Below are positions 1 to 64,000 of a DNA stretch of 64,000 bases, one piece after another. The notes beneath the pieces are model-generated. The model did no database searches, was not told the origin of the DNA, and saw nothing but the letters and a program-made list of their open reading frames with translations. The translations under genes and the position numbers were made by a program. How positions within the stretch are numbered: the stretch's first letter is position 1; each line of letters starts with the position of its first letter. Source of the stretch: Chthoniobacterales bacterium (GTDB lineage: Bacteria > Verrucomicrobiota > Verrucomicrobiia > Chthoniobacterales > JACTMZ01); the NCBI GenBank assembly GCA_018883245.1, contig VEQL01000004.1, positions 62,001 through 126,000 on the forward strand, in the 5' to 3' direction.

Positions 1-212
1 TGGCGGAACTGGAAGAGGGCGCATCCGATCTGCCGCGCCTGCTTGCGGCTTTGCTGGAGGCCGAAGTGAACATCCTCTTCAGCTACACGCTGCTGGTGCG
101 TCCGCGCGGACGCCCCTTGCTCGCCATCCACACCGACGACCTGGAATGCGCCAGCGCGGTCCTCGGGTCGCGCGGGTTCCGCCTGCTGAGACAGACGGAC
201 CTTTCGCGTTAG
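1..212 (+). CDS. ACT-domain protein, C-terminal part only
   Basis: The reading frame enters from the left edge and stops with TAG at 210-212, leaving about 69 residues. The visible part reads as alternating strands and helices, with EAEVNILFSYTLLVRP followed by a segment ending GFRLLRQTDLSR. This resembles the last part of stand-alone tandem ACT-domain proteins, which bind small ligands such as amino acids. The start and the first ACT repeat lie outside the window. A role with the nearby ilvB is possible, since branched-chain synthesis uses ACT regulatory subunits, but rmuC lies between on the other strand and this does not look like a typical IlvN. Confidence 0.6.
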   Translation, partial: AELEEGASDLPRLLAALLEAEVNILFSYTLLVRPRGRPLLAIHTDDLECASAVLGSRGFRLLRQTDLSR

Positions 213-222
213 CACGCGGCCT

Positions 223-1485
223 TTACTCGCTTTCCGCGGCGCCCGGCAGCACGGGTTGCTGGGCTGTGGTGCGCGCGCCGAGGGAGCGCAGCTTTTCCGT
301 CTGGCGCAGGAGATTCCCGCGGCCGTCGCGCAGCTTGTTCATCGCGTCATCGTAACTTTCCTGCGTCTGGCGGATGCGGAGGCCGATATTTTCCAGATCG
401 CGGCAGAACGCGACGAATTTGTCATAAAGCTTCCCGCCCTGCTCGGCGATTTCGCGCGCGTGGCGGTTCTGCAGGTCTTGCTGCCAAAGTTGCGCCACGA
501 GGCGCGCGGTGGCAATGACGTTGGGTGCCGTGACGAGCACGATGTTGCGCGCGAGCGCCTCTTCCACCAGATCGGGTGCAGTTTCGAGCGCGGCGTGCAG
601 TGCCGGCTCCACGGGGACGAATAGGAAAACGAAGTCGGGCGAATTGATGCCCGGCAGCGCCGCGTAGTCCTTCGATGCAAGTTGCCCGATGTGCCGCCGC
701 AAGGCCTCGGCGTGTTCCTTGGCCGCGGCTTTGCGCTCCTCTTCGTCTTGCGCGCTGCATTGGCGTTCGTAGGCAACCAGCGAGACCTTTGCATCGATGA
801 TGACTTTCCTTCCGCCGGGAAGATCAAGAATCACGTCGGGCTGCAGTCGCCTGCCTTCTCCGGTCGTCCCCGAAACTTGCGCGTGGAAATGCTGTCCGCG
901 CACGAGTCCCGCTTTTTCCAGCACCGACTCGAGGATCATCTCGCCCCAGTTGCCGCGCGTCTTGGCCTGGCCCTTGAGGGCCTGCGCGAGATTGCCCGCC
1001 TCGCGCGAAACCGTCTGGTTGAGTTCGCTCAGTCGCCGCACTTCTTCGGTCAGCGCGAAGCGCGCCTCGCTTTCTTTGCCGTAAGCTTCGTTGACCTGCT
1101 GCTTGAATTCCCTGAGGTGCTCTGACAATGGCCCGAGTAACTGCTCGAGATGGTTGCGGTTTTGCTCGGTGAAGCGGCGGGATTTGTCCTCGAGGATCGA
1201 GGCGGCGAGATTTTCGATCTCGGTCTTTATGGCCGCGCGCGATTCCTCGAGCCTCGCGGCACGCTGGCGCTCGGCGGAAAGATCCGCTGCAGAAACGCGG
1301 AGTTCATCGACGAGTTTGCGGCGCTCCTCGTCGAGATAATGAACCTGCCGCTGGAGTTCGTCGGCCAAAGTGCGCGCGGCGGCAGTCTCGGACGCTGCGA
1401 GGATGGCGCGGCGTCGGCCGGCGAGGTAGCCGGCCAAGACACCGAAGACCAGCGAGGCAAGGGTCCACCAGAGATATTCGGGCAT
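223..1485 (-). CDS. rmuC: RmuC-family DNA recombination protein
   Basis: 420 residues. An N-terminal membrane anchor (about residues 5-22) is followed by a long charged coiled coil (about 35-115) and then the RmuC domain (about 115-390). The domain is recognisable from [19 protein letters not shown], the [21 protein letters not shown] segment and [13 protein letters not shown]. RmuC proteins are predicted nuclease-fold proteins linked genetically to limiting inversions and rearrangements; the biochemical activity is not firmly established. It is transcribed divergently from ilvB. The length is normal for the family. Confidence 0.9.
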
Positions 1486-1540
1486 GGCAGATCCTTACCA
1501 TGGGGGACACAATGTGTCGAAACAGGCCGCGCCGTGGCGG

Positions 1541-1569
1541 TTGCTTCTCGCAAGGGACTCCGGTATAAA
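1541..1569 (+). promoter_or_regulatory. Candidate sigma-70-type promoter of ilvB
   Basis: TTGCTT at 1541-1546 and TATAAA at 1564-1569 are separated by exactly 17 bp. The expected transcription start, six to seven bases after the -10 box, falls at or next to the ATG at 1576. If used, the promoter would give a leaderless or nearly leaderless message, although GGGGG sits just before the ATG. Recognised by eye only. Confidence 0.45.
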
Positions 1570-1575
1570 CGGGGG

Positions 1576-3354
1576 ATGAGTATAGCAACCGCCGCCGCCC
1601 GCGGTCCGGCCTCAGCCCAGCAAAGCGCGAAGCTGATGAACGGCGCGGAGATTCTCGTGAAGTGCCTCGAACTCGAGGGCGCGGATGTCATCTTTGCCTA
1701 CCCCGGTGGCGCGAGCATGCCGATCCACCAGGCGCTCACGCGTTCCAAAAAGATCCGCACCATTCTTCCGCGCCATGAGCAGGGCGGGGTCTTCGCCGCC
1801 GAAGGTTATGCGCGCGCGACGGGCAAAGTCGGCCTTTGCATGGCCACGTCCGGACCGGGCGCCACCAACTTGGTCACCGGTCTCGCGGATGCGTTCATGG
1901 ATTCCGTGCCCGTCATCGCCATCACCGGCCAGGTGCCGCAGGAGATGATCGGCCGCGGGGCGTTCCAGGAAACGGATATCTTCGGCATGACGCTGCCGAT
2001 CGTGAAGCACAGCTACCTTGTCTGGGACATCCACGAGATCCCGCGCATCGTGAAGGAGGCTTTCCATATCGCCACCAGCGGCCGCCCCGGTCCGGTGCTG
2101 ATCGACCTTCCGAAAAACATCCAGAACCAGAAGATCGAACCGGTCTTTCCCGAGACCATCAAACTCCGCGGCTACGATCCGGACAAACGCGCGACCGACG
2201 AGCAGCTGCTCGAAATGATCCGCCTCATCAAGCAGTCACGCGATCCGATGATCTATTGCGGCGGCGGCATCATCACGTCCGGCGCCGCGCCCGAACTTCT
2301 CGAGTTTGTCGAGCGCACGCAGATCCCCGTGGCCACGACGCTCATGGGCATCGGTTGCTTCCCGGAGACCCACCCGCTTTCCCTCAAGTGGCTCGGCATG
2401 CACGGCACGGTTTACGCGAACAACGCCGTGAACGAAGCCGATCTTCTTCTCGCCATCGGCGTGCGTTTCGATGATCGCGTGACCGGCAAGGTGGAAAAAT
2501 TCGCCGAGCACGGAACCATCGTCCACATCGACATCGACGACTCGGAGCTGAACAAGAACAAGGTTGTCGCGCTTCCGGTCCTCAGCGACGTCAAATACGC
2601 GCTCAAGCGCGCCAACGAACTTCTCGCCAAAGAAGGTTTCGAGCGCGTGAAGGGTGACAAGTTCGACCGCTTCAAGCCTTGGTATGAGAAAATCCAGGCT
2701 TGGAAGAAAGCGCACCCGTTCCGCTACACGGACACCGAGGATGTCATCCAGCCCCAATACGTCATCGAGCAGCTCTACAAACTCACCAACGGCAAGGCCA
2801 TCCTCACCACCGGCGTCGGCCAGCACCAGATGTGGGCGGGGCAATATTACGATTTCGACAAGCCGCGCACCTTCATCACTTCCGCCGGGCTTGGCGCGAT
2901 GGGCTTCGGTTATCCCGCGGCCATGGGCGCCAAAGTGGCCTGCCCCGACACCCAAGTCATCGATATCGACGGCGACGGCTCTTTTCTCATGAACGTGCAG
3001 GAGCTGGCCACCGCGCACATCGAAAAAATCGGCGCCAAGGCCATCATCCTCAACAACCAGCACCTCGGCATGGTGGTGCAGTGGGAAGACCGCTTTTACG
3101 AGAGCAACCGCGGGCACACCTTCCTCGGCGACCCCGACGACACTTCGCGCATCTATCCCGATTACGTGGAGATTTGCAAAGGTTTCGGCGTGCCCTGCGA
3201 GCGCGTCATCCACAAGAAAGACCTTCTGCCCGCCCTTCAGCGCATGCTCGATGCGGAAGGTGTCTATGTTCTCGACGTCATGACGCCCTACACCGAGCAC
3301 GTCTTGCCCATGATTCCCGCGGGCATGACTTATAAAGACATTATCACCGAGTAA
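1576..3354 (+). CDS. ilvB: Acetolactate synthase large subunit (biosynthetic)
   Basis: 592 residues. This is the thiamine-diphosphate enzyme that joins two pyruvates, or pyruvate and 2-ketobutyrate, in the first shared step of valine, leucine and isoleucine synthesis. The catalytic glutamate is E68 in [16 protein letters not shown]. The FAD and central domains follow, and the C-terminal ThDP motif GDGSFLMN...NNQHLG is intact. I chose ATG 1576 because the open frame upstream runs antisense through rmuC and homology begins near [19 protein letters not shown]. No small regulatory subunit gene (ilvN) lies beside it. leuB, of the same pathway, is 39 kb away. Confidence 0.95.
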
Positions 3355-3386
3355 CTCTCCCGCCGCCATCGCGCGGCGCCGTTCCC

Positions 3387-4826
3387 ATGTCTGAAGAAGC
3401 TCCGCTGCTGGATCTCAGCGCGCTCGATTTCCGTCCTGCTTGGGCCAAGGACCCTTCATCCGCCCCGCAGCCGTCGCCGGCCCCGCGTGAACACCGCCCC
3501 GCGCCACGCGGCGGCTTCAAGCGCGTGGGAAAGCCGGGCGGGCAGCCGCGCCCCGGACGCGGCCGGCCCCACGGGAAAAAATTCGATGATGCGCGCCGCG
3601 AAGAGCGCCCTGCGCCGCCGCCGAACCCGTTTCCTTGGCTGCGCATCGCCTTCACCGCGACGGCACCCGCCGTCGAAACGGTCGTCCAGCAAGTGCGTCA
3701 TACGGGAAAAACCTTCGGCCTTTTCGATATCGCGCGCATTCTCCTGCGCAATCCCGCATCCTACACGATCGACCTGACCTCCGCTCCGAAACAACCCGAA
3801 GGTCCGTTTTGGGTGGCGGAGGCCGACAGCAGCGTCTGGCTTTCGCGCGAGGCCGCCGTGCGCCATGTGCTCCGCAAAAAGCGCGACGAATTTTATCGCG
3901 CCGAGACCGTCGAGGTGGCGCCGCCGAAAGGCAACTTCCCGGTTGTCGCCGTCTGCGGGATGTCCGGTGTCCTTCTCGGGCCGCCCAACCATCACGACTT
4001 CGAGCGGCGTCTGAGGGAGCTTCACCGCGAACGTTTCTCGCGCATGGATTTCGAGACTTTCCGTTCGCGACTCAAGATGGAGCGTGATCCGGAAATCGTG
4101 GAAAAATGGCGCGCCGAAGCGTCAAAGGCTGTCGAATACTATCCGCGCGAAGGCGAGAACCCGGAAAAGCTGGCGGATCTCGCCGCGGTCGAACGCCACT
4201 TTGCCGAGCATCACGCCCCGGCGCTCGTGAAACTCGTCGATCACGCCGCCGTGCCCGGCGACCCGAAGACCACGGCCGTCGATGCCGCGCTTGCGCCGCT
4301 TCTGAATCATGCCCGCGGCGAGGAGGAACGCTTTCCCCTCCGCCTGGCCCAGAGTCTGAGCCGCGCCCTCACGGCCGCCGGTCTGCGGTTCTACAAAGGC
4401 GCGTCCCGCACGACATTCGTTTCAGCCTCGCGTCCGCGCTACCTCGATCTCGATCAGACGGCCGTGAGCGACTCCATCCGGAAAATTATCGAGACCATCC
4501 GCGAGAAAAAATCCATCCGCCGCGCACAACTGCTCGGCCAGCTTGTGCCGCGCGCGTCAACGGCACCTGTCGCTCCGGCGGAGGCGCCCGCCGATCCCTC
4601 CGCACCCGCACCGGAGGCCGCACCGGCTGCGGATCCCGCCCGCGAAGCTGTGATCAACGATCTCCTTTGGCTCACGCATGAAGGCTATGTCATAGAATAT
4701 GCCGACGGCCGGCTGGAATCCGTTCCGCCGCCGAAAAATCCCCCGAAGCCCGCTGTCGTCGCTCAGGATGCTCCGGCGGCTGCCGTTGCCGAGGCTGAAC
4801 CTGCCGCCCCTCCGGCCTCCGTTTGA
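3387..4826 (+). CDS. Uncharacterised protein with basic Pro/Arg-rich N-terminus
   Basis: 479 residues, family not recognised. Residues 1-75 are rich in Pro, Arg and Gly with a strongly basic stretch, which could bind nucleic acid. The middle (about 80-400) looks globular, with charged helices, and includes a run reading VWLSREAAVRHVLRKK. The C-terminus is Ala/Pro-rich low complexity. It starts 32 bp after ilvB on the same strand and may be cotranscribed. It ends base to base against the convergent lytic transglycosylase gene. The composition suggests a cytoplasmic protein: no signal peptide or membrane segment is seen. No function is assigned. Confidence 0.8.
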   Translation: MSEEAPLLDLSALDFRPAWAKDPSSAPQPSPAPREHRPAPRGGFKRVGKPGGQPRPGRGRPHGKKFDDARREERPAPPPNPFPWLRIAFTATAPAVETVVQQVRHTGKTFGLFDIARILLRNPASYTIDLTSAPKQPEGPFWVAEADSSVWLSREAAVRHVLRKKRDEFYRAETVEVAPPKGNFPVVAVCGMSGVLLGPPNHHDFERRLRELHRERFSRMDFETFRSRLKMERDPEIVEKWRAEASKAVEYYPREGENPEKLADLAAVERHFAEHHAPALVKLVDHAAVPGDPKTTAVDAALAPLLNHARGEEERFPLRLAQSLSRALTAAGLRFYKGASRTTFVSASRPRYLDLDQTAVSDSIRKIIETIREKKSIRRAQLLGQLVPRASTAPVAPAEAPADPSAPAPEAAPAADPAREAVINDLLWLTHEGYVIEYADGRLESVPPPKNPPKPAVVAQDAPAAAVAEAEPAAPPASV

Positions 4827-5441
4827 TCAATCCTGCGGCAGGGTGATTTGGTCACCCCGCTTTTTGTAGTATTCGTAGCGCTTGAGCACGGCTGCCACGT
4901 AGGCGCGTGTGCTCGGGATGTCCATCGCTTCGCTCAATTCCTGCGCCGTCATCTGGGCGCCGCCGCCCGACCAGCGTTTCACCCGGCTCCTGCCCGCATT
5001 GTATTCGCCGAGGGCGAAGGGAAGGGGATCATTTTGGCCCGACCAGTGGGCGAGCGCTTTCCCGAGATACCATGTGCCCGCCTCGATGTTTGTTTTCGGG
5101 TCGAGAAGATCCGTGGGGACAAATGTTTCGATGCCCTCGGCTGCGACCCAATCCTGTGCCGCTGGCTCGGTCACCTGCATGAGTCCGCGTTCGCCGTGCG
5201 ACCCAAGCTTGTCCGGATGAAAGCGGCTCTCCTGCCAGATAACCGCTTTGACCAGCAGCGGATCGACCCCGTGGCGCGATGCGGTTCCGGCGATCAAGTC
5301 GTCGTAGCTGCTGTATCTCCCGAAACCGAGCAGCTCGCCGACGCGGTAGGCTGGATCATTTTCGAACGCCGCAAAAATACCGATGCCGGCAGCAAAGAGC
5401 ACGGCCACTGCGGCGAGGACATAAATGATGCGGGCTGACAT
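4827..5441 (-). CDS. Lytic transglycosylase, SLT domain
   Basis: 204 residues. An N-terminal hydrophobic segment (about 5-25) should anchor or export the protein. The SLT (goose-lysozyme-like) domain fills about residues 50-195. The catalytic glutamate is in VKAVIWQESRFHP, followed by the family motifs GLMQVT and the ALGEYNAGRSRV segment. Such enzymes cleave peptidoglycan between MurNAc and GlcNAc, giving 1,6-anhydro ends, during wall turnover or insertion of envelope machines. Its stop codon abuts that of the preceding convergent gene. Confidence 0.9.
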   Translation of the reverse strand: MSARIIYVLAAVAVLFAAGIGIFAAFENDPAYRVGELLGFGRYSSYDDLIAGTASRHGVDPLLVKAVIWQESRFHPDKLGSHGERGLMQVTEPAAQDWVAAEGIETFVPTDLLDPKTNIEAGTWYLGKALAHWSGQNDPLPFALGEYNAGRSRVKRWSGGGAQMTAQELSEAMDIPSTRAYVAAVLKRYEYYKKRGDQITLPQD

Positions 5442-5490
5442 CCGGATGCAATTTAACGCCGCCGGCAGACGTTAGCGAGAATGTTGCCGC

Positions 5491-7074
5491 CTATTTCCAG
5501 AGGTCAGCGTAGGCGTCGGAAAAACGCTTTGTCGCGTGGGCGTCGGGAACGACTTCGACAAGTCGCGGCACGCCCGGAGGCATCGCATCATGCGGATCGT
5601 GCATCCGCCCGTAGTGCCACCCGAACATTTCCGCCCAACCGCGCAGTTTGATCTCATGGGCATTGAGAAACGACGGATTTTTGAACATCCGATCGAAAAT
5701 CATGCCGCCGCCGTTGTTGATGACGGCGATGGTGATGTCCGCCGCCGCGGGTGCGCGCGCAGCCCAGAGTCCGGCGAGATCGTAGAGAGCCGAAAGATCA
5801 CCCAGAACTGCAGCCGCGGGTCGCCCGGCTCCCGCAAGGCCGATGCCTGTCGAGACAAGACCGTCGATGCCATTGACCCCGCGGTTGGCGAAGCAGTAAC
5901 GCGCGTCCGGCGTGCGCACCGCCGCCAGGTCCCACTCGCGGACGGGCAGGCTGTTGCCGAGGAGAATGCGCGCGTTTTCGGCCAAGCCCTGCGACAGCGC
6001 GCGGACCAACGCCGTTTCGCTTCGCGGCTCTCGAGCGAGCAGTTCCTCCAAACGAATCGCGATTTCCCGGTCCCGTTGGAAAAGAGTCTCGTTGCGACCG
6101 CCCGACGGCGCGAACGCTCCGGCAATCGCGGCAAAGTGCCGCAAGGGCACGACGCGGGACTGCCTTGCCAAACCGGGAAACGGAAGCTGCGATATCTGCA
6201 GCAGCGGGCGGCTGTCCCCGTCGAGTTCGCGCCAGAAACGCGGAGTGGGAATCCCGCCGATGCGCACCACGCCGTCGCAAGCAGCCCGGCATTCCGGAGT
6301 CCGCAGGATGCGTTCGCCGGAGTGCAGGCTGAATTCCTGCAAGGTCCGGTGCGTGCGCAGTTGCGAGACGGCTTCGAGATAAAGCGGGCAGGATAGCGAC
6401 GCCAGCCAGGGAGCGAGCGCGTGCGCCTCCGGGGGTCGGAGCGAAGACACGAGAACAAGCGGGTTGCGCACCGCGTCAAAAAAATCCGCGCAGATATCGC
6501 GTGCTTCGGCCTCGTCCATCCATGGCACGGGCTGCAGCGGAGCCGACGGATGACCGGTGAAAATCTTCGCGCTTTCGCCATCGAGCAGCGGTTCATCGAA
6601 GCAGGCGTTGAGATGCACCGGACCGTCCAACGGCGGAAGCGTTTCGATTTGTCCGGGCGAATCGATGTCGATCACCGGCGCTTGCGCCGCGGCGAAGAGC
6701 GGAATCTGGTCGATGGTCTGCGGCGCTCCGGTTCCGCGCAGTGCGCGGGGTCGGTCCGCCGTGACGGCTACCAGCGGCAGTCCCGCATGGCGTGCCTCGA
6801 GCATCGCGGGCAGCAACTCGGCCGCCGCCGTGCCGGAGGTTGTCATAACGGCAGCCGGTGCATTGTCGCGGCGTATGCGGCCGAGCGCGAAAAACGCGGC
6901 GCTTCTTTCTTCGAAAAAAGAGACCACATCGAAGGCTTCCCGCGCTGCATCGAGGGCTTCGACGAGCGGCGCGTTGCGTCCTCCCGGGCAGATGCAAATC
7001 GTGCGCACGCCGGCCCCGTGCAGGGCGGACAGTATTTCCGCCGCGATGGCACGGTTGTCGGCGGGCGCGCTCAA
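5491..7074 (-). CDS. menD: 2-Succinyl-5-enolpyruvyl-6-hydroxy-3-cyclohexene-1-carboxylate synthase
   Basis: 527 residues from a TTG start. This ThDP enzyme adds 2-oxoglutarate to isochorismate in menaquinone synthesis. Seen: ICICPGGRNAPL and the glutamate in SFFEERSAAFFALGR near the N-terminus, VMTTSGTAAAELLPAMLEA, and the C-terminal ThDP region from GDLSALYDLAGLW to NNGGGMIFD. An ATG at 7161 would give 556 residues, but those extra codons lie inside menF. TTG 7074 forms a TTGA overlap with the menF stop, and places the mature N-terminus (SAPADNRAIAAEIL) where E. coli MenD begins. It is translationally coupled to menF. No other men genes are nearby. Confidence 0.92.
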   Translation of the reverse strand: MSAPADNRAIAAEILSALHGAGVRTICICPGGRNAPLVEALDAAREAFDVVSFFEERSAAFFALGRIRRDNAPAAVMTTSGTAAAELLPAMLEARHAGLPLVAVTADRPRALRGTGAPQTIDQIPLFAAAQAPVIDIDSPGQIETLPPLDGPVHLNACFDEPLLDGESAKIFTGHPSAPLQPVPWMDEAEARDICADFFDAVRNPLVLVSSLRPPEAHALAPWLASLSCPLYLEAVSQLRTHRTLQEFSLHSGERILRTPECRAACDGVVRIGGIPTPRFWRELDGDSRPLLQISQLPFPGLARQSRVVPLRHFAAIAGAFAPSGGRNETLFQRDREIAIRLEELLAREPRSETALVRALSQGLAENARILLGNSLPVREWDLAAVRTPDARYCFANRGVNGIDGLVSTGIGLAGAGRPAAAVLGDLSALYDLAGLWAARAPAAADITIAVINNGGGMIFDRMFKNPSFLNAHEIKLRGWAEMFGWHYGRMHDPHDAMPPGVPRLVEVVPDAHATKRFSDAYADLWK

Positions 7075-8195
7075 AGGCCGAGGTTGCCGCGCGTGGCGGC
7101 GAGTTTCAGGCGCAGTTCGGCCGTCTCGCGCGCCAGTTGGCTGGCCGGGACGAGCCCGCATCCGGCCCCGCAGCGGGCAATCTCACGGTTCCATTGCACA
7201 TTGCGGATCGCCACGAGGCAGCGCGCCTCGCCGCCCGGCAGCATGAGTCCGAAAGGCGCGGCGAAGCGTCCTCGCGGTTCCGCGTCCAGGCGCGGCATCC
7301 ACTCGCGCCAACCTTCGCGCGGTGCGGTGCCCACGGCCGGGGTGGGGTGGAGGAGATCGACGAGTTCACGGAAACCCGCCGGTCGCCCCGGCATCACGCG
7401 CAGGTCCGTGCGCAGATGCGACAGAATGCCGATACGCCACAAACGGGTGGCACCGCGGGTGACACGGCCGAGTTGTCCGAGGCGCGCCGCGATGTCCTCC
7501 AGAACGACAAGGTGCTCACCCTTTTCCTTGGGATCTTCCATCATGTCCTCGGGCGCGGTATCGGCTCGTGCGGTGCCGGCCACGGCCATGGCGTGGATTT
7601 CGATCCCGTCATTTTCGAAAAGCAATTCGGGCGAAGCGCCGAGAATGCCCCCCTCGTCATTCCAGCAGCCATAGGGCATCAATCCCGAGGGCAGGTTGGC
7701 CAAAGCGCGCAGCGCCCTTTGGCGGGCGTCGGTATCGAGGGGTCCCGCGCTTGTTTCGAAAACCGCGGGCACCGCTTTGCGCAGTTCGCCGCCTGCGAAA
7801 GCCGCCTGCGCTTTGTCGAAAGTTCCCGCGAAATGTGCCGCATCGAACGCCCGCCATGTCCTTGTGGTTTCCCCGCCGTCGAATTGCTGCGCCAGAGTGT
7901 CGGGTGACACGGCCGCGCACCCGGGATAAGTGCGCCACGGCGCGGTGTCGGAGAGATAAAAATCCGGCGCGAAAAATGACGGCCGCCCGGGATCAGGTTC
8001 CGCTGATTTTTCTGCATCGCCCCACGCAATGATCCACCGGTCGTCGGACCAGGCGAAAACCGCGCCGCTTTGAAGAAAAGCACGGATGTGTTCCGCCGCA
8101 GGCGCCGAACGTCGCAGCCACGCCTGCGACAATTCGCGCTCGCTGACTTGATGCAGACCGCTCATGCGTTGATTTTGCGCCGGCAGGCGCGGCAT
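7071..8195 (-). CDS. menF: Isochorismate synthase (chorismate-binding family)
   Basis: 374 residues. It converts chorismate to isochorismate, the step before MenD. The chorismate-binding domain takes up the C-terminal two thirds. Seen: GASPELLFE, the magnesium-site run around DPKEKGEHLVVLEDI, HPTPAVGTAPREGW, and a C-terminal AIRNVQW...GCGLVPAS segment. ATG 8195 has AGGA six bases upstream; ATG 8165 has no visible ribosome site. The product is a little short compared with proteobacterial MenF because the N-terminal region is reduced. The gene order menF-menD with a four-base overlap supports menaquinone rather than siderophore synthesis. Confidence 0.9.
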   Translation of the reverse strand: MPRLPAQNQRMSGLHQVSERELSQAWLRRSAPAAEHIRAFLQSGAVFAWSDDRWIIAWGDAEKSAEPDPGRPSFFAPDFYLSDTAPWRTYPGCAAVSPDTLAQQFDGGETTRTWRAFDAAHFAGTFDKAQAAFAGGELRKAVPAVFETSAGPLDTDARQRALRALANLPSGLMPYGCWNDEGGILGASPELLFENDGIEIHAMAVAGTARADTAPEDMMEDPKEKGEHLVVLEDIAARLGQLGRVTRGATRLWRIGILSHLRTDLRVMPGRPAGFRELVDLLHPTPAVGTAPREGWREWMPRLDAEPRGRFAAPFGLMLPGGEARCLVAIRNVQWNREIARCGAGCGLVPASQLARETAELRLKLAATRGNLGL

Positions 8196-8216
8196 CGCAA
8201 TCCTGCGGGGATGCCG

Positions 8217-8519
8217 TCAGCGGCGCAGTTGACGCTCGGCTTCGAGCCAATCCGACTCCGCGTCGCCCGGGAGGCCGAGTTCGCGCCGCTTTTCCGCGAT
8301 GAAGTAAGCACGCACCGCGATGTCGTGGTTGGTCACTGATCCGATCAGCCCGACAATCTCCGACTTGCCGCCCTGTTTGCGGGTCATTACGCGGGTCGGC
8401 GTGGCGGTCACAGCGCGCGTGCGAGCGGCGGCCGCTTTCTTCTTCGCTGTTTTGACGGGGGTCGTTTTCACCGCTTTTTTGACCGTTTTGGACATTTTTG
8501 GTTTCGCTGTCTTGGCCAT
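8217..8519 (-). CDS. DUF2934 protein with histone-like lysine-rich N-terminus
   Basis: 100 residues from ATG 8519. Residues 1-45 are a Lys/Ala/Thr-rich tail (KTAKPKMSKTVKKAVK) like bacterial histone-H1 or Hc1-type DNA-binding tails. Residues about 60-95 carry the DUF2934 signature: IAVRAYFIAEKRRELGLPGD followed by DWLEAERQL. DUF2934 has no established function. A TTG at 8591 could extend the protein, but C-rich sequence precedes it and there is no ribosome site. It lies 21 bp after menF on the opposite-facing side and is divergent from the membrane protein gene at 8618. Confidence 0.75.
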   Translation of the reverse strand: MAKTAKPKMSKTVKKAVKTTPVKTAKKKAAAARTRAVTATPTRVMTRKQGGKSEIVGLIGSVTNHDIAVRAYFIAEKRRELGLPGDAESDWLEAERQLRR

Positions 8520-8617
8520 GATTTTTGTTTGCTGTTGGGTCCATTTAACGGGTGCTTCCGCGCCCGGGCCAAGTTTTTTCGGCTTTTCCAAGGGGGGCGC
8601 GCGATTAGGCTGCGTTT

Positions 8618-9046
8618 GTGGGTATCTCCTTGGGCGAATTTTTCATCCGCTGGTTTGTCACTGCCGTGTCCGTTTTCGCGGCGGCATGGGTGGTGCCGGG
8701 TATCGACTACACGAGTTTCACGGGGCTGGCCTTTGCCTCGCTCCTGCTCGGCATCATCAACGCCATGGTCCGCCCGGTGCTCCTCATCCTTTGCCTGCCG
8801 CTGATTTTGGTGACGATGGGCCTTTTCATCCTCGTGCTCAATGCCCTGCTGCTGTGGTTCGTATCCGGGATCCTGCCGGGCAGCTCGTTCACGGTTTCGG
8901 GTTTCTGGGCCGCATTCTGGGGCGCGATCGTGATCAGCATTGTGAGCTGGATTCTCAGCGCATTTTTCCGCGGCAGCGACGGGCGCATTTATCCGCTCAC
9001 ACACCACACGGTGATCAAACAGGCGCGGGGCCGCACGTTGAACTGA
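8618..9046 (+). CDS. Small integral membrane protein, phage-holin family 4 / YvlD type
   Basis: 142 residues from a GTG start. Four hydrophobic segments are visible (about 8-30, 36-54, 58-88 and 98-118). Motifs are INAMVRPVLL and LPLILVTMGLFILVLNALLLW, typical of the COG1950 membrane proteins often annotated as holin family. They are chromosomal, of unclear function, and nothing else here looks like phage. It ends two bases before the trpF start, so the two are very likely cotranscribed. Confidence 0.85.
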   Translation: MGISLGEFFIRWFVTAVSVFAAAWVVPGIDYTSFTGLAFASLLLGIINAMVRPVLLILCLPLILVTMGLFILVLNALLLWFVSGILPGSSFTVSGFWAAFWGAIVISIVSWILSAFFRGSDGRIYPLTHHTVIKQARGRTLN

Positions 9047-9048
9047 CC

Positions 9049-9705
9049 ATGGTGCCCGCGGGCTTGCGGCGCTGGTTGGATTCGGGGCGACCGGGCGTGA
9101 AGATCTGCGGTATCACGCGCGAGGAGGATGCGCATGCGGCCGTGGAAGCGAGGGCCGACGCTTTGGGGTTCAATTTTTATCCGCGCTCGAAGCGGGCGGT
9201 GCGGCTCGCGGAAATTTCAAAGTGGTTGCGGAAACTTCCGGAGGATGTCGGACGAGTCGCCGTCGTCGTGCAACCGGATGAAGCGCTCCTGCGCGATTTG
9301 GCGGCGTCCGGATTGTTCCACGCCTTGCAATTCCACGGGGGTGAAAGCGCGGATTTTTGCGCGAAATGGGGCGGCGATTTTTACATCAAGGCATGTCCGC
9401 TATCCGACGAAGCTTCTGCCGCCGCCGCGCTCGATGATCCTGCGCCGTGCATTTTGTTGGACGCGCATGCGCCCGGCACATTCGGTGGAACGGGGCGTGC
9501 CATCGATTGGTCCCTGGCCTCGAAAGTTTGCGCGGCCACCACCCGTCCTGTCGTCCTTTCCGGCGGCCTCAACCCGGCCAATGTCGCCGAGGCCTTGCGC
9601 ATCGTGAAGCCGGCGGCCGTGGATGCCGCCAGCGGCGTGGAATCCGCACCGGGCATCAAGGACGGCGCCCTTGTGTCCGCCTTTGTATCGGCTGTCACCC
9701 TTTGA
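9049..9705 (+). CDS. trpF: Phosphoribosylanthranilate isomerase
   Basis: 218 residues. This TIM-barrel enzyme of tryptophan synthesis isomerises N-(5-phosphoribosyl)anthranilate to the 1-deoxyribulose form. The catalytic cysteine is in VKICGITREEDA and the general-acid aspartate in ILLDAHAPGTFGGTG. The phosphate-binding end is present as VVLSGGLNPANVAEAL and DAASGVESAPGIKD. The start follows the preceding membrane protein stop by two bases. No other trp genes are near. Ten bases after its stop comes the beginning of the next regulatory palindrome region. Confidence 0.95.
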   Translation: MVPAGLRRWLDSGRPGVKICGITREEDAHAAVEARADALGFNFYPRSKRAVRLAEISKWLRKLPEDVGRVAVVVQPDEALLRDLAASGLFHALQFHGGESADFCAKWGGDFYIKACPLSDEASAAAALDDPAPCILLDAHAPGTFGGTGRAIDWSLASKVCAATTRPVVLSGGLNPANVAEALRIVKPAAVDAASGVESAPGIKDGALVSAFVSAVTL

Positions 9706-9709
9706 CCGC

Positions 9710-9727
9710 ATACCTTGCGAAGGGTAT
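9710..9727 (+). promoter_or_regulatory. Regulatory palindrome copy 1 (ATACCYT-n4-AGGGTAT)
   Basis: ATACCTTGCGAAGGGTAT: the 18-bp palindrome found five times in this window, here with one C-to-T change. The hexamer TACAAA begins at 9750, 22 bp after the palindrome, as a -10 candidate. This is the same spacing as at copies 2, 3 and 5. No -35 box precedes it. The predicted start lies only a few bases before the lipoprotein ATG at 9766. Confidence 0.7.
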
Positions 9728-9765
9728 AGCCAGCTTTTTCCGGACCGGATACAAATACCGCTCCT

Positions 9766-10122
9766 ATGAAAAAGTTCCTTCTGCTTATTCCGCTACTCCT
9801 CGCCGGTTGCATCACCGAGGAAGACATGATGGCCATCACCAATCCTTACAATCGTCCGGGCCAATATGCCGGAATGGCGCCCGGCCAGCGCCCGATGACG
9901 CCTTACCAGTCGCAGTCGTTTTACCAACCGGCGTATCGCGACGGCTACCGGCAGGGCTACAATGCCGGCTACTTCGACGGCAGCCGCGGCATCCCGTATC
10001 GCGCCAACTCCAGCTACCGTGGACCGGCCTACAACGTTCCGTTCTCCGACGGCTACTACAAAGGCTATGCCGAAGGATTCCACGAAGCGCGCCGAGGCAT
10101 GGCGTTCGGCTGCGGGCTCTGA
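9766..10122 (+). CDS. Small lipoprotein with YxDGYxxGY repeats
   Basis: 118 residues. A lipoprotein signal peptide ends in the lipobox LLAGC, so Cys15 should be lipidated. The mature protein is rich in Tyr, Gly, Asp and Pro. It has two copies of an aromatic-glycine repeat: DGYRQGYNAGYFDG and DGYYKGYAEGFHEA. Such repeats often form compact surface or glycan-contacting structures, but no family was recognised. The gene is preceded by regulatory palindrome copy 1, which groups it with the PEP-CTERM and autotransporter genes. Confidence 0.8.
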   Translation: MKKFLLLIPLLLAGCITEEDMMAITNPYNRPGQYAGMAPGQRPMTPYQSQSFYQPAYRDGYRQGYNAGYFDGSRGIPYRANSSYRGPAYNVPFSDGYYKGYAEGFHEARRGMAFGCGL

Positions 10123-10149
10123 TCGTTCAGCCGCCTCATACCCTCGGCA

Positions 10150-10165
10150 CCGGAAACGTTTCCGG
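10150..10165. promoter_or_regulatory. Perfect 16-bp palindrome CCGGAAACGTTTCCGG
   Basis: A perfect inverted repeat without a loop lies between the lipoprotein stop (10122) and the next start (10209). There is no T-tract, which speaks against an intrinsic terminator. A dimeric repressor or activator site for the downstream gene is plausible. No second copy was noticed in the window. Confidence 0.35.
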
Positions 10166-10208
10166 GCTGGGGATGAGGCGGGTGCGCAGACCACGTGAAT
10201 TGCATTTC

Positions 10209-11150
10209 ATGACAAAGCTCCCATTCATCTTGCTAGTGACCGCCGCCGTGGCGGTGCCGGCCGGACTCCGCGCGGCGCAGCCCGTTGTATCCGAAACCCA
10301 AGCCGCGATTGCTTCGGCGCAGCAGGGGGCCGCGGCACTGGTCGATGCCGCTCGCAATCAAGCCATGGCACCGCTCAATACGGCCCGTGGTCAGGCCCTC
10401 GCGCAGGCAACGTCGGCCCGCAATCAAGCCGCGGCACCGGTCGATGCCTCTCGCAATCAAGCCCTGGCGCAGACGACGGCCGCGCGAGGTCAAATCAAAG
10501 ACAAGCTCAAGCTGCCATTCAATCTTCCCAAGTTCGACGTGCCGGACCTTGTGCGCGCGGCCAAGGCTCGCCATGCGACAGTCGATGCCAAGGTGAAAAG
10601 TCCGCGCACGCTGACCTACAAAAGCCGCTTCAGCCGCATTGCGCGTTGGATCGCGCCGTTCACGATGGGCCTCATCGTCTACATCCCGTTCGACTCGATG
10701 AACGCACAAGCCAGCGGCACGATGAACAACCTGATGGCCGAACAAGGCATATCGGTGGAATCAATGGCAGCGGGTGCTTTTGCAAATCAGATCAAAGACG
10801 GGAAGCGATGGACCGGCGGTGAGCCTGCCGATGGCGTTTTCAAGGTCGAGGTCAACCGCTACGCGCTCGATCCCATCCCCACAAGCATTTCGCTGTTGCG
10901 TCCGACGGTCAGCCTGACCGGACGTCTTTTCGACAATGACGGCAAGCTGCTCTGGATCGGCAAAGGTTTCACCTCATCGCTCGAGCCCGGCATCAAAGGT
11001 GCGACGCTCGAGCAATACGAGGCCAATCCTGCGATGCTGCGCGCTGATTTCGAAACCGCGGTCCGCGTGGCTGCTTCGCGTCTCGCCGCCCAAGCCAACG
11101 CGCTGCCGCGCGCGAAAGTCACCGTTGCTCCGGTGGCCAAGACCAACTGA
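10209..11150 (+). CDS. Secreted or membrane protein with tandem 11-residue repeats
   Basis: 313 residues. A signal peptide (about 1-23, ending GLRAAQ) is followed by tandem 11-residue repeats at residues 48-102, of the type ARNQAxAPxxx/ARGQALAQxxx, predicted as continuous helix. A hydrophobic segment (about 142-165, IARWIAPFTMGLIVYIP) and a C-terminal globular domain of about 140 residues follow. The C-terminal domain includes SLTGRLFDNDGKLLWIGKGF, which looks like a beta-rich periplasmic domain. No family was recognised. Periodic 11-mers are typical of amphipathic surface-lying helices (apolipoprotein and LEA classes), so membrane or envelope association is a reasonable guess. Confidence 0.75.
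   Translation: MTKLPFILLVTAAVAVPAGLRAAQPVVSETQAAIASAQQGAAALVDAARNQAMAPLNTARGQALAQATSARNQAAAPVDASRNQALAQTTAARGQIKDKLKLPFNLPKFDVPDLVRAAKARHATVDAKVKSPRTLTYKSRFSRIARWIAPFTMGLIVYIPFDSMNAQASGTMNNLMAEQGISVESMAAGAFANQIKDGKRWTGGEPADGVFKVEVNRYALDPIPTSISLLRPTVSLTGRLFDNDGKLLWIGKGFTSSLEPGIKGATLEQYEANPAMLRADFETAVRVAASRLAAQANALPRAKVTVAPVAKTN
10350..10514 (+). repeat. 33-bp tandem repeat, five units
   Basis: Five consecutive 33-bp units start at 10350, 10383, 10416, 10449 and 10482; the last is degenerate. Each encodes 11 residues beginning (A/S)R(N/G)Q. Units 1, 3 and 4 share gcaatcaagcc, and units 2 and 5 begin with a cgtggtca or cgaggtca variant. The phase is exactly in codon register, so unit number could change without shifting the frame. 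Confidence 0.8.
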
Positions 11151-11190
11151 TCAAGGCCGGAGCCGCTAGGTTTTGGGATAGGTTCTACGC

Positions 11191-11619
11191 TCAGGCCAAA
11201 GGATCGGACCAATCAACGCCGCGGAAACGGGAAAAGTCGTGGTCGCAGGAGCGGATGGATCCTCCCGTGCGCAATGCGATGGCGGCGATTTGCGCGTCGG
11301 TGACAAGATTCGCGCCGGTGCCGGCGTGGAGGAGCAGCTCCGCCGCGGTCGTGAAATCTTCCGCGTGCGCATCGAGCCAGACCACATTGGGAAACTCCAG
11401 CCAGTTCGCCACGCGCGCACCGGCGTCTTTGACGCTCAGCGGACGCCGGAACACCTTGCGGTTGGTTGCCAAACGAATGAAAGCAAAGGCAACCACGGCG
11501 CACAGACCGACTTCCTCATCTCCTTGCAGCGTGTCGCGCCACCACGCGGCGGCTGCCTCGTGATCGGGACACTCCGTGTCCGTGGCACAGAGCAGAATAT
11601 TGGCGTCGGGAATGACCAT
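11191..11619 (-). CDS. PIN-domain ribonuclease toxin, VapC type
   Basis: 142 residues, about normal for VapC. The first acidic residue is in IPDANILLCA, the central acidic region in the FTTAAELLLHAG segment, and the late ones in LVTDAQIAAIA and SCDHDFSRFRG. PIN toxins of this class cut tRNA or rRNA and are held inactive by a co-encoded antitoxin. The gene follows its partner by three bases on the same strand. It ends with TDAQ and DHDF motifs intact, so it looks functional. Confidence 0.88.
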   Translation of the reverse strand: MVIPDANILLCATDTECPDHEAAAAWWRDTLQGDEEVGLCAVVAFAFIRLATNRKVFRRPLSVKDAGARVANWLEFPNVVWLDAHAEDFTTAAELLLHAGTGANLVTDAQIAAIALRTGGSIRSCDHDFSRFRGVDWSDPLA

Positions 11620-11622
11620 GGC

Positions 11623-11883
11623 TCAACGCCGGCGCTTGGCCGAGGTCCGCAGATAACTCTCCGCCTCCAGATCATCGGCCAACCCGGCCAGATCACGGGG
11701 GTCTACTCCGGTGCGGAGCCCCATGGCACGGGGTGGAAGCAGCTTCGGTCGCTTGCGTGGAGCGGGACGCAACGCCGTGCGCACCGCGGAGTTGAGCACC
11801 TCCTTGAAAGTCTTCTTCGTCCGGTATTGCTCGTCGTGCAGGAGTTTCTCGACGTCCGGTTCGAGAGTCAGTGTCGTCCGCAT
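11623..11883 (-). CDS. Antitoxin of the VapB / ribbon-helix-helix class
   Basis: 86 residues. The N-terminus MRTTLTLEPDVEKLL is a typical ribbon-helix-helix strand and helix, and FKEVLNSAVRTAL is the second helix. The C-terminal half is basic and extended (RPAPRKRPKLLPP), as expected of the toxin-wrapping tail. It sits three bases upstream of the PIN toxin, so the pair forms one operon. An inverted repeat just before the start codon suggests autoregulation by the complex. Confidence 0.82.
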   Translation of the reverse strand: MRTTLTLEPDVEKLLHDEQYRTKKTFKEVLNSAVRTALRPAPRKRPKLLPPRAMGLRTGVDPRDLAGLADDLEAESYLRTSAKRRR

Positions 11884-11893
11884 GTAGGCATCA

Positions 11894-11924
11894 ATGCATC
11901 AAACAATATTATGTCAGGATGCAT
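11894..11924 (-). promoter_or_regulatory. Putative operator of the toxin-antitoxin operon
   Basis: ATGCATC at 11894-11900 and GATGCAT at 11918-11924 form a perfect 7-bp inverted repeat with a 17-bp spacer. The spacer, read on the minus strand, contains CATAAT, a good -10 candidate. The whole lies 10 bp before the antitoxin ATG. Binding by the antitoxin dimer would block this promoter, the usual autorepression arrangement. Confidence 0.55.
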
Positions 11925-11945
11925 ACTTGTCTTGAGGCAAATCGG

Positions 11946-14900
11946 TCAGGCGCAAGGGAACTTCAATCGCACCTCGGCGCCGCCGAGGGATGAGCGGCCG
12001 AACGCGATGCTGCCGCCGTGGTTCTGCACGGCTGTGCGCACCACGTAGAGGCCGATTCCCGTGCCGCCCGATTTGGTCGTAGTGAGCGGAGTGTCTTCCT
12101 TTTCCGCGCCCGACCACCCCGGGCCGCTGTCACCGATGCACAGCTCCGCTTGTCCGTCGCGTCGCGCAAGGCTGATGGAAATCTCGCGCTTTTCCGCGTC
12201 AGATTCGTCGATGGCCTCGGCGGAATTGCGCAGGATATTTGTCAAAGCGAGCTGCAACTGCGCATCGTCGCCCATGATGGTGCAGGTCTCGCGCAGGCCC
12301 GATGTGTGCACGTCGATCGCATGCCGCGCGAGCATGCCTTTGTTGTAGAGCAGCGCGCTGCGCACCACCGAGGCCAGATCCACTCGGCGGTGGTCTGTCT
12401 GCACGTTGCGCAGGAGGGTCTTCATTTTGTCGATGGTGGCGACGACGCGCTGAGCCTCGTCCGCGATGCGCGCCACAGCCTCCCGCGCATCCTCTTCGTT
12501 CTCCAGGGCCAGCTTGCTCTGGAAAAGGATGACGCTGAGCGGCTGGTTGATTTCGTGGGCCACGGCTGCGGCTTCGAGGCTGGTGCGCAGTTTGGTCTCG
12601 AGGTCCCGGCGATGACCGGCTTCAAGTTCCCTTGCGTGCGCTTCCGCGCGCTTGCGGGCTGTGATATCGACAAATCCGACGAGTAGCATGTCCTGCATCG
12701 CGACGGCATTGATCAGGACATCCCGCGACTCGCCCTTTTTGCAGCACACGCGGAATTCCATCGGCTCGATCGTTCCGCGGGTGCGCGCGGCTTTCTCCAC
12801 GGCGGCACCCCAGAATTCGAAGGTATTTTTTCGGTAGCCCGCGTCCGGATAAGCGAGTAGGGCCCAATGGTCCACTGTCGGAATGTCATCCAGGTTGTAG
12901 CCGAATGTTTCGACAAAGGCCTTGTTGAGAAAGGTGATGCGTCCATTCCGATCGGGCGTGTTGATGGCGAGGGGAACAGGGATGTTGTCGAGGATCTTGC
13001 GCAGGCGCGCCTCGCTCTCGGCCAGCTTTTGTTCGGCCAGTTTGCGATCCGTGATGTCGGTGAGCACACCCTCCCAGACCACGGAGCCGTCGGGGAGGTC
13101 GCGCGGTTTGGATTCGGCGGTGATCCAACGGGTTTTGCCTTTGACGAAGATGCGGCACTCCTCATTGAACGGCAATTTGTGTTCGAAGACATAGGCGTTT
13201 TTACGCACCCACTCTTCCTGATCATCGGGATGCACGCAGGCGAAGGCGTTCATGGGATTATCGCGCGCCGCCTCGCGGTCGAGACCGGTCAACTCGAGGA
13301 ACCGCGTGCTCATGAAAGAGAAGTAAGCCATGCCACCGCCGGGCGGTTGCACCATGGTGTAGGTGCCCACCGGGATGTTCTCGGTCAGTTCATAGGCGGT
13401 GCGCTCGACTTTTTCGCGCAGAGCACGCAGCGCCCTCTCGGCTTTTTTCTGATCCGTCACATCCGTCATGGACGTGAGCAAACGGTCGTCTAGAACAACC
13501 GCACGGAAGATGATCGCACGTTTTGTGCCGTCTTTGCAGGCGACCTCGAACTCCATCGACTCGACGCTCCCCCTGGTTTTGATGGCGCGGAAAACGGCTT
13601 CGTCCCAATCGCGGAAAACTTCCCGGCGGTAGTCGGGATCCGGATACGCTTTCTCGGCCCATGCCGCGACGGTCGGCACGTCCTCCAGCGTATAGCCGAA
13701 GGTGCGCGTGAATTGCTCATTGATGAACGTCATGGCGGCCGGCGAGTCCAGCGTGGTGGCGGCCACGGCGATGGGAAGGTTGTCGAGGACCCGCTGCAGT
13801 TGTTGTTCGGCCCGCTTTCGGTCGGTGATGTCGATCATCGCACCTTCCCAGATCGTGCCGCCACCGGGGCGGGCGCGCGGGATGGATTCGATGGTGACCC
13901 AGCGCGTCTCGCCGCGCACCACGAGGCGACCTTCCCAGAAAAACCGTTTTTGCTCCGCGAATGCCTCGGTGTTCAAGCGGTTGAAATTTCTCCGCTCGTC
14001 GGGATGGACCGCGCTCACGGCAAGGCTGTGATCGGCCAGCACGTCCTCGCGTCGCAGATCGAGCATTTTGAGCCAGCGCTCGCTGACGAAGGTGAAGTGT
14101 GGATTCCCTTCCGTGTCAAACTCGAGCACATAGGTGCCGACTGGGATGTTGGCCGTCAGCTCGAAGGCGGTGCGCGCGAGCGATTGCTCCGCGGCCCGGA
14201 GTTCCTTCGTGCGTTCTTCCACCTTTGTCTCGAGGGATCGATAAAGGCGTGCGTTCTCGAGCGAGACACCCAGCTGGCCGCAAAGGGTGCCAACCGTATC
14301 GGCGATGCCTGCGGTGAAGGCTCCGCGCAACCTGTGGTTTTCCAGCACGACAAAGGCCACGGCGCGGTTGCGGGAAAGGACCGGTATGCCGAGGACCGCG
14401 CAACGTTCACGGTCACGGTAGCGCGGGTCGGTCGCGAAACGCGTGTCCGCGACGGCATCGTCGGTGATGACCGGTTGCAGGGAGCGGAGTCCGAGCCTGA
14501 CGACGCTGGAGGCCACCACAGCGTTCTTTTCCGCTTCGGCCAGCGTCTTCCGCGGTAGCGAATCCTTGTCGTGGTAGCCGGCTTTGAGCATCCATTCGTC
14601 GTTCTCGTCGGGCGCGAGAACCTGCACGTCGGTGGCGCCGGAAAGCCGGTGGAGAATTTCCGCCGTGGCCTCGGCCAATTGCGGCACCGAACGCAAAGCG
14701 GCGAGCTGTTGCATGGCGGCCAGGAGCGGTTGCGCATCGCGCCATCCGGTGGGCGCGGTGTGCAGGAACGGAAATTCCGCCGCAAGCGCGGCACACTTGC
14801 GCGTCGCGCCCCACGCGGCATACCGCGCGCGGGCCTGTTCGAGCAGACGGTGTCCGGCTTCCTCGAGATCCAGCGCGAGGTAAGCACGCGCGGCTTTCTC

Positions 14901-17900
14901 GGTGGCCAACGCGGCGTGCCAAGGACGGTGGTGCGCTTTGGCCCGCCGGATGGCGCGTTCGTAAACGGCCAGCGCCGTGTTGCCATGTCCGGCAACAGCC
15001 AGCCGCTCGGCTTCGACCAGATCGTGCAGGTGCGAGAAATTGGCTGGAGCATCCGCCGCGCGCGCAGCGAGCCAATCCTGGTTTGCCGCCACGCGTCCGG
15101 GCAGCGCGGGATCAAGGTCGCCGCGCCGCTGACGCGAGAGCAGCGCTAGTGACTCGAGGAAATTGATCAGCGCCGTGGGATAAAAGCCCGTGATGTAAGG
15201 AGCGAGGCGGGCGGCGGCTTCCGCATGGCGCGTGTGGTTTTCGTCCTCACCGAGAAGGCACGCGATGAGCGCCCGGGTCGTGTGGTGGAAACACGCGGCC
15301 ATCGGGTTCGCATCGGGGATCTCGTCCGTTGGGAAGGCAGCTTCCTCATCGAGCGCGGTCAGCAAGCCGCGGAAAGCGGTATAGGATTCGGTGGCGTGGC
15401 GGTTGCCGGTTTTTTCGGCGAAGGCCAGCGCGCGGCGGTTCTCGACCGCGAGATCGGCGAGGGTGGCGGCGGTGTCGAGCAGCGCGGTCTGCGATGTGAA
15501 AAACGTGTAGCACGCAAATTCGAGTTCGCCGCTGCGCAGCAAAGCTTCGTGCGCCTGCTGCGCCTGCGCCAGCCCGTGCTCGAGCGTTTCCAGCCAGTGG
15601 CAGTTGAAAAGTCCGAAGACGTGACGCACCCGTGCCGTTTCCACGCCGCGTTCGGTGTTTTCCCCGATCATCAGGGAGGCCCGCGCTGCGCGGTAACCGG
15701 TCGCATAATCGCCGTGTGCCGGGATGGTCGCGAGGGCCAGACACGCCATCGGGTAGAGGCGCGCATCATCATAGTTTTCCTCCGCCCAAGTGCGGGCGGC
15801 ATGGACCACCAGCCAGTTGGCCACGGCCGGACGGAAGAAAAATGCGGCCGGCACCATGCGGTTGAGCAGTTTCGCCGCGGCGTGCGCCGTGATGTTGGCT
15901 TCGCCGCGGGTGGGCAGCCGTTGCAAAGCCCCGGCGTCGATCGCGCGGTAAAGTTCGGCGAGTTCCTTCGTGAACGATTCCTCCGGATGTTCCAGCGGAA
16001 CCCGTATCCCCAACTCATCCAACAGCGCGGAACCCAACCGCACGGCTTCCTCGTAGCGTGTGCGGTTGGAAAGACTCATCACCTGGATAGCAGCCGCATT
16101 GGCGAGCAACCCCGTCCCTGTCGCATGCGCGACCAGCGCCGCGTAAGCGGCATCGGACGCCGCATAATCCGGCAGACAGTAACACACGACATGCAGTTCC
16201 TCGTGCAGATCCCACGCGAGTGCTGGTGCGTAGTGCCACGGATCGGGTGCGAGCAACTCGAGCGCGAGCCGCAAGAAACGGTGCGCCGTGGCGAAGGCGC
16301 CCGCTGCGCGCGCATGGCGTCCGGCCCCGAGGAAAAGGGCGGCGACTTTTTCTTTTTCCTCCGCGTCTTCCAACAACGCGCAGGCTTCCGCATAAAGGCC
16401 GGCCGCGCGCAGAGGCGCCACGGCATCGTCCGGCGCCGCGGCCAGACGGCGCGCCATATCCAGTTGGCGTTGCAGGCGCCAAGGTTCCTCGCGCAAAGCG
16501 GCGGCTGCCTGTTGCATGCGGTCATGGCAAAAGGCGAAGCGGGCCATGCCTGCAGCGCGGGTGAATTCCAGCGCGTCCGGGGTGACCAGCACGCCGCGTT
16601 CGAGCGCGGGCAGCAGCACGGCGGCGGTCTCCTCCACGGTGCGATCCGTAGCGAGAGCAAGCACCTCCAGATTCAGATCCGCACCGAGACATGCCGCGGC
16701 CACGAGCGCATCCGCGGTGGGGGGCGGGAGGTCGGAAAGATTGCGGGTGAGGAACTCGACGACATTGGCGCTCGGCGCCTGCATCGCGAGCACGGCCGCA
16801 TCCCATGTCCATCGCCGTAGCGCCGTGTCGAACACCAGCGTGCCTTCGCGATGCAGCGACTGCACCAACTCGATGGCATGGAAGGGATTGCCCCGTGTGG
16901 CGCGATGGATTTGCTCGGCCAGAGCGCGAACTTCTTCACCCGGCACGCCGAGCATTTCGCCGACGAGCGACGACAACTCGTCGGGCGGCAGATTTTCCAG
17001 CGGCAAAATGGCGGGCGATGCTTTCGCAGTGACCCGCGCCAAACCCGGCCCGGATTCGTCGCGGCGGAACAAACCCACCAGCAACACGCCGTCGAGATCC
17101 TCGTCGTCCAGCAGCGCCGTGGCGAAATCCAACGTAGGCTCATCGGCCCACTGCATGTCGTCGATCACCAGCACCAGCGGTTGGGCCGGCGAACTGACCA
17201 GACGGACAAGCCGCACCAAGAGTTCGTTGAGCCTTCGCTGTGCTTCGCGCGGATCGAGGGCGGGCGCCGACGGAAGTTCTCCGGTCAGCAGCCGCAACTC
17301 CGGCAACAATTCGAATAACGCGCCGGCCTCCGGCCCGAGGCCGGCCGTCAAACGCGACCGCAATTCGTGCAGCATTTTCTCGCTCTCGCCGGCCAGCAGC
17401 GTCAGCAACTGGCGCAAAGCTTGCACCGGAGCGAGAAGCGGACGATCACGCCGGAATTGCTCGCACTTGCCGCGCACGAAGTGTCCGCCGCGCAGGGCAA
17501 CGGGACGTTGCAGTTCGTTGACCAGCGACGTTTTTCCAACACCCGCTTCGCCCGCGAGGAAGAGATACTCGCGTCCGCCGCGTGTGACCGCGTCGAACGC
17601 GTCGCGCAATTCGCCGAGCGCGTGGTCGCGTCCGTGATGACGGCGCGGCGCCCGCGGTATGAGAACGCGTTCCTTCGCGCGCAAGGCCACACTGTCCAGT
17701 GGTTCGCCGTGTTCCGCCGCGGCGCGCAACGACGCAAGATCGTCGGCCAGGCCGGAGGCGCTCTGGTAGCGCTCGTCGGGTTCCTTGGCCAGCAGGCGCA
17801 GGATGATTTGCGAAAGCACCGGTGGCATCCATGCTGCGAGTTCGGCGGGCGGACGCGGAGCGGCGGCGAGGTGCGCGTGGATCAACGCCGCTCGGTCGGT

Positions 17901-18341
17901 GCCGGCATGCGGCGCGCGCCCCGTAGCCAACCTGTAAAACGTGCCGCCCAGCGCGTAAAGATCCGCACGGTAATCAACCGGACGGTTCATACGTCCGGTT
18001 TGCTCCGGCGCGAGATACGCGACATCGGACGGCAAACGATCGAGCGGCGTGAAGCCGCCGTGGCCCGCATCGAAAGTCACCGCGTGATCGAAGCCTGTGA
18101 GGAGAATTTCTTCGCCACGCCGGCGGAAATTTTCCGGCCGCAAATCCCCGTGCGTCACCCCGCGCTCGTGCACCCGAGTCACCGCGCGGGCCATGGACTC
18201 CGCCAAAGCGAGGAAGTGCACCACGTCCCATGCGCCGTCGGTCGACAATGGCGGCGCGTCCCCGTTCCAGTCGATGCCCGCGACCCCGTCCAAAAGCTCC
18301 GCCACGCGCGGGCGGTGCCGGCCATTTTCCACAGGGTTCAT
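11946..18341 (-). CDS. Giant multidomain sensor: kinase-like, AAA ATPase, GAF, four PAS, histidine kinase
   Basis: 2,131 residues. Order: Ser/Thr-kinase-like C-lobe (about 1-215; HGDLRPEN at 64-71, APEQTGR at 111-117), AAA ATPase (about 237-430; Walker A GEAGVGKT at 264-271, LVLVIDDMQWAD), helical TPR-like region, GAF (about 1211-1370), four PAS domains (about 1390-1510, 1514-1635, 1645-1768, 1775-1895), then HisKA with H1929 in AHEINQPL and a HATPase ending GGTGIGLYVV. PAS 1-2 and 3-4 form a duplicated pair. The N-lobe of the kinase domain, with its ATP-binding lysine, is absent: an in-frame TAG lies four codons before the ATG. HRD reads HGD. Protein-kinase activity is therefore doubtful. 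No receiver domain is present. The response regulator 500 bp upstream on the same strand is a possible partner. Confidence 0.9.
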   Translation of the reverse strand: MNPVENGRHRPRVAELLDGVAGIDWNGDAPPLSTDGAWDVVHFLALAESMARAVTRVHERGVTHGDLRPENFRRRGEEILLTGFDHAVTFDAGHGGFTPLDRLPSDVAYLAPEQTGRMNRPVDYRADLYALGGTFYRLATGRAPHAGTDRAALIHAHLAAAPRPPAELAAWMPPVLSQIILRLLAKEPDERYQSASGLADDLASLRAAAEHGEPLDSVALRAKERVLIPRAPRRHHGRDHALGELRDAFDAVTRGGREYLFLAGEAGVGKTSLVNELQRPVALRGGHFVRGKCEQFRRDRPLLAPVQALRQLLTLLAGESEKMLHELRSRLTAGLGPEAGALFELLPELRLLTGELPSAPALDPREAQRRLNELLVRLVRLVSSPAQPLVLVIDDMQWADEPTLDFATALLDDEDLDGVLLVGLFRRDESGPGLARVTAKASPAILPLENLPPDELSSLVGEMLGVPGEEVRALAEQIHRATRGNPFHAIELVQSLHREGTLVFDTALRRWTWDAAVLAMQAPSANVVEFLTRNLSDLPPPTADALVAAACLGADLNLEVLALATDRTVEETAAVLLPALERGVLVTPDALEFTRAAGMARFAFCHDRMQQAAAALREEPWRLQRQLDMARRLAAAPDDAVAPLRAAGLYAEACALLEDAEEKEKVAALFLGAGRHARAAGAFATAHRFLRLALELLAPDPWHYAPALAWDLHEELHVVCYCLPDYAASDAAYAALVAHATGTGLLANAAAIQVMSLSNRTRYEEAVRLGSALLDELGIRVPLEHPEESFTKELAELYRAIDAGALQRLPTRGEANITAHAAAKLLNRMVPAAFFFRPAVANWLVVHAARTWAEENYDDARLYPMACLALATIPAHGDYATGYRAARASLMIGENTERGVETARVRHVFGLFNCHWLETLEHGLAQAQQAHEALLRSGELEFACYTFFTSQTALLDTAATLADLAVENRRALAFAEKTGNRHATESYTAFRGLLTALDEEAAFPTDEIPDANPMAACFHHTTRALIACLLGEDENHTRHAEAAARLAPYITGFYPTALINFLESLALLSRQRRGDLDPALPGRVAANQDWLAARAADAPANFSHLHDLVEAERLAVAGHGNTALAVYERAIRRAKAHHRPWHAALATEKAARAYLALDLEEAGHRLLEQARARYAAWGATRKCAALAAEFPFLHTAPTGWRDAQPLLAAMQQLAALRSVPQLAEATAEILHRLSGATDVQVLAPDENDEWMLKAGYHDKDSLPRKTLAEAEKNAVVASSVVRLGLRSLQPVITDDAVADTRFATDPRYRDRERCAVLGIPVLSRNRAVAFVVLENHRLRGAFTAGIADTVGTLCGQLGVSLENARLYRSLETKVEERTKELRAAEQSLARTAFELTANIPVGTYVLEFDTEGNPHFTFVSERWLKMLDLRREDVLADHSLAVSAVHPDERRNFNRLNTEAFAEQKRFFWEGRLVVRGETRWVTIESIPRARPGGGTIWEGAMIDITDRKRAEQQLQRVLDNLPIAVAATTLDSPAAMTFINEQFTRTFGYTLEDVPTVAAWAEKAYPDPDYRREVFRDWDEAVFRAIKTRGSVESMEFEVACKDGTKRAIIFRAVVLDDRLLTSMTDVTDQKKAERALRALREKVERTAYELTENIPVGTYTMVQPPGGGMAYFSFMSTRFLELTGLDREAARDNPMNAFACVHPDDQEEWVRKNAYVFEHKLPFNEECRIFVKGKTRWITAESKPRDLPDGSVVWEGVLTDITDRKLAEQKLAESEARLRKILDNIPVPLAINTPDRNGRITFLNKAFVETFGYNLDDIPTVDHWALLAYPDAGYRKNTFEFWGAAVEKAARTRGTIEPMEFRVCCKKGESRDVLINAVAMQDMLLVGFVDITARKRAEAHARELEAGHRRDLETKLRTSLEAAAVAHEINQPLSVILFQSKLALENEEDAREAVARIADEAQRVVATIDKMKTLLRNVQTDHRRVDLASVVRSALLYNKGMLARHAIDVHTSGLRETCTIMGDDAQLQLALTNILRNSAEAIDESDAEKREISISLARRDGQAELCIGDSGPGWSGAEKEDTPLTTTKSGGTGIGLYVVRTAVQNHGGSIAFGRSSLGGAEVRLKFPCA

Positions 18342-18398
18342 GGGATTGTTAACCTAGCGCGAATCCGCGTAGCGCCCCACTTTTTTTGCAGGGGCTGA

Positions 18399-18575
18399 GC
18401 CATATCCATCGATGGCTTGCAACGCGCGCATCTTGCCGCCGACCTCGAACTGCTCCTCGGTCGGCCGGTGGAATCGGGTATCCTGCACACGGGAAACCTT
18501 GTTTATGCCAAAGAGGCGGTGGCGCATGGCAGGGTGCTTTTTGAGCGGGATCGAAACGCGAGGGTGCGGCGAAAA
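18399..18575 (+). pseudogene. Fragment of an MNT-type nucleotidyltransferase (antitoxin family)
   Basis: An open stretch reads HLAADLELLLGRPVES... and EAVAHGRVLFERDRNARV. This matches the C-terminal half of small MNT-family nucleotidyltransferases of HEPN/MNT toxin-antitoxin pairs, whose pattern is DLxxLLGRPVD...VLRxGRxLFERD. The N-terminal part with the GSxARG catalytic motif is missing: a TGA lies at 18396-18398, and no ATG begins the frame. It overlaps, on the other strand, the remnant of another nucleotidyltransferase gene. Interpreted as a decayed gene. Confidence 0.55.
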
Positions 18576-18600
18576 TTTCGACGAGATCAGGTTCTGGCAC
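18555..18600 (-). pseudogene. 5' stub of a nucleotidyltransferase-like gene
   Basis: A GTG at 18598-18600 (minus strand) overlaps the end of the small gene at 18587 by 14 bases and opens with VPEPDLVEIFAAP. This resembles the first residues of nucleotidyltransferase-fold proteins that follow such small genes elsewhere. After about 15 codons the frame continues as compositionally odd sequence, and neither of the two minus-strand frames gives a plausible enzyme. A deletion seems to have removed the body of the gene. Confidence 0.4.
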
Positions 18601-18787
18601 GGGCGAGTTCGCGGGCGAGTTCCTGCTCGATGCGCTGCGGGCTCCATTCGGGATGCCGCAGGGCAAGACCGGCGCGGCGCGTCTGGCGGGCGGTGCGTAA
18701 AAGTCCCTTGGCCACTTCCCATTTCTCGGCCATAGACATCGCGCACAGCCGTTCGATCTGGGCAGGATGCAGCGGTTCGAGGGTCAC
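18587..18787 (-). CDS. Small conserved helical protein of a two-gene nucleotidyltransferase system
   Basis: 66 residues from GTG, or shorter from internal ATGs at residues 17 or 19. The core runs MAEKWEVAKGLLRTARQTRR then RHPEWSPQRIEQELAREL. Small proteins with EKW...LR...AGLxxRHPxWxxxxI patterns recur in Planctomycetes and Verrucomicrobia, usually directly before a nucleotidyltransferase-fold gene. Here the partner seems reduced to a stub. It begins 55 bp after the response regulator on the same strand. Function unknown; a toxin-antitoxin-like role is inference. Confidence 0.6.
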   Translation of the reverse strand: MTLEPLHPAQIERLCAMSMAEKWEVAKGLLRTARQTRRAGLALRHPEWSPQRIEQELARELARART

Positions 18788-18842
18788 AACACAAGGATGA
18801 TCCGCACGCCCGCTGAGTGTGGCGAGCTTGCCTTCCGCACGA

Positions 18843-19457
18843 TCACATCTTTGTTCCCAGCGTTGCGTGGTAGTGTCGCACGGCCTGATGGACCAGCTCG
18901 CCTCCGCTCGTGCCGAGTTTCTCCGCGATGTTCTTGCGATGGGTCTGAACAGTTTGCGTTGAAATGGCCAGCTTCTCGCCGATCTCCTTGCTCATCAACC
19001 CGCGCCCGATCAGTTCGAAGATCTCGTATTCCCGCTCGCTCAGCTTTTGCCGCACTCTGGCTTCGGGAAGTGCGGTGGAGCCGCCCCGCGCTGTGGGCAG
19101 GAGAGTTTTGATTTCCACGGCCAGATCGTCGAAGGCCTGGGTTTTGTCCAACACCGCATGCACATGGTCCTGCAGGTCGGACGGACAAACGAACGTGCTC
19201 GCCTCGCCGGAGAGAATGAGAGTTTTGGACGCCGGCTTGAGCTGCGCGAGGCGTCGGGCCACGCCGACGCCGTGGCCGTCCGGCAAAGCCAGGTCGAGCA
19301 CGAGGATGTCGGGCAAGTGTTTCTCGCACGCGGCGATCCCTGCGGCTTCGGTTTGCGCCGTGGCGACCACCTCCAAGCCGGGTGTTCCCGCCAGCACGTT
19401 GTGCAACATCTGCAGGAACATCGTCTGATCCTCGACGATCACACACTTGAGGCTCAT
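18843..19457 (-). CDS. NarL/FixJ-family response regulator
   Basis: 204 residues. The receiver domain (about 1-120) has the acidic pair VEDQ near the start, the phospho-acceptor aspartate in ILVLDLALPDG, and the conserved lysine in LDKTQ. The LuxR-type helix-turn-helix (about 138-200) reads LSEREYEIFELIGRGLMSKE, then KLAISTQTVQTHRKNI. No histidine kinase is fused; the giant sensor kinase at 11946-18341 is the nearest candidate. A regulatory palindrome lies 52 bp upstream of its start, in the region shared with the divergent PEP-CTERM gene. NarL-type dimers bind inverted heptamers separated by two bases, which fits that palindrome. Confidence 0.92.
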   Translation of the reverse strand: MSLKCVIVEDQTMFLQMLHNVLAGTPGLEVVATAQTEAAGIAACEKHLPDILVLDLALPDGHGVGVARRLAQLKPASKTLILSGEASTFVCPSDLQDHVHAVLDKTQAFDDLAVEIKTLLPTARGGSTALPEARVRQKLSEREYEIFELIGRGLMSKEIGEKLAISTQTVQTHRKNIAEKLGTSGGELVHQAVRHYHATLGTKM

Positions 19458-19508
19458 GGCTTCGAATATTTACAGCCGCCTTCGCGGTCTGCGGCGAGGT
19501 TATTTGCC

Positions 19509-19526
19509 ATACCCTGCGGAGGGTAT
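19509..19526 (+). promoter_or_regulatory. Regulatory palindrome copy 2
   Basis: ATACCCTGCGGAGGGTAT, in the divergent region between the response regulator and the first PEP-CTERM gene. TATTTT begins at 19549, exactly 22 bp after it, as a -10 candidate for the plus-strand gene; ATG is at 19578. On the minus-strand side the equivalent position (19481-19486) has no -10-like hexamer, so the phasing points to the PEP-CTERM gene. The palindrome and the next 10 bp are identical to copy 3. Confidence 0.75.
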
Positions 19527-19577
19527 GGCGCGGTCCGTATCGTTGGAATATTTTCTTCTCTCCAGTTGAAAACTATC

Positions 19578-20291
19578 ATGTTCAAGCTTCGTGACCGCGC
19601 CCTCCAACAGAATGTGATGAAGCCGCTGGTCGTGTTCACGGCGTTGGCGCTCCTCTTTATCTCCGGCGCGCGCGCGGAGTTGGTTTATGGCAACCTCGGA
19701 GCCGATGGCACAACCGCTTTAGGATCAGTCAACAATGATATTGGTCCAGGCAGTGGATGGCTGGCTCAGGGCTTCAATACCGGGACCTCATCACTGCTCT
19801 CCTTGCAGTCCGTCACTCTCGGCTTGTTCGGTGCGAATGTCGGCACAATCCCTCTGACTGTCTCGATCTTCAGTGGGATTCTCTCGGGAACAAACAACAT
19901 CGTGCCTGACGTTTCACTCTACACCTCTGCTGCTGTCAATGTCGGCGACAAGAACAAATACTCCTTCACGTTTAGCAATGCGCAGCTGCAGGCCAACACT
20001 ACCTACTTCGTCGTGCCCAATGGGGGCAGTTGGTATTACAACAGCGGCACGCCGGCCGCACCGCTCAGCCAAAATGGTTCTGGTTATGTCAATGCGGGCA
20101 CATGGGAAATTACTTCCACAAACGCCATTACTCCCGCGGGAACCTGGGAGGTAGCGGAGTCGTCGCGTTACAGCCTCTCTGTCTATGCCACTTCCAACGC
20201 CGTCCCCGAGCCCGGCACCTGGGCCGCTGCGGCTTTGCTCGCCGGCGGTGCGGCGTTCGTGCGCTGGCGCAAAGGCGCAAAGGTTTCTTGA
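19578..20291 (+). CDS. PEP-CTERM surface protein, choice-of-anchor R type
   Basis: 237 residues. A signal peptide spans about 1-34 (an internal ATG at residue 14 is an alternative start), ending ISGARAELVYG. The mature N-terminus LVYGNLGADGTTALG...AQGF resembles the choice-of-anchor R domain. The C-terminus is a PEP-CTERM signal: VPEPGTW, a hydrophobic helix, then RWRKGAKVS. Exosortase systems recognise this tail, cleave it and attach or release the protein at the outer surface; no exosortase gene lies in the window. The tail is almost identical to that of the next gene. Palindrome copy 2 precedes the gene. Confidence 0.85.
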   Translation: MFKLRDRALQQNVMKPLVVFTALALLFISGARAELVYGNLGADGTTALGSVNNDIGPGSGWLAQGFNTGTSSLLSLQSVTLGLFGANVGTIPLTVSIFSGILSGTNNIVPDVSLYTSAAVNVGDKNKYSFTFSNAQLQANTTYFVVPNGGSWYYNSGTPAAPLSQNGSGYVNAGTWEITSTNAITPAGTWEVAESSRYSLSVYATSNAVPEPGTWAAAALLAGGAAFVRWRKGAKVS

Positions 20292-20438
20292 GCAACAAAT
20301 CGGCGTTCACTTTCGTAGCGTCGGTCGCCTCATTTCGCTGCGCCAACAGCGTCAGTTCCAAGTTGTCGGCTTGCCTTTCGTGAGGGGATTGAGGGGTCGT
20401 TCTAACCATATTGTTGTGCGAGAGAATTCTCGATTGAT

Positions 20439-20456
20439 ATACCCTGCGGAGGGTAT
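20439..20456 (+). promoter_or_regulatory. Regulatory palindrome copy 3
   Basis: ATACCCTGCGGAGGGTAT in the 238-bp interval between the two PEP-CTERM genes. TAAAAT begins at 20479, 22 bp downstream, the best -10 match of the five. The palindrome plus the next 10 bp match copy 2 exactly, while flanking sequence differs. The rest of this interval shows no other gene or clear terminator. Confidence 0.78.
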
Positions 20457-20529
20457 GGCGCGGTCCCCCTCGATATTGTAAAATTCATTCAAATCCATAA
20501 GCCAAATCTTCGCCTCGTCGTCTCAAAAA

Positions 20530-21309
20530 ATGAAAACACCGCGCAATCTCTTCCCCGCCGTCTTGGCCTCCATCATTCTTCTGCCGCTCGCCGCGCAGGC
20601 CAACCTCATCGTCAACGGCAATTTCTCCTCGGGCAACACTGGGTTCTCCTCCGACTACAGCTACGTGGCAAATAATACTGCTGCGGGTGAGTATTATGTG
20701 CAGTCGAGTGCTGCCAATACTTGGAACGCAGGCTTTCTCCCTGTCGTCGGCCAAGGCGGTTCTGGCAACTATCTCATCGCCAACGGAGCCACCAATACCA
20801 CGCAGTCCGCGTGGTTTCAGACCATCAACAATCCGAGCGTCACGCTAACCACCGACACCAACGCGCCAATTTACTATCGCTTCCAAGCCTATGTGAACAA
20901 TCTCGTAAATACCAATTTCGCCCCGCCCGACCTTTCTTTCGAGATCTCCGTTAATGGGGGCGCCTACAATGCGTTCACGGCAACGCCGACGATTACTCCG
21001 GGAACATGGACTCTCGTCTACGCCGACACCTACATCACGACCCAGCCGACCAGCCTCGGTTTCCGCCTGCGCAACCAAGCCACCAATTACAATGGCAACG
21101 ACTTCGCCGTCGACTCCATCTATTTCGGCCTGACGACGAACTCCGGCACCTATCCGACCTACGGTCTCCGCTCGGCCGGTGACATCACGAATCCCACGTT
21201 CGTCGCGCCGACCAATGCCGTCCCCGAGCCCGGCACGTGGGCCGCGGCGGCCTTGCTCGCCGGTGGCGCAGCGTTCGTGCGCTGGCGCAAACGCGCGAAG
21301 GTTTCTTAA
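20530..21309 (+). CDS. PEP-CTERM surface protein
   Basis: 259 residues. The signal peptide (about 1-24) ends PLAAQANLIVNGNFSSG. LIVNGNF starts the beta-sandwich domain common in PEP-CTERM proteins of unknown ligand. The body is Asn/Thr/Gly-rich. The C-terminus carries VPEPGTW, a hydrophobic helix and RWRKRAKVS. Nucleotide identity with the first PEP-CTERM gene is high only over the last 90 or so bases, so the anchors but not the bodies share recent ancestry. It is preceded by palindrome copy 3 and followed by a strong terminator hairpin. Confidence 0.88.
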   Translation: MKTPRNLFPAVLASIILLPLAAQANLIVNGNFSSGNTGFSSDYSYVANNTAAGEYYVQSSAANTWNAGFLPVVGQGGSGNYLIANGATNTTQSAWFQTINNPSVTLTTDTNAPIYYRFQAYVNNLVNTNFAPPDLSFEISVNGGAYNAFTATPTITPGTWTLVYADTYITTQPTSLGFRLRNQATNYNGNDFAVDSIYFGLTTNSGTYPTYGLRSAGDITNPTFVAPTNAVPEPGTWAAAALLAGGAAFVRWRKRAKVS

Positions 21310-21335
21310 GCGACAAAGCGCCGCTCACCTTAGCG

Positions 21336-21370
21336 ACACCCGCACGGAAAAGTGCGGGTGTTTTGTTTTC
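21336..21370 (+). terminator. Intrinsic terminator after the second PEP-CTERM gene
   Basis: ACACCCGCAC at 21336-21345 pairs with GTGCGGGTGT at 21352-21361, giving a 10-bp stem with the loop ggaaaa, followed by a T-rich run (tttgtttt). It lies 27 bp after the stop of the PEP-CTERM gene and is well placed to end its transcript. Confidence 0.85.
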
Positions 21371-21398
21371 CGCTCCATAGGTCGATCAACCGCGGATT

Positions 21399-21557
21399 GC
21401 CGCTTTTCTTGGTGCGGCGTTTTTTTGCGGGTGTTGCTGGCGCCAGCGGCGTGGTGAGTTTTTCGTAGAGGGCGAAGAGGTATTCGACGCGTTCGCGTTC
21501 CGATGTGAACGGCTCCGGGCGGTAGCAGCGATCGACGGCTCTATCGAGGGCCGCTGC
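21399..21557 (-). pseudogene. Duplicated 3' end of the MmeI-like gene
   Basis: About 155 bp here match the end of the gene at 22078-24852 (its bases 22091-22245), with roughly a dozen differences. Read on the minus strand directly after the hicA stop, it encodes AALDRAVDRCYRPEPF... through EYLFALYEKLTTPLAP to KKRRTKK, then diverges. It has no start and follows a stop codon, so it is a relic. Its junction coincides exactly with the hicA stop codon. Confidence 0.8.
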
Positions 21558-21800
21558 TCAAAGATCCAATTGCTCGAAGAGTTCGTCCGGCGTCGTCTTG
21601 TGGTGCTCCGCGATGAGTTTGATGATCCCTCGCAGTGTCCCGACTTTGATCGGTTGATGGTTCGGGATGGTGACGTGGAATTGACCACCGACATTTGTCG
21701 TCAGCCTCATATGTGAACCGTCTTGCCGGACCTCTTCGTAACCGAGCACGCGCAATGCCTTGGCCAGATCGGCCCCGGACACATCGCGGGGTATTTTCAC
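21558..21800 (-). CDS. hicA: HicA-family mRNA interferase toxin
   Basis: 80 residues. HicA toxins are small double-stranded-RNA-binding-fold ribonucleases that cleave mRNA and tmRNA. Seen: an N-terminal VSGADLAKALRVLGYEEVRQ followed by the catalytic histidine in DGSHMRL, then TIPNHQPIKVGTLRGIIKL. These match the family fully. The start overlaps the hicB stop in an ATGA junction. The gene's stop codon is the exact edge of a relic of the neighbouring restriction gene. Confidence 0.92.
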   Translation of the reverse strand: MKIPRDVSGADLAKALRVLGYEEVRQDGSHMRLTTNVGGQFHVTIPNHQPIKVGTLRGIIKLIAEHHKTTPDELFEQLDL

Positions 21801-22015
21801 GCTGCCAAAACCTCGTCCCGCACGAAATGCAACCGGATCATTTTGGGCATCGGTCCCGCGGCTCCGTCACCGAAGTGGCAGTTCACGGCATCTTTGACCA
21901 TGACCCGCAGGTCTTCCAAAGTTTCTCCTTGGGTGACGATGGCGTGTCCCAGAGCGGTCGCCACAAAACCGCCGTCGGCCTCATCTTCCTGCACTTCGAA
22001 AATGATCTCGCTCAT
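21797..22015 (-). CDS. hicB: HicB-family antitoxin
   Basis: 72 residues from ATG 22015, which has AGGAG six bases upstream; a TTG two codons earlier is less likely. The partial RNase-H-like fold of HicB antitoxins is recognisable: IIFEVQEDEADGGFVATALG, then TQGETLEDLRVMVKDAV. The protein lacks a separate DNA-binding C-terminal domain, as in the short HicB class. The gene order antitoxin then toxin is the reverse of the classical hicA-hicB order but common for short forms. It lies between the MmeI-like gene and its 3' duplicate. Confidence 0.88.
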   Translation of the reverse strand: MSEIIFEVQEDEADGGFVATALGHAIVTQGETLEDLRVMVKDAVNCHFGDGAAGPMPKMIRLHFVRDEVLAA

Positions 22016-22077
22016 GGGCAACTCCTAATCTTTCCGGCCATGCGGGTCAACCCCACCACCTTCTTGGATATAGTCCA

Positions 22078-24852
22078 TTATGCAGGGGCAGCCGCTTTTT
22101 TCGTGCGGCGTTTTTTGGCGGGGGTTGCTGGAGCGAGCGGCGTGGTGAGTTTTTCGTAGAGGGCGAAGAGGTATTCGACGCGTTCGCGTTCGGACATGAA
22201 CGGCTCCGGGCGGTAGCAGCGATCGACGGCTTTATCGAGGGCGGCGTGGGCTTTCGCCAAGTCCGGCGGCATGGTCACCGGATCGTAAAGATCGGCGAGG
22301 GTCGCCGTGGGGTGCGCGGCCCGCGCATCGAGCACGGCTTGCGCGGCGGCCTCTACCGCTTTGCGTTGCGCTTCGTCCGGCGATGGCCAGGGGAAGTTAT
22401 TGTAGACAATACCAGCGGAGTATTGGTAACGGCTCTCAAGGCGCCCTGTTACTGTCCGCGTCCACGCCATGTGCATGGTGGACGATATGATGCCGAAGTT
22501 GAAAGCGGTGGCATTGGCCATCGTGTAAATTTTGTTCGTGGCAATGACATCGCTCGGCAGCCACGCCACAGGAATAAATCTCCGCCGCTCAGAGGACACT
22601 TCAGGAATCGCAAGGTAGTCGCTTTCCGGCTGCCGTATCTCGCCGAAGAGTGTTGGCGTATTCGCCAGTTCTCGCGTCGTAGGTCGGGAGCTTGTAAGCC
22701 GCTTTGCTTTGACGCTCTCCACTCGCGCCACGATCTCCGGCATGGCTCTTAGCTCATCCGGTGAGATGCCCACCAACCAGAGACAATATCGGTCGATGCC
22801 ATTGATGAGTTCCTCGCTCCCGACCAGCCGCCTTATCCACTTCTCCGCCTGTGGCTGTGCTTTAAGTAGATCGGCCTTCTCCTCCGGTGTTAGAAGTAGA
22901 TGGCCGCCGTCGTTCGGCATGCTTCCGAACGCAATGGCTGGCCCGCCGTTCACCGGCTCCCTCGTCTTGGTGACGGTGCGGTTGCCGCCCTCTACCAGGT
23001 AAGGACTGATGTTCCGTGGATGCGTCTGCTTTGCGGTGTCCGAATCGGATTCGTAATCAAACAGCGTTTTTGTCTGAACGTCCACTGCACCAAACCCAAT
23101 AATGACGACGTGCACGTGTGCTTTCCCACGGGCCTCGCTTTGCCACGCGAATGTGCGGTGGGCAAAGTGAATAGAGATCCCGTGCCGCTGAAATAGGTGC
23201 GGCCACAATACGCATACTTGCTCACCTTGGGTGATTGAGTTGGTTGAGACAAACGCGCATCTCGCTTTGCTGCCGGCGATGTATTCCGCCGCTTTTATAT
23301 ACCAGCAGGTGACGTAGTCTAACGCGCCGCCTCCCTTTAGGCCCGCCATCACGGTGTCGATGTCAGCCTTCTGTTCCGCGTCTTGATATTGCTTGCCGAT
23401 GAACGGCGGATTCCCGAGGACGACTACATTGTCCGTCGGCGTGAGAAATTGCTTCCAATCGGTCCGTAGGGAGTTGGCGTGCAAGATTTGCGCGGAGTGG
23501 ACGAGCGGCAGGCTCACGAAGTAGCGACCGAAGGCGTAGGAAAGCTCGGTGTTCATGATGTGTTCCATGAACCACATGGCGACACGCGCTATGGCGCAGG
23601 CAAACTCGCCGATTTCGATGCCGTGGAAGCTCGTGACCGAGACGCGGGAGAGCAGAGCGATGTCGGTGATTTGCTGGGCGTCGCCGTAGAGTTCCTTGAG
23701 GACTTCGATTTCGAGGCGGCGCATCTCGCGGTAGGCAATGACGAGGAAGTTGCCGCATCCGCAGGCGGGGTCGAAGAATTGCAGCGAAGCAAGTTTGCGG
23801 TGGAACTCTTCGAGGCGGACGAGGCGGCGGCTGGAGCGGTCGTTCTTGATCGCGGCGAACTCGGCGCGGAGTTCGTCCATGATGAGTGGATTGAGAAGGC
23901 GCAGGATGTTTTCTTCGCTCGTGTAGTGGGCACCCACGGCGCGGCGTTCCTTGGAGTCCATGACGCCTTGGAAGAGTGATCCGAAGATGCCGGGGTGAAC
24001 TTGCGACCAGTCGAAATCGACACAGCGGAGCAGGGCGTCGCGCATCGAGCGATCCATGGCGGCGACCGTGAGTCGTCCGCTGAAGACGTTTCCGTTGACG
24101 TAGGGCAGGCCGACGAGAGCTTCGTCGAGTCGTGTTTGGCGTTGGTCAAGCGGGGTGTCGAGGACGTTGAAGAATTGCTGGAGCTGCGAGCCGAGGTCGC
24201 TGCCATCCTCGCGGGTGCGGTTGATGATGTAGTCGCTGAAGGCGTCGGGATCGAAGAGGCCGGTGTCTTCGGCGAAGTGGCAAAAGAGGATGCGGACGAG
24301 GAGGCGTTCGAGGTCGTGCGCCGGATAGTTGCCTTCCTTGAGCGCGTCGTGGAGGTCGCCGAGCAGCTCGACGGCCTTGATGTTGACGGGCGCTTCGAGG
24401 CTCGGGCGGCGGGGTTGGTATCCGCCGAGAAAGCCGAGCGCGGAAGCGTTGTCGGCGAGTTTTTCGAGAGTGAATTGGTAGCGCTCGCCGGTGTGGAGAT
24501 CCTCGACATCGAAGCGGGCGAAGTCGCAAGCGATGAGGTAGCGGGGCCGCTCGTCGGGCGTGAGATACGGAATGTAGTCCTGGCCTTGGGTGCGGGCGTC
24601 GTCGAGGTTTTTGCCCCGGCTCTTTTGTTCGACGAGGGCGGTTTTCTTCCAGAGGAGGTCGATGAACTTGGTGGTGCCGCCGGGCATCTTGACGGGGTGC
24701 TCGAAGCGGGCGAGCTGGCGGCGGTTGGCGCCGTAGGCCTCAAAGAGGCCGTCCCAGAAGGACTTGGCGTCGGCGTGTTCGTCGCTGGCGTCCTTCCACG
24801 TCTCGGAGAACTTGGCGCACCGGGCGCGGATGTCGTTCATCGAGAGGGTCAT
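22078..24852 (-). CDS. MmeI-like type IIL restriction-modification enzyme
   Basis: 924 residues, close to MmeI (919). The N-terminal nuclease has the D-x9-ExK arrangement in FIDLLWKKTALVEQKSRG (about residues 62-80). A helical connector follows. The methyltransferase domain has motif I FDPACGCGNFL and the amino-methylating motif NPPF in VLGNPPFIGKQY. A target-recognition region follows (about 560-830), and the tail has RCYRPEPF and LFALYEKL. These single-chain enzymes methylate one strand of an asymmetric site and cut about 20 bases away. There is no separate methylase or specificity gene beside it. Its last 155 bp are duplicated beyond hicAB. Confidence 0.88.
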   Translation of the reverse strand: MTLSMNDIRARCAKFSETWKDASDEHADAKSFWDGLFEAYGANRRQLARFEHPVKMPGGTTKFIDLLWKKTALVEQKSRGKNLDDARTQGQDYIPYLTPDERPRYLIACDFARFDVEDLHTGERYQFTLEKLADNASALGFLGGYQPRRPSLEAPVNIKAVELLGDLHDALKEGNYPAHDLERLLVRILFCHFAEDTGLFDPDAFSDYIINRTREDGSDLGSQLQQFFNVLDTPLDQRQTRLDEALVGLPYVNGNVFSGRLTVAAMDRSMRDALLRCVDFDWSQVHPGIFGSLFQGVMDSKERRAVGAHYTSEENILRLLNPLIMDELRAEFAAIKNDRSSRRLVRLEEFHRKLASLQFFDPACGCGNFLVIAYREMRRLEIEVLKELYGDAQQITDIALLSRVSVTSFHGIEIGEFACAIARVAMWFMEHIMNTELSYAFGRYFVSLPLVHSAQILHANSLRTDWKQFLTPTDNVVVLGNPPFIGKQYQDAEQKADIDTVMAGLKGGGALDYVTCWYIKAAEYIAGSKARCAFVSTNSITQGEQVCVLWPHLFQRHGISIHFAHRTFAWQSEARGKAHVHVVIIGFGAVDVQTKTLFDYESDSDTAKQTHPRNISPYLVEGGNRTVTKTREPVNGGPAIAFGSMPNDGGHLLLTPEEKADLLKAQPQAEKWIRRLVGSEELINGIDRYCLWLVGISPDELRAMPEIVARVESVKAKRLTSSRPTTRELANTPTLFGEIRQPESDYLAIPEVSSERRRFIPVAWLPSDVIATNKIYTMANATAFNFGIISSTMHMAWTRTVTGRLESRYQYSAGIVYNNFPWPSPDEAQRKAVEAAAQAVLDARAAHPTATLADLYDPVTMPPDLAKAHAALDKAVDRCYRPEPFMSERERVEYLFALYEKLTTPLAPATPAKKRRTKKAAAPA

Positions 24853-25035
24853 GGCGGCAGGGGGCGGGATCGGCGGCGAGATTAAGAGATGATGCGCATC
24901 TTGCCAACGCGCCAGAGCGCGTATGACCCACTAAGTTGTTGTGGCCGCTTCGCTGTCGGGCGCAAAAGATTATGAGAGCGATTCCCGCGGCGGGAGGTGT
25001 CCGCCATCCGCCGCGATGCGGGTTCGCGGGAAACG
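24853..25035. other. Intergenic region upstream of the MmeI-like gene
   Basis: 183 bp between the start of the restriction gene and the end of the lipoprotein gene, both on the minus strand. It must hold the promoter of the restriction gene or a read-through leader. Seen: a small hairpin ACGCGC-caga-GCGCGT at 24907-24922. No convincing promoter or gene was recognised. Confidence 0.4.
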
Positions 25036-25428
25036 CTATTTTTTCTTCTTCGTTTCCGGCGCCGGCTCGACGGGCGCGGGCTCCTGGGGCGGCGCGGATG
25101 GCGCGGCGGAGACGCCTTGCTGCTGGGCGGCTTGTTCGCGCTGCATGAGTTCTTGCACGGCATTCTTTAAATCGCCGAGCGGGACCCAGCCGATGATGTT
25201 GCCCTGGGCGCCGGTGGCTTTCGATGCGAACGACGCAGCATTGAGCAGCTGGGCTTCGCCGCTGAATTTGTTGTAGCGCACGACGGTATCGATCGTGTTC
25301 GTGCCGATCGTCACTTTCGCGGCGATGCATTCCCATGGTGCGGAGGCAGACTCCTGCGGCGGCTGTGGAGGCGAGCAGGCGGTGAGGACGGCGAGAGGAA
25401 TGGCAAAAAGGGCGAATCGCTTGAACAT
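25036..25428 (-). CDS. Small lipoprotein
   Basis: 130 residues from ATG 25428. The signal peptide MFKRFALFAIPLAVLTACS ends in the lipobox LTAC, so Cys18 should be lipidated. A compact domain follows (WECIAAKVTIGTNTIDTVVRY, then NIIGWVPLGDLKNAVQELM). The tail is Gln/Pro/Ala-rich and ends in four lysines. No family recognised. A longer open frame upstream exists but crosses the promoter region of the divergent autotransporter gene. Regulatory palindrome copy 4 lies 58 bp upstream, although its phasing favours the other gene. Confidence 0.75.
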   Translation of the reverse strand: MFKRFALFAIPLAVLTACSPPQPPQESASAPWECIAAKVTIGTNTIDTVVRYNKFSGEAQLLNAASFASKATGAQGNIIGWVPLGDLKNAVQELMQREQAAQQQGVSAAPSAPPQEPAPVEPAPETKKKK

Positions 25429-25485
25429 GACGCGTCTTTTACGTTCCCGAAACGCCTTTGCCAACTGAAACCACCCCCTCGGAAC

Positions 25486-25503
25486 ATACCCTCCAGAGGG
25501 TAT
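25486..25503 (+). promoter_or_regulatory. Regulatory palindrome copy 4
   Basis: ATACCCTCCAGAGGGTAT in the divergent region between the lipoprotein and the autotransporter gene. TACTAT begins at 25527, 23 bp after the palindrome (one base more than in the other copies), as a -10 candidate. The autotransporter ATG follows at 25592. On the minus side the equivalent position reads TGGCAA, a poor -10. Confidence 0.72.
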
Positions 25504-25591
25504 AGGCAGGGGAAGACGCCGTTGCTTACTATCGCGATGCCCGTGTTGTGCCCGCACCGCGCGTCGGCCCCAAACCCATCTGTCATAGCCC

Positions 25592-28500
25592 ATGAAAAAC
25601 AAAATGCCTGCCCGTTCATCGAAGTTCTTTTTCCCACTAACTATGTGTCTCGGCTTTTTCGCGGCGATGACATTCGATACCCGCGCGCAGCTGGTCATTC
25701 ACGCATGGGAGGTTGGGGGAAATGTTTACTCGGTGGGATACGGATCGGTCGAGTTGCCACAGGCGCGCCCAAATGGAACGGCCAACATGGGTGGATTCTC
25801 ATGGCCGTCGCGGCCCTTTTTTGGTGTTGGCAAGAGCAGCGGCGACGGCCTTTGGTATACGAGCTCTCCCGGCGTGCTTGGGCCCGGTGGCAGCGTTTCG
25901 CCGAACTCAACCTGCGGCGACACCATCAACGGAGGTTCCGCGGGTTTCTATCTTCCGGTAGGATATACCTCCGGAACATTTGTCGGCGGCACGACGATTT
26001 ACCTTGGCCGGACATTTGAGAGCATGGGTGTGAATCCCGGCACTTACGTTTGGTCTTGGGGAACAACTGCAAACAGAAAGCTCACCATCAACATCGGCAC
26101 AACGCCGGTCGAGGGTTATTGGAATGCAGGTTCGGGAACTTGGAGCACGACCGCCAATTGGTTGACGGGCGTCGCGTATGGCACACTGCCAGTCGAGACC
26201 GCTTTCCTCAACAACGGCTCGACGATTTCCTTAAACGATGCGCAATCACTGAGCGGTTCGTTCATGATCGGCCAAACCTGCGCAGGGGGAACGCTGTCGC
26301 TCACGAGCGGGGGTCTGCTGACCACACCGCAGATCGACGTCGCGTTCAAACGTAACACGGTGGGCAATCTGAATTTCGACGGAGGAACGGTAAACGCCTC
26401 CCGCATCGTCTTTGGCGTGGGCAGCGGTGCGGTGAATTTCAAACAAGCCGACGCTCTTGTCCTCGATTCGTTGATATCCGGACTTGGCACGGTGCGCCAG
26501 CAGGGCACGGGGACAACCACGCTCACAGCGAACAACAACTACACCGGTCCGACCGAAGTCACCGGCGGCCGCTTGCTCGTCAACGGCACGCACGCCGGCG
26601 GCCAGAACTACACCCTGTCCGTCAACGGCACGCTGGGCGGCACGGGCATTTTGTCCGCCGGCGTGGTGGTTAACGCCGGTGGAACCCTGACACCCGGCGT
26701 GGGCGGCACGGAGGAGTTCAAGGTAGGTTCATTGACACTGAACCCGAGCGGCACTTACGGCGTTGTTGTCAACGGTGCGGTGGCCAACCGTTTGGCGGTG
26801 ACCGGCAATGTGGCGCTCGACGGACGCATCAGTTTCACCTCTCTCGCCGCACCCACTGCAGATCTTTATTCGCTCATCAATTACGGTGGAACGCTCAACG
26901 GTATCTTCACTTCGATCAACAACATGCCAGCGGGTTATGAGCTGTATTACGGCGATGCCAATACGGTTCTTTTGAAGAAGGCCGCCGCACCGCCCTTCAC
27001 CGTCACTCCGGTGTTTTCCGGTGACAACGCTGTCATAACAGGCGGCACGCTGCCTTTCGATGTCGCCGCCGTTAACTCCGGTGCAAGTTCGCTGACTTTC
27101 ACGGCAGCGTCCGGCACCAACACGTCCGGTTCCGTGGCTAGCACCACCGTGCCTGCGGGTTCGGCTGTCAATGCCGCGGGTCTTTCATGGACAGGCACCG
27201 CGGTCGGTGCGGACCAACCGGGCAGCTTCCAAGCGACCAGCGGGGCCACCACGACGAATGTGGGCTTCGCCGTGTCTGTTTACGACCATGCGGCGCCAGG
27301 AGTGAGTGGAGGCTCCTCCATTGCATTCGCGCCTGTGCATGCCGGCTACGCAGCGGCCCAACAATCGACGAACAGTCTGACGGTCACCAATAGCAGCGGT
27401 TTCCGCGTCGATCTCGGCATGACCAATGACAACACCGCGCTCATTCCGACGCTGGCGGGACTTGCGCAGGGAAATTCCAGACAGCTTTTCGGAAGTCTGG
27501 CCACGGGGCGCGCTGCAGGACGGTTCAGCAACACGGTGGCGCTGCGCTTTTTTGACGATTCGACACTCAACGGTGCAAGCGCCAACCTTCTCACCACAAA
27601 CGTCACCGTGATGGGCTATGTGTATTCCGGCCAAGGCGTTTGGGCCGCGGCTGCGGGCGGTGACTGGGAGGCCATTGCAAACTGGCAAGTTCCGGGCGGC
27701 GTGCCGGGACTCGACGGTGCGTTGAGTATCAACGATACCGCAACGTTTGGCACGAATGGCAACGGTCCCGTGACCTTGAACACAAACGCGGGCCTGCTCG
27801 CGATCACGTTTTCCAATCCTGTGTCATATGATGTTTCCGGCAGCGGCACCATCACGCTCGCGGCCTCGGGTGCAAATAATGCGTCGATCACGACGCTGGC
27901 CGGTGCGCATACGATTTCCAACGCGGTGGTCGCGCAGAGCGATCTGTATTTATCCAATGCCGCATCGACGCGATTGACGCTGGCCGGACCTGTTTCCGGA
28001 ATCAGTGCACTGAACAAGTCCGGTGCAGGCACGACGACGCTGGCCGGAAGCAACACCTATTCGGGCGCAACGACGATCGCGGCAGGAACGCTTTCGGTCG
28101 AAGGAGCTGGTCTGCTCGGCGGCGGAACCTACGGCGCGAGCATCGCCAACAACGGAACACTCTCGTTCCTCGGCAGCGGAGCGCAGACGCTCAACAGCAC
28201 CATTTCCGGCACCGGGTCTCTGGTTGTCGGCGGATCCACCACGGTCACGCTCAACCCGACCAATGCGACGACGGCGAACACCTATTCCGGCGGCACGGTC
28301 GTGAACAATGGCGGAACGCTGGTTCTCGTCGGCAACGACAAAGGCGGCTCTGTCGTCGGCGCCAACACGCTGACGATCAACGCGGGCGGCACGGTGACAT
28401 CGGGGGCTGTAAATCCGCTCGGCTGGGACACCGGTTCAGCCACGCCCAACGTTGTTATAAACGGCGGAACTTGGGACGGCAGCGGATATTATGCCGGCTT

Positions 28501-31500
28501 CGGCAATTTGACGTTGAGCAATGGCACGCTCCTGCGCAGTGGCTCGTTCTGGTATAAAAACCGGCCCGGCACGATCAGTGTCTTCGGCGACTCTTTCATT
28601 ACCGGAGGCAGCTACAGTTTGCGTCAGGCGGACAGCGCGTCGCTGCCTTACAACAATTTCAATGTAGCCAGCAACTCGAAGCTCACGGTCTCGGCCTCGC
28701 TGATCAACGGCGGGACGGGAACGAGCAGCGCGAACGATTCCGGATTCATCAAGACCGGCGCGGGCACGATGCTGCTCACGGCCACGAACAGCAACTATCG
28801 CGGCAATACCTTCATCAGCAACGGCGTGGTTCAGGCCGGGGCCAACGGTTCTCTTTCCAGCAATTCCGTTGTGTTACTGGCCGGCGGCACACTCGACATC
28901 CAAAGCACGACAAACTCCATCAGCGTTCTGGAAGTTCTCACGGGCAACCATACGCAAACCAACGGCGTCCTCAATGTGCTCCGCCCCAACGACCAAAGCA
29001 TCCGTTTGGCCCGCGATGCGGGAAGCATCGCCACTTACAATCTTGAAGGCGGGACACTTCGCTCCGCTTATTTGGCCAATCTGCAGGTCGGTTGGAACGG
29101 CACTGCAACTTTCAACCAGACGGGCGGAACGAACAGCATCGGCGGTTATCTTGTCATCGGCCGTTGGGGCAGTTCCAGCGGCACCTACAACCTCTCCGGT
29201 GGTCTCCTGGAACAATACGAGGCCTCGCGCTTCTCCATCATTGGTGAAGACGGCGTCGGCACAGTCAATGTCAGCGGCACCGGCGTTTTCAGCAACGTTT
29301 CCTCCGTGCGCATCGGCCTGGCAGGCGGTCGAGGCACTCTCTCGCTCTCCAATGCCGGGCAGTTCATCGCTCCCGGGATCCAATTCGGTGCCAACACCAA
29401 CAACAGCGTAATCTTCGGTCTCAGCTACAACACGAACTATGCCGGACCGATCAGCGGCACCGGCAGCTTGGTGAAGAACGGTTCATCGACCCTGACCCTC
29501 TCGGGCAACAATACCTACACGCGCGGGACAACGGTCAACGGCGGAACCGTTGCCGTCACCGGAAAACTTGCCAACAACGCCGGCAATACCGTCACGGTGA
29601 ATAGCGGGGCGACTTTCGAGTTCGGCGCCACCGACGTGTTCGGCCTCCACTCCGCGACCATCCTGACGCCGATTGTGATCAACGCGGGCGGTCTCGTCAC
29701 CAACAGCGGCAACTTCTTCAACGCCCTCGGACCGGTCACGCTCAACGGCGGGACGCTCGCGGCCGGAGGCACGACCAACGGCTATTCCTACGCGCTCAAA
29801 AGTGCTGTCACCGTGAGCAGCAATTCCACGATCAGCGGTCCGGGCATCAGTCTTGGTGCGGGGTCGGTGACCGGCACCACTTTCAACGTCGCGAGCAACG
29901 CGACGCTGACCGTGACTGATGGTTTGCTCAATGGCGCGGGTGCTTCCTGGCCAACGCCTCAAGCGAGTTCGCTCACCAAATCGGGCGTAGGCACGTTGCT
30001 GCTCAATGGCACCAACACTTACACGGGTGACACGACGATCTCGGCAGGGACGCTCGCGGTCGGCGGTTCCGGTGTCTTGGGCGGTGGCAATTACAATGGC
30101 GACATCGCCAACAACGGGACGGTGGTCATTGATTCAACGGCCAACCAAACCCTGAGCGGAACAATTTCGGGCACGGGATCGCTCGTGAAGAATTCCTCCG
30201 GCACGCTCACGCTCGACGGACTCGACAATACCTACAGCGGCACGACGACGATCAACGACGGGACAGTCTTGCTCAACGTCAACCACACGGGCGCGGGCGC
30301 CTACACGGTCAACGGCGGAACTTTCGGCGGCACGGGTTCGACCGCGGGCAGCGTCACGGTCAACAGCGGCAACATCACGCCGGGAGACGGTATCACGCCG
30401 GGTGAGCTCGGCATCGGCAATCTGACGCTCGCGGGCGGCACGCTTAACGTTTTGCTCGATGGGGATACGTCGAGCCTTCTCAAGGTGACCGGCGACGTCG
30501 CGTTGTCAGGCGGCGCGGTGAATTTCATCACCGGACCGAATCCGCTCACTGCATCGCTCTACAATTTTGTCTCCTACGCGGGACTCGGCACCGGCTTTTT
30601 CTCGGCCACGAATGCAATTCCTGCGGGCTACGAGCTGCTTTACGCGGATGACGACAACACGATCCTTCTCAAACTGCAAAGCGTCAAATATGCCGTCGGT
30701 GCACTATTCGATGGCCCCAATGCGGTGATCACGGGTGGCACGCTGCCGTTCGATGTTTCCGTGTTCAATGATGATTCCAACAGCGTGACCTTTACCGCCG
30801 CGGGCGCCACCAACACCACAGGAACAGTCGCCGCGACAACAGTCGGGGCTGGCCACGACACCAATGCACCCGGTCTGAGCTGGACCGGAACCACAGTCGG
30901 AACCAACAGCGGCAATTTCGATGTCACGTTCAACGGGTCGTCCTCTTATACGACAAACGTCGGATTGACCGTGTTGGTCTATGATCACGCTTCAGGTTCG
31001 CTGCTCACCAACGCACTCGAGATGCCCGATGCCATCGTCGGCTACACCGGTTCGCTGCAGGGAACGCTCGAGGTCAGCAACGCCGCCGCGGCACCGCTGC
31101 GCGCGGCGCTCGGAACAGTCAGCTCCTCAACCAACGCGGGCCTGACCATTGAAGATGTCGCTGATGTCGATGCGGGGTCGTCGGACAACCTGACTGTCAG
31201 TCTCGCGGGGCAAGCCGCGGGCGTTTACACAAACAACGTCAATGTCACGTTCCGTGACAGCTCGACGCTCAGAGGTGCGAGCACCAACGTCGGCACGACC
31301 AATTTCGCCGTCACCGGAACGATCTACAACCACGCTGCAGGCTCGGTGGCCGGCGGCAATACGCTCTCGTTCGCGCCGGTGCACGTCGGCTATGCCGGCC
31401 CGCTCACGACGACCAATACGGTGACCATCAGCAACCAAGCCGGTCTTCGCGTTGCCTTGGGTGCGACGGCTGTTTCCACGAATGTGGATCTCTCTATCGA

Positions 31501-34500
31501 TGCCGTCTCCGGCTTGGCCCAAGGCGCATCGACCAACATCGGCGCGACGCTCGCCAGCGGCGCTGATGCCGGCATTTTCACCAACAACGTCACGGTCACA
31601 TTCTTCGACGACTCCGGTCTGCGGGGCGCCAGCACGAACGTCGGCACGGCGAATCTTCTTGTGACCGGTATCATTTACACCGGCCAGGGCGTATGGACCT
31701 CGACCAATGGCGGCGCTTGGACGACTTTCACCAATTGGCTGGCAGCGGGTGGAACACCGGGCTTGGACGGTGCGCTCAGTGTCAACGACACGGCGACGTT
31801 CGGCGCGGCCGGACGCGGACCCGTCACGCTGGACACGAACGCGTCGCTCCTCTCGATGACGTTCTCCAATGTGAACTCCTACATCCTCTCCGGCAGTGGC
31901 ACGATCACTCTCGCGGCTTCCGGCGCGAACGAATCCTCCATCTCCTCGCTGCGCGGCACGCATACGATTTCCAACGCCATTGTGGCGCCGACAGACCTGC
32001 AGCTGAACACGGCGACCAACAGCGGGTTGACGCTTAATGGGGTCATCAGCGGCGCGGGTGGATTGATCAAGATTGGCACGGGCACGGCGACTCTTGGCGC
32101 ATCGAACACTTACGAGGGGACCACAGCTGTCGAAGCTGGAGCGCTTATCGGTTCCGCGGCGTCCGCGTTCAGCACGAAAGCCATAACGGTCGGTGCCTAC
32201 GACGATGAAAACGCTTCGTTGCTGGTCGATGTTTCCGCAGGGGGATTCACTGTTTCCAACGCCATCACCGTCGTGCCGAACCTCGGCATCACGACCATCG
32301 GTTCTTCGAAGCTCGGCACAAACAATTGGGCGAAATTCGCCGGCCCGATCGAGTTGGAGAACGACGTGACACTTGTTGCCGCTCCCGGTCTCGATGGCGT
32401 CAACAACCGCACCGATTTCAGCGGCGGGATCAGCGGCACAGGCGATGTGACCATTACCACGGCGACCAATTCGCGGGTGGTGTTCATGGATGCCGCCAAC
32501 AGCTTCAATGGTGATGTCATCATCAGCCCGGGTTCCACGCTGCAGCTCAGCGACGGGAATGCCACCAGCACAAACTTCATTCCCGACACGGCGAACGTAA
32601 CCATCGGAGCAAACGGCTTCCTCAAACTGGCTAAGGGTGACAACTCCGAGGACATTGGGGGCTTGTCCGGAACGGGAACGGTCGAGGCGATCGCCGGCGG
32701 AATAAACAAACTCATCATCGGCAACAACGATGCTTCGGCGACATTTGCAGGAACGCTCCGCGACAACGGCGGTGTGCTGGATATCCAGAAAATCGGCACA
32801 GGAACGCAGATATTCACCGGAATCGGAACGTATTCCGGCGTGACCTACGTTGCCGGCGGCGGAACGCTCAGCGTTGCCGGCCCCGGGTCGATCAATGGAA
32901 CACGAGAAGTTTGGGTTTATGACTCGGACAGCATCCTCGAGATCATCGATGGCGGTTCGGTTTCCTCAACCGGCAATGTGGCCGTGGGTCCTTTCGATGG
33001 CACACGCGACAACCAGATCAATGTCCTTGGAGCAGGTTCGACACTGTCAGCCGCTGGTAATTTTTACGTGGGCTACGGCGGAACCAACAACCAGCTGAAT
33101 GTTTCCGAGGGATCGGTGACCGCCGGCAATTTTTACGCCGGCTTCCAAGCCACTGCGCAGGACAGTGTGACCACTGTTTCCGATGGCGGATCGCTCACGG
33201 TCACCAGCGCGTTCATCGTCGGCGTCGGCGGGACTGACAACGGCCTCCAAGTGCTGAATGGCGGCCGAGTTGCCGTGACAGGGACCAGCGATGTCGTTGT
33301 CGGCAATGATGCCGGCTCGACTGGTAACTTCCTTGTTGTTTCGGGAGCGGGCTCCACCTTCACCAATCAGAAAGCCTTTGTCCTTGGTCTTGCCGGGGCG
33401 AGCAACTCGCTCACTGTGGAGGATGGTGCGGAACTCAGAACTGGGAACGCCCGGATCGGCCGCGATACTGGCTCCGATGGAAACACCGCGGTCGTCACGG
33501 GCGCAGGCTCGAGTTGGGATATCACGGGCACTTTGCGTGTCGGCTCCTCGGGCAACAGCAACAGCCTCGAAATCATAGGCGGCGGCATCGTCAATGTTTC
33601 CAGCAATGTCTTCGTGGGTTATCTGGGCACGGATACAACCGGCAACTCTATCCTGGTGGGCGGGAGCAACTCCCAGCTCGTCGTGACCAATGGAGCAAGC
33701 GAACTTTTGGTCGGTCCGACTGCGGCCAGCTCAAATAGCGTTACCGTAGCCGATGGCGGCGAGTTGGTGGTCAATTCGGTGCAGCTCGGGCCGTTATCAA
33801 CCCTGCGCTTTGGTGAAGGAAATGGCGCTGGTTACATCAGCGACGCCGCGGTCATCAACGGGAACTCCGGTGGTCTGGTGGAGTTCAATCACACCAACGA
33901 TGACTACAACTTCGTTGCCCGTCTCGCGGGAGGTCTTGGAGTCGTGTTCAGCGGCCCCGGCACCACAACGGTCGGCGGATCAAACTCCTACACTGGCGCC
34001 ACAACGATCAATGGCGGCACGGTTGTGACGACAACCACGAATGCCTTCGGCAACAATAGCGATGTCACGCTCAACGCCGGCGTGCTCAGCCTCGACACTG
34101 GTTTGGACATCGGGACATTCACGTGGGACGCGCTGGGCGTCGTGAGCATCCTCGATGCTGTGTCCGATGCGAACGCTCTGCGGATCGCGGGCAATCTGAC
34201 GCTGACCAACGGTCCGACGAACATGTTCGACCTGCGTGGAACGTTCTTAGGCGGGTCACCGACCAAACTCCTCACGGCCGCAAACATGACGACCAACGAC
34301 TTTGACCCGTCGCTTTTCGGCATCGTGGGTGGTCTGGCCGGCGACTACATCTTGACCATCAGCAACAACGCGCTGTGGATCGATGCGGAGATGCTCATTG
34401 TTGACGGGAGCGTCACAACGACCGGCGGCACGAACAGCTATAAAGGTGTGCGCTACGTGGCCGGCACAGATCCGAATCTGGAAATCCCTGTCGGAAGCAC

Positions 34501-36154
34501 GATCAATATCACGAACAACCCCGTTGTGATGAGCAACAACAGCGTCACAACGGTGAACGGCGTGTTTTCGTCCGGCAACGGCTTCACAGTGCAGAGCGGA
34601 AGCGCTTTGGGCGGAGCAGGCACGCTGATCGGCAATGTGATCAACCAGGGCCTTTTGAATCCCGGCAACCCGACCGGACTGATGACCATCCAAGGCAACT
34701 TCACGCAGACGCCCTCGGGAACCACCGGTCTGCAAATCGCAGGGCCGAGCACCTTCAGCCAGCTGCTCATTACCGGCACGGCGACATTGGCCGGCACTCT
34801 TCAAGTCACACCGATCAACGGCTTCGCTCTGCCGTTCGGCAGCCGATACCAGTTCCTCACGGCGAACGGCGGGGTCAGCGGTGCTTATGACGCCATTGCG
34901 ATGCCGACCGGTCAGCGCGGCCGTGTCCTCATCAATGGGACGACAGCGAGCCTTTTGGTCGCTCCGCAGAGCTACACGCAAATGGCGATGACGCCCAACC
35001 AGTTCAACGTTGCTGCGGCGCTTGACAGCTTCATCAGCGCTGGTGGCGACCGTGGCACGGTGAGCGCGGCTCTCGATTCGCTGAGTGCAGCCGAATACCC
35101 CGCGGCGCTGGAGCAAATGTTGCCCAATGCTTATTCCTCGCTGCCCAACATGGCCTTCAACACGGCCAATGCGCTCAACAGCGGGATGTTCCAGCGGTTG
35201 TGGGTGACCCGCGTCAACGGCCGCGGGTTCTCATCCACCCTCGCTACCAACCCGATGCAGGCGGAGATGGGCGGCACGGATGACATGGGCGCCTTCGCCA
35301 TCAATCCGTCGAAGGAAACCAAGTGGGGTACGTTCGTCGATGGCAACGGCATCTTCGCCAATGGAGGAAACGTGAACTATCTGCAGAACTACCGCTCGCA
35401 AAGCGGCGGGGTGAGCACGGGCGCGTCCTACTCGTGGAATGACAACCTGGCTACCGGCGTCTATGTCGGCTACCAGGGCCTGCAAGCCGAATACGACAAT
35501 GGCCGCACGATCGACAACGCGGTGCGCTTCGGTGTCTTCGGCACCTACGATATCGACAACTTCTACGTCAACGGCCTGGTCGGCGGCGCCTACCACGGCT
35601 ACACGGTCAACCGCTACATCGACTTCGGTGGCTTGGACCGCACGGCGACCGGACGCCCGGGCGCGGGCGAGTTCGATCTGGCGTTGGGCACGGGCTACGA
35701 CTTCGAGGTGGGGAACTTCACATGGGGTCCGTTCACCACGATGCAATACACCTACCTCGGGGTGCAGGGCTTCACGGAGACGGGCGCCGACTCGCTCAAT
35801 CTGGACGTGAGCCCCTACAACTCCAGCAGCCTTCTTTACACGCTGGGTGCGCAGGCGGCCTACAATTGGAAGCTCTCGAAGAATGTGCTCGTCACGCCGA
35901 CAATCTTTGCCGGATGGCAGCATGAGTTCTTGCAGAATAGCTACCAGATCAACTCGTCGTTCACCACGGGTGGCCCGGCCTCGCCGTTCGCCTACAACAC
36001 CGGCACACCGGCGCGTGACAACTTCTACGGCGGCGTGGGAGCGACGGTGGGAATCGGCGAGCGCTGGCAGGCCACGGCGACCTACAGCGCGTTTGTGGGC
36101 GGCCAGAGCCAAAGCAGCCAGAACCTCTACCTCGGACTTGGCTACAAGTTCTGA
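25592..36154 (+). CDS. Giant autotransporter with beta-strand repeat passenger
   Basis: 3,520 residues. The signal peptide (about 1-33) ends FDTRAQ. The passenger is a Gly/Thr/Asn-rich series of autotransporter-associated beta-strand repeats, with the recurring core LTLxGxNTYxGxTTxxxGxL, which should fold into a long beta-helix. Interspersed are two copies of an Ig-like pair of domains and a run (about 2450-2720) of LxVGxxGxxNxLxVxxGG units. The C-terminal beta-barrel domain (about 3245-3520) starts near KWGTFVDGNG and ends LYLGLGYKF with the terminal aromatic residue needed for outer-membrane insertion. It is a type Va system: passenger and barrel in one chain. No PEP-CTERM tail is present. 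Palindrome copy 4 precedes it, which suggests co-control with the PEP-CTERM genes. The target or partner is unknown. Confidence 0.92.
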   Translation: MKNKMPARSSKFFFPLTMCLGFFAAMTFDTRAQLVIHAWEVGGNVYSVGYGSVELPQARPNGTANMGGFSWPSRPFFGVGKSSGDGLWYTSSPGVLGPGGSVSPNSTCGDTINGGSAGFYLPVGYTSGTFVGGTTIYLGRTFESMGVNPGTYVWSWGTTANRKLTINIGTTPVEGYWNAGSGTWSTTANWLTGVAYGTLPVETAFLNNGSTISLNDAQSLSGSFMIGQTCAGGTLSLTSGGLLTTPQIDVAFKRNTVGNLNFDGGTVNASRIVFGVGSGAVNFKQADALVLDSLISGLGTVRQQGTGTTTLTANNNYTGPTEVTGGRLLVNGTHAGGQNYTLSVNGTLGGTGILSAGVVVNAGGTLTPGVGGTEEFKVGSLTLNPSGTYGVVVNGAVANRLAVTGNVALDGRISFTSLAAPTADLYSLINYGGTLNGIFTSINNMPAGYELYYGDANTVLLKKAAAPPFTVTPVFSGDNAVITGGTLPFDVAAVNSGASSLTFTAASGTNTSGSVASTTVPAGSAVNAAGLSWTGTAVGADQPGSFQATSGATTTNVGFAVSVYDHAAPGVSGGSSIAFAPVHAGYAAAQQSTNSLTVTNSSGFRVDLGMTNDNTALIPTLAGLAQGNSRQLFGSLATGRAAGRFSNTVALRFFDDSTLNGASANLLTTNVTVMGYVYSGQGVWAAAAGGDWEAIANWQVPGGVPGLDGALSINDTATFGTNGNGPVTLNTNAGLLAITFSNPVSYDVSGSGTITLAASGANNASITTLAGAHTISNAVVAQSDLYLSNAASTRLTLAGPVSGISALNKSGAGTTTLAGSNTYSGATTIAAGTLSVEGAGLLGGGTYGASIANNGTLSFLGSGAQTLNSTISGTGSLVVGGSTTVTLNPTNATTANTYSGGTVVNNGGTLVLVGNDKGGSVVGANTLTINAGGTVTSGAVNPLGWDTGSATPNVVINGGTWDGSGYYAGFGNLTLSNGTLLRSGSFWYKNRPGTISVFGDSFITGGSYSLRQADSASLPYNNFNVASNSKLTVSASLINGGTGTSSANDSGFIKTGAGTMLLTATNSNYRGNTFISNGVVQAGANGSLSSNSVVLLAGGTLDIQSTTNSISVLEVLTGNHTQTNGVLNVLRPNDQSIRLARDAGSIATYNLEGGTLRSAYLANLQVGWNGTATFNQTGGTNSIGGYLVIGRWGSSSGTYNLSGGLLEQYEASRFSIIGEDGVGTVNVSGTGVFSNVSSVRIGLAGGRGTLSLSNAGQFIAPGIQFGANTNNSVIFGLSYNTNYAGPISGTGSLVKNGSSTLTLSGNNTYTRGTTVNGGTVAVTGKLANNAGNTVTVNSGATFEFGATDVFGLHSATILTPIVINAGGLVTNSGNFFNALGPVTLNGGTLAAGGTTNGYSYALKSAVTVSSNSTISGPGISLGAGSVTGTTFNVASNATLTVTDGLLNGAGASWPTPQASSLTKSGVGTLLLNGTNTYTGDTTISAGTLAVGGSGVLGGGNYNGDIANNGTVVIDSTANQTLSGTISGTGSLVKNSSGTLTLDGLDNTYSGTTTINDGTVLLNVNHTGAGAYTVNGGTFGGTGSTAGSVTVNSGNITPGDGITPGELGIGNLTLAGGTLNVLLDGDTSSLLKVTGDVALSGGAVNFITGPNPLTASLYNFVSYAGLGTGFFSATNAIPAGYELLYADDDNTILLKLQSVKYAVGALFDGPNAVITGGTLPFDVSVFNDDSNSVTFTAAGATNTTGTVAATTVGAGHDTNAPGLSWTGTTVGTNSGNFDVTFNGSSSYTTNVGLTVLVYDHASGSLLTNALEMPDAIVGYTGSLQGTLEVSNAAAAPLRAALGTVSSSTNAGLTIEDVADVDAGSSDNLTVSLAGQAAGVYTNNVNVTFRDSSTLRGASTNVGTTNFAVTGTIYNHAAGSVAGGNTLSFAPVHVGYAGPLTTTNTVTISNQAGLRVALGATAVSTNVDLSIDAVSGLAQGASTNIGATLASGADAGIFTNNVTVTFFDDSGLRGASTNVGTANLLVTGIIYTGQGVWTSTNGGAWTTFTNWLAAGGTPGLDGALSVNDTATFGAAGRGPVTLDTNASLLSMTFSNVNSYILSGSGTITLAASGANESSISSLRGTHTISNAIVAPTDLQLNTATNSGLTLNGVISGAGGLIKIGTGTATLGASNTYEGTTAVEAGALIGSAASAFSTKAITVGAYDDENASLLVDVSAGGFTVSNAITVVPNLGITTIGSSKLGTNNWAKFAGPIELENDVTLVAAPGLDGVNNRTDFSGGISGTGDVTITTATNSRVVFMDAANSFNGDVIISPGSTLQLSDGNATSTNFIPDTANVTIGANGFLKLAKGDNSEDIGGLSGTGTVEAIAGGINKLIIGNNDASATFAGTLRDNGGVLDIQKIGTGTQIFTGIGTYSGVTYVAGGGTLSVAGPGSINGTREVWVYDSDSILEIIDGGSVSSTGNVAVGPFDGTRDNQINVLGAGSTLSAAGNFYVGYGGTNNQLNVSEGSVTAGNFYAGFQATAQDSVTTVSDGGSLTVTSAFIVGVGGTDNGLQVLNGGRVAVTGTSDVVVGNDAGSTGNFLVVSGAGSTFTNQKAFVLGLAGASNSLTVEDGAELRTGNARIGRDTGSDGNTAVVTGAGSSWDITGTLRVGSSGNSNSLEIIGGGIVNVSSNVFVGYLGTDTTGNSILVGGSNSQLVVTNGASELLVGPTAASSNSVTVADGGELVVNSVQLGPLSTLRFGEGNGAGYISDAAVINGNSGGLVEFNHTNDDYNFVARLAGGLGVVFSGPGTTTVGGSNSYTGATTINGGTVVTTTTNAFGNNSDVTLNAGVLSLDTGLDIGTFTWDALGVVSILDAVSDANALRIAGNLTLTNGPTNMFDLRGTFLGGSPTKLLTAANMTTNDFDPSLFGIVGGLAGDYILTISNNALWIDAEMLIVDGSVTTTGGTNSYKGVRYVAGTDPNLEIPVGSTINITNNPVVMSNNSVTTVNGVFSSGNGFTVQSGSALGGAGTLIGNVINQGLLNPGNPTGLMTIQGNFTQTPSGTTGLQIAGPSTFSQLLITGTATLAGTLQVTPINGFALPFGSRYQFLTANGGVSGAYDAIAMPTGQRGRVLINGTTASLLVAPQSYTQMAMTPNQFNVAAALDSFISAGGDRGTVSAALDSLSAAEYPAALEQMLPNAYSSLPNMAFNTANALNSGMFQRLWVTRVNGRGFSSTLATNPMQAEMGGTDDMGAFAINPSKETKWGTFVDGNGIFANGGNVNYLQNYRSQSGGVSTGASYSWNDNLATGVYVGYQGLQAEYDNGRTIDNAVRFGVFGTYDIDNFYVNGLVGGAYHGYTVNRYIDFGGLDRTATGRPGAGEFDLALGTGYDFEVGNFTWGPFTTMQYTYLGVQGFTETGADSLNLDVSPYNSSSLLYTLGAQAAYNWKLSKNVLVTPTIFAGWQHEFLQNSYQINSSFTTGGPASPFAYNTGTPARDNFYGGVGATVGIGERWQATATYSAFVGGQSQSSQNLYLGLGYKF
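26995..28110 (+). repeat. Autotransporter internal duplication, unit A
   Basis: This stretch begins with VFSGDNAVITGGTLPFDV, continues through VYDHAAP...FAPVHAGYAA and GVPGLDGALSINDTATFG, and ends at the first NTYSGATTI repeat. It is colinear at protein level with unit B at about 30690-32130, with one added module in B. The two lie about 3.7-4 kb apart inside one gene. Confidence 0.75.
30690..32130 (+). repeat. Autotransporter internal duplication, unit B
   Basis: Second copy of the module: LFDGPNAVITGGTLPFDV, then LVYDHASG, a further IYNHAAGSVAGGNTLSFAPV module, then GTPGLDGALSVNDTATFG and SGSGTITLAASGAN. It is longer than unit A because the VYDH/IYNH-type module occurs twice here. The divergence between A and B indicates an old duplication. 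Confidence 0.75.
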
Positions 36155-36244
36155 CCTGCCATTTGCCATTGCACGGGCCGGTTAGGCTCGGTTTGAATGC
36201 TTGGCTGTGCCTGGCCGCAGCCAAGCCCCGCCCAATATTCTGAC

Positions 36245-38353
36245 ATGTCTCTTTTCAACCGCCTCAGCATCCAGTCGAAGATGATCGTCCTGCTGCTGGC
36301 GGTGAGTCTCGGCTCGATCGCCGTGATGGCATGGATCGGTTATGACACGGCTCGGACGGCGTTGATGCAATCCGCGCGCAACCAACTCCAGGGGGTGCGC
36401 GTGGCCAAGACGACCACGCTCAAGGCGATGCTCGAGTCGCTGCGCGACCAAGTGGTTTCGATTTCGGACAGCAAGGCGGTGATCGAGGGCATGCGGGCTT
36501 TCCGCGAGGCGCACCGCGAATTGGGTGCCGCGACGCTCGGGCCGGAGGAAAGCCGGAAGCTCGATGCTTTTTACCGCGACTATTTCCTTCCCGAATTGGA
36601 CAAGAATGTCGAGGGCACGCCCGTGCTCGAGCAATACCTGCCCGTGCGTCCGTCCGAGCGCTACCTGCAATACCATTACACCGTGGCGAACCCGCATCCT
36701 TACGGCGACAAACAGAACCTCGAAGTGGCGCCGGGCGATGCGACGGTCTACGGGCGCACGCACGAGCAATTGCACAGGTTTTTTGCGCGTGCGGTGAAGA
36801 TTTTCGGCTTCCAGGACATGATGCTCGTGGACGCCGACACCCTCGACGTCATCTACAGCTACGAGAAAACCGCGGAACTCGGCACGAATCTCGAGAACGG
36901 CCCCTACGCCAACACGCACCTGGGCGCCAAGGTGCGCGAAATGCGGACGAAACAGGATCGCGATGATTTCAAAATCGCGGACTTCGAGGCGTATCGCCCG
37001 AGCTTGGGCCGGCCGATGGGCTTCGCCATCAGCCCGATCTTCGACGGAGCCAAGATGACGGGAATGCTCGTGCTGCAGTTCCCGATAGACAATTTCAACG
37101 CGGTGCTCACCGGGAATTTCAACTGGCAGGCCGAGGGCATGGGCGAAACGGGGGAGACTTATCTGGTCGGTCCGGACGGCACGATGCGCACGCGCTCGCG
37201 CTTCATGTATACCGATCCGGAAAAATTTGTCCGCGAACTGCGGCGCAGCAGTGTGCCGTCGAGCGTGGTGGACCAGGTCGAGCGCCAGGGCAACGTGCTT
37301 TGCGTGCTGCCCGCGGAATCGCCGGCCGTCGAAGCGGCGCTCAAGGGTGAATCGGGCATCATGGAAACAACCGACTATCGCGGCGAGAAGGTGCTGAGCG
37401 CCTACGGTCCGCTCGAATTGGATTCGTTGCGCTGGGCGGTGATCGCCGATGTTTCGCTGGCCGAAGCGCAGGCTCCGGTGCGGGCGTTCGCGCGCAAAGT
37501 GGTAGTGGCAGGCAGCGGCCTTGCGCTGTGCGTGACATTACTCGCTTTGGTATGCGCGCACATGCTCACGCGCCCGCTGCGCAAATTGGCCGAAGGTGCG
37601 CGTCGCCTTGGCGCGGGCGAAACCGGAGTGCGCGTCGATCTGCAATCGAGCGACGAGTTCGGAGAACTGGCACGTGTTTTCAACGAGATGGCCGGAAGCA
37701 TCCACCGGCAGAAGCAGCAACTCGAGGCGCAGGTGCGCGAGAACCAGGATCTTTTGCACAGCATCCTTCCGGCTTCGGCCGTCGCGCAACGCCAGGAAGG
37801 GGACGAGAAAGCCAGTCGCCAGTTCGCCGATGTTTCGGTGCTGTTCGCGGAAATTCTCGGGCTCGAAGACTTCAGCGCCAAAGTCGGGGAAACCAAAGCG
37901 CTCTCCGTGCTGGGCGACTTGATCGAGTCCTTCGACGAAGCCGCGGAAAAATCCGGCATCGAAAAAGTGAAGACTATCGGCGGATCTTACCTCGCGGTCT
38001 GCGGTCTATCGGTGGCGCGTCCGGACCACGCGCGTCGCATGGTGGAATTCGCGCGCGAAATGACCAAGATCGTCGGGATGTTCAACCGCGACCATCACGC
38101 GGAATTCGGCCTGGCCGTCGGTATCAACTCCGGACCCGTGGTGGGCGGCGTCGTGGGTCGCCGCAAATTCCTCTACGATTTGTGGGGCGATACGGTGACG
38201 ATCGCGCGCAAGCTCGCTGCAGGACAGGGCGCGGCGGTGCGGGTGACACCCGCAGTGCGCGAACGCACGGCCGAGCAGTTCCAGTTCCGCGGCCCGGTGC
38301 GGCTCGCGGGCGAGGGTCGCGCGGCGATCGAGCTTTGGGAAGTGACCGGCTGA
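36245..38353 (+). CDS. Membrane sensor with HAMP and degenerate class III nucleotide cyclase domain
   Basis: 702 residues from ATG 36245. TM1 (about 13-33), a large extracytoplasmic sensor (about 34-415, Cache-like), TM2 (about 418-440), HAMP (about 441-495), a short coil, then a class III cyclase domain (about 525-702). The fold motifs are recognisable, but catalytic positions are changed: the first metal aspartate is E536 (VLFAEILG), the second is G580 (KTIGGSYLA instead of IGD), and the transition-state Asn/Arg are T652 and K656 (DLWGDTVTIARKL). K576 and D645, for base recognition, remain. Activity is doubtful; a regulatory or nucleotide-binding role is possible. It is followed after 19 bp by a channel with a cyclic-nucleotide-binding domain. 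Confidence 0.85.
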   Translation: MSLFNRLSIQSKMIVLLLAVSLGSIAVMAWIGYDTARTALMQSARNQLQGVRVAKTTTLKAMLESLRDQVVSISDSKAVIEGMRAFREAHRELGAATLGPEESRKLDAFYRDYFLPELDKNVEGTPVLEQYLPVRPSERYLQYHYTVANPHPYGDKQNLEVAPGDATVYGRTHEQLHRFFARAVKIFGFQDMMLVDADTLDVIYSYEKTAELGTNLENGPYANTHLGAKVREMRTKQDRDDFKIADFEAYRPSLGRPMGFAISPIFDGAKMTGMLVLQFPIDNFNAVLTGNFNWQAEGMGETGETYLVGPDGTMRTRSRFMYTDPEKFVRELRRSSVPSSVVDQVERQGNVLCVLPAESPAVEAALKGESGIMETTDYRGEKVLSAYGPLELDSLRWAVIADVSLAEAQAPVRAFARKVVVAGSGLALCVTLLALVCAHMLTRPLRKLAEGARRLGAGETGVRVDLQSSDEFGELARVFNEMAGSIHRQKQQLEAQVRENQDLLHSILPASAVAQRQEGDEKASRQFADVSVLFAEILGLEDFSAKVGETKALSVLGDLIESFDEAAEKSGIEKVKTIGGSYLAVCGLSVARPDHARRMVEFAREMTKIVGMFNRDHHAEFGLAVGINSGPVVGGVVGRRKFLYDLWGDTVTIARKLAAGQGAAVRVTPAVRERTAEQFQFRGPVRLAGEGRAAIELWEVTG

Positions 38354-38372
38354 GTCTGCGTTCCTCCGCGCC

Positions 38373-39803
38373 ATGAACGACTTCGCGTCCCTCGGAATCG
38401 CCAATCTGCGCGCCGCGATTTTTCTGGCCGTCGGTTTTCCTCTGGCGCTGCTGGTGCTCAACGAGGCGTCGGCGCGATGCCGTCGCGCCGGCCTGCCCAT
38501 CGCGCGCACTTTTGCGACGCTGAGGAATCTCGTCGTTCCCTCGCTGGCGCTGCTGGTTTTCGCACGCCATGTGGCGCAGTGGCCGGCGCAAGGCACCGCG
38601 GTGCGCGTGATAGAATCGGTTTTCTGGATCGCGTTGCTCTATGCCGTTCTCGGACTGGTCAATGACGTGGTCTTCGGGGCCGCGACCAAAGGCTCGTGGA
38701 GCGAACGCGTCCCGAAGTTGTTTCGCGACCTCGTGCGCGCGCTTCTCGTGGCCGTCGGCGCGATGGTCATCTACTCGCAGGTCTGGGGACACGAGATTTC
38801 CGCGGCACTGACAGCGCTCGGCCTCGGTTCGATCGTCATCGGTCTCGCGCTGCAGGAACCGCTGGGCAACATCGTGTCGGGGCTCATGCTGCTGTTCGAG
38901 CGGCCGCTCGCCGTTGGCGATTGGGTGCTCGTGGATGGCGTGCGCGGCAAAGTGATCGAAATCAACTGGCGTTCGGTGCACATCGAAACTCCGACGCGCG
39001 AACTGCAGGTGGTGCCCAATGTCGTCCTTTACAAGGGAACCTTCGCCAACCTTTCACGTCCCACGCCGCTCCGCACGGAGATCATCGAGATCGGTTTCAG
39101 CTATGACGATCCGCCGAACCGCGTGAAGGAAGTGATGCAGCAGTTGTTGGAATCGACGCCGGGCGTGCTTGCCGATCCGGCGCCGCTGGTGCGCACGGTG
39201 AACTACGCGGATTTCTCGGTCATCTACCGGCTCATTTTTTCCGTCGAGTCGCAGGCCGAGCTGGCCGCGGTGCGGGACAATATCATGACGCGGCTGTGGT
39301 ATGTGGCGCGGCGAGACGGTCTGACCATTCCGTTCCCGATCCAGATGGAATACAGCCCCGGCGAAAACCCCGGACCGGCCGCTCCGACACCCGCCGAATT
39401 GCTGCGCGCGCATCCGCGCTTTGCGCCGGCCTTGCAGGGTGCGGCCGGCGCGCCTGCGGTGCTCGAGTTCGCTGCGGGCGAAATGGTCCACGACCCCGCA
39501 CGCCGGCTCGAGGGTTTCGCCCTCGTGATCAAGGGCCGTGCATCGCTGCTTTCGACCGATGCCGAGGGCAGGCAGGTCGAGATCGGATCGGTCGGCCCCG
39601 GGGAAGCATTCGGGGATCAGGTGACAGCGGGCGGATCGGCGGACAACATCGCCGTGGCCGCCGCCGAGGACCTGAAGATCATTCTGTTCGACAACGAGGC
39701 AATCGGCGGTTTACTCAACCGCTCACCTTCGCTTGCCTCCGAAATCGGAGACGCGATCGAATCGCGCCGCCAAGCCGCACAGGTGGCGAGACGAAGGAAA
39801 TAA
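38373..39803 (+). CDS. MscS-type channel with C-terminal cyclic-nucleotide-binding domain
   Basis: 476 residues. Four to five membrane segments are followed by the MscS pore helix and beta domain: SALTALGLGSIVIGLALQEP, then GDWVLVDGVRGKVIEINWRS and VVPNVVLYKGTFANLS. A cyclic-nucleotide-binding (CNBD) fold fills about residues 360-465. This architecture is that of bacterial cyclic-nucleotide-gated (bCNG) channels. The phosphate-binding cassette reads GEAFGDQVTAGGSADNIAV; the family's conserved arginine before (S/T)AxV is not visible. Ligand binding is therefore uncertain. It is cotranscribed with the degenerate cyclase upstream. Confidence 0.88.
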   Translation: MNDFASLGIANLRAAIFLAVGFPLALLVLNEASARCRRAGLPIARTFATLRNLVVPSLALLVFARHVAQWPAQGTAVRVIESVFWIALLYAVLGLVNDVVFGAATKGSWSERVPKLFRDLVRALLVAVGAMVIYSQVWGHEISAALTALGLGSIVIGLALQEPLGNIVSGLMLLFERPLAVGDWVLVDGVRGKVIEINWRSVHIETPTRELQVVPNVVLYKGTFANLSRPTPLRTEIIEIGFSYDDPPNRVKEVMQQLLESTPGVLADPAPLVRTVNYADFSVIYRLIFSVESQAELAAVRDNIMTRLWYVARRDGLTIPFPIQMEYSPGENPGPAAPTPAELLRAHPRFAPALQGAAGAPAVLEFAAGEMVHDPARRLEGFALVIKGRASLLSTDAEGRQVEIGSVGPGEAFGDQVTAGGSADNIAVAAAEDLKIILFDNEAIGGLLNRSPSLASEIGDAIESRRQAAQVARRRK

Positions 39804-39831
39804 TCCCATCGCCCCCTCCGACTTAACCACC

Positions 39832-40902
39832 ATGAAAAAAATCCTCGTCACTCTTTCTCTCCTTGCGGTCTGCACGGCCGCGGGTGTTTCCCAAGCTCCG
39901 CAGCAAAAGCTGCGCGTGTTTGTGAAACCGGCGGAACCCTTCGCGTTCGAGCAGGACGGTGTGCTCAAAGGCTATTCTATCGATGTTTGGAACAAGGTGG
40001 CGGAGGAGGCGGGTCTGCAGTTCGAGACAACCGTGGTGCGGACGGTTCCGGAATTGCTCGATGCGGTGAAAGGCGGGCAGGCGGATGTCGGTGTCGGCGC
40101 GCTGAGCATCACTCCCGAGCGCGAGAAGCTGATGGATTTCAGCCATCCGTTTTTCAACTCCGGCTTGCAGATCCTCGCGCGCGCGCAGGGGCAAGCAGGG
40201 GCATTTTCGGCTTTCCGCGCATTGTTCAACAAGAACGTCGCCCAAGTGGTGATCGTCCTTCTCCTCGCCGTGCTCGTCGTTTCCCATTTGCTCTGGATGG
40301 TCGAGCGGCGGATCAACGCCGAGAGTTTTCCCGAGGGATACATCCGCGGCGTGTGGGAGTCGGCATGGTGGTCGATCGCGACATTGATCAGCGGGGGCTG
40401 CGAAAACAAAGCACCGGTCGGCGTGGCCGGGCGCCTCGTCGCCGTCGTATGGATGCTCGGCGGAATCGGCCTTACGTCCTACATCACGGCGACGCTCGCA
40501 TCGGCCATGACCGTCAACACGCTCACCTCGGAAATTTCCGGTTTGGGTGATTTGCGCGGTTCGCGCGTGGCCACCGTTTCGGGCGCCGCGGCGGAGACCT
40601 TGCTCAACCGTGCCGGGTTCGATGTTGCCGGTTTCCCGGATCTTGCCGGGGCGGTCGATGCGCTGAAGCGCGGTCAGGTCAAAGGCGTGGTTTATGACAG
40701 TCCCATGCTCCGCTACTACGTGGCCCGGCATCCGGGCGAGGGGCTGGCCGTGGTGGGCGCTATTTTCGATCCGCAAGACTACGGGTTCGCCATGCCGCTC
40801 GGCAGTCCCGTGCGGAAGCCGATCAATGCCGCCCTGCTCAACATCAAGACGGCAGGGGTCATGGACGAGTTGGACGGCAAGTGGTTTGCACCGGAGGAGT
40901 GA
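39832..40902 (+). CDS. GluR0-like ligand-gated ion channel
   Basis: 356 residues from ATG 39832. The signal peptide spans about 1-20. A family-3 solute-binding domain is split by a pore. Lobe S1 (about 26-120) has SITPEREKLMDFSHPF, with R97 as ligand contact. The pore module consists of M1 (138-156), a re-entrant loop (174-192) and M2 (202-226). Lobe S2 (about 235-356) includes VVYDSPMLRYY. This is the prokaryotic ionotropic-glutamate-receptor layout. The selectivity-filter position reads ISGGCEN, not the potassium signature TVGYG of GluR0. It begins 28 bp after the MscS-CNBD gene, so the three signalling genes are probably one operon. Confidence 0.85.
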   Translation: MKKILVTLSLLAVCTAAGVSQAPQQKLRVFVKPAEPFAFEQDGVLKGYSIDVWNKVAEEAGLQFETTVVRTVPELLDAVKGGQADVGVGALSITPEREKLMDFSHPFFNSGLQILARAQGQAGAFSAFRALFNKNVAQVVIVLLLAVLVVSHLLWMVERRINAESFPEGYIRGVWESAWWSIATLISGGCENKAPVGVAGRLVAVVWMLGGIGLTSYITATLASAMTVNTLTSEISGLGDLRGSRVATVSGAAAETLLNRAGFDVAGFPDLAGAVDALKRGQVKGVVYDSPMLRYYVARHPGEGLAVVGAIFDPQDYGFAMPLGSPVRKPINAALLNIKTAGVMDELDGKWFAPEE

Positions 40903-40923
40903 GCGACGGACCCGGCTGAAGGA

Positions 40924-40941
40924 ATACCCTGCACAGGGTAT
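40924..40941 (+). promoter_or_regulatory. Regulatory palindrome copy 5
   Basis: ATACCCTGCACAGGGTAT. TAAAAG begins at 40964, exactly 22 bp later, as a -10 candidate, and the ATG of the small membrane protein is at 40982. Predicted transcription would start only a few bases before that ATG. Confidence 0.7.
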
Positions 40942-40981
40942 TCCCAACCCAGGAGAAGACTGGTAAAAGACCGCTTCCATT

Positions 40982-41170
40982 ATGAGCGCAAATCAACCCG
41001 CCTGCGTTGCCGACGAAGCTCTTTTAGCGCGCCGCGATGTATTGCTGCGCCGGATTGTTGTGCTCTGTGCGCTTGCCAGTTTCACGGCTTTCGGACTCGC
41101 GATCGCCACTTCCATCTGGAGCCATTCTGCCGATCCCGCCGAAGCCGTGGCGATGAATTCGGGCTACTGA
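40982..41170 (+). CDS. Small single-pass membrane protein
   Basis: 62 residues. A short polar N-terminus with ALLARRDVLLRR precedes one hydrophobic helix (about 25-46, IVVLCALASFTAFGLAIAT) and a short acidic tail ending AMNSGY. The charge pattern suggests an inner-membrane protein with the N-terminus inside. No family recognised. Its promoter region carries palindrome copy 5. The next gene starts 37 bp later and may share the transcript. Confidence 0.65.
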   Translation: MSANQPACVADEALLARRDVLLRRIVVLCALASFTAFGLAIATSIWSHSADPAEAVAMNSGY

Positions 41171-41207
41171 TCCCGGCCCACGACGGATTTATTCGGAGCG
41201 AAATCGT

Positions 41208-41990
41208 ATGCATTTCGAGGAAACGGTCTCTGCGACTTGCGTGCCCCCGGGCAACGAGGACGCAGGTGCAGCGGATACGGCGCCCATTGCCGGCCATGGC
41301 TTCACCACGAATGAAGTGAAAGCCGAACTCGATCGCATCGTCGGCAGCCCGGACTTTCGCGCAAGCCCGCGCAACCGACGTTTTTTGGAATTTGTTGTTC
41401 TGCGGACGCTGACGCAACCGGATTCAAGAATCTCGGCCTATGACGTGGCCACGCAGGTTTTCGGACGTCCCGACACTTTTAACCCGGTGAAGGATCCCAT
41501 CGTCCGGATCGAGGCGGGAAAGTTGCGGCGCGATCTGGAGACCTTTTATCTCAAGGCGGGATCTCGCGGCCGCCTGCGCATCGAAATGCCCAAGGGCGGA
41601 TACCGGGCGGGCTTTTTGCCCGCGACGCCGGAGCCGGCCGCGTCCGATTGTCCACCGACTGCATCGTTGTCCGATGACCCGATGGAGGAATTGCAGCGGG
41701 TTTTGTCGAGCAGCGATTTCCCCGCCACCGCGCGCAACCGGAAGTTCCTGGACTTTGTCGTCCGCGAAACTCTTGCGGGCAGGGCCGACGGCATCACGGC
41801 CCGCACGATCGGCCTGCGCGTTCTCGGCCGGCCCGCCAGCTTCAATCCCAATCAGGACCCGATCGTCCGCATCGAAGCCGGACGCCTCCGTCGCGACCTC
41901 GAGACCTATTATCTGAAGTCCGGGCACCGCAACCCGCTGCGAATCAGCATTCCTCGAGGCGGTTACCTTCCGGTATTCGCCAAACCCTGA
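41208..41990 (+). CDS. Protein of two tandem winged-helix-like domains
   Basis: 260 residues made of two copies of one domain (about 33-140 and 155-260) joined by a short Pro-rich linker. Shared motifs are NR(R/K)FL(E/D)FVVxxTL, FGRPxxFNPxxDPIVRIEAG, LRRDLExYYLxxG and IPRGGY. The same domain elsewhere sits at the N-terminus of TPR proteins and adenylate cyclases, where it is thought to be a DNA-binding-like module; here it stands alone in duplicate. A regulator role is inference. It may be transcribed from the palindrome copy 5 promoter with the preceding membrane protein. Confidence 0.75.
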   Translation: MHFEETVSATCVPPGNEDAGAADTAPIAGHGFTTNEVKAELDRIVGSPDFRASPRNRRFLEFVVLRTLTQPDSRISAYDVATQVFGRPDTFNPVKDPIVRIEAGKLRRDLETFYLKAGSRGRLRIEMPKGGYRAGFLPATPEPAASDCPPTASLSDDPMEELQRVLSSSDFPATARNRKFLDFVVRETLAGRADGITARTIGLRVLGRPASFNPNQDPIVRIEAGRLRRDLETYYLKSGHRNPLRISIPRGGYLPVFAKP

Positions 41991-42052
41991 GTCCGCGGAC
42001 CGCGCCGCGCACCCTTGTCGGCCCCGCGCCCCTCGGATATGGTGTCCCGCTC

Positions 42053-43156
42053 ATGAGCGGAGCGGACAAATTCAAGATAGCGGTTCTGGCCGGCGACGGC
42101 ATCGGCCCCGAAGTAATGGCCGAGGCATTGGGTGTTCTCGCGGCGGCGTCGGCCAAGTTTTCCATCCCCTACGAATTCACCGAGGAGCGGGTGGGGGGAT
42201 GCGCGATCGATGCCGACGGCACGGCACTGCCGGAAAAAACTTTGCAGGCGTGCAAGTCCGCGGACGCCATCCTTTTCGGTTCGGTGGGCGGGCCGAAATG
42301 GGAATCTCTGCCGCCCGAGCAACAGCCCGAGAGAGCCGCGTTGCTGCCGCTGCGCAAAACTTTCGCTCTCTACGCCAATTTGCGACCGGCCGTCTGTCTT
42401 CCCGAGTTGACGCACGCGTCGCCTGTGCGCGAATCCATCGTGGCCGGAGGTTTCGATGTGCTGTTCGTGCGCGAACTGACCGGAGGGCTTTATTTCGGCG
42501 AACCGAAATACATGAAGCACGAGAGCGGCGAGTGGTTTGCCGTGGACACGATGATTTACTGGGAGAGCGAGATCGAGCGCATCGCGCATGTGGCGTTCCA
42601 AGCCGCGCAGCGTCGCAGCAAAAGCCTCACATCGATCGACAAAGCCAACGTCCTGCAGAACGGCATCCTCTGGCGCCGGACGATCGAGCGCGTGGCTGCC
42701 GACTACCCGGATGTCTCGCTGCGCCATCTTTACGTCGACAATGCGGCCATGCAGTTGATCCGCAATCCGAAAGGGTTCGACGTGGTGGTGGCGGAAAACT
42801 TGTTCGGCGACATTCTCAGCGACGAGCTGGCCATGATCGCCGGTTCCCTCGGCATGCTGCCGAGCGCGAGCCTCGGTGTGTCGAGGGGCGACGGCCGCTA
42901 CTTCGGCATGTATGAGCCGAGCGGCGGCACGGCGCCCGACATCGCGGGCATGGGCATCGCCAACCCCGTCGCGCAAATTTTGTCCACGGCCATGATGCTG
43001 CGCTACTCGGCCGGACGTGGGGACGCCGCCGACGCGATTGAGTGCGCGGTGCGGAAGGTCATCGCCGACGGACTGCGGACCAAGGATATCCACACCGAGG
43101 GCACGAGGCTTGTCACCACCGCCGAGATGGGGCGGGCGGTGGTTGCGGCACTGTGA
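42053..43156 (+). CDS. leuB: 3-Isopropylmalate dehydrogenase
   Basis: 367 residues. It oxidises and decarboxylates 3-isopropylmalate with NAD in leucine synthesis. Seen: VLAGDGIGPEVMAEAL at the N-terminus, RELTGGLYFGEPKY, the catalytic tyrosine/lysine regions, LYVDNAAMQLI, DILSDELAMIAGSLGMLPSA, and YEPSGGTAPDIAGMGIANP near the NAD site. The length is normal. The stop overlaps the next start by four bases (GTGA), so leuB heads an operon with exbD, a TPR gene and a HAD gene, an unusual pairing. No leuA, leuC or leuD nearby. Confidence 0.96.
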   Translation: MSGADKFKIAVLAGDGIGPEVMAEALGVLAAASAKFSIPYEFTEERVGGCAIDADGTALPEKTLQACKSADAILFGSVGGPKWESLPPEQQPERAALLPLRKTFALYANLRPAVCLPELTHASPVRESIVAGGFDVLFVRELTGGLYFGEPKYMKHESGEWFAVDTMIYWESEIERIAHVAFQAAQRRSKSLTSIDKANVLQNGILWRRTIERVAADYPDVSLRHLYVDNAAMQLIRNPKGFDVVVAENLFGDILSDELAMIAGSLGMLPSASLGVSRGDGRYFGMYEPSGGTAPDIAGMGIANPVAQILSTAMMLRYSAGRGDAADAIECAVRKVIADGLRTKDIHTEGTRLVTTAEMGRAVVAAL

Positions 43157-43569
43157 ACTTCCGCAAGCAGTCGACTCCCGAGCCGGTGGGATTCCAGATC
43201 GCGCCGATGGTGGACATCGTTTTCCTGCTGCTCATCTTCTTCCTGGTCACCTGGAATTTCGCGCGCTACGAGACCGAGCTGGACGTCAAAGTCCCCACCG
43301 CCAAGGAGGGCAAGGAATCGCGACGCTCGGTCGGCGAGGTGATCATCAACGTGAAGTCCGACGGCTCGATCGTGATGAACCGCAAGACCCTCACCGCGGA
43401 AGAACTCGGATCCACCTTGAAGAAAATCTCCGAGTTGTATCCCGATCAGGCGGTCGTGCTGCGCGGCGACCAATCGGCGGATTACCGCCATATCGTTGCG
43501 GTTCTCGACATCTGCCGCGCGGCGAACGTCTGGAATGTGGCCTTCGCCACCGGGCGCCCCGAGTCATGA
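43153..43569 (+). CDS. exbD: ExbD/TolR-family biopolymer transport protein
   Basis: 138 residues from a GTG that overlaps the leuB stop. One transmembrane helix near residues 19-37 contains the conserved proton-path aspartate in APMVDIVFLLLIFFLVT. The periplasmic domain follows (VGEVIINVKSDGSIVMNRK, then VVLRGDQSADYRHIVAVLD). ExbD works with an ExbB/TolQ pentamer to couple the proton gradient to outer-membrane processes. No exbB gene lies next to it, which is atypical, so its partner must be elsewhere. ATGA overlap with the TPR gene. Confidence 0.9.
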   Translation: MNFRKQSTPEPVGFQIAPMVDIVFLLLIFFLVTWNFARYETELDVKVPTAKEGKESRRSVGEVIINVKSDGSIVMNRKTLTAEELGSTLKKISELYPDQAVVLRGDQSADYRHIVAVLDICRAANVWNVAFATGRPES

Positions 43570-45983
43570 AACGGTCGTCGTATTTTCTTTTGGCTTTCAC
43601 GTCCGTGCTCTCCGCGCAGGAACCGGAGGTGCGACGTGCCGAGCCGGTGACCCCCGCATTGCCTGCCGATGTCCGCCGCGCCGAACCGGTGACAGCTCCC
43701 GCGGCCCCGGCCTCCGCCGTCGATGCGGCGACAGGGTTGGAGGAAGTTCGCGCCGCACCGTCCAGCGTGCTGCTCGATCCGACGTCGCAGATCCTTTCGC
43801 AAGCCAACGGATTTTACTCCCGCAAGATGTATGACCTCGCGGCGGCCAAATATCAGGAATTTCTCCAGTCGGGACGCCCCGGCCCGGATCGGCAGGCGGC
43901 GCTTTTTCGTTTGGGCGAGTCCCTTCGCGCGCTCCAACGGCCGGCCGAGGCGCTCGCGTCCTACCGTCAGCTCACGACGGACTTCAACTCGGGCGATTTT
44001 CTCGGTCCGGGCGCCTATCGCCTCGGGGAGATGCAGTATGCGGCGCGCGACTTCGACGGCGCGGCCGCGTCGTTCCGCATCGCCGCGCACCACGTGCGCG
44101 ACCCCAAGCTTCGACTCGCGGCCAAATTTTTCGAAGGGCGGGCGCTCGATGCCGCGGGGCGCAAGTTCGAGGCGCTTTCCGCCTACCGCGAAGTGGCGTC
44201 GCAGAAAGAGGACAATCCCTACCGCGAGCGAGCCATCTTCGACCTTGCCGACGCCGATGCGCGCGCCGGACTCACCGACGGGGCATTCCGCCAATTCAAA
44301 GGTCTCGCCGAGACCGCGCAAAATCCCACCGTCCGCACGAGCGCCGCGGTGAAGGCGGGATTGCTCGCCATCGACAACCGCGAGTTCGATTTGGCGCGTC
44401 CTTTGCTCGAGTCCGCGGCCAAAATTCCCGAGATGCCCGCGTGGAGCGGCGCCGCGCAGGCCGGCCTCGTGCGCCTCGATTACGAGTCGGACAACTACGA
44501 GTCCGCGGCCAAGAGGGCGGCGGAAATCCTGCCGCAGCTGCCGCCGGAGGCGAAACCCGAGGTGATGCTGCTCGCGGCCAACGCCCGCCGCCAACTCGGC
44601 CAGCAGTCGGAGGCGCTGGCGCTCTATGACAAACTCACGTCGGAGTTCCCCGACTCGAAATCCGCCAAGGACGCCGCATTCCACCGGCTGGTGAGCCTCG
44701 TGGCCCAGAAGGACGAGCGGGCGCTCAACCAGATCGAGGTGTTTCTGATGTCGTCCTCCGACGAGGATGAGCGGGCCAGAGCCTCCCTTCTCAAGGCGGA
44801 GCTGCTTTTCGGGCAGAACCGTTACGCCGAAGCCGCCGATCTCTACGCCAAGGCGGCCGCGTCTCCCGGCACGTCCAAATACCGGGCGGATGCCCTCTAC
44901 AAACTCGCCTGGTGCCGGATGCAGCAGAAGCAATACGACGATGCCGTCATGGTGCTCACGCGGTTCGTCCAGCAATTCCCCCGGCATCCGCTTGCCGCAT
45001 CCGCCTACGCGCAGAGGGCGATGGCGCAGTTGCAGACCGGACAAAAAGAGGCGGCGTTGGCGGATTTCGGCGCGATCATCGACAGCATGCGCGGCGCGAA
45101 GGAGCGCGAGGAAGCGATGATCCAGCGCGCCCTCTTGCTCGGCAGCATGCAGCGGCCGGCGGAGATGTCCGCGGCCTTCGAGCGGCTGCTCGCCGAATAC
45201 CCCGAAACCGGGTCGGCCGCGCAGGCCAACTTCTGGATCGGCTACCATGCGGAACAATCCAAAAAATACCGCGAAGCTGTGGGCCCGCTGGAGAAGGCGC
45301 GCGAATTGGACAAGGAAAAATACGGGGAGCGGGCCGGACTGAGGCTTCTCCTGTGCCATTACCAGCTCGGAGATCGCGAGGCTGCGGCGCGCGAGGCCAA
45401 AGCGCTGGGCGCGTCCAAGACTCCCGCCGAGGTAAGGCAGTGGCTGGGGACCTCCGCCCTCGAGGCCAAGGACTATGACACAGCCATCGAGTTTCTCGCC
45501 ACGCTGGCGGCGGCCGACGATGCACCCGAGGAGGTGCGCACGGCACTGGCGCAGGCGCAGATCGGCGCCGGAAAACCCGATGATGCGCGTCGCACCTTGG
45601 AGCAGCTGCTTCCCCGCGTTCACGAGCCCAAGGCCAAGGCCCGCGTCCACCTTCTGACGGCCGAGGCACTGATCGCGATGAAGGACGGGGCCAAGGCCAA
45701 GGAACATGCCGAGGAAGCGCTCCGCCTGCAGCCCGAAGGACGTGTCAATGCGGAGGCGCGGCTCGCCAACGGGCGGGCCCTGCTGGCGCAGGACCGCTAC
45801 GACGATGCCGCGCGCGCGTTCATGTCGGTCGCCCTGCTCTACGACGAGAAGGACATCACGCCTCAAGCGCTCGTCCTCGCGGAGCAGGCCTACCGCAAGG
45901 CGTCGAACCAGCCCGATGCGGATCGTGCCAAAGAGGAGCGCGAGCGACGCTATCCCGACTACAAGCCGGCCGCGTCGTCGTGA
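43566..45983 (+). CDS. Exported TPR-repeat protein
   Basis: 805 residues from an ATG overlapping the exbD stop. A signal peptide (about 1-17, ending SVLSAQ) and a Pro/Ala-rich linker precede a series of TPR-type helical hairpins from about residue 75 to the end. Recurrent signatures include YRADALYKLAWCRMQQKQYDDA, with variants spaced 34-37 residues. The domain resembles YbgF/BamD-like periplasmic TPR scaffolds that go with Tol/Exb systems. The exact partner is unknown. It is very Ala/Arg/Glu-rich with no enzymatic motif. Confidence 0.82.
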   Translation: MKRSSYFLLAFTSVLSAQEPEVRRAEPVTPALPADVRRAEPVTAPAAPASAVDAATGLEEVRAAPSSVLLDPTSQILSQANGFYSRKMYDLAAAKYQEFLQSGRPGPDRQAALFRLGESLRALQRPAEALASYRQLTTDFNSGDFLGPGAYRLGEMQYAARDFDGAAASFRIAAHHVRDPKLRLAAKFFEGRALDAAGRKFEALSAYREVASQKEDNPYRERAIFDLADADARAGLTDGAFRQFKGLAETAQNPTVRTSAAVKAGLLAIDNREFDLARPLLESAAKIPEMPAWSGAAQAGLVRLDYESDNYESAAKRAAEILPQLPPEAKPEVMLLAANARRQLGQQSEALALYDKLTSEFPDSKSAKDAAFHRLVSLVAQKDERALNQIEVFLMSSSDEDERARASLLKAELLFGQNRYAEAADLYAKAAASPGTSKYRADALYKLAWCRMQQKQYDDAVMVLTRFVQQFPRHPLAASAYAQRAMAQLQTGQKEAALADFGAIIDSMRGAKEREEAMIQRALLLGSMQRPAEMSAAFERLLAEYPETGSAAQANFWIGYHAEQSKKYREAVGPLEKARELDKEKYGERAGLRLLLCHYQLGDREAAAREAKALGASKTPAEVRQWLGTSALEAKDYDTAIEFLATLAAADDAPEEVRTALAQAQIGAGKPDDARRTLEQLLPRVHEPKAKARVHLLTAEALIAMKDGAKAKEHAEEALRLQPEGRVNAEARLANGRALLAQDRYDDAARAFMSVALLYDEKDITPQALVLAEQAYRKASNQPDADRAKEERERRYPDYKPAASS

Positions 45984-46558
45984 ACAGGGCGTTCACTCTG
46001 CCTGCGGGCGATTTCCGCGCGTTCATTTTCGACTGCGACGGCACGCTGGCCGACAACATGCATCTTCACTTCCAGGCGTGGAGTCGCGCGATGAACGACT
46101 TCGGCGGCACGTATCCGGAGGAACTTTTTTACCAATGGGGCGGTGTTCCGACGGCGGAGATTGTGCGGCGCTTGAATGCGAAGTTCGGCATTGCCCTCGA
46201 TGTGGACCGGGTCGTTGACCGCAAGGAGCACTATTACCGCGAGATGATCCCCGGCGTTCAGGCAAGGCAGGATGTCGTGGCCATTGCGCGCGAACACCAC
46301 GGCCGGATCCCCCTGGCCGTCGCCTCGGGCGGTCATCGCGATCTGGTGGACCGCACTTTGCGTGCTCTCGGGATTGACGAATTGTTCTCCGCGGTGATCG
46401 CGGCCGAGGATTACAACCGCGGCAAGCCGCATCCGGATCCGTTCCTTGTCGCCGCGCGGGTCGTGGGAGTTGAGCCCGAGCATTGCCTTGTGTTCGAAGA
46501 CACGGCGACCGGCGCCCAAGCTGCCAAAGCCGCCGGGATGGCGTGCGTGCTGGTCTGA
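45980..46558 (+). CDS. HAD-superfamily hydrolase, beta-phosphoglucomutase-like
   Basis: 192 residues from a GTG overlapping the TPR stop. Nucleophile motif FIFDCDGTLADN with the two catalytic aspartates, then motif II serine in LAVASGG, lysine in RGKPHPDPFL, and acidic motif VFEDTATGAQAAKAAGM. The helical cap between motifs I and II fits subfamily IA, phosphoglycolate/phosphoglucomutase type. The substrate cannot be read from sequence. It is the last gene of the leuB run and converges on the oxidoreductase gene. Confidence 0.87.
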   Translation: MNRAFTLPAGDFRAFIFDCDGTLADNMHLHFQAWSRAMNDFGGTYPEELFYQWGGVPTAEIVRRLNAKFGIALDVDRVVDRKEHYYREMIPGVQARQDVVAIAREHHGRIPLAVASGGHRDLVDRTLRALGIDELFSAVIAAEDYNRGKPHPDPFLVAARVVGVEPEHCLVFEDTATGAQAAKAAGMACVLV

Positions 46559-46578
46559 GCACGGTCTCGCCCCCGTGC
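46559..46578. terminator. Possible bidirectional hairpin terminator
   Basis: GCACGG (46559-46564) pairs with CCGTGC (46573-46578) across an 8-base loop. It lies between the convergent HAD and oxidoreductase genes, whose stops are 30 bp apart. There is no T-tract, so it would need Rho or act only weakly. Confidence 0.35.
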
Positions 46579-46589
46579 GGGCCGCGTTG

Positions 46590-47663
46590 TCAGAGCCGGA
46601 CCGTGCGCCCCGCCTCGTCGGACACGAAGCAGGCATCGAGGATCTTCTGGATTTCGGCGCCGCGTATGAAATCGGGCTGGCCGTTTCTCCCGCAACGCAC
46701 GGCGGAGATGAATCTCTGGTAAGTGGTTGGAACCGCAGGTGCTTTGACGGTTTTCCAGGCGAACTTGTCGATGTCCGGCCCGAGGCAGACTTCGAGCGAG
46801 TCGGTCGATTTGTCGAGATCGATGCGCAGGCCTCCCTTGGTGCCGTGCAGGCGGAGCAAAAGCGAGTTGGCTTGTCCGGTTGCCCAGCGTGTGGCGTGGA
46901 TCGCGCCGAGTGCGCCGTTGGCAAACTCGACGGTGACGAGTGCCGAATCGTTGGCATCGAGCGTGTAAGCGCCGCGCTTTTTGCCTTTGAGCGAGGTGAA
47001 CGTTTTCAGCCGCGCATTGGCCGACCGAACCGGTCCGACGGGAAAGGTCGCGAAGTCAATGATGTGCACGCCGATATCACCCAGCACGCCTTTGCTTCCG
47101 TGTTTCGAGGAGAGCCGCCATAGCCAGGCGGGGTTGGTCTTCCAGTCTCCCCAGGCCTTCGCGGTGAGCCAGCTCTGCAGATAACTTGCCTCGACATGAA
47201 CGATGTCGCCGAGTTTGCCTTCACGGACCAATTCGCGCGCCATCTGGATGGCCGGTGCGTTGCGGTAGGAGAAGTTGACCATGTTCACGAGGCCCGCTTT
47301 GACGGCCGCCCGGGCCATTTTTCGCGCGGCGGGATAATCGGTCGCCAGCGGCTTTTCGCAGAAGACATGACACCCGGCTGCGATGGCCCGGAGCGTGAGC
47401 GGTGCGTGGAGGCTGTCGGGAGTGACGTTGGACACGGCGTCGGGTTTCACCTCGCGCAGCAACCGCCCGAAATCGGTGAAAACCGCCGCCGAGGGCGAGT
47501 GCTTGGCGGCGAATTCCCGCGCGCGCCCGGCGTCGATGTCGCACACCGCGACGAGTTCGACGCCTTTGTCCTTGAGGAATTCCCCAGCATGGAAGTTAGC
47601 CATCCCGCCGGTCCCGACGATTGCCAAGCGAACCTTTTTGGTGTGCCGCGGTTTGTTTTTCAT
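46590..47663 (-). CDS. Gfo/Idh/MocA-family oxidoreductase
   Basis: 357 residues. The N-terminal Rossmann domain begins RLAIVGTGGMANFHAGEF. CEKPLATDYPAARKM carries the family EKP motif with the catalytic lysine. The C-terminal alpha/beta domain includes DIGVHIIDFATF, with D and H in the typical active-site pair. These enzymes use NAD(P) on sugars or related polyols. The substrate is not assigned. The gene stands alone and is divergent from the TSUP permease. Confidence 0.9.
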   Translation of the reverse strand: MKNKPRHTKKVRLAIVGTGGMANFHAGEFLKDKGVELVAVCDIDAGRAREFAAKHSPSAAVFTDFGRLLREVKPDAVSNVTPDSLHAPLTLRAIAAGCHVFCEKPLATDYPAARKMARAAVKAGLVNMVNFSYRNAPAIQMARELVREGKLGDIVHVEASYLQSWLTAKAWGDWKTNPAWLWRLSSKHGSKGVLGDIGVHIIDFATFPVGPVRSANARLKTFTSLKGKKRGAYTLDANDSALVTVEFANGALGAIHATRWATGQANSLLLRLHGTKGGLRIDLDKSTDSLEVCLGPDIDKFAWKTVKAPAVPTTYQRFISAVRCGRNGQPDFIRGAEIQKILDACFVSDEAGRTVRL

Positions 47664-47770
47664 GGATGCAGGGAAAAATTTAGCAGTTGAAGGGGCGAAT
47701 GCACGACAATGGCGCGGCCACCCGTGTTTGCATCACCGCCGGTGTGCGTCTATGACTTCCGCGGTTATCC

Positions 47771-48556
47771 ATGGACTATCTCCTCGTTTCCGTCGTGGCG
47801 GCGGGGGCTTCGATGCTGACCCTTTTGTCGGGTTTCGGCTTGGGGACCATCCTCATGCCGGTCTTCGCGTTGTTTTTCCCGGTGCCGGCGGCGATTGCCG
47901 CGACGGCGGTGGTTCATCTGGCCAACAATCTTTTCAAAATCGTCCTGCTGGGTCGACGGGCCGATTGGCCCGTGGTGCTGCGTTTCGGGTTGCCGTCGGC
48001 GTTGGCGGCCGCGGCCGGCGCGGGCGCCTTGGTGTATTTCGCCGACCTTCCCTCGCTCGCCGGCTACGAGCTGCTCGGGCGGACGCGCGAAGTCACGCCC
48101 GTCAAGCTGGTCATCGGCGTGGTCATTTTGTTTTTCGCCGTGCTGGAGCTGATCCCGTCTTTCGCGAAATTGGCTTTGCCGCGGCGCTATCTCGCGGTCG
48201 GCGGACTTCTTTCGGGATTTTTCGGCGGGCTCTCGGGAAACCAGGGTGCGCTGCGCTCGGCATTCCTCATCAAGGCGGGCCTGGGCAAAGAGGCCTTCGT
48301 GGCAACCGGCGTGGTTTGCGCGGTGATTGTCGATGTGGTGCGTTTGGCCGTTTACGGCGGGGGCTCGCTCTGGGCGCATTTCAATCTCCTCGCATCCGGC
48401 GTGGCCGGTCCGGTGGCGGTGGCGATCGTGGCCGCGTTCGCCGGCGCCTGTTTCGGCGCACGGGTGCTTGAAAAAATCACTTACCGTGCGGTGCGGCTGA
48501 TTGTCGCCGCCGGAATGATGCTCGTCGGCATCGGATTGGCCGCGGGACTGATCTGA
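47771..48556 (+). CDS. TSUP (TauE/SafE) family permease
   Basis: 261 residues with about seven to eight hydrophobic segments. Family features: the first helix with GFGLGTILMPVFALFFPV, IAATAVVHLANNLFK, and the second-half repeat LLSGFFGGLSGNQGALRSAFL. TSUP proteins export sulfite, sulfoacetate or other organosulfur and carboxylic anions. The substrate cannot be inferred. It converges on argF with an intervening short hairpin. Confidence 0.9.
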   Translation: MDYLLVSVVAAGASMLTLLSGFGLGTILMPVFALFFPVPAAIAATAVVHLANNLFKIVLLGRRADWPVVLRFGLPSALAAAAGAGALVYFADLPSLAGYELLGRTREVTPVKLVIGVVILFFAVLELIPSFAKLALPRRYLAVGGLLSGFFGGLSGNQGALRSAFLIKAGLGKEAFVATGVVCAVIVDVVRLAVYGGGSLWAHFNLLASGVAGPVAVAIVAAFAGACFGARVLEKITYRAVRLIVAAGMMLVGIGLAAGLI

Positions 48557-48570
48557 ACCGGCGCCCGGTT
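48556..48570. terminator. Short hairpin between convergent genes
   Basis: AACCGG (48556-48561), loop CGC, CCGGTT (48565-48570), followed on the plus strand by ATTT. It spans the 12-bp gap between the permease and argF stops. A weak terminator for the plus-strand transcript is plausible. Confidence 0.4.
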
Positions 48571-49465
48571 ATTTCTCGAGCAGGGTGAGGACGGCCTTTT
48601 GCGTGTGCAGGCGGTTTTCGGCCTGGTCGAAGATGGTTTGCGCGTTGGTCTCGAAAACTTCCTCGGAGATTTCCTTGCCGCGGTATGCGGGAAGGCAGTG
48701 CATGACGAGCGGCGAGCCTCCGGCCGCCTCAACCGCGGCGCGATTGATCTGGTAGCCGCCGAATTGCGCGGCGCGGAACGCGGCCTCGTCCTCCTTGCCC
48801 ATGCTGACCCACACGTCGGTGTAGAGGACGTCCGCACCTTTGCACGCAGCAGCCACATCGGACGTCACGGTGATGTCGCCGCCGGAGCGCGCGACAAGTT
48901 CGCCGGGAGGCTGGAAGCGGGGCGGGGCGGCGATGCGCAGGCTGAAACCGCACCGTGCGGCCGCCCAGATCCACGAGCGGGCGACGTTGCAATCCCCGTC
49001 GCCGATGAAGGCAACCTTGAGACCGTCGAGCGATCCGCGTTTTTCGGTGATGGTGAAAAGGTCGCTGAGAATCTGGCAGGGGTGCTCGGCGTCGGTGAGG
49101 GCATTGACCGTGCGAAGGCCGCTGAGCGCCGCGAACTCGGCGACATCGTATTGCGCGTAGGTGCGGATGATCGCGCCTTGGACCATGCGCCCCAGGACGC
49201 GCGCGGTGTCGCGGATCGGTTCGCCGCGTCCGAGCTGGATCTCGTTGGCCGAAAGAAAAATCGGTTGCCCGCCCAATTCGCGGATGCCGACCTCGAAGCT
49301 CAGTCGCGTGCGGGTCGATGACTTGGAAAAAATGAGCGCCCAGCATTCGCCGGCGAGCGGGGCATCGGGATGCGTCCCGCGCAGGCGCTTCATTTCGCCG
49401 GCGTGCGCGACGATGCGTGCGATTTCCGCCGCGTCCAACGACTCGATGTCGAGCAGGTTCTTCAT
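48569..49465 (-). CDS. argF: Ornithine carbamoyltransferase
   Basis: 298 residues from ATG 49465. It transfers the carbamoyl group to ornithine in arginine synthesis. Seen: carbamoyl-phosphate motif SKSSTRTRLSFE, HPCQILSD, ornithine-contact region DVWVSMGKEDE, and catalytic cysteine in MHCLPAYRG. An earlier in-frame extension runs through argD and lacks homology. The start lies 13 bp after argD, giving an argD-argF operon. Confidence 0.95.
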   Translation of the reverse strand: MKNLLDIESLDAAEIARIVAHAGEMKRLRGTHPDAPLAGECWALIFSKSSTRTRLSFEVGIRELGGQPIFLSANEIQLGRGEPIRDTARVLGRMVQGAIIRTYAQYDVAEFAALSGLRTVNALTDAEHPCQILSDLFTITEKRGSLDGLKVAFIGDGDCNVARSWIWAAARCGFSLRIAAPPRFQPPGELVARSGGDITVTSDVAAACKGADVLYTDVWVSMGKEDEAAFRAAQFGGYQINRAAVEAAGGSPLVMHCLPAYRGKEISEEVFETNAQTIFDQAENRLHTQKAVLTLLEK

Positions 49466-49478
49466 GTCCGCGACGAGG

Positions 49479-50717
49479 TTAGCTGGCCGGCCCGGCAACT
49501 GCGAGCACCTCGCGCAGGATGCCCACGGCCTCGTCGCATTCGGCCCCGGTGACATTGAGCGGGGGAAGCAGCCGTATGACGTTCTCCCCCGCGGGCACGA
49601 CGAGCAAGCCATGCTCGATGAGCTTGAGTGTCAGCCGCAACGCGGGCGGGCGTGGGTCCGATCCGGTGCTGTCCTTCCAGCGGAAATCGCGCAGGGCCAC
49701 GCCGAGCAAAAGTCCGGCGCCGCGCAACTCTTCGACCAACGGTGATTTCAAACCGTCGATCGCGGCGCGCAGCCGGGCGCCATGCTCTCTGGCATTTGCC
49801 AGCAGGTCTTCCTTTTCGATGGTGTCGAGGACGCACCGCGCTGCGGCGCAGGCGAGCGGCGATCCGCCGTAGGTTGTGCCGTGGGTTCCGGGCCCGAGTA
49901 GATCCGCCAGATTTTCGCGCAACCAGAAAGCGCCGAGGGGAAAGCCGCCCCCTATGCCTTTGGCCCAGCTGATGGCATCCGGTGCGGCGTCCGGCGCGCC
50001 CGTGGCGTGCCAGCCGTGCCAATGCCCGGTGCGCCCGAGTCCGCACTGGACTTCGTCATAAAGCAGCAGCATGCCGCGCTCGTCGCACAGTTCGCGCAAG
50101 GCGCGGAGGAAATCCGCCGGCATAACTTTCACGCCGCCTTCTCCCTGGATCGGCTCCACGAGGACGGCGGCCGCGCGGGGACCCGCGGCATTGGCCACGC
50201 ATTCGATGCGCGCCGGCACATTGATGAATCCTTCCACCGGCGGGCCGAACCCCAGCTTCACCTTGATCTGCCCGGTGGCGGCGATGCCGCCGAGGGTGCG
50301 TCCGTGGAACGACCCGTCGAGCGTGATGATCTCGTTGCGCCGCTGCGGCGAACCATGTTTGCGGGCGAGTTTGTAGAGCCCCTCGTTGGCCTCGGCGCCG
50401 CTGTTGCAGAAAAAAATCCTGCCCGGCATTCCCATGATCGCGTTGATCTTCGCGGCCAGCTCCGCCTGCGGGCGGTTGAGGAAAAGATTGGAGACATGGA
50501 TGAGCCGCGCCGCCTGCCCGGCGATGGCCTTTTGCATGGCCGGATGAGCATGGCCGAGCGAATTGACCGCGATCCCGGAGGTGAAATCGAGGTAAGCACG
50601 TCCGTCTTCGTCCCAGACGCGCGTGCCTTCACCGCGTTCGAGCGCGACCGGGAAGCGGGCATAGGTGGCGAGCACATTTTGCCCGTAGAGATCGGACGTG
50701 GCGGCGCGAGTGGCCAT
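49479..50717 (-). CDS. argD: Acetylornithine aminotransferase
   Basis: 412 residues from ATG 50717; a TTG at 50762 is possible but less likely. It is a class III PLP aminotransferase converting N-acetylglutamate semialdehyde to N-acetylornithine. Seen: FTSGIAVNSLGHAHPAM, FFCNSGAEANEGLYKLARK, DEVQCGLGRTGHWHGW, and the PLP lysine in ISWAKGIGGGFPLGA. The neighbour argF supports the arginine role over a general omega-transaminase. Confidence 0.94.
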   Translation of the reverse strand: MATRAATSDLYGQNVLATYARFPVALERGEGTRVWDEDGRAYLDFTSGIAVNSLGHAHPAMQKAIAGQAARLIHVSNLFLNRPQAELAAKINAIMGMPGRIFFCNSGAEANEGLYKLARKHGSPQRRNEIITLDGSFHGRTLGGIAATGQIKVKLGFGPPVEGFINVPARIECVANAAGPRAAAVLVEPIQGEGGVKVMPADFLRALRELCDERGMLLLYDEVQCGLGRTGHWHGWHATGAPDAAPDAISWAKGIGGGFPLGAFWLRENLADLLGPGTHGTTYGGSPLACAAARCVLDTIEKEDLLANAREHGARLRAAIDGLKSPLVEELRGAGLLLGVALRDFRWKDSTGSDPRPPALRLTLKLIEHGLLVVPAGENVIRLLPPLNVTGAECDEAVGILREVLAVAGPAS

Positions 50718-50804
50718 GGTGCGGGGATGGTAAAGCGCGACGGGGCGCGGACGAAAGGCCAAAGGGCGGCGGAGGGCTTGACGGTGTATCCAGACGTGCG
50801 TTGC

Positions 50805-51707
50805 ATGGGCGATGTCATGAGGCGATCGGGATCCGGAAAGTTGCGTTCAGCGATCGTGATTTCCTTTGCCGCGGGAGCGGCATTTCTGGCGGGACTTGTC
50901 GCGGCCAAGCTGTCATCCCCCCGGTCCGAAGCGGCGCACGCTCCGCAGGTGCCCTCGGCGCAGAGACAAAAGGCGCTCGAGCACGTGGAGGCGGCTTTGT
51001 CCGCGCGTTTCACCGGTCGCCACCTCGAAGCGCTGGACCAATTTCGTAAAGCCGCCAGCTTGGATCCGTCCCTGCGGGGCCTGCAGTGCGAGACGGGGCT
51101 GACGCAGATGCATCTCGGCGACTTTGATGCAGCGGAAGCCTCGGCGCGCCGATCGATCGAACTCGGCGAGGAGAAAAGCAATGCGTTCGCCTTGCTCGGG
51201 CTGATCGCTCTGGAGAGGTCCCGCGGCTCCGGGCAACCCTCGGCGGCACGCGAAGCCGTCATGCAAAATGTGCAGGCGTCGCGCGCGGCCGACCCGCTGA
51301 ACAGCATGCCCCTCTACGTCCTCGGCGAGTTTCACCGCGCGGTCGGGGAGGAGGAACCGGCGGTGGAAGCCTACCGCATGGCCTTGGATAGGGTGTCCGA
51401 GTCCGACAGCATTCTGGTCTCGACGGTCAAGGCCGGCCTGACCGGAATGCAGCTCGACTACAAGCCGGGTTCGCCACCATACAAGATCCAGCAGATCAAC
51501 GGCATACAGCGTCCGGAGGAGCTCTTTTTTGCCGCGGCGGATGCGCTGCTTCGCGGTGACAAAGCGGCCGCTGCAGCGTTTCTCTCGGAGGCCCATGAAA
51601 AGCTGCCGGAACCCCTTTTCAAAGCCCTGTTGCAAGATCCCATATTTCAAGATTATGCTATCGGAGTTTTGTCGGACCCCACTGGACCGTCGAACCCCCA
51701 ACCATGA
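50805..51707 (+). CDS. Membrane-anchored TPR protein at head of secretion operon
   Basis: 300 residues from ATG 50805 (alternative ATG at 50817). The N-terminal membrane helix (about 15-38) contains VISFAAGAAFLAGLVAA. TPR hairpins follow (about 50-200: ALDQFRKAASLDPSLRGLQ, GDFDAAEASARRSIELG, AVEAYRMALDRV). The C-terminal part is less regular. The stop overlaps the next start by ATGA. It leads directly into the type II secretion genes, so an assembly or scaffold role is a fair guess. Confidence 0.78.
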   Translation: MGDVMRRSGSGKLRSAIVISFAAGAAFLAGLVAAKLSSPRSEAAHAPQVPSAQRQKALEHVEAALSARFTGRHLEALDQFRKAASLDPSLRGLQCETGLTQMHLGDFDAAEASARRSIELGEEKSNAFALLGLIALERSRGSGQPSAAREAVMQNVQASRAADPLNSMPLYVLGEFHRAVGEEEPAVEAYRMALDRVSESDSILVSTVKAGLTGMQLDYKPGSPPYKIQQINGIQRPEELFFAAADALLRGDKAAAAAFLSEAHEKLPEPLFKALLQDPIFQDYAIGVLSDPTGPSNPQP

Positions 51708-52837
51708 TCGCCCGAATCAGCAAGCCCTTGGTGTCGTCCGTCGTCGCGGTCGTGCTCGGCGCTTTTGCGGCGCGGGCGGGGGACGACATGGTGTTCACTG
51801 CGGACCTGCCTTTCGATGCGTCCCAAGCTCTGCCGGTGTGGATGCACGGTCCCCCGGTGTCGGCGCCCGGCGCCGGAGCACGCGTGGCGTTCCGTCTCTC
51901 CCCTCCCGCCGATCGCGACCTGCTCGTGCATTTTGTTTTCGACGAGACGGAGGGGGGCGGCCTGCGCGTCGAGTGGTTGCGCGACGGATCCGGAACCCCG
52001 GAAGTCATCTCGGAAAATTTGGGCGAAGGACTCGGCGTGCCCAACCAGCGGCCGCTGCTCATCAGCGCCTCGCGCTTGGGCGGCAACGGAACACTGCTCC
52101 TGCAAGGCGGTGCGAATCTCAACGTCAACCGCGTCAAGTTCGAGTGGGTTTCCGAGCGCACGATGCTTGCCTCGACCACGTGCTACGTTCCCGTGGTTGT
52201 GACGGCCTCGCGGCTGACGCTTGCGGAAGCGGATGTTGACGGAGGACCGCGCCGGGCATTGCAGGACGAGTGGCGCGATCGCGTGGTCCGTGCGGCCCTC
52301 ACCGAGGGAGCCGAACTTCTCACTCCTTCGCTCGAACTGGTTTCGACTCTCGAGCAAGCACCGACCAAGGCGCGGCTCGAGGCGTCTTTCGCCGGTGTGT
52401 TTTTCGATCAGGAGGTATGGCTGCTGATCAACAACCAGGAAGTCGGACCGATGGCCATTGATGTGCCGACGCTCGAGGATCCCGGGCATTTGCCCGGGCC
52501 CGACCAGCGGGGGGTTTTTGCCGGATGGCGCAAGGCCTCGATCCACATTCCCGCCGAACTTCTTTTGCCGGGCGAAAACTCCGTCCTGCTCGAGCTTCGT
52601 TCGCCGGTCAATTCCAACTACCGCAACCGCACCTTCGTGCGCGATGCGGTGCTCGAACTTTCCTATCCGCCTCCGGTGAAAGAGCCGGATCTTTCCCTCC
52701 CGTTGCGCGACGTGCCCGTGGAACCCGAACCGCACGCGGGTGAGGAGGCCCCGCTGCCTCCCGTGGTTCCGCCCTCCGCGCCCGGTCCCGCCGACGCGCT
52801 CAACAGCTTCTGGCAAAGCGGCGCCGGTTCCTTCTGA
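51704..52837 (+). CDS. Exported protein of unknown function in secretion operon
   Basis: 377 residues. The signal peptide (about 1-25) ends FAARAGDD. The body looks beta-rich (VAFRLSPPADRDLLVHFVF, LRVEWLRDG, ENSVLLELRSPVNSNYRNRT), with carbohydrate-binding-like folds possible. The C-terminal 60 residues are Pro-rich, followed by DALNSFWQSGAGSF. No family recognised. The start is coupled to the TPR gene, and gspG starts 44 bp after its stop. It could be a periplasmic accessory factor or a substrate of the secretion system. Confidence 0.7.
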   Translation: MIARISKPLVSSVVAVVLGAFAARAGDDMVFTADLPFDASQALPVWMHGPPVSAPGAGARVAFRLSPPADRDLLVHFVFDETEGGGLRVEWLRDGSGTPEVISENLGEGLGVPNQRPLLISASRLGGNGTLLLQGGANLNVNRVKFEWVSERTMLASTTCYVPVVVTASRLTLAEADVDGGPRRALQDEWRDRVVRAALTEGAELLTPSLELVSTLEQAPTKARLEASFAGVFFDQEVWLLINNQEVGPMAIDVPTLEDPGHLPGPDQRGVFAGWRKASIHIPAELLLPGENSVLLELRSPVNSNYRNRTFVRDAVLELSYPPPVKEPDLSLPLRDVPVEPEPHAGEEAPLPPVVPPSAPGPADALNSFWQSGAGSF

Positions 52838-52881
52838 CCGCTGTTTTGACAACGGGGGCGGCGACCGCCATCTTTTCTCCA

Positions 52882-53304
52882 ATGTCACCGTCCATCCGCC
52901 GCCTGCGGCGCGCCCATACCGCCGCTTACACTTTGTTCGAGATCATGCTCGTGCTGGGCATCATCGCGGTCCTTGTCGGATCGGCGATTTTCATGCTCGG
53001 CGGTGCGGTCGGCGTCGCCGAGGACCAACGCGCTGCGACCGATATAAAGACCCTCTCCACGGCACTCGGCATGTATAAAGTGCAGAACGGGTTTCTTCCG
53101 ACGACCGAGCAAGGCTTGGAGGCGCTCGTGACGCGCCCGGCCAACGCGAAACGCTGGCGGCAGATCCTCGACGAACTTCCCAAGGATCCTTGGGGCAACC
53201 CGTATCAATACAAAAGGCCGGGCAAGAAAAACACGCGGGGCTTCGACCTCTACTCGTTGGGCGAGGACGGCGTGGAAAGCGAGGACGACATCGGCAACGA
53301 TTAG
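52882..53304 (+). CDS. gspG: Type II secretion major pseudopilin GspG
   Basis: 140 residues from ATG 52882. The prepilin site is A/YTLFE, with alanine rather than glycine at -1, followed by the hydrophobic helix IMLVLGIIAVLVGSAIFML. The conserved pseudopilin core reads ALGMYKVQNGFLPTTEQGLE, then LPKDPWGNPYQYKRPG and a calcium-loop-type SLGEDGVESEDDIGND. GspG polymerises into the pseudopilus that pushes substrates through the secretin. The C-terminal acidic loop is intact. Confidence 0.93.
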   Translation: MSPSIRRLRRAHTAAYTLFEIMLVLGIIAVLVGSAIFMLGGAVGVAEDQRAATDIKTLSTALGMYKVQNGFLPTTEQGLEALVTRPANAKRWRQILDELPKDPWGNPYQYKRPGKKNTRGFDLYSLGEDGVESEDDIGND

Positions 53305-53322
53305 CGCCCCGCTTCCGCTGTC

Positions 53323-53811
53323 ATGACCAGGATCCGAGTGCCGGGCGCGAAGGCCCGTCGCGCTTACACGCTTCTCGAGATCCTCTTGGTTTTGGCGCTC
53401 ATCGCCCTGCTGATGGGCGCGGCGGTTCCCTTGGTCTCGGGTTTTTCGCGCGAGCAAAAGCTCCGCGACGTGGTGCGCGAACTTCTCATCATGGCCAAAA
53501 CGGCGCGCACCGATGCCGCGACCACGGGCCACCCTTCCGAGGTGATCTTCGGCAAAAAGGCCTTCGCCCTGCGCCGCTCCGGCGAAAAGGAACCAAGCCT
53601 GACGTCCCCCCTGCCTTCGGGAATGTCTTATACCCTGCGCGCGTTCGGGGCGGAAAAACCGCTCAAACCGGACGGCCAGCGCTGGGTCTTCCAGCCGAGC
53701 GGTCTGTGCGAGCCGATCACCGTCCGCGTGGCGGATGGCGAGGCGTGGATGGAAGTGCGCTTCGATCCGCTCACCGCCGGCATCGCCGAGGAAAGTTTTT
53801 ACGCACCGTGA
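53323..53811 (+). CDS. gspH: Type II secretion minor pseudopilin GspH
   Basis: 162 residues. Prepilin site A/YTLLE with an N-terminal hydrophobic helix (ILLVLALIALLMGAAVPL). A GspH-like domain follows: a helix with LRDVVRELLIMAKTARTDAA, then strands containing SEVIFGKKAFALRR and WVFQPSGLCEPITV. The stop overlaps the gspI start (GTGA). It is a minor pseudopilin near the tip. Confidence 0.87.
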   Translation: MTRIRVPGAKARRAYTLLEILLVLALIALLMGAAVPLVSGFSREQKLRDVVRELLIMAKTARTDAATTGHPSEVIFGKKAFALRRSGEKEPSLTSPLPSGMSYTLRAFGAEKPLKPDGQRWVFQPSGLCEPITVRVADGEAWMEVRFDPLTAGIAEESFYAP

Positions 53812-54188
53812 AAAAATCCGGCTTCACACTTTTCGAAATACTCATCGCGCTGGCCATGTTTTCGCTGGCCCTTGGCGGGCTCGCCATCGCCCTCGACCGC
53901 ATCGTGGAGGCCAATGCCTTGCTGCGCAGTGAAGCCGGGATGCGGCAGCAACTCGAATCGCTGCTCGACCAAGCCATGGCCCTGCCCATCGAAACGCTCG
54001 CCGAGGGTCGCGAGACAGGCCCGGATGCCATGGGCGTGAAATATTCCGTCAGTGCGGAACAGGCGGAAATCCGCGACAAAAACGATGCGGTGTTGCCCGG
54101 TCTGTGGTGGATCACGGTTCGCGCGGAGTGGACCGACGGCAACGAAAAGCAGGAGCGGGAAGAAAAGTTCCTGCGCTATCAGCCATGA
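53808..54188 (+). CDS. gspI: Type II secretion minor pseudopilin GspI
   Basis: 126 residues from GTG 53808. Prepilin site G/FTLFE with the canonical -1 glycine, then ILIALAMFSLALGGLAIALD. The small C-terminal domain ends VRAEWTDGNEKQEREEKF. In other T2SS, GspI, GspJ and GspK form the pseudopilus tip complex. It is coupled by four-base overlaps on both sides. An open frame reading back into gspG and gspH is not the real start. Confidence 0.85.
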   Translation: MKKSGFTLFEILIALAMFSLALGGLAIALDRIVEANALLRSEAGMRQQLESLLDQAMALPIETLAEGRETGPDAMGVKYSVSAEQAEIRDKNDAVLPGLWWITVRAEWTDGNEKQEREEKFLRYQP

Positions 54189-54874
54189 GGAAGCAGCGCA
54201 GACATCCCGGCGCATTCACCCTTTTCGAAATGATGGTGGTGATCGCCATCTTCGTCCTGCTTGCGGGCGGCATCTATTCGATCGTCGATGTTTCCGTGCG
54301 CGCGACGGCCGCGCTCACCGACGACAGTCTGCAATCGCAGCGCCTCGATGCATTCATTTCGCTGCTGCGGCGCACGTTCCACAATCTCCCCGCAACGGCG
54401 CGATTGACCGGAGGTGTTCGCGTGCAGGACGGCGACGGCTCGGCGGAAATCGTCCTGCGCGATGCGCCGGGGATTTTCGCTTGGGGATCGGTGGCACCCT
54501 CGGCCGGTGCGGCCGTGATCTCCGCGCGTCCGCGCCTCGGAGGTGGCCGCGGCATCGGCCTTCTTCTGGTCCCGGGCAACCCGACCGAAATGGAATGGAA
54601 GGCCTCGCTGGAAAAGGGTCCTTGGTTGCCGCTGCTGCCCGACCTTCGCTCGGTCTCGTGGAGATTCTACAGCGCCTCCTTGCAGGATTGGGTCGAAGAA
54701 TGGACGGCCGAGGGCGAGAGACCGCCTCTTGTCGAATTGACCTTCCAGTTTTTAGGGGAGGAGGTCCCGCGCACTTACACCTTCTGGCTGCCGCCGGTCA
54801 AAGAAGCTTCCGCGGCTCCTGCGCAGCCGGAGCCGACGCCGGAGCAGCCATCGCAGGACGCTCCGCAGCCATGA
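54185..54874 (+). CDS. gspJ: Type II secretion minor pseudopilin GspJ
   Basis: 229 residues. Prepilin site A/FTLFE, hydrophobic helix MMVVIAIFVLLAGGIYSIVD, then the GspJ domain with DDSLQSQRLDAFISLLRRTF and a strand-rich body. The C-terminus is a Pro/Glu-rich tail (about 20 residues), longer than usual. ATGA overlaps on both sides couple it to gspI and gspK. Confidence 0.85.
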   Translation: MRKQRRHPGAFTLFEMMVVIAIFVLLAGGIYSIVDVSVRATAALTDDSLQSQRLDAFISLLRRTFHNLPATARLTGGVRVQDGDGSAEIVLRDAPGIFAWGSVAPSAGAAVISARPRLGGGRGIGLLLVPGNPTEMEWKASLEKGPWLPLLPDLRSVSWRFYSASLQDWVEEWTAEGERPPLVELTFQFLGEEVPRTYTFWLPPVKEASAAPAQPEPTPEQPSQDAPQP

Positions 54875-55806
54875 TTGCCGCCCCGTCCAAACACCGGATT
54901 CGCGGCGCGGCCCTCATGCTCGTCCTATGGGCCATCGCGGTGGTCGGTTTTGCCGTCGTCTGGTTGGCCGGCATCGTCGGCACGGAACTGGAAACCGGCG
55001 CGATGGATTCATCAGGCCTCCGCGCGCGGCAGATTGCGGTGAGCGGAGTGGCGATCGGCTTGCACCCGCAAGTCAAACCGGAAGACACGGAGCTGCTCAA
55101 CCGCGACTTCGGTGGTGGCGAAAAAATGCAGGTTCGCATCCGCGGCGAAGGCGGCAGGCTGAACATCAACAAACTTCTCGAGCAGCGCGACCGCAATACG
55201 CTCAAAAACCTTTTCGCACTCTGGGGCATGGATCCCGATGAAGCCGACCGCCTCATCGACAAACTCATCGACTGGGTGGACGACGATGCGGGACGCGGGC
55301 TCAACGGCGCGGAGCAGGCGGAATACGAGGCGGCGGGCATTCCCGATGCGCCGTCCAACCGCCCTTTCCGCTCGGTGCGTGAAATGGAACGAGTGCTCGG
55401 GATGGATGCAGTTGCCGCTGCGAAACCCGATTGGCAGGATTTCTTCACCATCTTCGGCGAGGGGCTCGTGGATGTGAACGAAGCGTCCTCCGAAGTCATC
55501 CAAGCCGCCACCGGCATACCCCCCGAAGCCGCTGCTGCTCTCGTGAGATACCGCGCGGGCGAGGACGGCGTGGAACCCTCCGAGGACGACTTCAAATTCG
55601 AAGATCCCCAGCAATGGGCCGGATGGTTGCAGGGGTCGCGCGTGCCGGCGGACGAGGTGTCTGCGCGCCTCACCACCGAAAGCAAAGTCAAAAGAATTGA
55701 TAGCCGCGGTATCGTGGGCGACCGTGAAGTGGTCATCTCCGTGGTCGCCGCGCAAGCTGGCGAGAGCGGGGGAGAGACGGCCTATTTGCTATGGGAGGAA
55801 AAATAA
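54871..55806 (+). CDS. gspK: Type II secretion minor pseudopilin GspK
   Basis: 311 residues. The N-terminal RGAALMLVLWAIAVVGF segment lacks the Glu5 of other pseudopilins, as usual for GspK. The body has the GspK saposin-like and SAM-like folds: RLNINKLLEQRDRNTLKNLF, LIDKLIDWVDDD, then GEGLVDVNEASSEVIQAATG. GspK caps the pseudopilus tip. The next gene begins inside its last codons (16-bp overlap). Confidence 0.87.
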   Translation: MIAAPSKHRIRGAALMLVLWAIAVVGFAVVWLAGIVGTELETGAMDSSGLRARQIAVSGVAIGLHPQVKPEDTELLNRDFGGGEKMQVRIRGEGGRLNINKLLEQRDRNTLKNLFALWGMDPDEADRLIDKLIDWVDDDAGRGLNGAEQAEYEAAGIPDAPSNRPFRSVREMERVLGMDAVAAAKPDWQDFFTIFGEGLVDVNEASSEVIQAATGIPPEAAAALVRYRAGEDGVEPSEDDFKFEDPQQWAGWLQGSRVPADEVSARLTTESKVKRIDSRGIVGDREVVISVVAAQAGESGGETAYLLWEEK

Positions 55807-57071
55807 AATCCGCGCGCCAGCCCCGGCAAGGTGCCATCTTCCGTGTCTCGTCTTCGGGTTGGCAAAAATGGGAAGCGGACGAAACAGGATCATGGACGAT
55901 GACCGGCGAAGCCCCCGATCTTGCCGCGCTCTCGCCCGCGGCAGGTGCACTCATCGCCATCCCGGTGCGGCGTGTTTTCTCGCTCAGCTTCTGGGCGCCT
56001 TCCGGAGATCCTGCGATCTTTCCGGACCTCGTTTTCACACAGCTCGAGCTGCGCGGACTGGCGGGGCGTTCGCGTGATGAGACAGCGTTTGCGTGGTCGC
56101 AAGTTGCCGCCTCCGGCGACGAGGCTTTGCTGCATGCCGTGGTGCTTCCGGCGCATCTCGCGCCCGGCTGCTGGCATGGCGAAGCCACCGAATACGCCGT
56201 GTCCCCCGGTTGTCTTCCGCTCCCGGCCGACTCCGTCACCGTGTGGAAAGAGGAAGGCGTTTGGGTCGCCGCCGTCACTCGGGGAGATCATGTTGTCCAC
56301 TTCCAGTCGCTCACCTCGCCTCAGCCCTCCGGCGCGATGGCTCTCGAAGTCTGGACGATGGTTGCATCGCTCGAGGCCGGGGGAATGACCGCTGCAGTGC
56401 GCGGTGTCCGATTGCTCTACGAAGGCGGGCGTCCCGATCTGCGGGACTGGCCTTCGGGCGGATTTCTCCCGGTCGAGTTGGCCGAGTTGCCGCCGCCGGT
56501 CCGTCCATCGGAGCCTCTCAAGTGCATACCGCTTCCGGTCCGCGATGCGCAGCAGGCGAAAAAAGCCGCCGCCCGCACGCGCAAGATCGTTCTTGCTGCG
56601 GCCGCGGCTTATTTTGTTCTTATGCTGGCATTGGTCGCCGACATGTTCTGGCTGCAATGGCGCGCGCGTTCGCTCCGCGCGTCGATAGATCGCGAGGCCG
56701 GCGACGTGGCGGCAGTGCAGGCCGCGATGGACCGCTGGGATTCTTTGCTCACGGCGATCGACCGCTCGCGTTACCCGCTGGAGATTCTTTACCAGGTGGT
56801 GCGCCTTTTGCCGGAAGACGGCGTGCGATTGGTTTCCTTCAACATGGACCTCGACCGTGTCTCGATCGCCGGCGAAGCATCGCAAATCCAGCAAGCACAG
56901 AAATTCCAGGAGGACGTGAGCAAAAGCCCCGAGCTGGCGGAACTTTACAGGTGGGACGCCCAGCAGCCGAAACTGATCGGCACCGGGAGCGCAAGATTCC
57001 AAGTGGATGGCGTGCGCGCGGATTTCGAAGGCGAAGCGCAGGAGCAGACGAATGAGAGCACTGACTTCTAA
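55791..57071 (+). CDS. GspL/PilM-PilN-like inner-membrane component
   Basis: 426 residues. A cytoplasmic N-terminal region (about 1-260) occupies the place of the actin-like GspL domain but is divergent. One transmembrane helix (about 266-290) contains IVLAAAAAYFVLMLALVADMFWL. A PilN/GspL-like periplasmic domain follows, with a coil (RSLRASIDREAGDVAAVQAAM) and VRLLPEDGVRLVSFNMD. The position in the operon and topology fit GspL. No actin-like ATP motif was seen by eye, so it is called GspL-like only. Confidence 0.72.
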   Translation: MGGKIKSARQPRQGAIFRVSSSGWQKWEADETGSWTMTGEAPDLAALSPAAGALIAIPVRRVFSLSFWAPSGDPAIFPDLVFTQLELRGLAGRSRDETAFAWSQVAASGDEALLHAVVLPAHLAPGCWHGEATEYAVSPGCLPLPADSVTVWKEEGVWVAAVTRGDHVVHFQSLTSPQPSGAMALEVWTMVASLEAGGMTAAVRGVRLLYEGGRPDLRDWPSGGFLPVELAELPPPVRPSEPLKCIPLPVRDAQQAKKAAARTRKIVLAAAAAYFVLMLALVADMFWLQWRARSLRASIDREAGDVAAVQAAMDRWDSLLTAIDRSRYPLEILYQVVRLLPEDGVRLVSFNMDLDRVSIAGEASQIQQAQKFQEDVSKSPELAELYRWDAQQPKLIGTGSARFQVDGVRADFEGEAQEQTNESTDF

Positions 57072-57597
57072 AGAAAAGAAACTGCTCGCCGGCCTTCTCG
57101 CGGTGCTGTTCGTCATGATCAACCTCGCGGGTCTGCGGGTGTTTCTTTCGCGGCACAGCGCGCTGAAAAAGGACATATCCGACCTCGAGATGCAGGCGGC
57201 CGCCGGGCAGGCCCTGCTTGCGGAGCGCACGCTTTGGGAGAAGAGGGCCGGTTGGCTCGATGCCAACCAGCCGGAGGACGACGTCACAACCACCGAGGAC
57301 AACGGGAAATTTTACGATTTTGTCAAAAGCAGCGCGACCAAGCACAGGCTGCAGTTCACGCAAAAGGAAAGCGGCGATTCCCGGCTTGGCCGGGATGATT
57401 CGATCGCGGAAGTTTTCTACAGCGCGCAGGTTAAGGGAAAAATGGAAGACTTGGTGAAGTGGATGCACGAGTTGCAGGACGCCAAACAATTCCGCGTGAT
57501 CAAGCAGATCGCGATCAAAAGCGGCGAGCCGCCCGAAATGATCTGCGACATCGTCGTGGCGCGCTGGTATCGCGCAAAAGAGGAGGCCCGACCGTGA
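57052..57597 (+). CDS. GspM/PilO-like inner-membrane component
   Basis: 181 residues from ATG 57052, overlapping the previous gene by 20 bp. A short basic N-terminus, one membrane helix (about 10-30, KLLAGLLAVLFVMINLAGL), a coiled coil (about 38-65) and a ferredoxin-like periplasmic domain (about 80-175, VFYSAQVKGKMEDLVKWMHELQ). This is the GspM/PilO topology; sequence similarity is low, as usual for the family. It pairs with the GspL-like protein. Confidence 0.72.
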   Translation: MRALTSKEKKLLAGLLAVLFVMINLAGLRVFLSRHSALKKDISDLEMQAAAGQALLAERTLWEKRAGWLDANQPEDDVTTTEDNGKFYDFVKSSATKHRLQFTQKESGDSRLGRDDSIAEVFYSAQVKGKMEDLVKWMHELQDAKQFRVIKQIAIKSGEPPEMICDIVVARWYRAKEEARP

Positions 57598-58415
57598 GAC
57601 TGCCGCTGACAGTCGCGTGTGCCGCCGGCTTTCTTTTGGCGCACGAAGTCATTGCTTCCGATCCTGCCAGTTCGGGTGAGATGCTCGTCGTTCCGCCTGC
57701 GGAACCGCGCCCGGAATCACGCGGTCACTCACGCGTGCCTGCCGATTTGCCGGCGACCGGTCCCGAAGCATCTCCGCCGCCCGCCGCGAGCGGCACCCAA
57801 GGAGAGGAGGAGGCGAATTCGCAGGATGCCGATTTGCCTGCGCCGGCATTTGCCCTGTCGCGTTACACGCCCGTCTGGGAGCGCTCGCCTTTCCAAGTCG
57901 AGTCCGTTGCGCCGCCCCCGGAATCTGCCGCGCTGAGCCAGAGCTACGCGCTCACCGGAATCGCACAGATCAACGGCGATCCGATTATTTTCGTCCTCGA
58001 GCGCGCCACGAATTTGCGTCACATGATCGACAAGAAGAAAGGCGCGAACGACTTGTCACTCGTCCAAGTGGACATCCAAAAAGAATATGCGAAGTCCACC
58101 GCGACCATCCGCAAGGGATCCGAGGTTGGTGTCATACAATTCGATGCTTTGGCCGCGGGTGCGGCGATGCCCCCGGCCGGCATGATGCAGGCACCTGTGC
58201 CGGTGAATTTGCGCCCGGGTGTTCCTGTGCCCGTGCCCGCCATCCCTGTCGCGCCGCAAGCGCAAGCGCGGCCCGCGCCCGGTGTTGTTCCCGCTGTTCC
58301 CGGACCGGCTGTCCCCGGGAATCAGCAAGTCCAGCCGGCCCCGGGCTCCGGCCAGCAGGAAGCGCCACCACCGCGGGTCATACGTCGCAGGGCCATCGTG
58401 CCAGCCGCTCCTTGA
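57594..58415 (+). CDS. GspC-like periplasmic protein
   Basis: 273 residues from GTG 57594. Signal peptide (about 1-21), Pro/Glu-rich linker, a small beta domain (about 95-190: SYALTGIAQINGDPIIFVLE, then ATIRKGSEVGVIQFD), and a long Pro/Ala/Gln-rich tail ending RRRAIVPAAP. The beta domain resembles the homology region of GspC/PilP, which contacts the secretin. It lacks the membrane anchor and PDZ domain of proteobacterial GspC. It sits directly before gspD, the usual place for gspC. Confidence 0.62.
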   Translation: MRLPLTVACAAGFLLAHEVIASDPASSGEMLVVPPAEPRPESRGHSRVPADLPATGPEASPPPAASGTQGEEEANSQDADLPAPAFALSRYTPVWERSPFQVESVAPPPESAALSQSYALTGIAQINGDPIIFVLERATNLRHMIDKKKGANDLSLVQVDIQKEYAKSTATIRKGSEVGVIQFDALAAGAAMPPAGMMQAPVPVNLRPGVPVPVPAIPVAPQAQARPAPGVVPAVPGPAVPGNQQVQPAPGSGQQEAPPPRVIRRRAIVPAAP

Positions 58416-58446
58416 GCACGGCCTATTATCTGCTTTAATTCCCGGG

Positions 58447-61017
58447 ATGAGGCGTTCGTTTCCCGAGTTGCCGCTTGGCTCTTGCGCTCTTGCGCTCCTG
58501 CTCGGCCTGTCGCTCTCTGTCGGATCATGGGCCCAGAACCCGCCGATGCCGCAAGCTCCTGCGCCTGCTAGCAATCAAACGCCGGGTCAAGAGGAGCCGT
58601 TGCCTGCGGCCCCCGCAACGCTCGAACCTCCCATTGCCGCTCCCGCGCCTGCGCCGTCATCTGCTCCCGCGCCGGCCAGCACGGTTCCCGCATCTCCGGA
58701 ACCCACGGTGCGTCTCACCTTTCCCAATACTTCGGTCAACGAGATCCTCAGCCTTTACGAGGTGCTCACCGACAAGCGTCTCATCCGCGACTCCGCTCTG
58801 GCCACGCAAGCGACTCCCCTGACCATTGTCGTTCCGGGTGAGGTGCCGCGCAGCGAAGCCATCCGCCTGATCGAGGCCTCTTTGTTGCTCAACGGTTATT
58901 CGTTCGTCCCCGTCGATGAAAAAACGGTCAAGGTCCTCAGTTTGCAGAGCGGCAAAGGACCGAAATCCGAAGGCATACCGATTTATTCCACACCTTACAT
59001 GCTGCCTGAAACCGAGCAGGTGGTGAGTTATTTCATGAAACTCAGCTACTTGGCGCCGCAGGAAGCCGTGAATTTGTTCCAGACGTTCGTTGTGCCGCCG
59101 AAGCCCTACACTTCTTTCACCATGGTGCCGAACGTGCAGGCCGTTCTCATCACGGAAAATGTCCCGGTAATCCAGAAACTCATCGCCCTGCAAGCCATGG
59201 TGGATGTCCCTCCGGCCCAGGTCATCACCGAGTTCATCACGCTCAAACGCGCCGATGCGGAAAAGGTCGCCGAGACGCTGCAAACGCTCATCGACGCGCG
59301 CAAAGAAGGCGCACCCAAGCCGTCCGCCCCCGGTCAACCGGGCCAGCCCGCCCAACCCCAAGTCGATGCGCAAGGCCAAGTCGTGCCGGTTTCCCTCGGG
59401 ACCGCCAGCGGGGGACAATTCGAATCCAACCTTGTCATCGGTGAGACCCAGATCGTGGCCGACCCGCGCACCAACCGCATTCTCGTCGTCACGCGTCCGA
59501 TCAATTTTCCCTACATCAAGCAACTCATCGAACAACTCGACGCACCCGTCCCGCTCGATACCGTGCTCGAGCGTCCGCTCAAGTATGTTTCGTCCTCCGA
59601 TGTCCTTCCCGTTCTCAGCGATCTGCTCAGCGAGGGCGAGGAAACAACCGGCGCGGGAGGCACCGGAGCGCGCGGTCAGGGCACGGGGGGAGCCACGATC
59701 GAGGGCGGTTCGCAATTCGGCCAGGGCAACTCGTCTGACGGATTGGGTGGCACGTCGGGCCTCAACAGACCGGACCGCATCAAGGAACCGACCGCCGACG
59801 TCGCGCCCGAGTCGGTCATTATCGGAAAAACGAAGATCATCGCCGACAAAAGCGCCAACTCGATCATCGCGATCGGGCCGCCCGACAGCCGCCAAAAAGT
59901 GGCGCAACTCCTCGACATGCTCGATGTGCGTCCCAGGCAGGTTTATCTGGCTGCTGTCATAGGACAACTCCAGCTCACCGACGACATGGAGTTCGGGTTC
60001 AGCTATTTCCTGCGCTACAAGGGTGCGGACGGTTCGGGTGCGGCCGCATCTTTGCTCAATCCGCTTTCCGCGAATTCCGACGGCGGTTTGAGTATCTTCG
60101 GCGGCTCGAACGGCATCATCCCCTCGAACCTCATCAACCCGACGAAGTTTCCCAATCTGTCGGGCCTGACCGTTTACGGCACCATCGCGGACTCCGTCGA
60201 TATCTACGCGCGCGCTCTGGAAAAAACTGGACGCTTCAAAATCCTTTCGCGGCCTGTCGTTTACACCACCAACAACAAGAAGGCCGTGATCAGTTCGGGC
60301 GAGCAAGTTCCGTTCACGAGCAGCACGCTCACGTCGACTTCGATCACCGGCACCGCGATCAACCAATCCGCCGGCATCACGGCCAACATCACCTACAAGG
60401 ATGTGCTCCTCAAACTCGAGGTTGTTCCGCTCATCAACGCCAACAAGGACGTCACGCTCGTCATCGCCCAATCCAACAGCAACATCGTTCGTTACGAGGA
60501 TTTCGGCGGCGGCAATCGCGCCCCCATCGTCAGCGCGCAGGAACTCACCACCACCGTCACGGTCCCGAACGGAAGCACGGTTGTCCTCGGCGGCCTCATC
60601 ATCGAGGACACGCAGGCCAACGACTCCGGCCTTCCTTTCCTCATGCGCATCCCCGTCCTCGGCTATCTTTTCAAGCAGACCGCTCGCAATGTGAAGCGCT
60701 CCGAGTTGCTCGTGCTTCTGCAGCCGACCGTGGTCGAGAACGATGCCGAACTTGCGCGCGCCAGCGAAGAGGAGCGCTACCGCACCAAAGTGGGCGACGA
60801 TATTTATTCCGGTGCCAACGCATGGGAACTCGGACGCACCCCCGTGATGGCCAACTCGCCGCAACTCGAGCCGGACTCGCAGATCCGCAAGCCGCGCGAT
60901 CCGCTCCGCCCGGCCGGCATCGACTACCAGGAATACGCGCCCGAACCGACTCCGAAACCGACGCCAAAACCGACTCCGACCCCGAAGCCGAAAAAGAAGC
61001 AACGGTCGTCCCAGTAG
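58447..61017 (+). CDS. gspD: Type II secretion secretin GspD
   Basis: 856 residues from ATG 58447. Signal peptide (about 1-30), a Pro/Ala-rich linker (31-85), periplasmic N-domains (about 90-470; VRLTFPNTSVNEILSLYEVL starts N0, VSSSDVLPVLSDLL lies in a later N domain), and the secretin domain (about 497-760) with RPVVYTTNNKKAVISSGEQV and VPNGSTVVLGGLI. The C-terminal tail has TPKP repeats and lysines and is specific to this protein. It forms the outer-membrane gate. A Gly/Thr-rich insert (about 400-450) breaks one N domain. No pilotin gene was recognised. Confidence 0.93.
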   Translation: MRRSFPELPLGSCALALLLGLSLSVGSWAQNPPMPQAPAPASNQTPGQEEPLPAAPATLEPPIAAPAPAPSSAPAPASTVPASPEPTVRLTFPNTSVNEILSLYEVLTDKRLIRDSALATQATPLTIVVPGEVPRSEAIRLIEASLLLNGYSFVPVDEKTVKVLSLQSGKGPKSEGIPIYSTPYMLPETEQVVSYFMKLSYLAPQEAVNLFQTFVVPPKPYTSFTMVPNVQAVLITENVPVIQKLIALQAMVDVPPAQVITEFITLKRADAEKVAETLQTLIDARKEGAPKPSAPGQPGQPAQPQVDAQGQVVPVSLGTASGGQFESNLVIGETQIVADPRTNRILVVTRPINFPYIKQLIEQLDAPVPLDTVLERPLKYVSSSDVLPVLSDLLSEGEETTGAGGTGARGQGTGGATIEGGSQFGQGNSSDGLGGTSGLNRPDRIKEPTADVAPESVIIGKTKIIADKSANSIIAIGPPDSRQKVAQLLDMLDVRPRQVYLAAVIGQLQLTDDMEFGFSYFLRYKGADGSGAAASLLNPLSANSDGGLSIFGGSNGIIPSNLINPTKFPNLSGLTVYGTIADSVDIYARALEKTGRFKILSRPVVYTTNNKKAVISSGEQVPFTSSTLTSTSITGTAINQSAGITANITYKDVLLKLEVVPLINANKDVTLVIAQSNSNIVRYEDFGGGNRAPIVSAQELTTTVTVPNGSTVVLGGLIIEDTQANDSGLPFLMRIPVLGYLFKQTARNVKRSELLVLLQPTVVENDAELARASEEERYRTKVGDDIYSGANAWELGRTPVMANSPQLEPDSQIRKPRDPLRPAGIDYQEYAPEPTPKPTPKPTPTPKPKKKQRSSQ

Positions 61018-61032
61018 GGAGGGCGCAAGCGC

Positions 61033-62751
61033 ATGGCTCTGATCCCCGAGTTGGTTGAAATGGCCGCGCGGCACGGTGCTACCGACCGCGAGAAAGTGGC
61101 CGCATCCCTCCAAGACGCGGCGCGCAATCAAAACTCCCTCCTGCGCGCCCTGCTCGACAGCACCGAAGTCGACGAGACCGGTCTTTACCGCGAGATAGCG
61201 GAAAAGTTCCGTCTTCCGTGGGGCGGCGCCCGCATCGCGCAGGCCTCGCCCGAACTTCGGTCCAAACTTCCTGCGCGCATCGCGCTGCGCTACCAGCTTC
61301 TGCCCGTGGCCTCGGAGGACGATGAGATCACGCTTTTAACCTACGATCCGTTCGATCTGCTTGCCCGTCAGGCGGTGGCCGAGGCCGTGCCACAGCGCGT
61401 GCGCTACGAGCTTTACTCGCGCAAGGGGATCCTGCCCGCGCTGCGTCAGGTTTACGGCATCGGCGCGGAGACATTCGAGGAACTGCTCGAGGGGCGCGGG
61501 CTGGAAGAAGACATCGATCTCGGACGCGGAGAGGAAGTGAACGTGCTCGACGAGGACGAGTCGGAGGAAGCATCGGTCAAAAAATTCATCAACCAGATCA
61601 TCCGGGAGGCGCTGCGCGAGCGTGCGACCGACATCCACGTCGAACCGCTGGCCGAAGATCTCCGCGTGCGCTACCGCATCGACGGCGTGCTGCAGGAGGT
61701 TCCGGTTCCCGCGCAGATGCGCAAGCTGCAGCGGTCGGTGATCAACATCCTCAAGCTCACCGCCGGTCTCGACCTCGGCGAAGACCGGCGTCCGCAGGAC
61801 GGCCGAATCAGCCTCGAACTGGGCGGTCAGCCCATCGACGTGCGCGTCGCGTCGATCCCGACGATCAATGGCGAGAGCATCAGCCTCCGCTTGCTCGGCA
61901 AAGAAGTCTTCAGCCTCGAGCGCCTCGGGCTCGACGAGGATTACGCGGCCAAAGTGAAAGAGCTTCTCGCCATGCCCAACGGCATCGTCCTCGTCACCGG
62001 ACCCACCGGCTGCGGCAAATCGACGACGCTTTACACTTTTCTCTCGGGCCTCAACACGAAGGAGCGCCGCATTCTCACCATCGAAGATCCCGTCGAGCAC
62101 AAATTGGCCGGGGTCAACCAGAGCGCCGTTCAGCCGGAGATCGGCAACACTTTCGCCAACCTCCTGCGCAGTTTCCTGCGTGGCGATCCGAACGTCATCA
62201 TGGTCGGCGAGATGCGCGACTACGAAACCGCGGAGATCGCGATCCGCGCCGCGCTCACGGGGCACTTGGTCTTCAGCACACTGCACACCAACGACGCGGT
62301 GGGCGGCATCACGCGGTTGCTGGACATGAACGTCGAGCCGTTCCTCGTGGCCAGCGCGGTGCGTGCCTTTATCGCGCAGCGCCTTGTGCGCAAACTCTGC
62401 CCGGTATGCAAGGCACCCGCGCAGCCCGGCGATTACGCGCCGGCTTACCTGCGCAGCATCGGTTTTCCCCCGGAGAACGACGGGCGCATCATGCGCGCCG
62501 TCGGCTGCGAAAGCTGCCGCAACTCCGGATACGAGGGTCGCCTGGCCATCATGGAAATCTGCATGGTCACGCCCAAGCTGCAGGAGATGATCACCCAGCG
62601 GCGGCCCGCTTCCGAGTTGCGCCCGGCCGCCGAGAAAGAAGGCATGCGTCCCCTTCGCAAATACGGCTTCGACAAAGTGGCGGGCGGAATCACCACGATC
62701 GAGGAGGTCATGCGCGTCACCACTTCCGACCTCAACGCGCTCGACGAGTAG
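61033..62751 (+). CDS. gspE: Type II secretion ATPase GspE
   Basis: 572 residues. N-terminal GspE_N domain (about 1-150). The ATPase domain has Walker A GPTGCGKSTT (about 318-327), Asp/His boxes around RILTIEDPVEHKL and FSTLHTNDAVGG, and Walker B region NVIMVGEMRD. The C-terminal tetracysteine zinc module is present (CPVC...CESC). It powers pseudopilus assembly from the cytoplasmic face. The length is normal and all key residues are visible. Confidence 0.96.
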   Translation: MALIPELVEMAARHGATDREKVAASLQDAARNQNSLLRALLDSTEVDETGLYREIAEKFRLPWGGARIAQASPELRSKLPARIALRYQLLPVASEDDEITLLTYDPFDLLARQAVAEAVPQRVRYELYSRKGILPALRQVYGIGAETFEELLEGRGLEEDIDLGRGEEVNVLDEDESEEASVKKFINQIIREALRERATDIHVEPLAEDLRVRYRIDGVLQEVPVPAQMRKLQRSVINILKLTAGLDLGEDRRPQDGRISLELGGQPIDVRVASIPTINGESISLRLLGKEVFSLERLGLDEDYAAKVKELLAMPNGIVLVTGPTGCGKSTTLYTFLSGLNTKERRILTIEDPVEHKLAGVNQSAVQPEIGNTFANLLRSFLRGDPNVIMVGEMRDYETAEIAIRAALTGHLVFSTLHTNDAVGGITRLLDMNVEPFLVASAVRAFIAQRLVRKLCPVCKAPAQPGDYAPAYLRSIGFPPENDGRIMRAVGCESCRNSGYEGRLAIMEICMVTPKLQEMITQRRPASELRPAAEKEGMRPLRKYGFDKVAGGITTIEEVMRVTTSDLNALDE

Positions 62752-62756
62752 CCCCC

Positions 62757-63983
62757 ATGCCGCACTTTGTATACCAGGCACTGCAGGCCGGCGGCGGAAA
62801 GGTTTCCGGCGAACTCGAGGCGACCAGCCGCCAGGACGCCTTCGCCAAGCTGAAACAAAGAAACCTGCAGGCGTTTTCTCTCGCGGCCAAAGGAGCGGAG
62901 GCGAGCTCAGCCAAGGAGACGACGGCTGCATCCGGCGAAAATGTGCTGACGCGCGCCCAAGTGCTGCTCTTCACTGAGGAGCTTTGCGAGCTGCTCGAGG
63001 CGGGACTCAAGCTCGACCGCGCATTGCAGGTCATCGAACAGCGGCAGGACAAATCGCCCCTGCGCCATGTCGCGGCCAGTGCGCGCCAGTCGCTGCGCGA
63101 AGGCGCCACGTTTTCAGCCGCGCTCAAAAAGGCCAGCCCCAGCTTTTCCGAGCTTTATTGCAACATGGTCAAGGCGGGCGAGGTCAGCGGGACAGTGTCC
63201 AAGATCCTCAAGCGCCAGGTGGAGTTTCTCACCATGATGGGCGACCTCCAGCGCCGCGTGACGAGCGCCCTCATCTACCCGTCGGTTATTTTCACCGCGG
63301 GCATCGCCCTTCTTGTCATCTTCATGACCTTCCTGCTTCCGCAGCTCACCTCGCTGCTGATGAAAACCGGAAAAACGCTGCCGCTGGCCACGCGGATGCT
63401 CGTCGCTTTCAGCGGGTTCATCGGCGCTTGGTGGTGGGTCATCCTGATCACGCTGGTGGCCGGCGCGCTCGCTTTCCGCCATTTCACCAGCAAGGGCGAA
63501 GGGCGCGCCTGGTGGGACCGCGCGAAACTTCAGCTGCCGGTTTTCGGGCCGCTCCTGCGCATGCGGTTCTACGCGCAGTTCACCCAGACGCTATCGACAC
63601 TGCTCAACAACGACGTTTCGCTCATGCAGTCGATGCAGCTCATTCGCAATGCCACCCCGAATGTGTATCTCCAGGATCTTCTCGAGCGCATCGCTGCCAA
63701 CGTGCAGGACGGATCGCAGCTTTCCCGCGCCATCCAGCGGACAGCGTTTTTTCCGCCGACCCTCGTGGACATTATCCAAGTGGGTGAAACCACCGGCGAC
63801 CTCGGCGCGGCCCTCGAGCGCAGCGCGAAAAGCTACGACAAGCAGTTGTCCATCGTCATCGAGCGCGTCACGGCCCTCATCCAGCCGGCGGTCATCCTCA
63901 TGGTCGCCCTGTTCGTCGGTCTGGTTGCGTATTCGATGATCACCGGCATCCTGCAAACCGTGCAGGGGCTCCCGAAACACTGA
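62757..63983 (+). CDS. gspF: Type II secretion inner-membrane platform GspF
   Basis: 408 residues from ATG 62757; an earlier in-frame open stretch lies inside gspE. Two homologous cytoplasmic four-helix domains alternate with three membrane segments (SALIYPSVIFTAGIALLVIF, WWWVILITLVAGALAF, ALIQPAVILMVALFVGL). Typical motifs are TEELCELLEAGLKLDRAL and QTLSTLLNNDVSLMQSMQL. It forms the platform that GspE acts on. It ends 17 bp before the window edge, so whether the operon continues cannot be seen. Confidence 0.95.
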   Translation: MPHFVYQALQAGGGKVSGELEATSRQDAFAKLKQRNLQAFSLAAKGAEASSAKETTAASGENVLTRAQVLLFTEELCELLEAGLKLDRALQVIEQRQDKSPLRHVAASARQSLREGATFSAALKKASPSFSELYCNMVKAGEVSGTVSKILKRQVEFLTMMGDLQRRVTSALIYPSVIFTAGIALLVIFMTFLLPQLTSLLMKTGKTLPLATRMLVAFSGFIGAWWWVILITLVAGALAFRHFTSKGEGRAWWDRAKLQLPVFGPLLRMRFYAQFTQTLSTLLNNDVSLMQSMQLIRNATPNVYLQDLLERIAANVQDGSQLSRAIQRTAFFPPTLVDIIQVGETTGDLGAALERSAKSYDKQLSIVIERVTALIQPAVILMVALFVGLVAYSMITGILQTVQGLPKH

Positions 63984-64000
63984 CGGTTGTTTTTTCGGCC

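Follow-up and report, generated by a model that had tools for sequence, protein, structure and literature searches.

Bacterial cyclic nucleotide-gated (bCNG) channels, in which an MscS pore is joined to a cyclic nucleotide-binding domain (CNBD), were described by Caldwell et al. 2010 and Malcolm et al. 2012 (both as cited in PMC4560390). The channel analysed here is built to the same plan, with a C-terminal CNBD after the MscS transmembrane and beta domains, but it departs from bCNG channels in two ways. The phosphate arginine of the CNBD is replaced throughout the clade of channels to which it belongs (the paired clade), whereas unpaired relatives keep it, and its gene is linked to one for a receptor pseudocyclase. 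This receptor has in common with the receptor-type class III adenylyl cyclases (those with an Rv1625c-like catalytic fold) a HAMP domain, a coiled coil and the class III fold, and 5o5k and 4p2m are clear sequence relatives of its cyclase domain. It differs from them in that the second metal-binding aspartate and the transition-state asparagine are lost in the planctomycete/verrucomicrobial (PVC) clade, to which the window (the whole stretch of 64,000 nucleotides that we analysed) belongs.

Two further comparisons bear on how such proteins might work. The C2 half of membrane adenylyl cyclases and the alpha-1 half of soluble guanylyl cyclase have, like the PVC-clade domains, lost metal sites and kept substrate-side residues; the PVC clade, however, has lost the asparagine as well, and a complementary cyclase is absent from two genomes, G237 and G295. 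On the channel side, the regulatory subunit of trypanosomatid protein kinase A (PKA-R) is a nucleoside-gated cyclic nucleotide-binding protein whose phosphate arginine is replaced by a polar residue (PMC10959531). The window channel likewise has a polar residue in place of this arginine, but the glutamate found at the Ala202 position in PKA-R is absent, the window channel having V417. We class the pair as a variant of these systems, in which a pseudocyclase receptor accompanies an MscS channel whose CNBD lacks the arginine, and in which residues that define a working enzyme and a working cNMP sensor are missing. A literature search, with most subscription papers outside its scope, found neither a receptor-cyclase/MscS pair nor a bacterial pseudocyclase.

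A receptor with a degenerate cyclase domain

The receptor gene (36245..38353, forward strand) encodes a Cache-like sensor, a HAMP domain and a class III cyclase fold, and lies in an open frame (36197-38353, forward strand) of 718 aa. Met17 of this frame, at 36245, which the earlier note on this DNA had taken as the start, is more plausible as the receptor start than 36197; we nevertheless number residues on the 718-aa frame, so that the earlier numbers equal ours minus 16. The extracytoplasmic sensor region (residues 60-430, 36374..37486) gives a weak match to dCache_1, below the curated cut-off, and is followed by a HAMP domain match (residues 454-503, 37556..37705) and the cyclase-fold domain (residues 541-716, 37817..38344), all on the forward strand. 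Residues 541-707 match the Pfam family Guanylate_cyc (E=7e-37), and a structural model of the cyclase domain retains the class III fold (Foldseek, target TM mostly 0.80-0.89).

We placed the catalytic residues by HMMER alignment to the solved adenylyl cyclases AC9, which was the best-scoring solved relative, and AC5. The earlier note had proposed that both metal-binding aspartates are replaced (as E536 and G580) and that threonine and lysine stand for the transition-state asparagine and arginine (T652 and K656), and the alignments bear this out: E552 (37850..37852) is at the first metal aspartate, G596 (37982..37984) at the second, T668 (38198..38200) at the asparagine and K672 (38210..38212) at the arginine. 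The substrate lysine, K592 (37970..37972), and the adenine-side aspartate, D661 (38177..38179), are both kept. Of the features of an active class III cyclase, the window receptor therefore has the fold and the substrate-binding lysine and aspartate, and lacks the two metal aspartates and the transition-state pair. Glutamate is a conservative substitute for aspartate at the first metal site, where metal may still bind; the glycine at the second site should not allow this. The domain probably no longer makes cyclic nucleotide.

A partner channel that lacks the phosphate arginine

The channel gene (38373..39803, forward strand, 476 aa) follows the receptor gene on the same strand after 19 bp. The MscS pore and beta domain of the bCNG plan are both present (PF00924, 3e-20; PF21082, 1.1e-6), the MscS beta and C-terminal domains both being detected within the 476 aa, and residues 365-450 (39465..39722) match the CNBD family cNMP_binding (PF00027, 34.5 bits against a cut-off of 27.5). 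The strands of a C-terminal CNBD fold are present in the channel model. A Foldseek search with the full-length model gave matches dominated by the MscS part and added nothing new on the CNBD.

What the channel lacks is the arginine-containing phosphate-binding cassette of bCNG channels. The former cassette (residues 414-428, 39612..39656) is poorly conserved in the window's clade, and D424 (39642..39644) occupies the arginine position in HMMER alignments to PKA-RI-alpha, PKG and a CRP-family protein, all of which have the phosphate arginine, in agreement with the earlier description of a cassette without it. The CNBD in this clade would thus no longer hold cyclic nucleotide in the usual way. 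Immediately downstream of the CNBD match, a C-terminal helix (residues 451-466, 39723..39770) is, within the window's clade, the part of the CNBD with the highest conservation and is a candidate contact surface. Elsewhere in the window genome, CNBDs with an intact arginine occur on two other proteins (L003 and L004), one patatin-type phospholipase-like and one thiamine-diphosphate-enzyme-like as judged by eye only.

Pairing of receptor and channel across phyla

Scanning genome contigs with the channel as query, we obtained 62 loci, in 41 of which the distance between receptor and channel could be measured. In all 41 a homologous receptor cyclase is the immediate upstream neighbour of the channel, at a distance of -4 to 126 bp. 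Paired loci come from Planctomycetota, Verrucomicrobiota and Cyanobacteria; one further locus, labelled Gammaproteobacteria, groups inside the PVC clade. Since the same residue features recur in dozens of these homologous loci, they are not an accident of the window.

Another way to view the association is through the presence of each partner in whole genomes. Among 292 sampled cyanobacterial genomes, 17 contain both partners and none contains only one (Fisher's exact test, 7e-28, kinship ignored). This count sets aside a receptor-only match in G711, which is a chemoreceptor (MCP) with the shared sensor, and a channel-only match in G678, which is an arginine-containing channel outside the paired clade. 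G742 and Hyella have both genes, although not linked. Paired-clade channels also occur with no receptor gene beside them, in G156 and, as an additional copy, in G760. In a phylum-wide search around one planctomycete, only that genome itself, of 343 sampled, proved to have the receptor; the module is thus patchily distributed in that phylum, and Cyanobacteria served for the co-occurrence counts. The best explanation of the pairing is that the receptor and channel genes form one conserved sensor-channel module, although adjacency and co-occurrence alone are no proof of physical interaction.

Order of the residue losses

To place the losses relative to one another we used a channel tree built from pore and beta-domain columns only (a quick tree, with some long branches). 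Paired channels form a single clade (SH-aLRT 100), and scoring each channel as having or lacking the arginine requires exactly one change on the tree. The arginine is present in 41/42 unpaired MscS-CNBD channels, the exception (L070) sitting inside the paired clade, and is missing from the partner CNBD in every member scored. The tree thus places a single loss of the CNBD arginine before the paired channels diverged from one another.

The cyclases are far more varied. Two cyanobacteria, G764 and G832, keep all six catalytic residues, and their cyclases may be active; their channels have serine in place of the arginine. In a neighbouring cyanobacterial group the second metal aspartate is always kept and the first mostly, with alanine, serine or threonine for the arginine, and in another group the first aspartate and the arginine are kept, and mostly the asparagine, with serine for the second aspartate. 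The PVC-clade cyclases have lost the second metal aspartate in 39/40 cases (the one that has it is degenerate elsewhere) and the asparagine in all (0/40 retain it); at the first metal site 5/40 have aspartate and 34/40 glutamate, and the transition-state arginine remains in 24/40. The substrate-side aspartate is kept in 56/64 cyclases and, as the substrate-side residues are mostly kept, nucleotide may still bind. Taking an intact ancestral cyclase, a state inferred from the wider family, the channel would have given up its arginine first, and cyclase residues would have been lost later, by several routes.

This order rejects a simultaneous drift of both partners, which is how the earlier note had read the locus: on the tree, the arginine loss at the base of the paired clade would precede cyclase losses that came in different combinations.

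Selection on the degenerate domains

Drift is also the wrong kind of process. Among pairs with finite dS, the cyclase domain has a pairwise dN/dS of 0.04-0.19, like that of the sensor and not far from that of the pore; dN/dS is low in all five domains, and the frames are open in nearly all relatives across three phyla. The dead cyclase domain is under strong purifying selection, with its fold kept, and receptor and channel both remain under purifying selection.

Conservation within the CNBD shows where constraint now falls. Unpaired channels conserve the cassette more than any other stretch of the CNBD (0.81, GEMSLLTGEPRSATV), and in the cyanobacterial partner channels the arginine-less cassette is still conserved at 0.72 (GEMALFSGEPSPVSV), which suggests that a ligand pocket survives there. 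In the PVC clade the cassette scores 0.46, less than the remainder of the CNBD, and the top 16-column stretch is instead the C-terminal helix (consensus SPgLAAEIGDAIEsRR), at 0.77. A shift of conservation from cassette to helix fits loss of a ligand with a contact retained or gained, although it falls short of proving a contact.

Proposed coupling and its alternatives

We regard it as about an even call that coupling between the pseudocyclase receptor and the channel does without cAMP and probably works by contact. The Cache-HAMP membrane receptor would sense an extracytoplasmic signal, which, following what is known of these families, would be passed on by HAMP and the coiled coil and so reach the pseudocyclase dimer. 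The dimer would then act on the channel from the cytoplasmic side, most likely by direct contact with the CNBD and in particular with its C-terminal helix, biasing the opening of the pore and so altering channel gating. The absence of cyclase activity, the physical contact, the direction of gating and the nature of the signal are all things that we infer.

Of the earlier note's interpretation, the part that stands is its choice between direct contact and a different ligand, which are the two explanations remaining. Under the second of these the CNBD would bind some other small molecule, and the cyclase fold would bind or make a non-cAMP molecule that links the two proteins. The conserved arginine-less cassette of the cyanobacterial partners speaks for this, as does the precedent of trypanosomatid PKA-R, which binds nucleoside after replacement of the arginine (PMC10959531). 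However, the glutamate diagnostic of nucleoside-binding domains is absent (V417 in the window channel), on which ground we reject a trypanosomatid-type nucleoside pocket there; moreover, the PVC-clade cassette is less conserved than the remaining CNBD, and a product of two-metal catalysis is unlikely without the second metal aspartate. We think a different ligand unlikely. We hold it rather unlikely that the two proteins are merely co-expressed, with domains vestigial for signalling, a channel gated by tension, a receptor acting elsewhere and an operon kept for shared regulation. MscS channels do respond to tension without partners, and some paired-clade channels have no adjoining receptor gene (G156, and the second copy in G760), but the near-perfect co-occurrence, even of unlinked genes, and the strong constraint on the pseudocyclase domain and the C-terminal helix both argue against it.

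That cyclic nucleotide is still made, whether by the domain on its own, through Glu552 and substitute residues, or by a heterodimer in which it is joined to another cyclase, we consider improbable. A glutamate in place of aspartate can bind metal, K592 and D661 are kept, many PVC-clade members retain the arginine, and the G764 and G832 members are intact; against this, the second metal aspartate and the asparagine are both lost across the PVC clade, and every partner CNBD scored lacks its own arginine. A C2-like role needs asparagine and arginine, and with the asparagine gone from the whole PVC clade rescue by a heterodimer is unlikely. As a general answer it is rejected, because neither G237 (from the window's genus, 95% complete) nor G295 has any class III cyclase besides the receptor. 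The window genome has one other, a CHASE2-type protein (L002) with metal aspartates, asparagine and arginine in place. Very improbable, finally, is that the genes are decaying towards pseudogenes. Broken copies do occur (an interrupted cyclase at L014, a broken channel frame at L038 and a split cyclase in G892), but the low dN/dS in all five domains, together with the conservation of open frames in nearly all relatives of three phyla, leads us to reject decay. At the G892 locus (L151) the receptor is split by about 1 kb that, judged by eye, resembles a transposase insertion on the other strand; the channel gene downstream is still open.

Returning to contact-based coupling, its extension to the whole clade is a tentative proposal, which we rate at somewhat less than even. 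The pairs would form a family, spread over several phyla, of channels under receptor control, with the dead cyclase serving as a protein-contact relay that gates the MscS pore by way of a CNBD now without its ligand, and with the conserved arginine-free pocket of the cyanobacteria as an intermediate. If this is true, a receptor-gated channel has been built by combining an MscS pore with a pseudoenzyme, and the range of cyclases, from intact through partly dead to dead, set beside conserved versus abandoned ligand cassettes, would make a natural series in which the shift from second-messenger gating to protein-contact gating could be traced stepwise. It would also counsel caution against annotating such receptor and channel genes as cAMP synthesis and cAMP gating.

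Related receptors and the neighbourhood of the module

Chemoreceptors (MCPsignal) with a homologous sensor region are encoded at L159 (4770-7235, forward strand) and L107 (1402-3582, forward strand). Given such similar sensors on chemoreceptors, the receptor ligand may be one that cells also chase, and the same kind of signal may drive chemotaxis. At L126 and L127 (genomes G766 and G832) there are second receptor copies in which a fully degenerate cyclase domain is followed by a C-terminal globin, each adjoining a second arginine-less channel, as though several inputs converged on the pseudocyclase. At L047 (665-3406, forward strand) the sensor and HAMP are fused in frame to the channel, with neither the cyclase domain nor the first transmembrane part of the channel; as a single metagenome contig, either a natural fusion or an assembly artefact, it is a weak hint of coupling.

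In the window a GluR0-type ligand-gated channel gene (SBP_bac_3 with Lig_chan; 39832..40902, forward strand) begins 28 bp downstream of the MscS channel and is probably in the same transcript. It adjoins the module also in G237, of the same genus, and is absent at the other loci compared; being restricted to this genus among them, it is rejected as a part of the module. A scan of promoters and terminators gave no excess over shuffles. Further downstream (41208-41990, forward strand) lies a gene for a 260-aa protein of two similar halves of ~95 residues each, which no Pfam family matches at 0.001. The module is directly preceded by a 3520-aa repetitive frame of surface-protein type (25592-36154, forward strand), whose C-terminal region reads like an autotransporter barrel.
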